From positions 19,095,001-19,159,000 of the forward strand of contig CM049416.1 in the NCBI GenBank assembly GCA_026929865.2: a stretch of 64,000 nucleotides of DNA, given 5' to 3'. The notes under the pieces are model-generated. The model saw only the letters and a program-made list of their open reading frames with translations. It was not told the origin of the DNA and searched no databases. Position numbers and translations under genes: made by a program. This stretch comes from Hyperoplus lanceolatus (taxonomy: Eukaryota; Chordata; Actinopteri; Uranoscopiformes; Ammodytidae). How positions within the stretch are numbered: position 1 is the stretch's first letter; each line of letters begins with the position of its first letter. Positions 1 to 64,000 of the stretch are shown one piece after another.

Positions 1-124
1 TGAGTGTATATATAACTCAGCCAGATTAAGCATTTTTTCCAAAATATCCAACTATTGCTTTAATTTTTTTTTAAAGTTACTAAAACAGTTCATATTCATA
101 ACATCAAACATTTACTCTCTACAG

Positions 125-3100
125 AGGATTTAATGGAAAAACTGGATGAATACATTGACTCAATCCACGAGGAGTGTCCGGGCCTAGTGAAGAGAGTCAG
201 GCACTCGGAGCAGCTGGGACTCACCCAGGCCAGACTGTCCGGATGGAAGGCGGCTACAGGAGACGTGGTGGCCATCTTGGACGCTCACATAGAAGTCCAT
301 GTGCAATGGTTGGTTCAAGTGTTTGCTGACTGTTTTGCTGTGGTTATAAAATCTCGTACCCTTGTTTGAGCTTGTACACTCTTGCAAATCTTGTCACTCA
401 AAACTGTCATTGTGTATCCAGGGCAGAGCCATTGCTAGCACGCATCAAGGAGGACCGCACTGTGATATTGACCCCAGTGTTTGACAGAGTCGATTATGCC
501 GATTTGACATTGACTCCCTACATCCCTGCAGCAGATGCTTTTGACTGGGCTCTGTGGTGCATGTACGAGTCCTTCAGCCAGGAGTGGTACGCTTTGAAGG
601 ACGATTCACAGCCGGGCAAGTAAGTTCCAGTCAGAAAGTAACACACTCTACATTCCAAATCACATACCTTTTTTCCCGTGTTCTACTGCAGCTGTCCATA
701 AAGAAAGTATGTACTGTGCCTGCAGTAGGCATACAATTGGGACATACTATTTCATCATAACATTGTGTCTTGAACTTGTCTCTTGCTTGTTGAGCCTTCA
801 CATTGCTGCTGTTCCCACTTGGTGATATGATGTAATGTCTGCTCTGCGGATAATTGTGACTCACAACCTCTTTTTATATACACAGTCTATCTATGGTCTA
901 TCTATGTTATATCTATAACAGCCATAAAATAATACAGACTAGCAGCAAGTGCTCAAAAAAGGCTTTAGTTTTCGAGATACCCCTACCCGAGGTAGAACAA
1001 ACCTCAACAATGATTTTTTTTATCTTTAGAATGTCCTGTTCATGAAATTGATTGTTGAGCATTTTTATCTTTGGGGGAAATGTGTTTTTTTGGTTATTCT
1101 TTAGAATTACCCCAGTCCCTCAAAAAGAGCCAAATTAGGCCATTCCAAGTAGGGGATATGTGACAAAAAAGCCCATAACTTAGGAATGCTCACTATTTTC
1201 TTCATCAGATTTGCTGAGGTACTAGCCAGGTGTCTGTCCCTCATCACCAAAAAGTTAAAATGTAATTTAGCAAAACATTTATTGAAATAGGGTCCTGTAA
1301 ACATAGCTTTAGTTTAGGCGGAAATGGTACTTTTGTGGTGATAGGAAAAGAGGGTTCCTTTACTTTTCTCTCAAATATCACCAAAACATAAATCCCTACC
1401 AAATATACCATTTATGTGTTGTCTAGGATGCTATTGAACAATAACCAGTGGTTGTATGAAGATATCTATTACAGTTCAATGTCTAATGAGATTTCTCTAG
1501 AAGTACTCCCGCACTGAAATAGCCAAATTAGGACATTCCGAATGGGGGATAAGTGGCATAATAGCCTATAGTCCAGCAGATATGTGAATGCATTGTGATT
1601 TTTATGATACAAACATGAGCTTTGGCACACTGATAGAGCATGCCCTAAGGAAGATTTTTTTTGCTATAGGGCCATCGCCAATTTCTCCCATGGCGGCCAT
1701 TTTCTAAAATGGCCACCAGCAGCTGTTATAGTACCAGTAGCTTGGGTTGTAGAGCACCTAGGATCTTGATTATGGTGTCTATTCCTACATTTTCAAGGAT
1801 GGACAAGGCAGTGGTTTAAAACATGCTAGAAAGTACCCAACTTCATATATCTGGCATTCAGGGAACTAAATTGTGTTAAAACCTTCAAATATTAGCGGAG
1901 TTGTGCATATTTTCATGAATTACAGAATCGGTTCATGAGTTGTATGCTGACCTTATATGCTTACAAGTAAATGTCTATTTCAAAGCCTGACCAATACATC
2001 AGTTTAGCCTGTTTGAGGGGTGTAATTGCTATTTTATCCGTGTAACCCACTCTGAGTAAGTCAACATTGCTCTAGGTTCCGAAGGAGCTAAGTGATAAAC
2101 AGTTACCACAATGAAAGTACCAGACAAGGTAAGTTGCAAGCAGTAACTTTTACTCACATAGAGTTGTAGGTAACACCCAAAACACATATGCATATACATC
2201 ATTTGAAAATAAAAACATGGGCCATTTAAAATAAACAAGTGTTGTCAATAGTCCTTTTAATCGGTCTGTTTGGTGATCACTTCCGGTTAATCAATCATAT
2301 GTCCCCAACAGTGACCAGCTTGGTAGGCAGCCCTCTTTCTGTATTGAATCAGTGCTGCTTGTGTTGGAAGTCCCTCAATTGATGTTCCTTTCTGGGTGAT
2401 GAGCTGCTTTCTTGCCTGATTGACAGATTCCTGGCTGCTTGTGCGCCCATATAGCAATACAACACATCTCTTCAGATGCTCCATCCAGTTGTCTATGGCA
2501 GCAAAGGCACAGAAGGCTTTTGTGACATCTTCAAAGATCCTCCATGTATCCCACGCAGTTTTCTTACCCCTGCCACCAAAAGATGACACTGTCACATCCA
2601 GTAAAGGCATGGAACCCCCGGCAAGGCGATACATCGTTCTGGACCTAGTGCCGTTGCCATCTCGTGAGCTGCTAAATGCCGAAAACTCTTTCCATTCCGA
2701 AGGCAACCCACAGCCCATTGATGTTGAGAGAGTGGGCTGCTGTCACTGCCAGCACCAACACATCTGTGCCAACTGTGCATATTGATACACTGTTATACCC
2801 TTACTTCACAGCATCTCCAAGGTGCAGTAGGATGTGGGTATCAGCCTCCTCATGTTTGCATAGCGCAAGAACTTCTACATCTCGAGGCTGAGTGCAGAAG
2901 AGTTCAGCATGAAGATTGTTAATCACTTGTTTTTCAGTGTTGAGGTCTGTCAGGCCCTTCAGGGAGTTCGTAGAAGAGTTGAGCCGTCAAGTGCCATTCC
3001 TCGAAAATGGCCAGAGTTTTTGCGCATTGACGACAACAAGGCTGAACAGTTCTCCTTTCTGCCATCTCTCTTGCTGCGTGTTTCCGCCTTTAAGGCTGTT

Positions 3101-6100
3101 ACATACTCCGCGAGAAGAAAGAACAAAGTTCTCGGTGACAGAGCTGCGAGAAGAAAATGACGTCATTTTCTTCTCTCAGCTCTTGTTTAGCTGTTCTCGC
3201 AGCTTGTTCTCGACACATCACCCGGGCCGAACTTTCTTCTCGCATCTTGTCCGAGAACTATTGTGTGATTGGTCAGTCTGAAGTCAATGAGGAAAGCGAA
3301 GTGAAATCAGCTGGCGCTACTGAGTCAATTACCATGGTAACAATGCGCCGCGGTGAGGAGTTCGGCACTTGAGTTCTCGTGAAGTATGTAATGTCAGACC
3401 AGAAAGAACTTCTCGCAGCTCTGTCACCGAGAACTTTGTTCTTTCTTCTCGCGGAGTATGTAACAGCCTTTAGACTGTCAGGAAAATTTGGATCCCACAC
3501 AACATCCACTCTGCTGACATGCTCCAGCTTAGACAGGATGTATGGTGATAACACCTTCTGTGCATATTTAGAAAAGGTCTCAGCAGCACCAGGTCGTATC
3601 ATGTTTACGAGCCCCATCAAGTATGTTGACCTGTACAATGGGGTTGGATTTGTTCACTTGCGATGAAATCAGGTTATCCAAACAGCCCACCAGGTCTGAC
3701 TTGGTTCCAGTTCTTAACTTGCCCATTTGTGACAATGCCAGTCGACATGCCTGGTATTTCTTGCTAAAAAAACTCATCCAGACTTCCATCACGTATCTGG
3801 GATACAATATAAAGCCTAGAGAACAGGGAGCAGTCTCTCTTCAGGGATGAGGGCTGTTGTTGGGACCAGGGGCCTCATTTATCAACCGTACTTACGCACA
3901 AATCTGTGCGTAAGTAGGGCGTAAGAACATTGCCACGAAAAGTATGGAATTTACCAAAATGTACTTAGACTTATGAATGTGTGTAAATATAAGCACAACT
4001 CTGACCATGCTTACGAACAGAATCTAGTGGTAGAATAGCGATATTACAAGCACAAAGCAAAGCATTTAAGAGTTTCAACGTCTGCATTAATACTAGAACC
4101 GCCAGCGTTCTCTTTATATCTATAAGCGCCACGCATCAAATCCACCCGTGCATTTCTAGGGTAATATAAAGTCATACATTTGTTTGTTTAATCATCATCT
4201 GTGTGCTGGATCTCTTGTTTTATAATCTAAGTTTCTTTAAGAACACTGATCACGACTCAGTAATGAAACTGAAGTAGATATAAAATCGCCAATACATCAA
4301 TGAAAACAGACGGTCAAAACAGCGTCCAAATGAGCTAACATCCTAAATGCAATAAATAGTTATATGGCACACTTATTTTTAGGTAAGCTCTAATTGATTA
4401 TTCATTAAATGTGTCACACGTTTACATATTTTGAAGCGGAGGATCCCTCCGATGCTCTCTGTGCGTCTCATCTGACAGCACTGAGCTGTGAGCTGGACGA
4501 GCCGCGGTGACTCGCCAGACTCGCCAATCACTCATTTCACTTAGTAACTCTAATGTTGTTAGAAACTTATCTTCATTTCTTATTTATTGAGAGAGTTTAT
4601 GAATGACTGCACGTAAAGTTGTCAGATCGCGGACCCCAAACAATGCCGTTGCTTTACAACTTGCTCGAAAATATCACATTTTCCCATGAAGCAAGCTTTC
4701 TTTTGTTTTAATGCCTGCACTAAGTGAGCCAACAAAATATGTTTTGCTTTGATTCAACCTTGTTTACAAGGGTTTGTCCATTTATGTGTTGGAGAAGTTT
4801 CTTTTCGTTGCCCTCTTTGCCATTGTAGCGGAGAGGGATAAAACACATTCACATGGTTGATAAAGGGATGTGTTGTGACCATATATGGTTAATTGGAGGC
4901 GTTTCTGAATGCAAATGGTCTGAGCATGAACGAGCATGGTACTTAAGAACATGTGGGATTTATCAAGATTGATGACTTACTGGTGTGCGTATGATAGGCC
5001 AGCGCACGTTTGATAAATACCGATTTTTTTTTGTACTAAAGCACATACTAAATTTCATTCGTAAGAGTGAATTTAGAACCTTTTCTACGCACTGCTGATA
5101 AATGAGGCCCCTGGACTTCCCTCTGACTGGAGGCCTGCAGAACAAAGGGAGCTTGTGTCTTTTGATGTTTCTTTGATTGGCTTTGTCTGGTTGACAGTGT
5201 CAATGACTGCTTCATCTGCAACATCCCTAGTATCAAGTACAAGAAGATCTACAGTGCTCTTTTCACAGAATGGATTGATGGATGGATTGAAACTCGGTGC
5301 ATTTAGGTATGTGGACGTGGTCAAGACAAAATGCTGAAGTTAAAACTGAGCATCAGAATTGGGAAAGAGGGGGTTTAAGCAACTTTTAACATGGCATAGT
5401 TGATGGTGCAAGGCAGGATGGATCCATGCTTTCAAGTTGTTTACTCCAAATTCTGACCCTAGCATCTGACTTTCGCAACCGAATCAAGACTCATGAGACC
5501 AGGCAAGACTTTTCCAATCTTTTATTGTCCTAATGTTGTAGATTTGAATAGCCTCTATTTCAACAGTTGCTGAGTATGTATATCTAAAGGTTGGGTCACG
5601 GGTAAAGAGACGAAAACAATCTATGTAAGGACATGTGCTTGACTTGTTGTGATGAAACAATCTATCTATTTGTAGAAGATTAAGACACGTGATACACCCT
5701 AACACACGATATAAACGAGTCCTGTAACTTTAAGGAGAGTGCCATTGCGGCCTCAGCCCGCTGCTATCATGCTCACTCTGAAACCCTCTGTATTGTCTGA
5801 TGGAATCTCCTTCTAAATAAACCTGAACACCTGATTTAAGAAGTCTACAGTCTACTACCTCTCGTCTTTGTCAAGCCATGGGGAACAATTCGGCTACCAC
5901 ATTTGGCGTCACGAACAGGATAAAATGACTTTGGGACATGCGGATTAGTTGGGCCTGTCCAAGACTGTTCCAGGGTTATACAAAAAAAGGACCGTGTGCA
6001 CTTTTTATTGACTAAGATGTATATCTGGGAGGTAATAGCTGGACTGGAAATCAAGCTTGTTACGTCGCTCTGTGCATTCATGTACGCTATGGAAAAGGGA

Positions 6101-9100
6101 AAAAGACCTGTAGAAAAAGGGCAAAGATTAGCGACCAACGTCTGTCATCAAGAATTCAGACTGCTCGGGTTACTGCTCCCGCGCTGTCTGCCAGACACAA
6201 GGCTGTGTGCATACCAGCCGCATACCATCTTGGACTTTCCTGGGCGGCTGGCCACGTCTGGCGGAGTCTGCCAGCTATGAAATGGAGGACCATCTTCTGT
6301 GCCAAAGTTGGATGGACTACATCCCCCATGATCATGCCTCAAAATATCTGAACTTGAGACTACTGAGAGACTCAGCTGTCTTGCTATGCTGTCGTCTTGG
6401 CAGGGGGCTCCCTGCTCATGGTCTTAACATTATCATCGTTCAGTGTATGTTGCTTTTGCATTGTTGGTCCTAAAGTGTAGTTTACTGCAGTAATGCTTAC
6501 ATCTATGCATTGTATTCTACTTCACTCATAAAGAGTGTTTCTGTGTTTTGGTGGAGGTTTCTGTTAGGCCATTCAAATATGTTTGGTTACATCTTGTTTT
6601 GGTAGAAGTATGTACTTCTAAATGGAGGAATGTTGTAGATTTGAATAGCCTCTATTTCAACAGTTGCTGAGTATGTATATCTAAAGGTTGGGTCACGGGT
6701 AGAGAGACGAAAACAATCTATGTAAGGACATGTGCTTGACTTGTTGTGATGAAACAATCTATCTATTTGTAGAAGATTAAGACACGTGATACACCCTAAC
6801 ACACGATATAAACGAGTCCTGTAACTTTAAGGAGAGTGCCATTGCGGCCTCAGCCCGCTGCTATCATGCTCACTCTGAAACCCTCTGTATTGTCTGATGG
6901 AATCTCCTTCTAAATAAACCTGAACACCTGATTTAAGAAGTCTACAGTCTACTACCTCTCGTCTTTGTCAAGCCATGGGGAACAATTCGGCTACCACACT
7001 GTCTTCTGCTGCTGTAGCCCATCTGCTTCAAGGTTGGTCGAGTTTTGCGTTCAGAGATGGTATTCTGCATACCCTGGTTGTAACAAGTGGTTATTTGAGT
7101 TACTGTTGCCTTTCTATCATCTCGAACCAGTATGCCCATGCTCCTCTGACCTCTGACATCCACAAGGCATTTTTATCCACACAAATGCCGCTCACGGGAT
7201 ATTTTTTCTTTTTCGGGCAATTCTCTGTAAGCCCTAGAGATGGTTGTGTATGAAAATCACAGTGGATCAGCAGTTTCTGAAATACTCAGACCAGCACTTT
7301 TGGCACCATCAACATTAACATGTTCAAAGTCACTTAAACCCCCTTTCTACCCCATTCTGATGCTCGGTCTTAACCTCAATAAGTTGTCCCGTCCAGGTCT
7401 ACATACCTAAATGCATCCTATGTGATTGGCTGATAAGTTATGTGTTAACAAGAAAATTAAGCGCTGTACCTATTAAAGTGGCCGGTGAGTGTATAGCGCT
7501 AGTTAGTTCTTTAACTTCTCTTGCAAAAGCCAATTGTGCATGTTTGGTCTACTCGTGGTCCCGGGTGTCATTCTCCCTTCTCTTCTCAGTGGATGCCTCA
7601 AACTCTCCAACCACACTTGCCATCTCGGGGCCAGACACCATCCAGCGTCGCAGAGCTGCAGGGTTCTCTGTAAGTCCCACAACACCACCGCTTGGTCAAA
7701 AGCTGAGAAGCAGTGTGTTGTTTTCTTCACAGCAAAGTTTCCTTTCAGAAACTGCTCATCAGGACATCAGGATATGTATCCTACAGTGAAATCATGCCAC
7801 ACAAGTGGACTGGTATCCATCTGGCATAGTGGGTGTGTCCCAAAGCAAAGAACCAAACCACGATCTTGGTCAGTGCATCTATATAGAGTAGGAAGTTGGC
7901 CTCTCTTATTGATTGCACATAGATCATTTACTCTATTTCGAGCTGCAGGACAATGGACAAGAAGTGGAACTGGGGACATGACAAAGCTCTTTCAATACAC
8001 CAGTCTTCCAAGGACAGAGGATTAGGGCCCACTCACACTAGTTCCATTTGCCTGTTCCGTGCTCAGCACGATTCAGCACGATTCCCCCGCCTCCCCACTC
8101 CCCCCGCTGGCCCGTGCTCACACTGCTTGTGGCCTGGGCACACTTGCACCTTGCCTACGTCACCGTGCGCGTTTAGGATTTGGAGCGTAGTCTACTTGTA
8201 GGCTATACGACTGTTTGTGAATATTTTCATCCGGCCAAATTTGCATCAAATATTCCACTTCCACATTAGAGCAACGAGAATCCTTAAGCTAAGCTATTGT
8301 TTTTTTTTTAATGTAGCCTTGACGTAATAGGTCGCGGTGGACAGTCTCATATTTGTGCAGCACGCTGTTTATTATTAATATAACAGCCCGTCATCAGACC
8401 ATACGTACCGGATGGTTTTATACACATCGATCGCTCCATCAAATCCAAGTCAGAACTTTTTGGATGGGCAGAGATCGTTTTTTTAAGTGTCTTTATAAAG
8501 TTTCTTGTTAGTGTAGGCTACTGTTTCCTTATCACCGGACCGCGGTGTGTTATTTTGGGTTCGTCTCCACCGCCATGCGTAAAGGCAGTTATGAAAGCTG
8601 ACGGGAGGAAAAAGAAAAAAATCATCTGACGAACGTGAGTAAACACGAAAACCTTTTTGCTTTGCTTTCTGAGCTGACCTATTTAGCTCTCTCCCTCTTT
8701 TATTAGCCCACACCTAGGCCTACACACACGTTAATTCTCACACATTATAGCTACAAGTCCAAGTGGTGGGCAATTCTGGTGCCGACTAGTAAGGCAGCGG
8801 ACGTTAACGGACTATGCATCCTTAATAAATTCACGTCAGGAACGCAGCCTGTGCGCTTGCTTGTGCGCGTGTCATCTCATTAGCATCTGTACTTTGGCCA
8901 CGGCACACCTCTCCCAGGTGTGCCGTGGCCAAGGGGCTGTTCCGTGCTGGAATACAAGTTGGCGTGGTCACACTAGCCAAACGTTCTAGACTTTAGTATG
9001 CTAATGAGCTTTGGGCCGCGGCCGCGGCCCTAGTGTGAGTGGCCCCTTATTTCCCTCCTCCTGGTCATTTATGTACTCGGTGAAAGCCCTCTGCAGGAGA

Positions 9101-12100
9101 AGATATAGGCTGCTGGCTGTGACCTGATGAGCATGGCAGGGGCGTCACGTGACAGGCTTTCAGAAATGAATCTGCTGTCCCTGTTGTAGCAACTCCAGCT
9201 TGCACAAGTGCTCTACACACGCTACCTTCCAAGATGGTGCCAAGTACCTTGAGTGCTGCCATCTCAATGTGGAACCCACCAAACATCACAATGAGCTGCT
9301 GGCCAAGTCCACTGGATTTGTTTTGCCACTGCATACAGAGGTTGATCCAGAGTGATGATTGGTACCGGAGCAGGATTCAGAATCTCCACTGCCTTCTTCA
9401 CCACATTCATAGAATGGTGAATCATGGCGAACGGTTTTGGCTTGGTCATAGAAAAAGGGAAGTACACATTACATTGTGTAATTCTTGGTGTTAACAATGT
9501 TTTTATGCTTTAGTATGATTATTGTATAACATTTAGACAGAGTGAGATCCACTGTGAAGATCCCTCTCCATTGATGGCGAGCCTCTCAGTGTGAACATTC
9601 CAGGACGAGGAACCGACCCATGAAATACTTGACATGTGGTAGGGCCGTACCAGTCGCCAGGATACACACATCCATTGGACTGCTACACACATCCTTTCTA
9701 AGAACTGTCACAGGACCAGTTACAGACATTTTAACGGAGAACCACTGACAGTGGATTGATCATCCGGAAGTGATCACCAAACAGACAGACTAAAAGGACT
9801 ATTGACAACACTTGTTTATTTTAAATGGCCCATGTTTTTATTTTCAAATTATGTATATGCATATGTGTTTTGGGTGTTACCTACAACTCTATGTGAGTAA
9901 AAGTTACTGCTTGCAACTTACCTTGTCTGGTACTTTCATTGTGGTAACTGTTTATATCACTTAGCTCCTTCGGAACCTAGAGCAATGTTGACTTACTCAG
10001 AGTGGGTTACGCGGATAAAATAGCAATTACACCCCTCAAACAGGCTAAACTGATGTATTGGTCAGGCTTTGAAATAGACATTTACTTGTAAGCATATGAG
10101 GTCAGCATACAACTCATGAACCGATTCTGTAATGCATGAAAATATGCATAACTCTGCTTGTATTTGAAGGTTTTAACACAATTTAGTTCCCTGAATGCCA
10201 GATATATGAAGTTGGGTACTTTCTAGCATGTTTTAAATAGCACCACTGCCTTGTCCATCCTTGAAAATGTAGGATTAGACACCATAATCAAGATCCTAGG
10301 TGCTCTACAACCCAAGCTACTGATACAATAACAGCTGCTGGTGGCCATTTTAAAAAATGGCCGCCGTGGGTGCCGTAGGAAAAATTGGCGATGGCCCTAG
10401 AGCAAAAAAATCTTCCTTAGGGCATGCTCTATCAGTGTGCCAAAGCTCATGTTTGTATCATAAAAATCACAATGCATTCACATATCTGCTGGACTATAGG
10501 CTATTATGCCACTTATCCCCCATTCGGAATGTCCTAATATGGCTATTTCAGTGCAGGAGTACTTCTAGAGAAATCTCATTAGACATTGAACTGTAATAGA
10601 TATCTTCATACAACCACTGGTTATTGTTCAATAGCATCCTAGACAACACATAAATGGTATATTTGGTAGGGATTTATGTTTTGGTGATATTTGAGAGAAA
10701 AGTAAAGGAACCCTCTTTTCCTTTCACCACAAAAGCCTAAACTAAAGCTATGTATACAGGACCCTATTTCAATAAATGTTTTGCTAAATTACATTTTAAC
10801 TTTTTGGTGATGTGGGACAGACACCTGGCTAGTACCTCAGCAAATCTGATGAAGAAAAGAGTGAGCATTCCTAAGATATGGGCTTTTTTGTCACATATCC
10901 CCTACTTGGAATGGCCTAATTTGGCTCTTTTTGAGGGACTGGGGTGGTTCTAAAGAATAACAAAAAAACACATTTCCCCCAAAGATAAAAATGCTCAACA
11001 ATCAATTTCATGAACAGGACATTCTAAAGATAAAAAAAATAATTGTTGAGGTTTGTTCTACCTCGGGTAGGGCTACCTGAAAATCTGAGGGCCCCTCCTA
11101 TTAGTCTATTGTTTGCACACTGTAAAATGGGACCGATTGTTTAGTGCAGGACATCCGGGTAATTCTGGCATGTCGCATTTGATATCAAATATTGCGACAA
11201 TCTTTTTCCGCCATACCAAATAGCAAATACGTATGGGATTTGGAATACAGGGATAATTTCACTGTTTTATTTTGGAGATAGCTGGTCAGCTAGTTGGCAA
11301 ACCAATAAGTGCAAGTTGGCAGATTTATTTTAAAACTTCGATAGCTTCCAATCTTCTTCTTATTTAATTAACAATGAACTACTGAGAACATTATTAAACA
11401 ATTATCTGAGCAATACGTCAGAATAACCCAACTCTGTGAATTAAATTTCCAATTAAAACTATATTTGCCAACATGTTAATCATTGACCTTTTGATATGGC
11501 AAAGAGAACGAGCAGTCCAGCACCTTTTTCACTGACTCAGACTGGGAACATTGACTTATGACCTCAATATTTCTAAAATATTGTCTTTGTCAAAAACGCA
11601 TCTGAATGGAGTGTGTTTGCATTCAGGAGCCCCTCCATCATGGGGATTCTTGTGGCTGATAGGAAGTTCTTCGGCGAGATCGGAAGCCTTGATGGTGGAA
11701 TGAAAATATATGGTGGTGAAAATGTGGAGTTGGGCATTCGGGTATGATTTTCAGAATGTTTCAAAGTTATTTAAACATTGCAATAAAAGTCCAGACTAAA
11801 CTATCTCAACAGTATTTCATGATTCCCAAGTTTTTTTTTGACAGACATTCATGATAGTTTTGGTTTAATCTGGACAGATTAAAACAGGAACCGGTTCCCT
11901 TGAAAATAAATTTTCATACATTTTATAAAACTTAGCTTAAAAAACAGCTTATTTACTGTCTTACATGGCAACAGTAATTGTTTTTATAGAACATTCGGGC
12001 AGAGAACAGCTGTGATTGGTTCAAACTACTTACTGTGTCAGAAGAACCACATAATAGCCCACCTCATCTGAACTGAATTTCTGTAAAGTTAATCAGACTT

Positions 12101-13892
12101 AAATGACAATATCTTTAATTTGGATTGATAAATATGCCTAATTTTTTCTCACCATCATGCAATTAACTCCACAAATTACATAGTTAAACTTTTTTAGGGA
12201 GGTTTACAGGGGCTTTAACAAGCTAGAAAAAGAGGGTAGTGTGTATGTTGCTTTGGACTCCCTAAAAACTACTTATGTTCTGGCAGGTGTGGCTATGTGG
12301 TGGAAGCATTGAAGTTATACCTTGCTCTAAAATTGCCCACATTGAACGGGCCTCCAAGCCTTACCTCCCTGACTTGAGTGTAATGGTGAAGCGTAATGCA
12401 TTGAGAGCGGCTGAGGTTTGGATGGATGAGTACAAATACAATGTCAACATCGCCTGGAATCTTCCACTTGAGGTAAATCCTTTCATCCAATAACACCAGA
12501 TGTGGTTTCTTAAAGATGCAGTGTGTAGAATTATTGTCAATTTTCAGAACAGACTTGGTAGAAATGTAAAATATTATGCAAGAGTATGTTTTAATTAGTA
12601 TATGATTGCTTGAAATTAAAATTAGTTTTTTCTTTTATTTCCTTTTTTAGAATGAGCCTTTTATATCTACATGATTCAAACATTACACACTGCACCTTTT
12701 TAAACAAGTGTTCTGGTGGCTGAAGTTCTAACTTATCTTGTTGTCCTTTTGTTTCCTTCAGGATCATGGGATAGACATTGGGGATTTGACGGAGAGGAAA
12801 AAACTAAGAGAGAAACTAAAATGCAAACCCTTTAAGTGGTATCTGGATAACATTTACCCCCAACTGGACCCTTTGGGTGACTTGCTAGGTTACGGAGCCG
12901 TGAGTATAGAATCAATATATCTGATGTTGCAGCATTCTAATTCTGAAATCCACAAGTTTCATAGTCATCTTTCAGAAGGTTTTGTTTAGATTTATTTTAA
13001 AGGTACAGTGTAAGTGTGTAAACGGAATTAGATTTTGTTTTCAGGGAAGGCTTGGTAGAAATTGAATATAATCTCCACAGCGGACACCATGTTGCACTCC
13101 CATGTTTCTGCAGTAGCACAGAACAGACAAACTTAATGGCCTTACATGTTTTCATGTATAGTTGGTGTCTGCCACAAATGCACATGTTGGAAGACTGGAA
13201 GATTGTGGAAAGACCAGTGGTGGATGATGCCATTTTGAGAAACTAGCTTATTGTCCTTGCTTCTTTGCTTACTGTATATTTCTGCTTTTGTTGACAGCTA
13301 ATAAATGCCCTCAAGACAGAGCTCTGTATTGACCAAGGCCCACAACCTGGGAACACACCCATTTTGTATTCATGCCACTTCTGGTCCCCTCAGGTATGAT
13401 CCACTGAATGCACAAACATGAATAGTATTTGATATGGATATAATAATTGTTCTTCGATTTGACGCAGCACTGTTATTATCGCACCAATGGACAACTCTAC
13501 ATCGGCGGAATCAAATCTCACAAGTACAACAACAACCGCTGTCTGGTTGACACAGGCACTGGAGTAAACCCGGGACTGTACGACTGTAAAGTGGCCGTGC
13601 AGAAGAAGTTTCACATGTTGTGGGATTTCAAACAGGTAAATATTACAATTTTAATATGAAAAATCTACACCCCAGAGGTTGGAATCTATTAAAGGGAACA
13701 TAAATGTGTTTTAACGTTGAGCTTTATTCCCAGGATGGACCCATCCAGAACAGAGCAACAAAGAGATGCCTGGAAATTGCAGCAGGTGCAGATACCTATT
13801 ACCATCTTGTTGTTCAGGAGTGCACTGGTCAGAGCTGGAAGATACAACATTTAATCAAAAACCAAGACTTGCTCAAAAGACAAATTAATTGA
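125..13892 (+). CDS. galnt8: Polypeptide N-acetylgalactosaminyltransferase 8-like (3' part, 8 exons)
   Basis: Golgi type II membrane enzyme family that starts mucin-type O-glycosylation by moving GalNAc from UDP-GalNAc to Ser/Thr. Only the 3' part is present; cytosolic tail, membrane anchor and first catalytic exons lie left of the window. Exons: 125-308, 422-619, 11627-11741, 12287-12472, 12762-12899, 13298-13393, 13468-13635, 13734-13892; every junction is GT/AG and frames join. The metal-binding DxH reads Asp-Ala-His at 280-288. The block [20 protein letters not shown], then YGGENVE in exon 3, matches the GALNT8/9/17/18 branch rather than classical GalNAc-Ts, and the following exons resemble human GALNT8 most (from memory). 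A conserved His lies in the IAHIER stretch of exon 4. Exons 6-8 encode the C-terminal ricin-type lectin domain, with a CLV motif near 13540, CLE near 13767 and a QxW-like GQSW near 13831. The second intron is 11 kb and packed with transposons. Members of this branch have weak or unproven transferase activity, so catalysis is not assured. Teleosts carry several galnt8 copies; which one this is cannot be decided. Confidence 0.9.
970..2300 (+). repeat. Left arm of the palindromic element
   Basis: AT-rich, non-coding, about 1.33 kb, and reverse complementary to 9757-11080. It contains a small internal palindrome at about 1690-1722 (CCATTTTCTAAAATGG-type). The reading frames seen here are short and resemble nothing I know. 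Confidence 0.8.
2942..3089 (+). pseudogene. Inverted piece of the relic multicopy gene
   Basis: Unlike the surrounding blocks, which code on the minus strand, this stretch codes on the plus strand for a typical internal segment of the same family ([20 protein letters not shown], then [12 protein letters not shown]). It sits exactly where that segment belongs in the gene order, between the block ending PDSLKA (right) and the block starting NTEKQVI (left). This indicates an in-place inversion of about 150 bp. Confidence 0.6.
3093..3469. mobile_element. PIF/Harbinger-type MITE, 377 bp
   Basis: Terminal inverted repeats of about 60 bp begin AGGCTGTTACATACTCC and end with its complement. The element is flanked by the 3-bp duplication TTA at 3090-3092 and 3470-3472. 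TTA/TAA targets and short TIR elements are typical of PIF/Harbinger. It has no coding capacity and interrupts the relic gene block that ends PDSLKA. Confidence 0.85.
3867..5113. mobile_element. Non-autonomous TIR DNA transposon, 1247 bp
   Basis: The left end CAGGGGCCTCATTTATCA is mirrored by TGATAAATGAGGCCCCTG at the right. A GAC triplet flanks both ends (3864-3866 and 5114-5116), consistent with a 3-bp target duplication. No transposase frame is present inside. It splits the relic gene between the blocks at 5300-5117 and 3863-3473. This TIR type is common in fish genomes; the superfamily is uncertain because hAT would need an 8-bp duplication, which is not seen. Confidence 0.75.
5534..5901 (+). 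repeat. 5' LTR
   Basis: 368 bp. A TATA-like GATATAAAC lies at about 5707-5715 and a polyadenylation signal AATAAA near 5816. It differs from the 3' LTR at about one position by eye (an A/G change near 5606). Confidence 0.88.
6631..6998 (+). repeat. 3' LTR
   Basis: 368 bp, same length as the 5' LTR and almost identical, preceded by a purine-rich tract. The near identity implies a recent insertion. Confidence 0.88.
8025..9046. mobile_element. PIF/Harbinger-type non-autonomous element, 1022 bp
   Basis: The left end GGGCCCACTCACACTAG and right end CTAGTGTGAGTGGCCCC are inverted repeats flanked by TTA at 8022-8024 and 9047-9049. The interior is GC-richer than the neighbourhood and has no transposase frame. 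A diverged, opposite-facing relative lies at about 18850-19450. Confidence 0.8.
9757..11080 (-). repeat. Right arm of the palindromic element
   Basis: Reverse complement of the left arm, high identity by eye, with a few small indels and substitutions scattered along it. It ends about 550 bp before galnt8 exon 11627-11741. The stretch 11085-11626 is ordinary AT-rich intron with no gene. Confidence 0.8.
12510..12703. repeat. MITE-like repeat, family A
   Basis: Starts TTAAAGATGCAGTGTGTAG and ends ACACACTGCACCTTTTTAA, an imperfect inverted pair. It sits in the galnt8 intron between exons 4 and 5. Other family A copies or fragments in the window are at 12999-13240, 21790-21822, 29620-29832, 38428-39015 (more than one), 39250-39287 and 48298-48391. 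Confidence 0.7.
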
Positions 13893-14600
13893 AGATCTAG
13901 CTTGTTATTCTATTGGCGCGAGTTTATATTCTGCTGTGGACGACATGGATCAACAAAAATCCAAACGGTGTGAGAGCAAATTTGTGAACTGGATAATGAA
14001 ATGGACATGAAAAGTTATCGTATTTCATTTAATACTTGTTTTTCCATAATACTGTATGTTACAAAAAAATTTGACTTTGTGACACAAAATATAATCTAAC
14101 ATGGATAAGAATTTTTCTTCTTCCTTGGTTTTGTATAAAAATGTCCTGTTTGTGTTAAATTCATATTTTATGATGACAGAAAGTTGATTGTGGATGCCAC
14201 AGATCGAGGCCTATATAGATATATACATCAATAGAACCAAATGTACAGTAGTTCAAATGAAGTGTGACAAATTGAGCTTGAATTGTTTAGATAAAGACTG
14301 GGTACTATAACATCCCATATCTTATCAGGATTCAAGACAGGATCCGTTCTTGTATGTCAGTCATAAGTGGTCATTTATGAAGGTGTTCCATTTGTTCTGC
14401 CACATGGCGTGAGCTGTGTCTTTCAGGTTAGTCGGGAGGGAGCTGTACCTGCAAGCAAAGCAAACATCTCTACTGAGTTAGAAGATAAGGACTTGCAATA
14501 TGATTGTAAAAGCAGATGAGTTGAAAGGCTTACTACGGACTTTTAACATGGACTTGTTTGGCTAATGCATCAATGATTCACACAATAAACTAGACAAACC
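13893..14600 (+). other. galnt8: galnt8 3' UTR with polyadenylation signal
   Basis: AT-rich sequence follows the TGA at 13890-13892. The first canonical AATAAA on the plus strand is at 14584-14589. If it is used, the UTR is about 700 nt and runs antisense through the last coding exon of ada2 (14361-14448). An upstream GATAAA near 14289 could instead end the transcript before ada2. Confidence 0.5.
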
Positions 14601-17600
14601 ATACATGACTTTAAATCCATCTCTGATCTCTTATCAATAAGTTAGAAGTGACATTGTTTTGCTTCTTCAGTTTCAATCCAATCAGAGATGCCATTTATCT
14701 TGTCCTGGATGGTGTTCAAGCCATTTGTAGCCTGTGGGGCTCTTGGAGGCTCATGCCTGGGTTTGCAAGTACGTGGTGTGTTTTAAACTGTTAGAATAAA
14801 AACGTGTTAAAATATGGCAGAGAATAAGCTCTCAAGCAAGCTGCAGGTTACAGCTTGCATGTTGCAAATTTGGTGAAATGGTTCCAGGGTGGAGCTCCTA
14901 AATCTCAGATTTCAAGAGTATAATTGAATAGAATGAGACACTGCTCTTGAAACTATTGTATCACATCAAATTGGCAAACACATTTCCCCCAGCCTCATAT
15001 TTTTTTTGTCATGTAGGTAGATTGGGAGGAATTTTGGCATTAAGTGTTTTGCCCAAGGGTACCTCAGACAAATAGAACTGGGGAATGAATTGCCAACCTG
15101 TACTGCCACCTGAGTTGCAGGTGTGAAAGAGCATCTCTCCAGTGAAAGAGTGTGGCTATTGATGTGTTTTTGGACATTAATCGATGCCATATTTGGCAAA
15201 TCGTACACAAGATAGACCAGGCTTTGAATATTCAGGCAATACTAAAAAAAATACAAAAAAACAACATCCCGAAATTTAATCTTTAAAACCAATTGAAAAG
15301 AATACAGTCAATCACACATGCTTAGTCAAGTCAAATTGTTTTCGTAAACATGCAAAGAAGTACAGATGACAAAGAGGGCCTTAGAAATACAGACATGACA
15401 GTAATATAATCAACTGATTCTCACCTTATAGAGTTAGCAGCCAACTCTTTCAGGGTGCCCAGGTTTGCGTTTAACCCTCCGATGCCAACAAAGGCTTGAT
15501 AGAAGTCATAGGAGAGGCCTGTGGTGCCGAACAGTGATGGGTCATCAGAGCTGATCACCATCGGGTGGCCCTCGGACATCAGCACAGCGGCAGGGTGGTT
15601 CCGAAGGTCAGATACCAGCTTCAGCACCTGGAGGTGCAGTAAGGGGTCAAGCACACTTTATATATGAAGACAGCTTTACAGAACTCACAAACACTGACTT
15701 AACAGGGAGCTCAGATATATATTATATGATTTAATATACAGTATATGTGGGCAGTTTCCTTTCAGCTTTGTCTTCGGCAAGTGAAATGAACGATCAAATA
15801 GGATTCAGGTCAGGTGGATCATGAGGTGGGTGGATATATCTCTGTCAAAGTCAACAATCAAGAGAAGACTTCACCAAAGTGAATACAGAGTTTCGAGAAG
15901 GAACTGCTTACGATCCAAAGCATGCCACCTCATCAGTGAATCGTGGTGGTAGTGTTATAGCATTGGCATGTATAGCTGCCAAATGAACTGGCTCATTCAT
16001 ATTTATTGATGATGTGGCCGCTGACAAAAGCAGCAGGATGAATCCAGAAGTGTTTCAATGACTAAATATTTAAGGACCTACATTTATACTTTGAAATAAG
16101 TGAATGGGTCAGGAATTTCAAGCACCCTTGGAGACTTGACGTGATGAAGGTACAGTACATATGACAAAGTTCTATGAGGGCTCAGTCCGCAAGTCAGTCG
16201 GGTGGACATTGGGGTCCATCCATCTTCTTTTCTATTGTGCCAATGACACATACAGTGGAGGAAATAAGTATTTGATCCCTCACCATTGGCGAGAAGCTGG
16301 GTGAGAAGGAGACAACTGTTGGTGCGATTATTCGAAAATGAAAGAACACAGAAAGACCATCAATCTACCTCGGTAAGGGGCTCCATGCAAGATCTCACCT
16401 TGTGGGGTATCAATGATCATGAGAAAGGTGAGGGATCAGCCCATATCTACACAGGAGGAGCTTATTTATGATCCCAAGGCAGCTGGGACCACAGTCACCA
16501 AGAAAACCATTGGTAACACACTATGCCGTGATGGATTGAAATCCTGTAGTGCCTGTAAGGTCCCCCTGCTCAAGAAGGGACATGTACAGAACCGTCTGAA
16601 GTTTGCCAATGAACACCTGAACGACTCAGAGAATGCTTGGGAGGAGGTGATGTGGTCAGATTAGAACAAAATCAAGTTCTTTGGTATCATAGTGACTCGC
16701 CAAGCTTGGAGGAAGAGGAATTCTGACTATGACCCCAAGAACACCATCCCCACAGCCAAGCATGGAGTTTGAAGCATCATGCTTTGGGGGTGTTTCTCTT
16801 CTAGCGGGACAGGTGGACTTCACTGCATCGAGGGAACTATGGATGGGGCCATGTACCATGAAATACTAGGTGACAACCTCTTTCTCTCAGCCAGGTCTGT
16901 AAAAATGGGTCATCGATGGGTAAATGACCCTAAAAATACAGCAAAGGCAACAAAGGAGTGGCTCAAGAAGAATCACATCACATCACATCCAATAGATCTG
17001 TGGAGGGAGCTGAAGCTCAAGCGACAGCCTCAAAACCTTAAAAGATTAGGAGAGGATCTGCAAAGAGGAGTGGTCCAAATATCCTCCTAAGATTTGTGCA
17101 AACCTGGTCATCAACTACAAAACACGTCTGACCTCTGTACTTGCCAACAAGGGTTTCTCCTCTAAGTACTAAGCAATGTTTTGATAGGGGATCAAATACT
17201 TATTTCCCTCAATGAAATGCAAAATAATTTCTAGCTTTTTTTATGTGATTTTCAGGATTTTCTTTTTGATATTCTGTCTATCACTGTTAAAATAAACCTA
17301 GCATTCAAATTATAGGCCGTACATTTCATTGTAAGTGGGCAAACTTACAAAATCAGTGATGGATCAAATACTTATTTCCTCCACTGTATGTTATCTGACC
17401 TGGTTTGAGATGGGGCACAGCTCCACAGCCACGTTTCTTTTCCTAGAGAGCTCTTTGGCGAGGGGATGGTGTGCCAGAGCATAGCCATGGCCGATGCGTG
17501 TGGTGTTGAACAGAAGGGCATCCAGAAGGTTTTGATCTACATCTGTGCCTTCATCATCTACAAACACAAACAGTCCCATTAAGGGAGTTTTTACAGATTT

Positions 17601-20600
17601 CTTGACAATGGATTTTTCTGATTTGATCCACCCACCTGTCTCGCCTGCATGAAAGAAATATGGCAGCGTGACACCCAGTTCGGCCGGTAGAGAGAGAGCC
17701 TCCCTGAAGTACCAAAGGGTCCTCCCACTGTCCTCCCTGCCAACCTGCAAATCCCAATATTAGCTCAAGGAAAACAAAATAAAGTCTGTACCAAAGTGAG
17801 ATAAGCTTTCAGACCAAGCCAACTCAAACAAGAATTGAGACATGTCTTGCATGATTTACGTTTATTGTAATGCCACTTGAAAAAAGAGGCTTGATGAAAC
17901 CGAATCACTTCTCACCATGTCAAATCCTGCAACAACATCTGGGAAGTCCTTTTGTAGCTGAATGGTCTCTTTGACGGCCGCTTTGACCTCAGATACACCC
18001 AGAGCCCTGAAGGAAGAAGCAGCGATAACCATGGCGATAACAGACACACTGATGAGAACTCAATTTGACTCATACAGCAAGACACAAAACAAAAAAACAA
18101 CTGTGCTAGTTCACATTAACATCATACGACATGCCTATAAATGTGACAGTTCAGCAGATTTATGAGCATATTATGAATACTGCGTTGCTTATTTTAGATT
18201 TTTTAAAGCCTTTTGCCTAAATGTTGGGTGACAAAATGATAAGACATCACAAGAATGTCTGTGTTTTTACTTACACAGACACATGGAAACTTAATGGGTT
18301 ATTTACCAAAGTAGCTGCTTAGCAGGGGTGTACACAATTCCAGCAAATTTAGTTTGGCATTTTTGTAAAGTTGGGGAACTTGCAGGAAACAGATTAAACA
18401 AATGCATGATTCTTGAGCCAGGCTAGCAGTTTTGTTCTTTGAGAAAAAATGCTAACGTAAGAATGCTCATAATGACAATGCTAACATGCCGACGCTAATG
18501 TTCCCAGATGTATATGGTATCAAATGGGACATTTAATTAGTGGAAAGTAAAATACGGTTTTGTGAATGAAGATAAAGATTTTACAATAGACCCATTTTCA
18601 CTGCAGACATTGTGACCTCAGGAAAAGCCCTGATGTAATGAATAACATTAGTGTGGCGGGATGGATCGAACTTCTTGTTCAGCCCGTAGTCCCATCCTTG
18701 GAATCGTTAACTGCCGTAACGTCCCTTATCGTTCCGCTCGTAGCAAACGCTGCTTCAGACCGTGGCTTTGTTTTGGTTCAGAACACAGCAAACATGACGT
18801 CGAGGCAGAAGCGCTCTAAAGTGTGGTTGTATTACACATGAAAAGGCAACAATACGGTAAAGTTTCCATTTCATCAAATGAGTCGTGCACAAGCAAGCGC
18901 GCAGACTGCGATCCTGACGGTTGAACATTTGAACGTCCGCTGCCTCGGCACCAGAATTGCCCATCACTTGGATTTGAACATACAATGTAGGCTATATGAA
19001 TTAACGTGTGTGTGAGCCTAGGTGTGGGCAAGTGAAAGAGGGAGATACATAAAAAGGCGAGAGCAGCATACAAACAGGAAAAAAGGATTTCTTATTCGCT
19101 TCCAAAGGCCCGCTGTTTACTCTCGTTCAACAGCTGTTAAATGCTGCCTTGAAGCACGGCAGTGGGGACGAACGCAAAACAACACACAGCGGGACTCGGC
19201 GGTACGGTGGTAAGGAAACTTTAACAATACGCTTTATAAAGACAGTAAGACACACTTAAAATAACACTCTCTGCCCGATACAAAAAGCTCTGCCTTGGAT
19301 TACTTGAGCGATCGATGTGTATAAAACCATCCGCTACGTGTCTGATGCAGGGACATTATATTAGCCTAATAAACAGCGCGGTGAACATAACAGCGTACAT
19401 TGTAAAGCTGAGATGGAGCGGTGACTCCTTGTCGTTGGCGTGGTGAAGAATAAGCAAAGTGATACATTCTCTTAAAGCCTATATGGCGTATTTATTCTCT
19501 TCTTGAATAGCCTACATGACTGTCTACTGTGCAGTCGTGACAGTTTGACCTGAGACGTTAACATAGTGACATCATCACGTTGGCCTTTCAGAGTAAGGGC
19601 GCAATCATATAATGACACTTAACATAGGCCTACATTAAAGATCTCGTATCCTTCCTGAGAGGGCAAACATGATAATTGTTCTGCATAAAAAGAGTTGGTA
19701 TTATCTTTTCAAAAGACTTATTTGTGTTTTTTCTGTCAGTTGAATTTTGTTTCAAGTGCCAATGAGCACTGTTAATATTCCAAAAGGCACAAGCTCTTCC
19801 TTGACTGTTTTAAGTATGTGTTTTTAGTTTGTAGGGCACATAAGGGCATTTGGGCTTAAAAAACAAAAAAAAATTGTCTGGACCAATTAATGTGAAAATT
19901 GACAATTTCCTAATCCTAAAGTAGCTTGATAATCTTTCAATGCATACACTAGACACTTCTGATCAGATATTAAAGAGAATTAATACAAACAAACTCATTT
20001 GTACATATTCTCTCACCCAATGAGAATCGATAAGAGAATCGATAAGGAATCGGATCGATAAGCAGAATCGGAACCGGAATCGGAATCGCTAAATTCTTAT
20101 CAATTCCCATCCCTAGTGATGGCTGCATTCCATTTAAATGAAACAGTTTCATGGCTCTATAACTGTGTGCTCAATCACTTACTCACTCTGCTAAGAGGAA
20201 CTTTTAAATATTTCTGAAACAGTCTCATTTTTCAACTGATGATCATGAATTGCATGCAACAGTAAACGAGACCATCAGTGCAAATATTGCAATTTTTTTT
20301 CAACCGACCTCCTATACAACAATTTTTAACATGATAAGCAACACTACTAAATGGGTGGAGTGGCCCTTTATTGACTCTAAGAACTCTGCAGCTTTGTTCC
20401 ATTTACAGAAAACTGGAAGCGCAATAGTCAAGAGATAACATGATTGGTTATAATCAGAAAAAAATGACTTAATCTTTTCAAAGCTACAGTTGAATTAGAG
20501 CTTTGAAATCATGGCCCATTGCGAGTACAACTTAGTGCAATCTCTCAAGTGACGCACATTTTGTTAAGATGCCTTTACATATGTTTTCTTTCTTATCAGT

Positions 20601-22789
20601 ACCTGTGTACAGAAACGATGATACGGGCCCCGAGAAAATCCGGATGATCCACTTTAAATTTCTTTGTAACTTCTTGGAACATTTTTAACATCCAGTTCTT
20701 ATCGTGGATGGTTCCATCAAGCTCATACGTCTGAATGACACATGCACAAAAAAAAGAAAAATATGACATTTATGTTACACTATCACAATACAGAAATGCA
20801 TGGGAGGTCAGATCTACCACCACTACTACTGAAACTGCTTCAAGTGTGAACAAACAAACCCTGCAGAGACCGCTCCTTAGTTCTAGATACATGACGTTGT
20901 CTTGCTGGAGCTCCTCAAAGCCCTTGTAGAAGTAGTCCCTCAGCACAGGGGCGTGTGTGATCAGACCTGCGGATGCAATAAAGGCTTTCTCAAACTTCTC
21001 CCAAACAACTTCTTGGCTCGGATACTCCCCATCGGGATCCTCGGTGAACAGAGTGAGGTGCTGCATTAAACTGAAAAAAAACACACACAAAAACAAATTT
21101 AAAAAGGTGCACGACGTAACTTTGGGTGTGTCCGAAAACATTTTCCAAGGTATATTCATGTGACTTAATAAACAAACTTTCTTCACAGGAAAATTGGATC
21201 CCTGGAACAGGTTGAAGTTAGAAAGCTACCTTAAAAGTTATTATTTCACTGTTAATAAAACTGGCAACAAGGCACAATTTTTTTTTCAGAAACATATTCT
21301 AGTTTTACTTTTGGTTCCAGGTGCCTCAGAATAATTTTGTTTTGATTTATGATTATGGTTATTCAATACTTAGAATTCCATATAGAGAAAACATATTTTG
21401 TCAACTAACTGCAGGCTTTGCAGATATAAACAAATCCTCCTCCCCTATATATACTGTATTGATTCGAAATGTGTAAGAAAATGAGACATCTTTACTCAAC
21501 CTGTTATCAAAGAGTATAGGGTCTCCTATTTTGGCCCTCAGGGTCTGGAGCAGCTGCCAGTAGAAGCAGTCCCAGCGTGGGAAGGGCTGGCGGTCGGAGA
21601 ACAGGAAGCGGACCGAGTTGTCCCACGTGAAGCAGATGTAACAGTGTGGCCGGTACGTGACGTTTCTCACCAGCCAGTCAACACTGACCAGAGAGGAGCT
21701 GTGGATGTGGAGGGCTGCACCTGTCACCAAAAACAGCCCAAAATGGGACCCCAAAGTCAGACTGATGGACTGAAACCTATAGATGTAATATTCAGATATT
21801 ACACACTGCACCTTTAAAGCCCCCCTCATATGGAAGAGAATTAAGGCCAGGAGTGAGATTATAAATATGTATATAAATATTTTTTTTACATTTTGCACGC
21901 AAGAAAAATATCAAATGGTGTGAGTGAAGTTCTAAGTACAATTTTGTGGATGAAGTCAAAACGCTAAGGACAAAGTCAGCAAACTAATAGGTCAACTCTT
22001 CTGGTCCATCTCATAATTATGTGAGCTACCCAAGCCTAAAGTCTCTGCCATTACCATCCTTGTAGTATAAATCTAAAGTTGCATTTTTTAAATGATGGCT
22101 AGCATATGGCAACTTCACATGTTCTCGACATTTGACTTTATTCAAGTGTCGCTTTTCTCAGCTTTTCTGTAATTTATGCTCTATAGTTTATAGCTTTTAT
22201 TGATAGGCCTATTTGAAATTTGTGCAATAACAGATATTACACAAAATTCTACCTCACTTTATATAAAATACTACAGGAAAATCATCAACAAAAGCCAAGA
22301 TGCAAGTTCTATTCCTTTAAAGCCGTGCTAAAATGTTCTATTTATAAATTATATATCCAACAATTTATTAGCGTGACTATATTTCATTCTAATGTAACAG
22401 TATCCACAATATGTTGTTCTGCTATAATGAAAAAAAATAAAAATTGGAATTCATTTGGGCCTGTTCTGATCTAAGCTTGTGACATCACCTTTAGGCATCT
22501 TCTGCAGCAGTTTGAAGATGGAACTCTTCTGTATGAGAGGCTTTGCTTTGAAGAAGTGGATAGCAGGGGGAAACTGTGCGGCCGCCATCTCTTGTTCCTT
22601 TAACCGGTGCAAATAAACATCTAGCTTCTGCTCAGCCGCTGTCAGTATGACTCGGCCCCCGGTCTGTCTGGAGGCCTCTTGACGCATTAACAGTTCCCTC
22701 TGAGCGGGGTCAGGCATCCCATCACTCACTCTTACCAACCACAGAAGGGGTACATACGTGACCACAACCTGGTAGATTGAGATCACCAT
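14361..22789 (-). CDS. ada2: Adenosine deaminase 2 (secreted, ADGF family)
   Basis: Extracellular enzyme converting adenosine and 2'-deoxyadenosine to inosine forms; in vertebrates also a growth-factor-like protein for leukocytes. Nine coding exons: 22789-22489, 21720-21501, 21070-20860, 20730-20603, 18006-17916, 17744-17636, 17557-17400, 15627-15425, 14448-14361. All have GT/AG borders; they sum to 1509 nt, 502 aa (human about 511). The Met at 22789 is chosen because a hydrophobic signal peptide ([12 protein letters not shown]) follows; an in-frame Met lies 15 nt upstream but a splice acceptor may fall between them. Zinc and catalytic residues: H105 and H107 (ALHIHS), H349 and E352 (FFHAGET), H377 (RIGHG), D434 and D435 (SSDDP). 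All sit at a constant offset of 7 from the human residues I recall, which supports the exon models. The residue after the HxH is Ser108 where human has Asp. Introns carry Tc1, Harbinger-type and other repeats. The 5' UTR exon was not located. Confidence 0.92.
15830..16125 (+). pseudogene. Tc1-like transposase fragment
   Basis: Plus-strand remnants in shifting frames resemble the middle of a Tc1 transposase: a segment like KACHLISES at about 15918, then SWW with the central acidic region around 15945-16060 (MNWLIHIY). No intact frame or inverted repeats are seen. It is distinct from the complete Tc1 copy that starts at 16253. Confidence 0.5.
16253..17386 (+). mobile_element. Tc1/mariner element with dead transposase, 1134 bp
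   Basis: Terminal repeats CAGTGGAGGAAATAAGTATT and the complementary right end are flanked by TA at 16251-16252 and 17387-17388, the hallmark target of Tc1/mariner. Plus-strand transposase remnants follow in order: [19 protein letters not shown], then [18 protein letters not shown], then WSD followed by a stop at about 16662-16664, then [20 protein letters not shown], then a deletion, then [14 protein letters not shown]. The second catalytic Asp region is deleted. It lies in an ada2 intron, opposite strand, starting at intron position +13 after the donor at 17399-17398 (duplicated TA at +11/+12). Confidence 0.9.
18850..19450. mobile_element. Diverged relative of the 8025-9046 element, opposite orientation
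   Basis: Stretches such as 18940-18965 (GGCACCAGAATTGCCCATCA) and 19010-19060 are the reverse complement of 8700-8800, with many substitutions. Ends and target duplication could not be fixed. It lies inside the 2.6-kb ada2 intron 18007-20602. Confidence 0.55.
20015..20115. repeat. Degenerate GAATCGATAAG repeat, likely hAT end
   Basis: Short tandem variants of GGAATCGATAAG-like units end in CAATTCCCATCCCTA, a pattern I associate with hAT-type MITE termini in fish. No matching partner end was found nearby. Confidence 0.4.
21100..21440 (+). repeat. ~340-bp dispersed repeat, copy 1
   Basis: Begins AAAGGTGCACGACGTAACTT and ends around AACAAATCCTCC. It matches 22945-23285 in the same orientation with moderate divergence. 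It lies in the ada2 intron between exons 2 and 3. Confidence 0.65.
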
Positions 22790-22849
22790 GTCCTTATGTG
22801 CCACAGGAGGGTGCTAGAACATGTTCACACCATAGATAGTATAATAAAT

Positions 22850-22850
22850 T

Positions 22851-22883
<33 letters not shown>
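22850..22883. repeat. (CA)n microsatellite
   Basis: About 16 CA units, located just upstream of the ada2 start-codon exon. Confidence 0.9.
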
Positions 22884-22886
<3 letters not shown>

Positions 22887-22944
22887 CCACAAGAGCAGGA
22901 TTGCTGTATTTGGTGCTGTGAAGAAAGAAATACTGTCTGAAACA

Positions 22945-23285
22945 TTAAAGGTGCACTATGTAACTTTGGGTGTGTCAGAGAAGTGAACATTTTCCAAGGT
23001 ATATTCTCATATCTCATTACTGAATAAACACACTTTTCCAAAAGGACAATTGGATCTGTTTGAAGTCAGAAAGCTACCTGAAAAGTTGCAGATTCACTGT
23101 TGTTGTTGCTGCACACAGTTATCTCTACAAAAATATTCTAGTTTCACATTTGGTTCCAAGTGCTTCAAAATCATTTTGTTCTGGTTTATGGTGATATCAT
23201 TATTTAATTCTAAGAATTACACGTAGAGAAAATATGTTAAGTAAACTAACTGCAGGCTCTGCAAATATAAACAAATCCCCCGTCC
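22945..23285 (+). repeat. ~340-bp dispersed repeat, copy 2
   Basis: Direct-orientation partner of 21100-21440 (AAAGGTGCACTATGTAACTT start). The pair brackets the first two coding exons of ada2. Confidence 0.65.
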
Positions 23286-23289
23286 ATGA

Positions 23290-24440
23290 AACTGCATAAT
23301 CCTTAATCCTTCTGCATCAAATGAGAGGTGTTACGGTTTTTACGGCATAGTGGGTCAATAAAACTAATACTGTGTGAAACTAACTATAAGCCTAAACGGG
23401 AACTTGCTTTTTAGGTTTCCGGTACTTGGCACTATCATATAAGTACTGTGTGTCTGTCACTGATTGATTGATTGATTGCTGTTGTATTGTCCCAAACAGC
23501 ATACTGTAGAGCCGAGCGGGGGTTATCCGGAGGTGTGTTTGGGGTAGAGTCTGTAGGTTTTCAACCAGCCTTATTTACTGATCTCGTCCCCTTCTAACTC
23601 CTAGCCGTAAGTAAAAATAAGTGCTAAAAGTGCGCAGTTTTCAACCTGGTTCTCCAGCCAAGTCTGCCAAGTAAAAGTGTCCGGAAATAGCGGCTGACAG
23701 GCGGGCAGAGCAGGGGCAGAGGCTGAGCGTAATGCCGCTCCTCCTGCGTTCTGTTTGGTGCTGACGAGACCGTAATCTGCATGTAGTTTATCCGCTCCAA
23801 CCACTTGATGGAAACGCACTTTATTCGCAATCCTTTTTTTCCTTTCTTTATTCGAACTTTCAAAAGATTGCCCGTATAAATGAAGGTTAAATAAATAAAC
23901 AAACTAATGACATTAAAGTCCTTCTGCAATTAGATCGTTTTGAGTGGAATACTGGGTCAATTAAACTGATAAAGTTGCATTAGGTTAATCAAAAGGTAAA
24001 CCGATTCTCATTACGCTTGCATTACGGCGCAGACAGCCCATTCAGTAGCCTGACAGCTAAGCTTTCCGAGTCAAAATAAGAAATAGTGGAGCGAAAAGTG
24101 ATAAACAACTCTCACACAATCTAAACAAAGGTTAACAAAGGCAAATCAAGCCACCTTAAAAAACATAAAATACTCACAAGTAAACAAGAGCTCCTGGAGT
24201 CCTGTGTGTCTCTGCTCAGCCGACTCCCAAAACTGTGCTCAAGCTTGTTTTCCACCAGAATTCTCTGCTATCAGCAAAATACTCAAGAGCGCAGGCAGGA
24301 TAATTGGGGCATTTTTGTCTGACAAATACCATGTGATAAAGTAATGAAAAAAGCATGAATGGCCAGTTTCATAAAACTTAAAATGTAATCTCAGCAGTGG
24401 AGGACACCAGATGAGCATACATCCACAACGAGCAGAATTA
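23290..24440. other. Intergenic/5' region of ada2
   Basis: No recognisable coding exon. The ada2 transcription start is probably here because the start-codon exon at 22789 appears to have an acceptor just upstream. I see no clear TATA box and did not fix a promoter. Confidence 0.4.
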
Positions 24441-25206
24441 GTGATACTATTGATTTATATTTTATTATTAGGTTTTACATTTCCACAATAGAACATTTTC
24501 AGTTTGAGACAATCAAACAAAAAAAAAGACAACAGAACGAAAAACAAAAACCACACATACATATAATTTAATCTGGAAACTTCATATACATAAACAGTGC
24601 ACCCTCTGGAATGATATGACCCACTCTTCACTCATTTAATTACAGAATAACGTACAGTCGATGTAACATCAATAAATTAACTTTGTAAGGTCATGTACGG
24701 TTTTTCAGGTTGTTTTGTGGGATGCAATTTGTTTTATTGGTTGGAGCACACACCCATTAGCGAACACAATGCCCCATGCAACTTCTAATGTGGGGGTAAA
24801 GGTTAATGAAAACTGAGAGAACCGTGTCACGGATGCTGCTGTGCTTGTCATGGAAACAGATCCAATTAAAGAGGACAAGAGGGCATACTGTTTAACATCC
24901 AGCCCAACAACCTATCCCGTCTATTGACAAATCAATGTAAACTGAGGAGCAGCAGAGTAAACCCAGTCACGACAAAAAATAAAAAAAGAACTGTGCAGTA
25001 CCCTTGACACAAATCTGTAATGTCGAGTTGCAGCGTCAACCACGTCCCTTAAATGCACAGGAAAAATACAGCAATACATCACACGACAACAACGCGTCTC
25101 TTTAGCATCGGAAATTCATTTCACAGACAAGAGGAATGACGTCTTTCATATGACAAAAATAAAAAATAAAATGGAGTGTATTTTTTTACAATACAGAGGA
25201 GCTACT

Positions 25207-31025
<5,819 letters not shown>

Positions 31026-31239
31026 GGTTGCAGCTGTCAGTGGATCTGCTGGAGGCCTGCGACGAGAACAAAAACAAAGCCACAATTTAAAACGGCGAAC
31101 GATCAAAGAGACAGTTGTTACCAAAACGAAGCTCCTCATGCCGCAAGGAGCGCGTCAAATACACGGTTATTTACCCGAGAATCTAAGACGGTGAGGTACG
31201 AAATAATCTCCGCCGCAGTCGTGACTCGTAAAGATGTCT

Positions 31240-31300
31240 ACGGAGGATCAGCTGATCTGAGAGGTCACATGATGTTTACTTCCGGTCGCGCGGCCAATCA
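31240..31300. promoter_or_regulatory. Probable shared promoter upstream of atp6v1e1
   Basis: About 220-275 bp upstream of the atp6v1e1 ATG lies a compact motif cluster: palindromic E-box GATCAGCTGATC (31246-31257), GTCACATGA (31264-31272), ETS/GABP-like ACTTCCGG (31278-31285) and CCAAT (31294-31298). GTCACATGA is one step from the CLEAR motif GTCACGTGAC bound by TFEB, known at V-ATPase genes. The layout fits a bidirectional housekeeping promoter with bcl2l13, but that is inference. Confidence 0.5.
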
Positions 31301-31591
31301 GGGACGAGCACAGGTCATTTTCGTTTACTACATATAAAACCATGTATTTATGAATTAAATACTGCATATGTGTACTAATATTCAACAGTCAATGGTACTC
31401 TTATAAGTTTAAGACTTAAAAGTTAAATATTTTAATGATCTGATTGTCTTTGTTTGCATTTGCTTTGGTTTTACTATTTGCCTTTTCATGTTTCCATGCA
31501 GTACACATAAATGTTACAAAATAATGTTATTATTCATAAATTCATCTATATGAAACAATTGTTGGCATATATCATTTTTATTCTTAAAATG

Positions 31592-31633
<42 letters not shown>

Positions 31634-31651
31634 ATATATATTTATATATAA

Positions 31652-31682
<31 letters not shown>
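31592..31682. repeat. Poly(A) run followed by (TA)n
   Basis: About 40 A residues, then TA-rich repeats. Confidence 0.95.
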
Positions 31683-32631
31683 GTTCTTATTCATGGTTTT
31701 AATGAAATGTACACCTAGCTAAACATGGCTGTGAGATTTGGCTTAAAGTTCCAGAAAATGCCAGCCAGTGAAACTCAAAGCTGTAGTGCGCAACTTCTGC
31801 CACCCCCATGAGGAATTCCAGGTAATTACAAAGACACTGTCAGCACATCTACTGTACGTCTAAGTCTTCTGTGATCACGGATGGATTTTATTCCTTCTGT
31901 TGTGGGTCCAGGTTCTTTCTTAGCAGGAGAATCAACAACTGAAACATTTCGTGGGCGTTTCATAAGCTCCTGAGTCAGGGGTGACACCAGTTTGTAAACA
32001 CTGCCATACTGAGAAATACAGAGAGTTTTGAGCCTATTCAACTTTGTGTCAACTAATTTGGCTATGGCTTATCACTTTGTCTATTTTATCACAAACAAGT
32101 CTTACATTTTTATTTCACTTCATATGCATCTTTGTTTAGCTTGGCATTACTAAAAAAAATACAATTTATTTTGATAAGTTTGCACTGTGAAGCTATTTAT
32201 GTGTACACACACTATACATGTTGGCACGGTGTAATTGTATACCATTTACAAAGCCCACTGACATAGTTTCCAGTCTTCTAACAGAGTGCTGCCAGTAGAG
32301 GGAAGTAGAACGTGGAAAATTTAGCTTTAGAAATAGCTCTTCTCCACTGTCTGACATTCCATTTCCACTTGGTGTCACACACACTATAGACTGAGTGATA
32401 ATTTGCTGTTTGGACAAGCTAATAAAAAACTCCACTGACTGTTTTTTACCTTAAGTGAAACACTCACACCTCTGTTGAGATAAGTCTGATTCAAGACTTA
32501 AAACTGTCATTCATTCACCTACATTATATGAATTATTCATAGTCTATCTCACCACAGCAAAGACAGCAAAGTCACCACTGACTGCTCTCCGGCCAGCTGT
32601 TATGTCATGGATTTGGGAAGTGGGGTGGGTG

Positions 32632-32652
32632 AGAGAGAGAGGGGGGGAGAGG

Positions 32653-32687
<35 letters not shown>

Positions 32688-32690
32688 ACT
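32632..32690. repeat. (GA)n purine tract
   Basis: Imperfect GA/GGGA repeat. Confidence 0.9.
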
Positions 32691-33733
32691 TTTGCACAGC
32701 TTGTCCACCTTGTTATTCCTGTGGCAGCTACAGCATGCATGTCTGCCTGTCTGTCTGATGTTTTGAGGCTTCGTGTGTGAGTGAGTGCACGTCTCACTTT
32801 GAATCCCCGGCATCTGCTTCTCATCTAGCCACTGATTCACCACCGGGCCAAGGAGACACAGGTATGCCCACATGTTGTTTTAAAAAAGAAAGCATTTTTT
32901 TTTAGCAAAGCAAGAAACCTAAAGGAAGAAATAAGAATGTAAAAGACTGTGCCTTTGAATCGAGAACGTGATCACATTTATTTATTTTTTGGGGCCTATG
33001 TGTGCCATGCTTTGTTTAAAGTCTGTTATCTGTAAACATGTCAGCGTTAGTTAAGGGGTCATTGTGGGTCACTCTCATGTTGTGAAGGGCAAAACCTCAC
33101 CTTGCACAAGACAGAGAAAAACTGCCACCAAGGAAGAGCACAGTCCATATCTTACAAAAGCCATTCCCCCATTTTGACATTGAAAGCTGACCTCTTTGTA
33201 AAGACCTGGTTATCTGATATCACAATGTCCTCCCTTGTCACTCATCAGCACAGAAAGAGTGCCCTCAAATCTCCCCCGATCATTCACTCTGTCCACTGTG
33301 AGTCTGTTATTGCTGGGAGAGGATCAGTGGGGAATCCAATTACTCAAGTGGGCCAGTATAAGTCCAGGAGGAGGATCACAGAGCAGAAAAGGTCAATTCT
33401 TTTGCTCAACAGGCAGGGTAACCAGACGAGTGTCCCAGTGCGTAACGTGACGGCCGGTTTGGAAATGTTGATGTGGCCAACTTTAATGTGTCAGTGTCAC
33501 CGTGGGTCTACCCAGTGTCTACAGGCAGAACACACACACACACACATGGCTAGGGACAGACAATATGGCAGCTGTAGCTAGCTAGTCATTTAATCAGTGA
33601 CGTCTGGGGAGGGACGGGCCTGTTTCAGTCTGCTCACTCTGCAGGGGAGGAGGGAGGATTTTAGTAATGAACCCATGAGGGGAACCATGATAGCATTGAT
33701 AGCATACAAAATATCCTGATCAAAATTTAGAAA

Positions 33734-33983
33734 AAAGGTGCTATGAGGAACTTTTAAATATTTCTGAAACGTTTGCATTTTTCATCTGATGATCATAAAT
33801 GACATGTAACATTAAACGAGACCATCAGTGCAGAGAATGCTATTTTTATATAGTCTTTCTTAATGCCTTTGTTATGGGTACACTCAACCAGGAACTACAG
33901 CTGGCCTAGTAAAACACTATGGATTTTGTCCAAAGGGGGTGCAAGAATGAACTCAAACTGAAGGTTCCTCATAGCAACTTTAA
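33734..33983 (+). repeat. MITE-like repeat, family B (complete)
   Basis: About 250 bp with inverted ends AAAGGTGCTATGAGGAACTT and GGTTCCTCATAGCAACTTTAA. Other copies: 20188-20290 (left part), 27721-27869, 36075-36318 (reverse), 62744-62979. Confidence 0.75.
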
Positions 33984-35954
33984 CAGATCTGGACACTAAA
34001 ATCTAACCATTACTAAAGAGGTGATTTAGCTCTATGTAGTAAATATTTATTCAAGGACTAAAAAACATTTTTTATGATTTTAATGATTTTGACCTGCTGA
34101 TGGACTCTCAGTCAGCAGGTTTTATTGCACAAAAAGTACCAAACTGTTGCAACATGGGCAGGAAGGGGGAACACAATAGAAATAGTGTTTTGCAAATTAA
34201 GAACATACACAGCACTGATATTGCCTATTTATTCACATGAAGTTGAGAAGTCGATGAGAGCCTTTTTGCTGAGATTGTATTGAAGTAAAGGGCAGAATCC
34301 CAAAACCATCAAGGGTTGGACAAGTTCCTAACGGAGAAATAAATAAACTAAATAAGGAAGGATAATCAAACCTATGGCTTGAATTGTGTATGTTTCTCAG
34401 TCCAATACAGGCCCAGTCCATATTAGGCTTAGTGAAATGGATCCAGATTTCACTCACATCTCCTTATCAAAAACAACACCTCTCCATTAGCTTGACAACT
34501 AGCACAAACAAACCTAAAAGAAATCAGTAATTATACTTAATTTATTGCAGACCAGTGGACATGTATCACCAGCCTTACATTTTCAACTCTTGCTGCCGCT
34601 ACTAATTATCACTAATCACACCTATCTGTTTTACCAACACGTCTCAGATTTTGGATCACAGATTCACAGCTTTTTGTAATGTTGAGTGCAAATGTAACAG
34701 ATATTTAAGCCGCGGAGAGGCTGTCGAAGGATTTGTCCTTGTTATGGCAGGGCTCTACACTTACATTTATTTTTTAAGTGGGGCACCGGAAAATTAAAGG
34801 CTCAGGCACGTTGTAATAATCACATGAATGCAACTCTTTCTAACCCTTACAATCATAAAGTAGGCCTATGCATAGCCACAAAAAGATAGTAATCAAAATA
34901 TTCTGGTCTGAATGTGCAACATCAGTAAATTGCCAGTAAGATATATGATCCACTCAGATATATACAGTAAGAGCATGTAAAGGTATAATATACAGTGCAA
35001 GCATACTTACAAGTAATGGCAAATGACATATACATTATAAACAGCTGAAGGTTAAGTTAAGTCAATTATTATATATATTAGTCAATTTACACAAGTCACA
35101 TTAAAATTCGTCTTGTCGCATATCCCATTCTCAGGTTACCACACTTCAGAGGGGGTCAGAGCGAAAGGTGTGTACACTAGAATGTAGAAAGTAGTATAAA
35201 TACGAATACAGGCCAGATACATACAATGTGGACAGTAGTGCCAGTAGAAATGCACACAGGCCATTAGGTTGTGAACGTGATACAAAGTAAGACAGTGAGG
35301 AGCAAGTGTTGAGAGGATCTATTCTTAGTGCTGGCATGGCGGGGTGAATACTTTCTGCAATCAAAGCTGAGACGTGATGGCACAAGGGGTAAAGGGGGTC
35401 ACCTTGAGACTACTGAGACATGCATACAGCCATGTATACAGTGGGTATTCTTTACCTGGAAAGTGAAAATGAATATACACTGTTGTAGAATACATGTTGT
35501 TATCTCAGTTTTGGTGAGAATAAGAGTTTTTTTTGGTAATGGGACATCAATGATATGTCACTCCAATTCATGAGCCTACTCTTACGTCATGTGAAATCCC
35601 TGAAATAGCTTCCACTCTAGGGTGACAGATGAGAGATGTATATGGTGGCTAAACATAGTAAGATATGCAGGTCGAGGCTATAGATAGTCACCGACCGACG
35701 CAGCAATACAGAGCGTCAAGTGAGCAACTTTTTCCAATCACCACAGTCTCACTGATGTCACTAAGAACGCAGACGCCGAAGCCAAATGTAGACAAGCATG
35801 TTGTTAATTATTAAAGCCACTATGCATGGAATTCGTATTTAAATTATTCTGATGTCTGATTTTGTTTGAAATTAAACAATCCAGGTGGAGATTGGTGCAT
35901 TCTATGTGTTGGGTTCTAACTGTCCTGCTGTGCACCTTTTAATTAAAAAATGTA

Positions 35955-36062
35955 TTTTTTTTAAGATATTTTTTGCCATTTTTATGCTTTATTGATAGTG
36001 TAGAGACAGAGTTGAAATGGCCGAGGCCCATGGGGGGGACGCCCTACCAACTGCGCCCCCAT
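35955..36062 (-). repeat. Truncated tRNA-derived SINE
   Basis: On the minus strand it starts GGGGGCGCAGTTGGTAGGGC (A-box-like) and ends ATCAATAAAGCATAAAAATG followed by an A-rich tail. The middle with the B box is deleted. Its tail resembles that of the SINE at 45037-45218. Confidence 0.6.
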
Positions 36063-36074
36063 TTAATTTAATTT

Positions 36075-36318
36075 TTAAAGATGCACTTTCAATTTGTGTT
36101 CATTCTTGCACCCCCTTTGGACAAAAGCGGTAGAGTTTTTACTACGGCAGTTGTAGTTCCTGTGTGAGCGTACCCATGACAAAGGCATTTAGAAAAACTT
36201 TATAAAAAATTGCATTCTTTGTACTGATGGTCTCATTTGCTGTTATGTCATTCATGATCATGAGACGAAAAATGAGACTGTTCCAGAAATATTTAAAAGT
36301 TCCTTGTAGCACCTTTAA
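36075..36318 (-). repeat. MITE-like repeat, family B (complete)
   Basis: Reverse-orientation copy of the repeat at 33734-33983, placed about 220 bp upstream of the bcl2l13 exon. Confidence 0.75.
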
Positions 36319-36536
36319 CCACGAGTGATTATGTAAGAAATCTTCATATTTTACTTAAAATAATTATTTTTGTAATAATTAGTTTAGCATTTTCTATACA
36401 GAAATGCCCAAATAATAGCAAAAATAAGGCCTCAAAACCAGCAGCACCTGAGTGAACATTGTTCACAGCCAAGTCTAGGGATTCACTAAAGTGAGTTTGT
36501 TCCACTTCTGAAGTGTATTCTATATTGTCCTTGCAG

Positions 36537-37472
36537 CAGCCATCAGCTTTCATTCTGGAGGGAAAGGCTCCAGTCGAGTCCAGCCGGGGGGACGGAGGAG
36601 AACGTGGGGAGGCCCCTGGTCCCCTCCGCTCCCTCAGCCCGGTCCCTGCTGCTGCTGCTCTGCCTCTGACCCCCACGGAGAGCAGCGCACCCTGGCAGAG
36701 CGAGAGCCTGCTGGCAGAGTCCTGGTCCACCATGGGGGACGTAGACCCAGAAGACACCAAGAGCCTGGACAGCAACGACGGGGCGGCGCTGGCTGGAGAG
36801 GAGAACCATTCCTCTAACTCCGACATGGTTCACCTGGAGCGCGAGGAGGCCGAGATGCTGGAGGAGGCTGAGAACGAGGAGGAGAGGGCCAGGAGGACGG
36901 AGGAGGAGGAGGAGGAGGACGAGGAGCTCCAGACCAGCGTGTTGAGCGTTCTGGGCGGGGAGAAGGAAGAGCCGGAGAACCTCCACGCTCCAGAAACTGA
37001 GGAGCTCCTGGTGGAGGTGGAGGAGCCTCGCGTGGAGAAGAAGAAGCCAGTAGAGTTCAGGCACGTGGTTCCCCCGATGGCCCTGCCGCCTCTGCCCATC
37101 GTCAGGCTGGATCCCCCCTCCGCCACGTCCACCCCGGTCCCTTCGACCACCACCTCCGAGGCAGAGGAGGTTTATTCTACTCAGGGGCTCCACCCGCCTT
37201 CCATCCTCGCCCCGATGGCAGCAGAAGAAGAGCCTCTGGAAGAAGGTCTCGAGCAGCCACTGAAATTCTCACAGATTCCCCTCTCCGAAACAACGGAGGA
37301 ACATTCAGTCAAAGCCGCTCACGCAGAACCGGAAAAGTCGGAGCCCGCTGCATCTGCTCCACCAAAGACTTCCAAACCTCTGAGCTCCACTGAGCTTCTG
37401 TGTGGCAGCGCTGCTTTAGTAGCCATTGTGGGAGTAGTGGCATACGGCGCCGTGGCCTACTGCAGAAAGTAA
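36537..37472 (+). CDS. bcl2l13: Bcl-2-like protein 13, last coding exon
   Basis: Outer mitochondrial membrane protein of the BCL-2 family, linked to apoptosis and acting as a mitophagy receptor. This exon encodes the C-terminal 311 residues in one intact frame after the acceptor TTGCAG, ending TAA. Recognition rests on WQSESLLAESW, then DPEDTKSLDSN and NHSSNSDMVHLEREE, which match the human BCL2L13 linker, followed by a Glu-rich unstructured stretch (EEEEEEDEE) and a C-terminal membrane anchor (SAALVAIVGVVAYGAVAYC) with a short basic tip CRK. The anchor is the family's mitochondrial tail. The acceptor is a NAGNAG tandem (CAGCAG), so one Gln may be optional. The BH-domain exons were not found upstream within the window. 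Codon use is GC-rich compared with the AT-rich surroundings. Confidence 0.85.
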   Translation, partial: QPSAFILEGKAPVESSRGDGGERGEAPGPLRSLSPVPAAAALPLTPTESSAPWQSESLLAESWSTMGDVDPEDTKSLDSNDGAALAGEENHSSNSDMVHLEREEAEMLEEAENEEERARRTEEEEEEDEELQTSVLSVLGGEKEEPENLHAPETEELLVEVEEPRVEKKKPVEFRHVVPPMALPPLPIVRLDPPSATSTPVPSTTTSEAEEVYSTQGLHPPSILAPMAAEEEPLEEGLEQPLKFSQIPLSETTEEHSVKAAHAEPEKSEPAASAPPKTSKPLSSTELLCGSAALVAIVGVVAYGAVAYCRK

Positions 37473-38080
37473 AAAAACAACAAACCCTCAATCACCCTCT
37501 CTCATCACAGGTCTTTTGCTTTTCAATCTATTCCAAATGAAATATTCCACTTCACTCTCTGAGTTCTGGATTTTACTCTTTTATTGTATTGTAGGTATCA
37601 TTTGATTTTTTTTTCCCGAAATTGGTTTTGTGCTACCTCAGCTCACAGCAGAGCTTATGGCCTTGTTTTTTTCCTGGATGCAGTAGATGTCTGAGGAAAC
37701 TTAGCTTGTAAAGTGTAAACCTGGAATGTAAAATCAAAAATGTATGGTACAATTTTAAAGAATCCTGAAACTTGCCATGTTTGTTTGATGTTTTCTTTGT
37801 GTGATTGTGTCTCTCAATACTTCTCCGGAAAAGGACGGAATTAGATACCAGTTCCCCTTCAGGTTACTCTAGTCCAGACTATAAACTATATCAGATTTGA
37901 ATGGGAAAATTAGTCCAGCTCTGTATAGACAATGAAAATCATATCATCTATGCACAACAGTGCATCTACTTCATGCAACTCCATGTATCTGTGCTGTGCA
38001 AGAAATGAGCAGCAGTTGCACAGTTACCTATTTTCACATTCAGCAGTTAAAAGGTAACTGATTAATTACCTTTTACTAAT
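37473..38080 (+). other. Probable bcl2l13 3' UTR
   Basis: Non-coding AT-rich sequence after the stop. No canonical AATAAA was seen close by, so the end is not fixed. Confidence 0.35.
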
Positions 38081-38427
38081 TTTTGTTCCTCTTCTGGTCT
38101 CTACAAACTCCTAAAGGGACTTTATTTAGCTACCAAATACACTGTGTTCGCCCAGGTACGATGCTAACTCTGTCACTGTGCCATGCGGTTCATATTATTG
38201 ATGCAGAGAGAGAGGATTTGGGTTTACAAAGAAAAAAAGAAGAAAAAAAGCCCTTGTATTGGGGGGCAGGGTTTTGGAGGATATGTGACACCTGTTTGTT
38301 GTTTTGTTGCTCCATCTGCTGGTCAGCCAGGAACATGTCAGACATTTAGCAAACGAGGCATGAAACTAACATCAACCTCAGAACAACAGGATCAGGAAAT
38401 ACACTTCATCAAACAATTCATTCATTA

Positions 38428-39290
38428 CAGGTGCAGTGTGTATAATCTATTGGTATTTTTCAGAACATACTTGGTGTGTTTAAAAAAAATTATAATCACT
38501 TGAAAAAAAAAGTTGTTTTTTCTTTTATTTCCTTAGAATGAGCCTTTTATATCTACATAAGAGCGGGGCTTGCCACCATCGAGGCCTCCATTTTGCACTG
38601 CCATGATTCTATTGTAGCACATAATGGACAAACTTAAACCTGCAGTGTGTAGAATTTTGGGTTTTATTTCCTAACAGATTTTGTAGAAAGTAATTATAAT
38701 ATCCATAAGTACGTTTAATTTAGTGCATACTAGCTGAAAAAATGTTTTGAATTATTATTTTTTCCCTTAGAAAGGGTCTCATATATGTCCATATTTCTGC
38801 ATATTTTGGACCAAGGCCTAGTGCCGCCATCTTTAAAGTGTCATAGTTGGAATGTGATCAGGTGCATTGTTTAAAATTTAGAATTGTTCTTGTCCTTGAA
38901 GGCCACTTTAGCTTCTGTTATTATTCTAAAGGGTTGGGGTTACCCAGGGAGCGTTGCATTCTAGAACTTTGTAGAACTTTCTTGATGATGTCATATTACA
39001 CACTGCACCTTTAACGGCCATATGCATTTTAAAGTGGGTGTGCTGGGGAAATGCACCTGTTGGAAGACGAAGAAGAAGTTCAATGGAATAAAAAACTATA
39101 CACCATCACCTGATATTGTGGAAAGGCTTGAAGCAGTGGTGGATGCCTACCAAGATTATTGTCCATGAAAGGCGCTGTGGCTTCTGTTATTATTCGAAGT
39201 GGGGGGGTTACCCAGGGAGCGTTGCATTCTAGAACTTTCACTACTAGATGTCACTAAATATTCAGATATTGCACACTGCACCTTTAATTA
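38428..39290. repeat. Cluster of family A MITE-like repeats
   Basis: At least two nested or adjoining copies (about 38428-38650 and 38637-39015) plus an end at 39250-39287, sharing AGGTGCAGTGTGTA starts and CACACTGCACCTTTAA ends and the block ACCCAGGGAGCGTTGCATTC twice (38941, 39210). Confidence 0.65.
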
Positions 39291-39307
39291 TGAAAATGTA
39301 AGTCATC

Positions 39308-39500
39308 TAAGGCAAGGCAAGGCAAGTTTATTTATATAGCACAATTCAGACACAAGGCCACTCAAAGTGCTTTACAGGGGCAAGATTAGAATACATAAAA
39401 CACATTATAAAACATTTAATTATAACAATTAATTTATAATAATTGATAGGTTTTATATAGCGCTTTATTGCCTAGGCACTCAAAGACGCTTTACAGGGTT
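39308..39500. repeat. Dispersed repeat with TTTATTTATATAGCAC motif
   Basis: GGCAAGGCAAGTTTATTTAT followed by AAAGTGCTTTACAGGGGCAA, a motif common in fish SINE-like repeats; a weaker second version (TTTTATATAGCGCTTTATTG) follows at 39450. Confidence 0.5.
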
Positions 39501-40413
39501 CCTGGTTCAATTCGTTCACACACAGTCATACCGGTGGTGGTAAACTACGAGAGTAGTCACAGCTGCCCTGGGGCAGACTGACGGAAGCGTGGCTGCCATT
39601 CAGCGCCAACGGCCCCTCCGACCACTACCTCAACTATACAGCAATCATACACATTCACACAAGTAGCACTATCTTTGCCAGGAAGAGGTACACCTAGTGG
39701 CATGGGTGGTCCCAAGACAACCAGTCCCCATCCTGACTGCAGGAGGCTGCCGGGTCCTTGATATGTTAAGGCCCGCCTATTGTGCACCGCCAACACACTG
39801 CTTTTCTGTCAGGGTTTGCTCCCTTAGCATTTGCCTAAAGAGGCTGACCCACAATGCAGTAGAGCTATATCCATAGCAGGGTGTGTGTATTCCTGGAACT
39901 TCCAACAAAACAGCTGCTTTTATGATTAATTATTTTATCTAACACAACTTTGTTTCCACTACAAAAGAATGAACTGCTTCTTCGATTGAAAATATATATT
40001 TAAAATGGTAACAACTGTGATTTAGATGGTGAAGCACATGTTTGAACTTACTATGTGTATCACTTAGTTTTATGATGCTCTCACCCAGGAGCCAGGACAC
40101 GAACATACTCTCTTAGATAATGATAATCTCTTTGTGGTCACACCAGCATTCATCTCGATAGCCTCATCACACACCAGTGGCTTTGACACTTCTTGATTTT
40201 CATCAAGTGCCAGTAAATAAAGAAGTACAATGGGGTCGACTGTGTTTGCGGTCAGCCTGCCGTTCCCACAACGGTGCCAACACGCACTATTGAATCGAGA
40301 AGGGGAAGGAAAGTGCTTCTTTGTTAGGGAAGATAAAGCTACAGCGTGTCACCTCTACCAGAAAAAATATACTTTACCAACTCCACATACAAACACGAAT
40401 CTCTCTAGCTATC

Positions 40414-40488
<75 letters not shown>
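40414..40488. repeat. (AC)n microsatellite
   Basis: Uninterrupted, about 37 units. Confidence 0.97.
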
Positions 40489-40490
<2 letters not shown>

Positions 40491-40814
40491 TAACCACACA
40501 TTAAACATTGACTTACTGACAGCCTCAACATTGTAGTACACAGAAAATAGCAATCAATGTGCAAGACTGGCTACATGATATCATGATACCAAATGTTATT
40601 ATTTGAAAGTATCAAATATAAAGCATCATTATGTCAAGTATATGGAGGGCCTTGAGGGACAAAACTAAATATTTAAAAACTAAAATAATTATATTTACAT
40701 GAATGAATACATTATTAAATGTTTCAATACATTAACTATGAATATATCAATTGCATATCTATTTACTTTTTATTTATTAATCATTTTCGTTTCATCATTC
40801 ATTTACTGTGTGCA

Positions 40815-42132
40815 CAATTATTAGGCAAGTTGTATTTTTGAGGATTAATTATATTGTTGAACAACTACAGTACTCTCGGTCAATCCAAAATGTTAATGAA
40901 CCTAAACCTGAATGTTTAAGAAAGTAAAAGTGAGGTTTTGTCTTTCTTACGAGAATATATACATGTTTTGCAGGCAACTATTAGTATGCAGAATTATTCT
41001 GCAACTAAATAAAAAAAACGAAAATTTTCCCATCTCACTTGTTTATTTTCATCTGTTAAAGTGAGAATAATAAAACAACTCAAAATTTAAAAATACAAAT
41101 TTCCGACATTTCAAAAAATAAAAAACAGTGACCAATATAGCCACCGTTCTTTTCAATAACTGTCACAAGCCTTCCATTCATGGAGTATGTCAGCTTCTTG
41201 ATCTGTTGACGATCAACTTTTTGTGCAGCAGCAACCACAGCCTCCCAGACACTGTTCCGAGAGGTGTACTGATTTCCTTCACTGTAAATATCCCGTTTAA
41301 GCAGGGCCCACAGGTTCTCAATAGGGTTTAAGTCAGGTGAAGAAGGGGGTCTTGTCATTATTTTTTCATCCTTAAATTGAGTACTTCGATGCAAGTGATG
41401 GAGCATTGTCCTGCATAAAAATCATGTTCTTCTTGAAAGATGCAGACTTTTTCCTGTACCACTGCTTGAAGAAAGTATCTTCTAGAAACTGGCAGTAGGT
41501 TTGGGAGTTGATTTTGAGGCCATCTTCAACCCGAAAAGGTCCAACTAGCTCATCTTTAAAGGCAACTATTAGTATCTTTAGGATGAAAAAATAATGACAT
41601 GGCCCCCTTCCTCACCTGACTTAAACCCTATTGAGAATCTGTGGGCCCTGCTTAAACGGGATATTTACAGTGAAGGAAATCAGTACACCTCTCGGAACAG
41701 TGTCTGGGAGGCTGTGGTTGCTGCTGCACAAAAAGTTGATCGTCAACAGATCAAGAAGCTGACATACTCCATGAATGGAAGGCTTGTGACAGTTATTGAA
41801 AAGAACGGTGGCTATATTGGTCACTGTTTTTTTGACATGTCGGAAATTTGTATTTGTAAATTTTGAGTTGTTTTATTATTCTCACTTTAACACATGACAA
41901 TAAACAAGTGAGATGGGAACATTTTCGTTTTTTTATTTAGTTGCAGAATAATTCTGCATACTAAGTTGCCTAATAATAGCAAAACATATATATATATTCT
42001 CGTAAGAAAGACAAAACCTCACTTTTACTTTCATAAACATTCAGGTTTAGGTTCATTAACATTTTGGATTGACCGAGAGCACTGTAGTTGTTCAATAATA
42101 AAGTTAAAAAAAAAGTTGCAAAATAATTTTCT
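40815..42132. mobile_element. Palindromic Tc1-like element
   Basis: Left arm about 40815-41372 and right arm about 41580-42132 are inverted copies, each carrying the C-terminal part of the same Tc1 transposase: minus strand 41406-41080 and plus strand 41594-41866, both with SPDLNPIENLWALLKRDIYS (third catalytic acid) and the ending KNGGYIGHCF. The 207-bp spacer belongs to the left copy and encodes the MQDNAPS (second Asp) region on the minus strand. The N-terminal DNA-binding part is absent, so it cannot make a working enzyme. Outer ends resemble CACAATTATTAGGCAAGTTG. Confidence 0.85.
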
Positions 42133-42436
42133 TTTTAGGGGCCCAAAGTCAAAAACCAACCCTAAAGGAAGCCAATTCTGCATCACAGTGTTATGGTTAC
42201 AGCACCAAACACACTGCACACACACAACTGTCAGGCCTCAGATGCAGCCCGGCAGGTTGTGGTCTATTAATTTATGGATTTTACACCCTGAATGGAAAGA
42301 GGGTGCAGGGACCAAGTTTGTGGTTCTTTGTTTTTATCAGCGTTTTGCACGGGGCAGGAAACACACACAAACACACATCTCACACACAATAATTTGCATG
42401 CTCGCACACAATGACACTCCTTCCTCCCCCACCATG

Positions 42437-42576
<140 letters not shown>

Positions 42577-42639
42577 ATTTGATATAATTTACTGTGACAA
42601 GGTGTTTTTCTTTCTTAACTGATGCAGAACTGTTTGAGT

Positions 42640-44160
42640 GAGTAAAAAAAAACTAAACCAAATCAATGTCACACATCAGATGACAAGTCAGCTGAGTTGT
42701 CCTGTGATCTAACAATAATAATTGTGATATGGCTATAATCTTTGAATCTCCATTTCTTTCTGGCCACGCTTTAACTGGGCCTGAAAGGGGAACTTCAGCA
42801 AGCAAGTCAGTTGATATTTAAAACTGCACGCCTCCAATAAAATTAACTTCTCAAAAAAGGTTGTGTTTATTTGAACAGGGGGGTTGGCTCTGAGGGGGAA
42901 AAAAACTGAAGCGATCACCACAATATTAACCATTAACCTTTACAATCATCCAAAGCTGTGTCTTTATGGCATTCTGGTCAATTGGAAATAGTCACAACTT
43001 TTATTTTTTTACTTGACCACAGCTACACACTGAGGTCTTTACACACCTGTGGAGGGCGGAATATTGAGCTTTTTCTATGATTGACATTCTGATTTAAAAA
43101 AATAGTTAATAAAGGGATGAGATGATTGAACAGTGCAACAAGTGCAATAAAAAAAATTAAAATGTACAGATGACAAGACATTTCAGCAGATGCTCTTTCA
43201 ACTTTTAGGGTGGTACAAAAAACTTATTTTGAATTCAAAACAAGCAATAATAAAAAAGAATAAAAAGAAAGCAATAAAAATTAGCCCATGCACCAAAGAT
43301 GTAATAAATGTGTTTGGGTGAAATTAAAAAAGCAAGAAGAGGAACAAAGTTGGTTGTTTGGGAGATCTGAGGTGATTTGTGTAGCAGTGTGAAGAACAAA
43401 AGAGCTCTTCATTGATTATTTCACCCGTTAATCATTCATTTATCACTTTTTTATTGCAATGTGACTGTTGAATTGCAGAGTCAACCATACAAGTTATTGA
43501 GGAAAATGTTTGCTATAATTACTTTTCAATCATTCCAATGAAAAAAGATTGATAAAAAAATGTAATCTTGAGATCATTTAGATTATTTTAGCCTTTAAAT
43601 TAAAGTGGAAGCTAGTAAAGTAAAGGCTGAAATGAAATAAGACAAAAAATCCTTAGATTTATTCAAAGTAAGTGGTCATCCATTGTTTGGGTTTCCTATA
43701 ATAGCCCAGCCACAGCCTTTTATCAAAAACAACTTTCATGCAAATGTTCATTGGCTCACTTAATTGACAGAAAACAAAGGACCCTAAACCACAGTGTACA
43801 TTGTTTTTCTAACTCCGTAGACTCAAATGTCCATTTACAATCGGGTGATGTATTACTGAACAGCAATGATATATGTGTATGTTAGATATGTATCTCGCCT
43901 GGTATGCAAATCTTCGGGTCAGGCCTAGTGGTAGTGGTATTCCGGGGTCTATTGTGCAATAAAGAAGGTTTTTGTTGTTCTCAGATAGTGATCTTAACAT
44001 GGAGAGAGTGAGAGACGGTGATGTTCCAAATGTGTATCTGATCTGAGCTTCCAAAAAAGAAGAAGTGTAAGGACTGCAATGCATCGTGACGTTATCATAT
44101 TTAAATTGACCGGCCCTCTCTACCTGCCTGTGTGGTACAAAGCAGGTAGACAGGAGGTTT
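42640..44160. other. Intergenic region upstream of spic
   Basis: AT-rich, with no gene or clear repeat recognised. Confidence 0.5.
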
Positions 44161-44165
44161 GCAAC

Positions 44166-44174
44166 ATATATATA
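44166..44174 (+). promoter_or_regulatory. spic: TATA-like element of spic
   Basis: ATATATATA lies 59-67 bp upstream of the spic start codon at 44233, in a suitable position for a start site near 44200. Confidence 0.5.
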
Positions 44175-44232
44175 CCTGTCCAATTGCTGCACACCTGCAC
44201 TCGGACAGCAGTGTTCAAGTATTGGGACAGAA

Positions 44233-45757
44233 ATGGCCTCGACAGAGAGCACCACTCAGACCTACAAGCTGGTGAGTTGGGAGGGTGCTACACTTATACA
44301 CAGTATATATGAATGAGACTATTTGAATTTATTTTGATGAAAAATGAATATGTAAGGTGCCTTAAATGATACATTTTGTTGAGTAAATTCATTTTATCTT
44401 TACCCATGTGTGTCGATCTATTCCAGACCTCCTTGGAGAGCAGCGACATCAACCAGCACTTTCAGGATGCGATTGATGTGATTCAACAGCATTCATATTA
44501 TGATTCAGGTACAGTAAATATTTCTATTAATTCTTTTCATTGCATGATTTTAAGCTTAAGAAACTTTTCTACCTGTCGTCTCTGATGTAAAACATATATA
44601 TATATTTAAATTAAATCAAAATAAATTGTTAATGTTTTGCTAATGTCTTTTCAGAGTGCACATATTATGAGACTCTGGGTACACAGCAGCCGTCACTGCA
44701 GTGTCAGATCTCCTGCTGCGTGGTCACACACCAGTCTGATGTACCAACTCCGGTATACGACTGGAATGACATGACTGTAAGTACAACAACAACCACAAAA
44801 ATGTTGAATAAAAACACTGGGAGAAGATACAGAAAGAGGGAGAGTTTTTTTTTTAACTTTTTCATTTGTTTCTCTTTCAGCATCAGTCTTGGCCTCAGGT
44901 CATCCCTGAAGTCTCTTTGAGTCAATCTGTGCAAAATGAAGCGCCTCATTTCTACTCTATCTTACCACCACAGAGGAGCAGCAAAGGTAAACAGATTTGA
45001 ACTGTATAATTTACATCTGCACTATAAAAAAAAACGTGGTTAGAGCGCATACCAAATGGGCTCAGTCCTTGTCGCAGTAGTCACGGGTTCGAATCTGACC
45101 CGTGTACCTTTACTGCATGTCTACCCCACTCTCTTTTCCCATTTCCACTCTGTAGTTTCTGACCTTAACTGTCAAATAAAGGTTGAAAAATACCCAAAAA
45201 ATATCTTTAAAAAAACCAAAGAAAGTACAGTCATCACTAAAACAAGACCAATCTCCTCAGGTCGTAAAAAGCTCCGGCTCTACGAGTACCTCCACGAGGC
45301 TTTGAATGACCCCAACATGGGCGACTCCATCCAGTGGACGGACAGCGGCAGTGGCACCTTCCACTTCATCTCCAAGAACAAGGAGAAGCTGGCCGAGTGC
45401 TGGGGCAGACGCAAGGGCAACCGCAAGACCATGACCTATCAGAAGATGGCCCGAGCTCTGAGGAACTACAGCCGCACTGGTGAGATCATGAAAGTGCGTC
45501 GCAAACTCACCTACCAGTTCAACCCAGACATTCTGCACAGGCTGGGCTCCACACAGGTGTCCATGATGCACCTACCCTGCCACGGTGCACATCAAGAGGA
45601 GGTCCACCTTCCCCGGGCCCAAGACCCGGCCGAACAACAGAGCTACCACGCTGCTGCAGTGGCGGACTGGCACAGCTGTTACAGTGGACACTACCAGCTG
45701 CAGGAAGAGTATGATCTGGCCTCCAGCTTCACCTCACACAGCATAACCAAACTCTGA
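44233..45757 (+). CDS. spic: SPI-C ETS-domain transcription factor
   Basis: Nuclear DNA-binding protein of the PU.1/SPI class, binding GGAA sites; in mammals needed for red-pulp and heme-handling macrophages. Five exons: 44233-44271, 44427-44508, 44655-44776, 44881-44986, 45261-45757; total 846 nt, 281 aa, frames consistent. Starts [12 protein letters not shown]. The ETS domain covers about residues 119-203: [35 protein letters not shown], then the recognition helix [15 protein letters not shown] and KLTYQF. These are closer to SPIC than to SPI1 or SPIB (from memory). Neighbouring mybpc1 repeats the human SPIC-MYBPC1 order. A SINE sits directly upstream of the ETS exon. A polyadenylation signal is near 46790. 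Confidence 0.9.
45037..45218 (+). repeat. tRNA-derived SINE
   Basis: A-box-like TGGTTAGAGCG at the start and a B box GGTTCGAATC at 45086-45095 indicate a tRNA-derived head. The tail TGTCAAATAAAGGTTGAAAA followed by A-rich sequence is the common fish SINE 3' end. It lies in the last spic intron, about 42 bp before the ETS-domain exon. Confidence 0.85.
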
Positions 45758-47318
45758 ACTGGAGATTAAAGATTCACTTAAAAGTCTGAAAAAAATTGTT
45801 TATAAAGACTTCAGTTTGGCATGGGACGATAACCGGTTTCAAGGTATATGAAAAAGTCAAGGTTTCAATACCGCCATTATCTCTGTCATACCGTTCTAAG
45901 GTACTAGAACACACAGGATGTTAACATACAAGTTTATCAATGCTCAGAATATTCCTGCATCATCACCACTTTTACTAGAAATGAAATGTGAAGAAAGTGA
46001 GCATGTCTCTAAAGACGTTGTTGAGCTGCTCACTTTAAGGACTGCTTTTTATTAAATGTTGTTATTATACAAGTTTATTAATCTTTAGAATATTCTATAT
46101 GTTGTTTAAAAAAATATATATTATGTTCAGGCAGAAGGAAAATAGTTGTTTTTTACCCAGACATTTCAAAATAAGACATTTTAGAGCTGTAATCGCGATA
46201 CCATGAACCCGTGGTATTTTTGCTTAAAGTTATCAATCTGACCGAAAGGAAAAAAATATAAGATTCTGATCAAATTATTTAGCGTTTTAACACTGCAGTC
46301 AGCAAACCTGCATTTAACTAAAGCACTCCTTAAGAGTCCAGTTAAGGCTGTCTGAAGGCTTTTCGTAGGTAACAGGTACAAAATTATTGTTTGAGTCTGT
46401 TTGCAAATGTCTATTTTAATTCCCTTTTTTTTGTGGTGCAAATTAACTGTAAATGAATTGTAAATACTTTAAAACTTCAAAATATGAACTAACACATTCT
46501 GTAAGTTATCCTGGCAATGATGCTTGGCCTTTACTTAAAAACAAAGATGTAGGTATTTGGTTAAGTCTGATGAAATGGCATCTAGAAAAAAAAATCATAT
46601 AACAAAAATAAAGATGTTATGTTTCAAAGTATGTTTTGGGCTTGTTACAAACCATCCGTAATAAGCATTATTTGTGTTGACATTTTATAATTTATTTGCT
46701 GAAAAATGTTAAAGAAAAATCATGTTTGTATGCTTATTGTATATATTGTGTGTTATTAAATGTTTGTAAATAATACAATCTTTTGAAATAAATCAATATG
46801 TACAACAAACCCTCTCGCTTGGCTTTACTGACTTGTTAACAACAACTGCAGCCACTGTGCAGCACACACCACCATTAACATACAAAAAAAAACTTAAAGA
46901 CTGTTTTGAAAGAGTTTGGCAGTGTCCCCCGTTGTAATGAAATATTGCACAACAAAAAAAGAAAAAAAAAATCTTAAAAATTGAGACACATCCTGTGAGG
47001 AAAAATATGGCAGCAAGTGTGTTTTTCCTGAAAAGGCAAAGAGCGTTTTTATAGATGCTGCCTCTAGGCCCAGCCAGGTCTTATCTGGTAGAGCGGGGAG
47101 GATGTGGTCAGTGCTGGGGACGCTTTGTTGATGGGTTGACTTGTTGCTGGTGTTGGTGGTCATTGTTCCTGTGAGCATGGGAGTAAAAAACCCCTCAAGT
47201 TATGCAGAAAAGCCCCGCTCCTGTGAGGGGGGTATAATAAGAGTCAGTTTTCAAGTCAAATTCTCCCAAACTACGAGGTCTGCACGGTGTTGGAAATTGG
47301 AACCAACCTCCACCAGTC

Positions 47319-48718
47319 ATGGTAAATAGTCGACTTATTTCAAAGGGTGGCATTAGGATTTTAAGGCAAGGCAAAATATCTACATGATGTCTTATTAAAA
47401 GCTATTTTTTTAATTATTTATCTTTATTAGAATTATCTACAGGACACTCAATCTGATTTGGAGGTGATCTTAGAGTTCCTGGAGGAATACTACAGGCAAA
47501 ACAATGGAGAAAACGGTAAGAAGAAAAGCCAGGGAAATTAGATTGTAGGTTAATACTACAAAACTTATTTGATTGAATAGTCTTTTAGCAACTTTTTGCT
47601 TTTTTTTTTACAGTGGACAAGGTGTACTGGACAGCAGATGAAGAATCGTGTGAGCAGCGCTGGACATGCCAGGATTCACCTGTAAGCTAAAAGTGTCTCT
47701 TTTCCCCAACGTGAGAGCTGATGTGCACATGAAGCCCTTTAAAGGTGTTCATAATTTTGCAATATGCTAATATCTACAATTTATTCCTATCATTTCCTTC
47801 ATCTAAGATCACCACACTTCAGCCTGTGCTGGCACACGACACCTCACCAGCTCTCGGCCAAAGCACAACAGCATTATTGTCGGAGCGTGGATCACTGCCA
47901 AAATCTCTATCAACACAGCAACCAACCAAGCACCAGGCCAAAGCAGTGGGGAGAGGTAAGTTCTCCTTTTTTTGGTCACTAGATACTGTTGCCTGAGGGA
48001 CACAATAGCAAAGACAGCAAATAACAGACCTTCCTTTTACTGTAAAAACAAACAATGGAGCTGCGCATGGCTTAGGCTAATAGCTGTTTTTACATATCAG
48101 TTAACCACAGTGTTTACAGCTCAACCCTCTCTGATAAATGGCATCCCACCACTGAAGAGATTTTCTGGGAATTGCTGCATTTGAGGAAATGATTAACCGT
48201 AAACCAGGACTAACTGTTTTAGTGTGGCACACAGACAGCTGCCATGATATTCCTGTAAACTGAAATCGTCTTTTAAAGTCTTCAGCTTACTGTCAGCTTT
48301 AAAGGTGCAAGTGTGTAATATCTGAATGTTTAGTAATGTTTATGTTTATGTTTAGTGAAAATGCCAATACATTCTACACACTGCACCTTTAATGTTTTTT
48401 TTTGCAGGTAAAAAGGTGCGACTTTTTCACTTCCTGTTTGAGGTGCTGGAAGATCCAAAAATGGCCGACTGCGTTTCCTGGGTGCCAGCGACCACCGCCG
48501 GCGTCTTCCGCTTCTCGTCCACCAACAAGGACCAGGTGGCGGCTCTGTGGGGGCAGAGGAAGGGCAACAAGAGGCCCATGACCTACCAGAAGATGTCCCG
48601 CGCCCTCAGGAACTATGCTCACTCTGGGGAGATCTTCAAGGTGAAAAAGAAGCTCACTTACCAGTTCAGCAGAGACACCCTGATGTTACTGCATAGTTAT
48701 CATGGAGGAGAGTTGTAA
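47319..48718 (+). CDS. Second SPI-class ETS factor (tandem spic paralogue)
   Basis: Five proposed exons: ATG alone at 47319-47321 (ends exactly at a GTAAAT donor), 47431-47515, 47614-47681, 47808-47955, 48408-48718; total 615 nt, 204 aa. The start exon is a guess that makes the frame close; the other four are well supported. Exon 2 encodes an acidic stretch ([16 protein letters not shown]). The ETS domain at about residues 103-190 contains [20 protein letters not shown], the recognition helix [15 protein letters not shown] and [11 protein letters not shown]. It shares exon phases with spic 1.6 kb upstream, so it is a tandem duplicate. It is shorter and much changed outside the ETS domain, with no C-terminal extension. 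It may correspond to the fish gene called spi2, but I cannot confirm that. Tandem AATAAA signals lie at about 48760-48780. Confidence 0.85.
48298..48391. repeat. Short family A MITE-like repeat beside an ETS exon
   Basis: 94 bp, TTTAAAGGTGCAAGTGTGTA start and ACACACTGCACCTTTAAT end. It stops 16 bp before the ETS exon of the second SPI gene, so the pyrimidine tract abuts it. Confidence 0.75.
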
Positions 48719-48789
48719 TGTGGACTACTAGACCTTGTGTGGGCTCATATCATCTCACATAATAAACCTTTCAATAAACTTTGGCGCTC

Positions 48790-51420
48790 CACATTTAAAC
48801 CGAATTCTGTTCAAAAATTGGTCTTCTTGGAGTTATTACCGTTGTAGTTCATGCATTGAGTTTGTGGTGTAAATAATACAAAAAAGAAATAAAGAAATGT
48901 TTTTCTACTTTTACAGAACTTTGATAAGAGCCAAGATAAAACATCCATACCTAATAAGATCAAAGGGAATGACAATACTCAAGTGACAACCAAGTAGCGA
49001 GTATATTCGTAATAAAAAATAAAATTTTCCAAATTTAACCCTAACCCTCTCTGCCACAAGTACATTTTGATGTGGAACAATAGCAGATTTTCATGCATAA
49101 ATTGGCGAATACTTTAATAATGAAAAAGTCACGAGAACTGAAATTGTCATAGCAACTGTCTTACAATATGAATCTCAACAACATCAAATTAGTTGGCTGA
49201 AATGTAAGCAGTTCCTTCCGTTAAACTTAAGTTGGCCTCAAAAGTCAAAAATCTAATCTAATCTTAATACAGTTGCCTTGAAAGTTTTAGTTTTCCTCAC
49301 TTTTTCATATCTAGAGTGTAAGAATGAGGTCTGTTTGAATAATGATTATAAAAAAAATATACTCTGAAAGGGCCATACTAATACTTTTGATACTTTGAGT
49401 ATATTTGTCTAATGAATATGAATATGTAGTATGTCTCATGGTGGTGTTTTGCCCCTTTTTAATTCAGTAAAACATCTTTCATTACCAGTTCCCAAGTGTT
49501 AAAAAAAGTTTGCTCTTACTCTGAAATGTTTGGGAGATTTCCTTCACAAAAAGAGCCTTCTACTATTTCTACTGTTACTGCAAGAACATATTATGTTTCC
49601 CCTGTGAAGAAAGAATTATGCAGCAGCATGCACCTATAATGGGCTTTCTCACCGGTTGACAAGTGCATTTGTTTTTCCATTCTGTAATATTTGTTGATTG
49701 CTGTAGGGAACCAGAGGGTGTCAGTGTAGTCCACCATCTTTCTTTTCTTTTCCTGTGTGGTGTGTGACCTCATGGCTAAATCGCCTCTGTAATGTGAACT
49801 CTTGGGCTGCCCGGGCAATACCAAATGGTTTTGTGCTCTTTGTAGTGGACCCATGTGATACACCCCTAAGCCCAGTATTTAGTGCTGGAGCCCATTCCGG
49901 GTTATAAATGGGCTAACTGAGCTATGGGTGTCTGTTACCAAGAAAGGCCACATACTTTCAACTGAATTATCAAAACAGTCATTTAAGGGAAGAGTATGTT
50001 CTCAATCAAAAGCTTCCCCATCATGTGACACACATCTGCTTGCAGAATAGACCCTAGTATGTTGTAGTGACAGTGAATCATTCTGAGGTCTTCCCAAGCT
50101 GTGACAGTAATGATGATGGTACATATCTGTCAGACAATATATGCTGCATTCAGGCACACAGACTGTATCCATGGCTCCAAAAATAGACCAAGTGCTTTAC
50201 CTTGACTGTCTGAGGAATTAACAAGTGCATTTTTAAGTGCACTTCCATGTTGTGTGTTCATTAACAGGCTCATGTGGTTGGGATATTGTTAGATTCTCTG
50301 CAGGAGTTGGGTACTGCATCCGTGAAGGAGAAGTTTCAATGTGTTAAAATGGCAGCATGTGTTTACGTTGCTCGTAAATCCAGCATCTTTAAACCTTGTT
50401 GTCTAATCTTATCAGAGACCACAGCTGATTTATCGCTCACATTTGACGTGCTAAAGACATTAATTAGACACCAAAGCAGCCACATCAATGGCATAATTCA
50501 AAATGAAACCCTCTTTTCATGTCAGATACGCATGTCAAATGTCAGGTTTTATGACAGCTTTCTAAGTTTAGGCCATATGACCATCGCCCCAGGCATCTCC
50601 CCAGTATTTTTTTGCCAGGTCGGAAAGCCGGCTGTTCTTGGACAACATTACACGCGGATTAAATTGATACCTGGCATCTGGCATCAAGTCGCTGCATGTC
50701 ATCTCAAACCTTTCCTTTAGGATACATCCAAAGATTTCTATGAATGTGTTGTAGATCATGAGGGGATTGTTGGAGAGTATTACATCACCCTCTGACCTGA
50801 GACAATGACAATGATCTTCCAGTCGCCTGCTTCTGTAGAACATGAAGGATTCTCCCCTTTAGCGCCCTGCTGATAGCCCCCACCCTGACACTCTGGAAGT
50901 AATGATGACATGCCTAATCTTAAGTCAAAAGTTTGATATTTTCAGGTGATACATTTGTACATGTTTGTCTAAATATGAAACTACAGCTAGCACAAGCTTA
51001 GCTTAGCATTAAGACTTGAAACAGGGGGAAACAGCTACCTAGCTATTGGTAACAAAATCCACCTACCAGAATCTCCAAAGCTCACTTATTTACTTTTGGT
51101 TTGTTTTTACCCTATATAAACGAAAGTGTAAGAATTATGCATTTTGATGTATGTCTGACTATTTCTTGGTCAGGAGCAGTGGCTGCTTTTGTTTTTGTAA
51201 GAGTTGAACAAGCTAGAACTGATTCCTAAAGCCGAAGTCCAGTGCATATAAAAATGGGGCTTCCATGCACAAATCCGCAAAAAAAAAAAATTGTATTAAC
51301 TTGCTGTTGCTTTTCATCTAAAACATTTGGAACAGCAGCCAGTGGGTTGGGGGATAGTGATGCAACACTACATGTAGGACCGATAGAGCTGCAACGTCCA
51401 CAACAGAGAGGCGGAGCATG
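48790..51420. other. Intergenic region between the SPI paralogue and mybpc1
   Basis: Several frames of 60-150 codons (for example 50274-50720) resemble nothing I know. No repeat boundaries were recognised. Muscle or myeloid enhancers could lie here, but nothing in the sequence shows it directly. Confidence 0.4.
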
Positions 51421-51429
51421 CCAACTCGC

Positions 51430-51437
51430 TATATAAG
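51430..51437 (+). promoter_or_regulatory. mybpc1: TATA box of mybpc1
   Basis: TATATAAG is followed by a pyrimidine-rich start region and lies 265 bp upstream of the mybpc1 start codon. Strong TATA boxes are usual for sarcomere genes. The transcription start is expected near 51460. Confidence 0.65.
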
Positions 51438-51701
51438 GCCCGAAAGCCTGTCCCTCCTGGATCTGTCACTGGTCCTCCTCTCCTCCCCCACAGAGTTCCA
51501 AACCGTATCCCTGCGCCCTCCTCATCTCCCATCACTCGGGTCCGAGGGCTCCATAAAGGTTTTTGTTTCTTCCACTGACCCTATCATCGTCTTTCTACCT
51601 CCTGGACGAGAGGGTCCACACAACACCTTACCAGGCGTCCTTACCTACACCTACCTGCAACCTTTTGAGTCCTTGGCGCTTTTCTTGGGACGTGGCTCAA
51701 G

Positions 51702-54700
51702 ATGCCAGAGCCTACACAGAAAGGTAGGAGTGTGATATTGAGGATGGGATCAACACTAATATCAAAGTCTGTAACACACACATACCAAAGATCCTAAATA
51801 AGCCTGCTGCACAGCATGTTTTCAATTAAAAAAAACGTGAATTTTGCCTTGTTTAACTCGTTTTTATTCCATGGTTTGGCTTTGGTTTGAGGGGAGCAGA
51901 GTCTGTAAATACTTTCTGAAGGGAGCTCCATCACTTCTGCCAGCTTGTTGTATGAATCTGCAAAGTGACTTTGACAGTTGTATTGTATTACTGATGCATG
52001 CACGCGTATTACTACTATCCCGGGGAGGTTAAAAAGGGGAGGTTTATAAAAAGTTAGTATTCTTGTTGAGGGGGGCCTGATGCACTGGATTGTTCCGTGC
52101 GATCCAGCTTTAGAAAGACATAATAATGAAGTTGAGTGAAGGAATTTTGAGAGGACGATTTTGATGAACTGAGCAAATTAGGATCAATATTAACGTAGAT
52201 TCAGTTGACGTCCTGATGATTGATTGGGAGTCGTGCAAGAATGGTTTGGTTTGGTTTGGACCCCTCAAACCTGTCCCATGGCAATTCAAGTCAACTCCAT
52301 ATTCAAACACAACATCTTAACCCATCCCCTGTCCTGCCCTCACGTCGGCTTTCTACTGCACACCATAACGTCACTCATCTGTACCGTTGTGTCCATCAAC
52401 GTTCCCTTTTAATCCGCCCTTGTCTGTCATTACGATATGGTATTACTGTCGCCCTCCCCATTAGTTCAGCTCTCGGGGGTTTTGCCGTCGATCCAGACAT
52501 GCCCATGTAGAGGAAGTGGAACATTTTGTCAGGATATTGGAAGCCTTCCTGATGAGGGATGAATCGCGTTCTTGATAAACTTATTATCCTCCAGGGGGCA
52601 ATTGATTTGTCCGTAGATGTTCCTGACATATGATTTGCACACAGACACGGATATAAATTTCTTTACACAAGACATGTAATTCTTGTCTGCCTGTCCTGAA
52701 ATAAGGATCCCTTCTGCTTCCCTTTTGCTATTACAAAGGATTCTTCCTTTGCCTTTTCTGAACCCTTAACAGTGTTTTAACAGTTTTTCCTTATTCAAAC
52801 CCAACGTTTAGGGCTTTAGGGCGCCGTATGCTGTACAGACCTGTTGTTTGAACAGTGGCTTTTGTGTTCTCAAAGTTTGGTTCATTTGAGAAATCTCTTT
52901 TATTTGTAATGATGCATTTGGGAGATCAAATTTGACAAATTTTTATAGTCGAATTTGATTGATCAAGTCTTGCCTATTGTCGATTGATGATCGAATCATG
53001 TTTTTTTTATGCTCATTGATCGATATTCTCATTTGCTACATTGGCTTCCATATTTGTTCAGCACCAGACAAGGAGGCACACGCACAATTGTTTTATATAC
53101 AGTATGGTTGATCAATATAGGCAATGTATCATGACTTATTAGGATAAACCAAGCAATTCCATGTAAATTCAGACATTCAGCACCCCGGTCTAGCCAGAAT
53201 AGAATGATACTTGTTACATTTATGTGGCTATTCGACAGTGAGATTGGCATTCCAATCGTGCTCCGTCGATCGAATCGTCAAGTAGTAGACTATATATTCA
53301 GGTTCACCCCTATACCAACAACCAGAGAAAATTAAGCTCCCCAAAATATGTATGTGTGCAGCACACCTTGGCCTTTATCATTAAGCACCTTTGTATCGTC
53401 TATTGTGTAGTGCACAGTTGTTCAATCCACTGCCATAAACTTCCCTGATCCCCTCAGAGACAAAGCTATGGTGAAATAGAGGCAGCAGATTCCTGTCTGT
53501 TACAAACACTACCCACAAATAGATGCACAGCCCAGAGCTGCAGATAAATGAGGGTAGAAAAGTATTGTTCTTTAAATGAGTCCCAACAGCTGACGAGAAG
53601 GAGGCCAGCGCTGTTGTTTTAATCACCCCACTCTCAAGCCTTTCAAAAGTGCCAACCAGAGATGACAGACTGGCTGAGATCTCTTGGGACTTGGATGCTT
53701 GTCCCTGGAATAGTTCAGAATGAGCGCACTTTTAATCCCCATCCCTTGTTCCCTGCCATCTCCATCCAGCCCCCCTCCCTCCAGCCCCCTCCTTCCCTGT
53801 ACCACACACCGAAACAGACATCTCCCTGCCACCCGCTCTTTAGAATGGTTCGCCCAAAGGTCAGACATCTCTCCATCAAACCTCTGACCTTGTGCCCGGA
53901 AGTTTCCCAGCACTTCCCTTGCTGCTACTCAGTTGGTGACAAGCCCATGTCTTCACCTCATGATGTGCACTGTGGCTACTGTCCATCACTCTCCCTGAGC
54001 TCTGTTCTTCTTGACAGTGTTGTTTTAAGTTACAGAATCACACCTCATAAATCACACCCATAGGCAGATATAGGTGGACCTGTCAGCAACTCATTTACGG
54101 ACTAGTGCAGCTCTCATCTCTTATCAGACACTTAGTCTCATAGAAGTTCCTTGTCAAAGTCCTTGTCTTGTCTAACCAGAATGGAAACCAAAGAACCACA
54201 CCCCGAGCAAGCAGTATATTTAATGTAGGCTCCTCGTCTTTATGAAAGCATTAAAGGTCTATTATAGGAAAAATTAAGCTGCTGACAATTTGGCTCACGT
54301 CGGAGCCTGTGTGAGCCCCTTCTGTCTGCACGCCAGCAGGGGCAACAGCTGAAAATATCTGCAGCCCTGTCAGCTGCACTGGGAGTCCTCTGAGGTAAAA
54401 TAAAACCTTTCTCCACTCTCATTATCCCGACCGTGATGAGACAGAGCCGCGACTCTCGGGAGCATGATGTGACCCTGCAGGATTGTGGGCCCGTTGACCA
54501 GCGACACATTGTTTTCAAGTGAGAGGGGAAGGGAGTGCGTGGCTAATTTGAACAAGGAATGCTCCAAGGGAATGATTACAAATGGAGGGATCTCCGAAGC
54601 TGAGAAGTGATGGGAGACAAATGGAATTATGATCTTTGTAGACCGGCTTCAAACAGCTATATATATATTCTATAGTTAAAGATGCTCAAGGAAGAGCTTC

Positions 54701-57700
54701 AAGTCTCAAGAGTATTGGCTGTGTAATGTGAAAGGATTTCAAAGAAACATTATGGTGGCATTATCCATATATTCAGACATTAAGGAGAAATTGGAATACC
54801 TAGGATGCTGGATTTGAATATTATATTCATTTTCTCTTTGTATTTTGGAGATATGTCTTGGTATCTTTATTGCTGTAATCCCCCAAGAACGGACCTTTTT
54901 ATTGACACAATAACTATCTATGATCCAGGATTTTTTCAAATAAAGAAAGAGAAGGTTCCTCCCAACAAACAAAGATCCATTTTAACTTTTTATACTTGAA
55001 TATTAAGTCCCTACTGCTCCCAAATCCCTGAGTAATAAACTGCACTTGTGTGATTGTGTGTGCCAGCTGGCCCTTTCAGTCATTGTATCTTGGGTTTTCT
55101 GCAAATATATTTTTTTAGCAAAATAAAGGGACTGATACCAAAATATCCAGGCTAATAAAAAAGAGAAGATAGTCACAGATTGACATAACAGGCAGATTTT
55201 AAGACCGTTCTCAATAATGTTCCTCAGAGAGCTGCGTGGAAGGTGACAGGTCCAAACATATGATGGCAACAGAGCTGTCAACTGGTCACTCCAAATATGT
55301 ATCACTAATCCCTGTACATTTTTCCAATCCTTTTCTTCTCACACATGCAGAACCCCAAATGAATGGTTGACTTCAGACACTAGGGATCCACCAATGGATC
55401 ATAGTCTGCCTTGAATCACGCATTTTACAGAATGGTTGTACCAATATAGATACTGTCACAGATAGTTCTGGTAAAATTAAGAGTTCTTAAATTTGGAGAT
55501 TTAATTACTTCTAAGCCCCATCGATACACCAACAGGCAATGACATAAACGGAATACCTTGATAGCTAAGAAAGCTAAAATAGCTGAACTGCAGTGAAGTC
55601 GACTTTTCACCACTGGAACATTAAATATATGGATCATACTTGATCAGACTAAGTGCTCATTTATAGAATTTCATTAACTTTGTGAAAATTAGACAATGGA
55701 AAGTTTTGCTTCGTCATATCACTAAGTAGTGTACTGGCAAATGGCAATTCAATTGCAGTGAGTATGTTTTTCATTCACTGAGACAGTCAAAGTGAGCAGA
55801 AGGTTTACAGTTTTTGTGGGAATGTAGAGTAATGGCGGCTACCCTGAACCAGTTGCTATGAATCTGCTGATCTGATGTACTGTACCTTTGATAACATTTT
55901 ACTTTATCTTACTAAGATCAATAGGAGAACACATTCCAGATGTTTCATGACTACTGTAGTCTGAAACTCCCACGAGTAGACAACCTCCCATGGCCCTGTG
56001 CTCCACTTACCCACTAATAAGGGAGGTTAATTATCAAAAGGTTGTATGGATGCTTTGATCTTTAGAGGCCCTGCATTGACTACTGTTACAAGTTTTGAAT
56101 ATCCTACTCCCACCCTAAGTCTAGACTAGGCAGAGGGCAAACAAACGGTGTGTCATGGGGGCCTCTCCATCATAATCAGTTAAGCCTACATGGTGTCTAA
56201 GCATGAGGAGCCGGTCGTCACCCAGCACAAAGATGATATGGCTTAGTGGTGATAAAATAGGTCAAGGAACAAACGAAGACAGAGGGTTGTATGATTACAT
56301 TATGCTGATTGCATTGAAGACGAGAAGTCTTTTGGTCATGTTTTAACAGTTTGTTTTGTTTGTCTTTCTTTAGATGAGATGTCAAATGGCCAGCCGCAAG
56401 GTAAGTTGATGTCGATCCACATCAAATCAACCCCTCTCAACTCACTGTATAGCGGATTATTCAGTATGTGCACAATAACAAACATGCAATCGGCAAATGA
56501 AAAACAAGGGTAGTTGTATAACAGAACAAGAGACCAACTCGTGCAAATCTAGATATTTAACCTGACGATCGCAGCGCTGAACTGGGCGTGAATGTGCAAA
56601 CACAGCCGCATAGGAGTGTAAATGTGGAGCCAATAGTCGGCAATATGGACGTACTGCTGTGCCTTAAGAGCGAGCTGTGGTGATGACTGAGCTGTCAGAA
56701 TCTCTGACATTCCTCTCTCCAGCCAGCTGATCCCTGTCTGTTGATTCAGCTGACGCCCCAGCCGCCCCATCTGAGCAAGGTGCTGGCACGCAACTGGCTT
56801 TATGGGGTTTGACCTTGGAGCTGCAGCATCTTGAGGCTCCAAAATGGCCCGGGAGGGTCAATTGTTAGTGTCTAACAATAAGAGTGTTGCTGGAGAATCG
56901 TCAGATAAATAAATTATTCAGACTCCTTCAAAGTTTGAGAATACCTTCAAAGTCAGATTATAGTGGTAGCTAAGAACAGTGGTGTACTGGTTCATAATTT
57001 ACAGTCATAACCAGTGTTTTTTCATTGACTAATTAACTGATTCATTTAACTCATGGAAAAATCCACCCTATTCAGTCAACAGTCCTTATAAACAACTCAG
57101 TTGCCACCACACTATTTCGACATAGATAACACTTGGTGTGTTTCTTAATGTGCACTTCAACTGGGACCCTCAACGCTGTTACCATACTCCAAATTGTGAT
57201 ATATTAACAGCACATTCTGCACAGTTGTAATCAGGAAAGTCTTACAACATGTTTCCTATTTATGTCTTTGTTGTATTGAATGTGAGAATGGTCTGAAAAA
57301 ATATGATTTATTGTGTTGGTGATGTGAAGTGTGGTTGTAGATATGTGAGGTAGAACACGTTGTATGTGCTTCCATGTCTGTTTGTTCGGGTGTGTGACTG
57401 AAAGAGAGGTGTTGCAGATGCTGAAGCTTTGTGCTTATAAAAAGCAGCTGTTCCATCCACCACTATATTTGTCACATGCTCAGAAAGCGTTGCTACAGAC
57501 AGTAACGGTGCCCCGCCCCTACCTGAGATTGCCCTGGAGATTTCTCCACCCCAAGGTGGGTAACCCTGATGCCCCTTTCACCAGCCCCAGAGTGTTTCCT
57601 TATTTTGCAAATCACACTCACATCACGTGTTTGTTTGGTGTTTCATCACGATTTTATTTTTCCCCTAATTCACTGCGAGAGGTCTGAAACTGCACTATTC

Positions 57701-60700
57701 TTGTATATCTATGATTGCTCAACTATGATTGTATGTGAACACAAAAAAAAGTGAATTAGTCTAGCTGTAAGACAACAACCCCACATTCTGTGCGCATGTC
57801 CACGCACCTACACTGCACTACCTGAAAATGCCTTAACGCTTGGTGCCGTTTCTAACTTGTGCTGTGGCTGTATCTATTTCTCCTTAACTGTATGACATAT
57901 TGAGTCATCATACAGGATGTAGAGGGATTCGGGATGTTGGGCTTTACCGACTCTTCTTGCTCTTGTCAAAGGCCAGCTGTCTAAATGTAACAGTAGGCCT
58001 ACTACAAGCAATCTGATCATTCCATACAAGTCAGTAAACCCCTGCCTCCTTGATCACTTTACAGTATAGATATGCAATGACCAGATAGGTTGGTGCATTT
58101 GATCAAAACATGAGACATGACGGTATACTACATTTCCGCTTTAATAGTACATATACTTTAGTATGGACAAATTATCGATCATTAAAATTATACATTTATT
58201 TTTTTAAACCACACTATCAACATGACGCTGGTTGCATTCGATCAGTCTACCACATTAATCCTGGCTGTAAAATATTTCAACAACTATCGGATGGATTTCT
58301 ACAAAATGTTACAAACGATCATGGTTTCAAGATGACGAAAACGACTGATTTTTCCTATTGCGCCACCATGAGATTAAAATTGTAGTTTTAACAAAATTGC
58401 TTGACAACTACTGTTCCTGGATAAAGATGGGGCATATGGTAAACCTTAGAAACGCCAAACATCAACATGCTAGAGAGAGCAGAGAAGGTTAGCACACTGG
58501 CATCATCATTTAACTAAAGTCTCTCAGAGCTATTAGCGTGATCGTAGACTCTTAATCTTGTTTGAAATTACTATTTTATTCAAATGTCACCAATTACGAT
58601 GGTGGCTATCTGGTCATTAGCGATTTATACTCACCTTGTTTGGGCAAAGGTTGCCGGTAGTGTTTGCCCGATGCTTGCTGCTCCAGCTTGGCGCTTTGTC
58701 TGCTGTACAGAAGCAGTAGCAGAAGCAGTAGCAGAGGGGAAAGAGCCAGTAGAGACTGTTGGGGAGAACCCAGAGCCTGAGCCATTACAGGCTTTGATGG
58801 CTCAGGAGCCCCCTAGCCCCGCAGAGAATGGCTCAAAACAACCTCCGCCTGCTGAGGTTGTGGTGAATGAGCAAGCAGAATCCACTAACTCTACTGTTAA
58901 GGAAGAAGTCCCTTGCTCTCCCCAACCACCTGGTAAGTATACCTCAACAAATCAGTCCCAGTTCTCTCTAAAAAAAAATGCATGTGTACCCCTGTAGATC
59001 TTAAAATGCTACCGAAACAAGCCCAAAATAGTCTTATTAGTCTATTCAGTTGCATACTACAAAGCTTGGCAGCATGGCAAAACTGCCCTTGTTTTTATTT
59101 TATATGATCTAAAACCTAGATTCATGCTCAGATGAAAGCTATAGATTACCTTTACTTCCCTGCTAAGAATGCTATGGACTTCACTCATAAGTATGGACCA
59201 TGCATTGATTTATTTGCTTTTAAAACAATGCTCTATTTCCTGTATGGCTTCAATTGCATGCATACAGTACATCAAAGAAATCAGCGATTACACTTGCACC
59301 TGAGGACTTAATGGTGCGTTGTTTCCAGATGTCGTAATACATACTAAATAAGGACTAGATAAAGTACTGATTAAATCCTGAAAGGGCTAACTGAAGGTAA
59401 TCCAGTTTGTGTGCAAGGTAAGTCATCAAAGTCAATCCTTTATTCTATTATCCACACTAATGGTAAGAACCAGGCTGGTTCCCTTGGATCAGTTTTCCTA
59501 TATAGTATCTTCAGGCGAGTTGAAATAAATAAATTCATCGTCTATAAGACTAGATGAAATACAACACAGGTGAAAAAACGGAGATAAATAGGATTTGAAG
59601 TATTTTTTTTTTTTTTTTTTTTGTAAATGTGAGTTGCAGCTGCTAAAAGTTTTTTTTTTTTTTTTATATATATATATATACAGTATATATATACACGCGT
59701 GTGCTGTGGTGGAGTCTTTTTGAGCACAAGCCAAATCATCGGCTTTTTTATTTTGGTCCCATTTTTTTCTGTCCAAGACCTGCATGTCATTTTTCATCTC
59801 ATCCAGAATTGTCTCGCATGTGAACAATGGCCTTTGTTGGCCAGTGATGGACTTGGAGCTTTTTGATAGGTGGGTCTATTTTGTCCATTACAACTTTATT
59901 GCAGATGATGATGATGCTTCAGCCACACCCCCATCCCCAACACCTCAAGCAGGTTGGTACCCTTAACAACCCTAACTACTTCCAAAGTTATTCCTCTTCA
60001 CCTCATCCTTTAAGGACGGTTGCAACGGAGCATTCACCTCGAATCAGGCTCAAATCAATTTGATATGGGCACTTTGAAAATGTTGAGAAGAGCACTCAAG
60101 TAAACCTTCTCTTACCAGTACGTTTGTGTTACAAGTTATCATGGCAGTATAGACATCTTTCAATAGCTAAGTAAAATGTTTAAATGAGTCGAAACATGTT
60201 CTCTGCTGTGTAATGTGCATTTTAACTTCACTGTTTTAGTATTTAGTAACAAAAAGGCATTGGCACAAATCTACTCCACAGTTGAAACGGTATTTTTCCG
60301 TACGGTTTTCCGATCTGTCAAATCGATGTATGTCTTTGCACATACATTTAGTAAATGTGTGATTTTAACTTGCACATCAACCTTTATTTACACATCTTGA
60401 ATAATAAAGGTATGGATGTTAGAATTATATTTCACATATAGGGGAGAACGGGGTAATGTGAGACACTTTTTACATTTGTTCCCCTTTAAGCGAGCTAAAA
60501 TGATTTATCAGTCAAATTTACACATTTCCCATTAGTTCAGGATGTTTCCTAGAAATGGGCATTAGCAGAATTTATTCAAGACAAAGGGCAGTGAAAATAT
60601 GATTGTTTTTAAAAAAAATTGTCATGTGTCTCACTTTACCCCAGCTGTTGGGTAAACTGAGACAGACCAGAGAAATCAAGGGGGTAAACTGATCCACTTA

Positions 60701-63700
60701 CTTTTTCAACTCTGAAACTACCATAACAACACATGTTGTAACAGTTAGAATCGTGACAGCTAGCTTGAAAACCAAATATTCCAAAACTAATGTCGGACTA
60801 GTAACAGAATCATGGGGTTTGGTCAATTAAGCAAAACATTTTTCTAAAGTAACTCTGATCAAATACAACATATAATTCATATTCAATAATTAACATTCAA
60901 ATGACAGATAGAACCAGTAAGATTAAAACACAATCTGAGGGTCAGAACACAGGACCCTTAGAGCCAGCTAGTGTCTGGGGGTCAGAGAGAAGGACATTCA
61001 GAACCAGAACAGTCTGGGACTCAGAACACAGGACTAGACCCAGCTGTCATTTTCCATCTTTTCAGTCATTGATTAATATTTTTCTGCATTTGTTTTATTG
61101 GTATCATTCATTGAATAAAGACATATTACTTAAGAGTCTATTGATGTTAAAGGTCACTCTCCTGTCCCCCTCATACATACGTGCCAAACCATGCCCTTGC
61201 TGACACCCCTTCAACCATCAACCCCCACCTCCAGCCCACATTGTCTTTTGTCTTATTCAAACTAGTCTCCTTGCTACCTCAAATATAATGGATTCATTAA
61301 AAGAGGGCACAGACACTGTCTCACTTTACCCCACTGCCACAATTTGAGAAAAAACAACCTCTCTCAGCAATTCAGGCTAATCTTCAGTTATCATCATCAC
61401 ATGGTTTCATATGTTGGTGGTTCATCAACATTTATGATAGAAGTTTTTCTACCTGAATCAATTTGCTTTGGCACAACAATCGATTAAATTTACTTTTACA
61501 TGCAAAAAAATTTTTTTGTGAAAAAACATGCTTACAACATCACCATGAGGTCCTCTCTTTCATGGCCGAGTGGAAATGAGAGGGGCTTGAAAACATATAT
61601 CTCACATGACCAAAAATGTGTTCCATTGCCTAGATACAGGGGGTGTCTCACATTACCCGATGCCTCACATTCCCCCGTTCTCCCCTATATATCATGAATA
61701 AAAGAATACATGGTCGCTTATTAATACACATGCACATTATTGTTCGATATAGGCTATCATTTAAAATCTTGTCTGTCTGCTCAAAGGTAATGCTGCTAAT
61801 CTGATTAATAATGGTCCATACAAACTTCAGAATGATTAATTCAATTTAAAGTAACCCATCTCTTATCTCTATCTCTTATTTTCAACTATTGTCCGTACAG
61901 ATTATGCTAATGAATAGGCCTAGCTAACGTTTAATTTTTAAACTTTTTTGGTTGTTGGCATTCCCTTTTGTGTTGATATACTTACTTTATTCATTATGCT
62001 TTTTTCAAATACTCAGAAAGTTGGTTAATTCACTTACTTGCTGTCTTAATATTTCATCCCTGTCCATCCCAAAAAATCTTAGCTATTTTAGCGCTGGACG
62101 TATTTAGCCTAGCTTGAAGCTGGGGCAAAAGTTAGCCTTGGTGTAAATAAAAAGAAAATACACAATCTAACAACTTCCATACTGTTATGGTTATGGGCCA
62201 CGGTGAATCGTTACTGTTACAGAAATAGATGTGCATCAAAATTCAAGCCATGGAACAGGCACATCCCGAACAGCCACTACACTAGTCTACTTCAAATGTT
62301 GAAAAAAAAGCTAAGTTTTTACAATTTGGCATGTTTTTCTTCTATTCCCGGTTGTTCAAAATACACAGCTTAAAAGAAAATAATATGGGTGAAGATGAGG
62401 TAGACCAAAACTTGGTATTACCTAGTTTGTTGCCAGGTTTTGTAGGCCTAAAATGGTTGTTCTTCTCATCCAAACCTTGGTAAAGCAGCAAATAAGTGAT
62501 TTTACCAAAATGTCATGGTATTTTGAATTACCTAAGCTTATACTTTAATTTAAAAATAGTTGATTTAATTTCACATAAACAGTATGTAACTATGTAAGAC
62601 GGTCCTGGATGCTTCACATTAAAAAAGCCCAATAAAGCTGCCATACGGTATTGGAAGTTAACCAGACAATTTGCCAAAACATCCAGGAAGTCCTATTCGT
62701 GGAAGCCCTGTTTCCTGTAAAATCCCAAAAATACTTAAAAATTAAAGTAGCTACAAGGAACTTTTAAATATTTCTGTATATGTCTAATTTTTCCTCTTAT
62801 GATCATACATTACATGTAACAGAAAACGAGACCATCAGTGCAAAGAATGCTATTTTTATATAGTTTTTCTTAATGTATTTGTCAATGAACTACAGTTGGT
62901 GTAGTAAAAAGACTATCGCCTTTGCGTAAAGGGGATGCACGAATTAACACAAACTGAAAGTTTCTCAGAGCACCTTTAACTTCGGATTTTGTGCGGCTTA
63001 ACCTTTTCACATTTGTGTTATTCTAGATGTTTCAAACCCTATGTTTTGGTTTCAATTATGGATATGGGGTTTTATTTGGCGAATGTACACAACCCTCGGT
63101 TAACTTCCGAGCGAGAATGACAACCACAAGGCTACTTTTCATGAGCTTTATAATGAAAATCATCCAGCTGATAGTCAAACCCACACTGATATAGACACAG
63201 TATTAATCAAAACAGCTGAGTGAATTCTAATTCATTTCAATAACGACTGTGCTTTTTTCACAGAGGATGCCAATTCGCTCAAGAAACTCTCAATTGAGCT
63301 GCCTAGTAAGAGCCATCTGTTAAATCCTTCTACCATTTTAGAACCCAAACAAGTAGCCTACTCTGAATCAAAATGACCAAATGTCGGAATGTATAGGAAA
63401 CATGTTGGATACATGTTTACTTCTAGATATTTGTGTGTGTTCTCTATAGATGAAAGCGAAGATGTTGAAAATGTCTTTGCTAACATAGTACCATACTATT
63501 AATATACACATTATTTTTCTCATGAAAATTTCAGGGTGTTACATGATCGTGTTTATTATTGTCTGTACGCATACATTTATGCCATTTATGAGCATATATT
63601 TGGAATTCTGATCATAAAAGTCATATATAGGCAAATAGTAATCAATCATTATCCATACAATATCTTTAAAGCAAAACAAATAGCTTAGCATTGATTTTGT

Positions 63701-64000
63701 GTTATCAGAATTCCTTGTGTCACTGCTTGCAAATCTGTATTTGCTTTTTGCTTAACTTTTTTTGAGTGTGTGCTTGCTTCGGTGGACTTTACAGTACTAT
63801 TTATTACAATATACTGTAAATTTCTCTCTCTCTGTTTAGATGATAGCGCCCCTGTGCCAGCCATGGGCAGAAAAGACTCAGGTAATACAGTGGTAGTAAA
63901 AAAAGAAAAGAAAAAAGTCTCTAAAGGTTATTGTGTTTTATTTAGATACACTCCAAGAGGATGTTTTGACCGTTATCAAGAAAATGTGACTGCGGCTCGA
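51702..64000 (+). CDS. mybpc1: Myosin-binding protein C, slow type (N-terminal exons, incomplete)
   Basis: Thick-filament protein of the sarcomere A-band that binds myosin, titin and actin and tunes cross-bridge cycling. Only the variable N-terminal extension is in the window; the Ig and fibronectin modules lie to the right. Exons: 51702-51723 (MPEPTQK, matching the MYBPC1 start MPEPTKK), 56374-56400 (DEMSNGQPQ), 57499-57555 (DSNGAPPLPEIALEISPPQ), 58711-58932 (Glu/Pro-rich), 59905-59952 (DDDDASATPPSPTPQA), 63264-63305 (EDANSLKKLSIELP), 63840-63881 (DDSAPVPAMGRKDS). All internal exons start and end in phase 1 and are multiples of three (27, 57, 222, 48, 42, 42 nt). The family is known for N-terminal alternative splicing. 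The 57-nt exon has a weak pyrimidine tract and is less certain. The pairing with spic agrees with human 12q23. Confidence 0.85.
51724..56373 (+). other. mybpc1: mybpc1 intron 1
   Basis: 4.65 kb, with no further exon or clear transposon ends recognised. Pyrimidine-rich stretches occur around 53740-53830. Confidence 0.5.
59604..59700. repeat. Poly(T) runs and (TA)n tract
   Basis: Two T runs (about 59604-59622 and 59650-59665), then TATATA repeats; in a mybpc1 intron. Confidence 0.9.
60441..61685. mobile_element. TIR DNA element, 1245 bp
   Basis: Left end GGGGAGAACGGGGTAATGTG is mirrored near the right end by CCCCGTTCTCCCC and a nearby GTGTCTCACATTACCC. TATA flanks both sides (60437-60440 and 61686-61689). 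The interior holds degenerate units around GGGTCAGAACACAGGAC (60940-61035) but no transposase. It lies in the mybpc1 intron between exons at 59905 and 63264. Confidence 0.75.
62744..62979 (+). repeat. MITE-like repeat, family B
   Basis: About 236 bp, AGTAGCTACAAGGAACTTTT start and AGTTTCTCAGAGCACCTTTAA-type end, 285 bp upstream of a mybpc1 exon. Confidence 0.7.

Follow-up and report, generated by a model that had tools for sequence, protein, structure and literature searches.

Among DNA transposons, the AcademX lineage of Academ, reportedly described by Kojima in 2020, carries a nuclease of the XPG type, and a Cys8 zinc finger is known from Academ and AcademX. In the available portions of the published descriptions, AcademX encodes a nuclease and makes target duplications (TSDs) of 3 to 4 bp, AcademH combines a 9 to 10-bp TSD with a helicase (PMC10045372), Academ belongs to the superfamilies with a DDD/E transposase (PMC9587614), and Academ elements are reported from three teleosts (PMC4746887). 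A further system, Galileo (P superfamily, Drosophila), has long, dynamically restructured terminal inverted repeats (TIRs) that recruit internal non-TIR sequence (PMC4168063, available portion). The locus analyzed here lies in the window, a 64,000-nucleotide stretch of contig CM049416.1 of Hyperoplus lanceolatus, and is most likely a degenerate, non-autonomous member of a family of TIR DNA transposons that comes closest to the AcademX lineage. Like that nuclease-encoding eukaryotic lineage with its 3 to 4-bp TSDs, as far as the available text describes it, the family has 3-bp TSDs and a nuclease-like region; the window family also has 1.3-kb arms, a truncated gene, and a lost CXC end, none of which that text mentions. 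It resembles Galileo in having apparently taken internal sequence into long TIRs, whereas Galileo differs, compared by description, in its Drosophila host and in that the available portion of the source mentions no XPG-like nuclease (PMC4168063).

The whole element spans positions 935 to 11108 (10,174 bp, unstranded), its ends being set by the motif TAGWCTAGCAG, which was defined by comparing the window element with other copies. The inverted arms (969-2296 against 9754-11083) were identical in 1,284 of 1,344 columns (96%; 2122 bits), a match far above chance level, and the earlier description of two inverted arms of about 1.33 kb around a gene relic was thus borne out. The left arm (970-2303, plus strand), on the gene's 3′ side, is of an extended form and pairs with the right arm up to 2296; the right arm, on the gene's 5′ side, covers 9754-11082 on the minus strand according to the arm alignment. 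The A-type outer end (935-980, plus strand) reads CAGACTAGCAGCAAGTGCTC in the window copy, most other copies starting TAGTCTAGCAGCAAGTGCTC, and the B-type outer end (11065-11108, minus strand) reads TAGACTAATAGGAGGGGCCC, with TAGACTAGCAGGAGGGGCCC in other copies. No target duplication was seen at the window copy, which is flanked by ATA on the left and TTG on the right, and an Rfam search of window positions 1-13000 gave no match.

Four nested insertions were recognized because each is missing in every one of the four sister copies used for comparison (L009, L010, L013, and L016). The first (3100-3465, unstranded) is short and has 62-bp perfect inverted arms (3092-3153 and 3409-3470), the second (3871-5109, unstranded) has, by eye, the ends GGGGCCTCATTTAT...ATAAATGAGGCCCC, the third (5532-6998, plus strand) is a short LTR-type element with 370-bp direct repeats (5532-5901 and 6629-6998, 99.7% identical), and the fourth (8025-9046, unstranded) has inverted ends of the CACTCACACTAG type, again by eye. 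Without them the element measures about 6.1 kb (~6,080 bp). The 10-kb palindrome that the earlier note had placed at 970 to 11080 therefore stands as a palindrome, but its termini lie further out and its 10-kb size is secondary, the four later insertions having inflated it.

We found the same gene at 24 of the 29 best-scored window-family arm loci, a count drawn from the best 40 of 434 arm candidates; these 29 loci are spread over 15 contigs. The five loci outside the gene-bearing count are L019, where the gene beside the arm belongs to another, L096-like family; L027, a 1.13-kb derivative with the TSD TAA; and C10:13063262, C14:675913, and C6:12916651, for which sequence was not retrieved. 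The chance figure of 0.27% covers only 43 of 59 arm rows and 120 gene rows, 18 of them chosen near arms. The opposite pattern named in the earlier note, with arms mostly alone and intact genes without them, was not what we found. A search for an intact gene copy between arms yielded an uninterrupted 1,523-codon relative (P0001) between its own TIRs of about 520 bp (98% identity over 509 bp; TSD TAT). In the L029 family, whose gene loci share 81 to 100% identity, at least one arm lay within 1.5 kb of the gene in 9 of 10 cases and both arms in 7 of 10. Three further families with their own TIRs showed the TSDs CAA, ACA, and TAT; L030 had one arm only, L032 had no detectable arms, and a scan of viral contigs with P0001 gave no match.

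Fifteen elements had both tips, and a perfect 3-bp TSD flanked 11 of them (window family, 7 of 11; other families, 4 of 4), with the sequences TAC, AAC, TTA, CTA, TTT, AGA, TAA, TAT, CAA, ACA, and TAT; the window copy and three other two-tipped members of its family were without one. A search for empty sites succeeded for one insertion, L034, where 41 matches covered 125 to 128 of the 128 joined bases and all four retrieved sites were identical across the join, confirming the TSD TAT. Inverted ends, a TSD of constant length, a precise empty site, and an internal protein, the marks of a class II TIR transposon, thus all occur in the family. These results support the conclusion that the gene belongs with the arms to a single TIR DNA transposon and travels with them, as had been proposed for an element with very long terminal repeats. 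PIF/Harbinger elements have a 3-bp TSD restricted to TWA and were ruled out, as only TTA and TAA among the TSDs found fit that pattern. CACTA/EnSpm elements have CACTA...TAGTG termini and were ruled out by the shared TAG...CTA termini, and Kolobok, which duplicates TTAA, by the 3-bp TSDs of varied sequence.

The gene relic (2293-9470, minus strand) consists of pieces corresponding to P0001 residues 624-1453 in shifting frames interrupted by stops; the CXC domain and residues 1-620 are missing. Of its 13 tblastn pieces, 12 lie on the minus strand, as the earlier note had it for the whole relic, and one on the plus strand. The latter (2960-3061) is an inverted segment of about 100 bp from the nuclease-coding region (P0001 residues 1188-1221); it was opposite to the gene in all 13 window-family loci with a match (19 tested) and gene-sense in all 8 other-family loci with a match (9 tested). 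At the gene's 3′ end, a 143-aa open piece (2287-2718, minus strand) includes a helix-hairpin-helix-like stretch and ends ...HCWGHMID at the junction with the extended arm (2283-2306, minus strand). This junction, in gene sense GGGGACATATGATTGATTAACCGG, was shared by eight CXC-less copies, with minor local differences in L010, L015, L016, and L025. P0001 residues 1-620 were found in no window-family copy, and no autonomous element bearing window-family tips was found. The window-family gene evolves nearly neutrally (nonsynonymous/synonymous ratio of 2.06 to 2.76 against 2.95 expected). The window family represents an old branch that is non-autonomous, and since it lacks residues 1-620 and carries the inverted segment, it probably moved in trans.

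The frame had been said to begin and end close to the inner arm borders. This held on the left, where the relic's end abuts the border, but its start lies about 280 bp off, inside the right arm's inner border, and the closeness on the left is accounted for by an arm that extended inward where the gene end was lost. Among 16 classifiable elements, eight have the CXC domain and a short arm, and eight lack the domain and have the extended arm. Arm identity was higher within an element's own pair (0.971) than between elements (0.944; nine pairs, 0 of 20,000 permutations), own-arm identity ranging from 96 to 98%; the pairing was not perfect, as the own opposite arm ranked first among B arms in 7 of 9 cases and first among all arms in 5 of 9. 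A and B arms could be told apart at positions 4, 5, and 8 only, counted in arm columns from window position 970 inward. Relative to the A and B tips, 3 of 17 elements had an inverted interior, and two of these three had perfect TSDs; a single fixed interior orientation is thereby ruled out. The two arms of one element thus appear to recombine with each other. Alternatively, the likeness could date from the origin of each element with two identical arms, no arm-to-arm recombination having followed; identities of 96 to 98% would also be expected from one replicative step that produced both arms alike. However, the inverted interiors, the arm lengthened inward at the end of the gene, and the A end of L014, which bears the B-type TTTTCAGGTACCCC stretch, make this rather unlikely. 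Homogenization of the arms within elements makes their divergence unsuitable for dating.

Full-length relatives encode a single protein of about 1,500 residues. The acidic residues of XPG-type nucleases are retained in nearly all aligned rows, including L096 and L097 (25% and 36% identity), in FEN-like order, and a helix-hairpin-helix-like GRGKKTAW stretch lies after GCD; in P0001 the nuclease region covers roughly residues 1090-1460. A single-sequence AlphaFold model had a pLDDT of 34 and was unusable. In Foldseek searches against the PDB, ranks 1 to 7 were all Rat1, Rad2, or Xrn1 (probability 0.91 to 1.00; E values of 0.005 to 0.08, none ≤0.001), although the output gives no location of the matching part within the model. 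Comparison of the nuclease profile with archaeal FEN1 by hhalign gave E values of 0.078 and 0.38, with 60 reversed or column-shuffled controls scoring similarly and several higher, so that the XPG reading rests on the residues and the fold search. The region thus resembles FEN1/XPG/XRN 5′-nucleases in these features but differs from them in giving no significant profile match and in sitting in a transposon protein. A possible DDE-like core was picked out by eye, its candidate residues in the aligned rows being D490 (8/8), D665 (10/11), and E889 (8/8), with D490 and E889 in blocks of pLDDT 37 and 41. A fold check for a nuclease or transposase thus pointed, with weak E values, to an XPG-like nuclease, while Foldseek of the model gave no DDE fold match. 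A Tesmin/TSO1 CXC domain (PF03638) scored above the Pfam cut-off in L097, giving it a cysteine-rich C-terminal domain like that of Tesmin/TSO1 proteins, and in no other protein searched; in P0001 and others its Cys pattern was recognized by eye only, as were Cys/His motifs near the P0001 N terminus. The window subtype lacks this domain.

AcademH was ruled out by the 3-bp TSDs together with the lack of any helicase family in Pfam searches of P0001, L096, and L097. The best explanation is that the family belongs near Academ, being AcademX-like in TSD length and nuclease, on a comparison by description rather than by sequence, and not, as had been suggested, with something undescribed. A DDE-like core joined to an XPG-like nuclease and a CXC domain could also define an undescribed superfamily distinct from Academ. 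Sequence searches with P0001 gave nothing meaningful in the PDB and no model match in Pfam or NCBIfam, our literature search returned no paper naming both Academ and XPG, and the titles and abstract openings of the matches listed contained no Tesmin/CXC transposon like it. A separate superfamily is nevertheless improbable, given the nuclease and 3 to 4-bp TSDs of AcademX (PMC10045372, available portion) and the reports of Academ in three teleosts (PMC4746887, available portion).

That the orphan gene family is transposon-encoded, as cargo or enzyme, was supported, and the gene most likely codes for the enzyme of the element itself, with an XPG/FEN-like nuclease region. If it were passenger cargo, the element would be moved by some unrelated transposase that recognizes the arms, which would fit the clean TSDs in 7 of 11 two-tipped window-family elements despite a truncated, nearly neutral gene with an inverted segment. 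Yet L029, L031, L033, and L034 pair different arms with the same protein family, and the L029 arms enclose no other frame of at least 150 aa except a 165-aa antisense frame inside the gene; we regard cargo as very unlikely. A segmental palindrome, in which a host gene and its surroundings were duplicated locally in inverted orientation and never formed a mobile element, would agree with the missing TSD of the window copy but is hardly credible beside the arm loci on 15 contigs, the shared tips, and the other subfamilies of the same design with different arm sequences, and is refuted by the family's 3-bp TSDs and empty sites.

For an element with its own enzyme, we propose that the protein would bind the TAG-tipped ends and that its DDE-like core would cut these ends, staggered by 3 bp, and join them; TSDs and empty sites are observed, and the chemistry would be of the DDE type. 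The XPG-like part would probably trim flaps or process structured DNA, including hairpins that the 1.3-kb inverted arms might form. The observed arm patterns would arise from non-crossover events between an element's arms, homogenizing them, from crossovers, inverting the interior, and from one event that may have lengthened an arm at the place where the gene lost its CXC-coding end. To move, the window family would have needed protein supplied by a more complete relative.

A multicopy protein family missed by Pfam thereby gains an identity, most likely as a transposon protein with a FEN/XPG-like nuclease region, and predicted "orphan genes" of the P0001 type may be transposon copies. The copies of one fish family preserve traces of arm homogenization, of flipped interiors, and of an arm extended at the gene end, so that the origin of very long TIRs is testable with existing assemblies. 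Tentatively, the long arms may be a product of the element's own movement: during or after excision the two ends would fold onto each other, with the XPG-like nuclease aiding arm-to-arm copying. If so, the arms of each element would stay near-identical, invert what lies between them, and advance inward, converting gene sequence into terminal repeat; non-autonomous families would then arise from autonomous ones by arm growth, beyond internal deletion alone.

The pair of approximately 1.33-kb inverted arms claimed in the earlier note was confirmed at 969-2296 and 9754-11083 of the window, with 96% identity over 1,344 columns of a pairwise alignment. Alignment with other copies placed the limits of the element outside these borders, at 935 and 11108, and comparison of copies revealed two short, distinct tips, A at the left end (from 935; usually TAGTCTAGCAGCAAGTGCTC) and B at the right end (to 11108; usually TAGACTAGCAGGAGGGGCCC). 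The arms do enclose a gene relic, as had been described, while the 10-kb length given for the palindrome is not original. Four stretches (3100-3465, 3871-5109, 5532-6998, and 8025-9046) are absent from all four sister copies (loci L009, L010, L013, and L016 of the same genome), and the element was therefore approximately 6.1 kb long before these later insertions. The insertion at 5532-6998 (plus strand), a short element of LTR type, has 370-bp direct repeats of 99.7% identity and entered the relic after the relic's arrival at the site. The one at 3100-3465 has 62-bp perfect inverted arms (3092-3153/3409-3470) and is apparently a short non-autonomous DNA element. Separately, an open frame at 45056-45757 (plus strand) is a candidate ETS gene, its translation resembling an SPI-type ETS DNA-binding domain by eye.

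The left arm has at least 59 matches in the 807-Mb genome of origin (from the best 40 of 434 candidates scored), and 43 of these represent 29 loci. At 22 of these, a gene match lies within 9 kb, for which the chance expectation is 0.27% given the 120 gene matches used, 18 of which had been picked for nearness to arms. Direct tblastn on the loci also found the gene beside the arm at L017/L018 and L022, so that 24 of the 29 arm loci from these candidates bear the gene, and the proposal that gene and arms travelled together was borne out. Moreover, P0001, an uninterrupted 1,523-codon relative of the relic from another family (locus L029), is enclosed by 98% identical inverted arms, and, of the 10 gene loci of its family (81 to 100% identity), nine are accompanied by one or both arms within 1.5 kb, seven of them by both; the tenth, at C7:21435488, has none within this distance. 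An intact copy of the gene thus does lie between arms, as the proposal implied. Further families, represented by L031, L033, and L034, each have their own arms; a single arm was found at L030, a degraded copy of the L029 family, and no inverted arms were detected at L032. Three arrangements were also noted: a window-family B arm adjoining, at its 3' end, an L096-type gene (see below) rather than the gene of the arm's own family (L019:5768-7087), where the 3' end is that of the gene, a near-complete L029-family copy with four stops lying almost end to end with a window-family element, approximately 45 bp apart (G000:C9:1950591-1957303), and a 558-bp stretch duplicated in tandem inside the nuclease-coding part of the L030 copy, within an 857-aa open stretch (L030:3248-4105).

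Perfect 3-bp target site duplications (TSDs) flank seven of the 11 window-family elements with both tips seen (L009, TAC; L011, AAC; L015, TTA; L016, CTA; L022, TTT; L023, AGA; L027, TAA), where L037 and L038 supplied the right-hand ends for L011 and L016, respectively; they are absent in the window copy, L012, L014, and L017/L018. All four other-family elements have them (L029, TAT; L031, CAA; L033, ACA; L034, TAT), and approximately 0.23 of the 15 elements would be expected to by chance. Empty sites, which the earlier note had suggested looking for, were found for L034, which is inserted in a high-copy repeat: its joined flanks with one TAT match at least 41 places over 125 to 128 of 128 bases (from the best 40 of 419 candidates scored), and four of four copies examined were identical across the join.

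Pfam, NCBIfam, and PDB sequence searches with P0001 returned nothing meaningful. An alignment of 34 rows, all from this genome, includes relatives at 21 to 25% identity (L095 and L096), and its related and degraded copies make the rows non-independent. In the C-terminal third of P0001, acidic residues in the order expected of FEN/XPG nucleases are kept in the aligned rows: D1128 (10/11), D1171 (11/11), E1262, E1263, and D1265 (9/9 each), D1289 and D1291 (10/10 each), and D1348 (10/11). By eye, the L034:4790 row is stray at D1171, as is the L096 tail at D1289, D1291, and D1348; without them, the counts are 10/10, 9/9, 9/9, and 9/10, respectively. An AlphaFold model on this alignment was of moderate quality (mean pLDDT 62; nuclease blocks mostly 53 to 90, with weak stretches), and its seven top-ranked Foldseek matches in the PDB were all Rat1, Rad2, or Xrn1 entries (probability 0.91 to 1.00), but with weak E-values (0.005 to 0.08), the output not specifying the part of the model matched. 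FEN1-like and XRN proteins also recurred among viral model matches, and profile-based comparison with archaeal FEN1 did no better than reversed or shuffled controls. In BFVD, model mcf15e498b7ae matched a lake sturgeon herpesvirus protein best (Protein Allo54; E 1.4e-5), and FEN1-like nucleases of poxviruses ranked lower. Upstream, D490 (8/8), D665 (10/11), H696 (11/11), and E889 (8/8) are candidate DDE-core residues judged from conservation in aligned rows, the D490 and E889 blocks having pLDDT values of 37 and 41. The C terminus of L097 scores above the Pfam threshold as a Tesmin/TSO1 CXC domain. Two deep relatives were seen. L095 (G000:C12:27326300-27330500) is 21% identical to the central DDE-like region and lies in an open stretch of 855 aa that runs up to the edge of the locus; L096/L097 (G000:C14:6566350-6570600) is a second distant family, which has a long open frame of 1,353 aa, the nuclease residues, and the CXC domain.

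The family of the window copy forms an old branch of non-autonomous elements. Ten queries covering residues 1-620 of P0001 gave no match to that part in the window or L009-L028 at E up to 0.1, the weak matches (E 0.018 to 0.096) all lying where the relic is known to start. The gene starts at residue 624-627 in 13 loci and later in six others; L019 carries another family's gene and L027 none. The segment encoding residues 1188-1221, which two of the acidic residues flank, lies on the strand opposite to the gene in all 13 window-family loci with a match (19 tested, six without), showing that its inversion is older than the spread of the family, and is gene-sense in all eight other-family loci with a match (nine tested). 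Among 12 window-family copies, the nonsynonymous to synonymous ratio was 2.06 to 2.76 over non-independent pairs, compared to 2.95 expected, and thus close to neutral. Most likely, the family moved with protein from another element; no such donor was found. It also produced short copies, as indicated by a 1.13-kb derivative with B and A tips, the TAA duplication, and no gene match (L027:448-1576).

In nine elements with two usable arms, identity to the own opposite arm averaged 0.971, compared to 0.944 to the arms of other elements, an excess matched in none of 20,000 permutations; the own opposite arm was the best B match in seven and the best match overall in five. Both arms were sisters in the tree for four elements (L012, L013, L015, and L017/L018), and the window and L010 paired A with A and B with B, as would be expected from a recent shared source. 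At 80% majority, A and B arms can be told apart only at positions 4, 5, and 8 (counted from window 970 inward); the tips have thus kept their identity and the arms have not. Of 17 elements that have a gene and a typed tip, three (L009, L015, and L020) show an interior flipped with respect to A and B, and the flipped L009 and L015 are still flanked by perfect TSDs. Among 16 classifiable elements (excluding L017/L018, L019, L026, and L027), eight retain the CXC-coding sequence, and their 3'-side arm stops at arm position 1227-1251; in the other eight, including the window, this sequence is absent and the arm reaches 1310-1334, with a common junction. These patterns are most simply explained if the two arms of one element recombine, in which case exchange would flip the interior, conversion would homogenize the arms, and one event would have carried arm copying beyond the old border. 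Such recombination may occur during transposition, with the XPG-like part participating.

Among the papers searched, none contains both Academ and XPG. In previous reports, AcademX elements have 3-4 bp TSDs and AcademH elements 9-10 bp, apparently linked to the encoded nuclease or helicase (PMC10045372), Academ is listed with the DDD/E superfamilies (PMC9587614) and reported from three teleosts (PMC4746887), and Galileo TIRs extend through recruitment of internal sequence (PMC4168063). Because of these reports, we assign the window element most likely to AcademX, a kind of transposon already known rather than the something undescribed for which it had been a candidate, and the long arms of its family are unusually informative.
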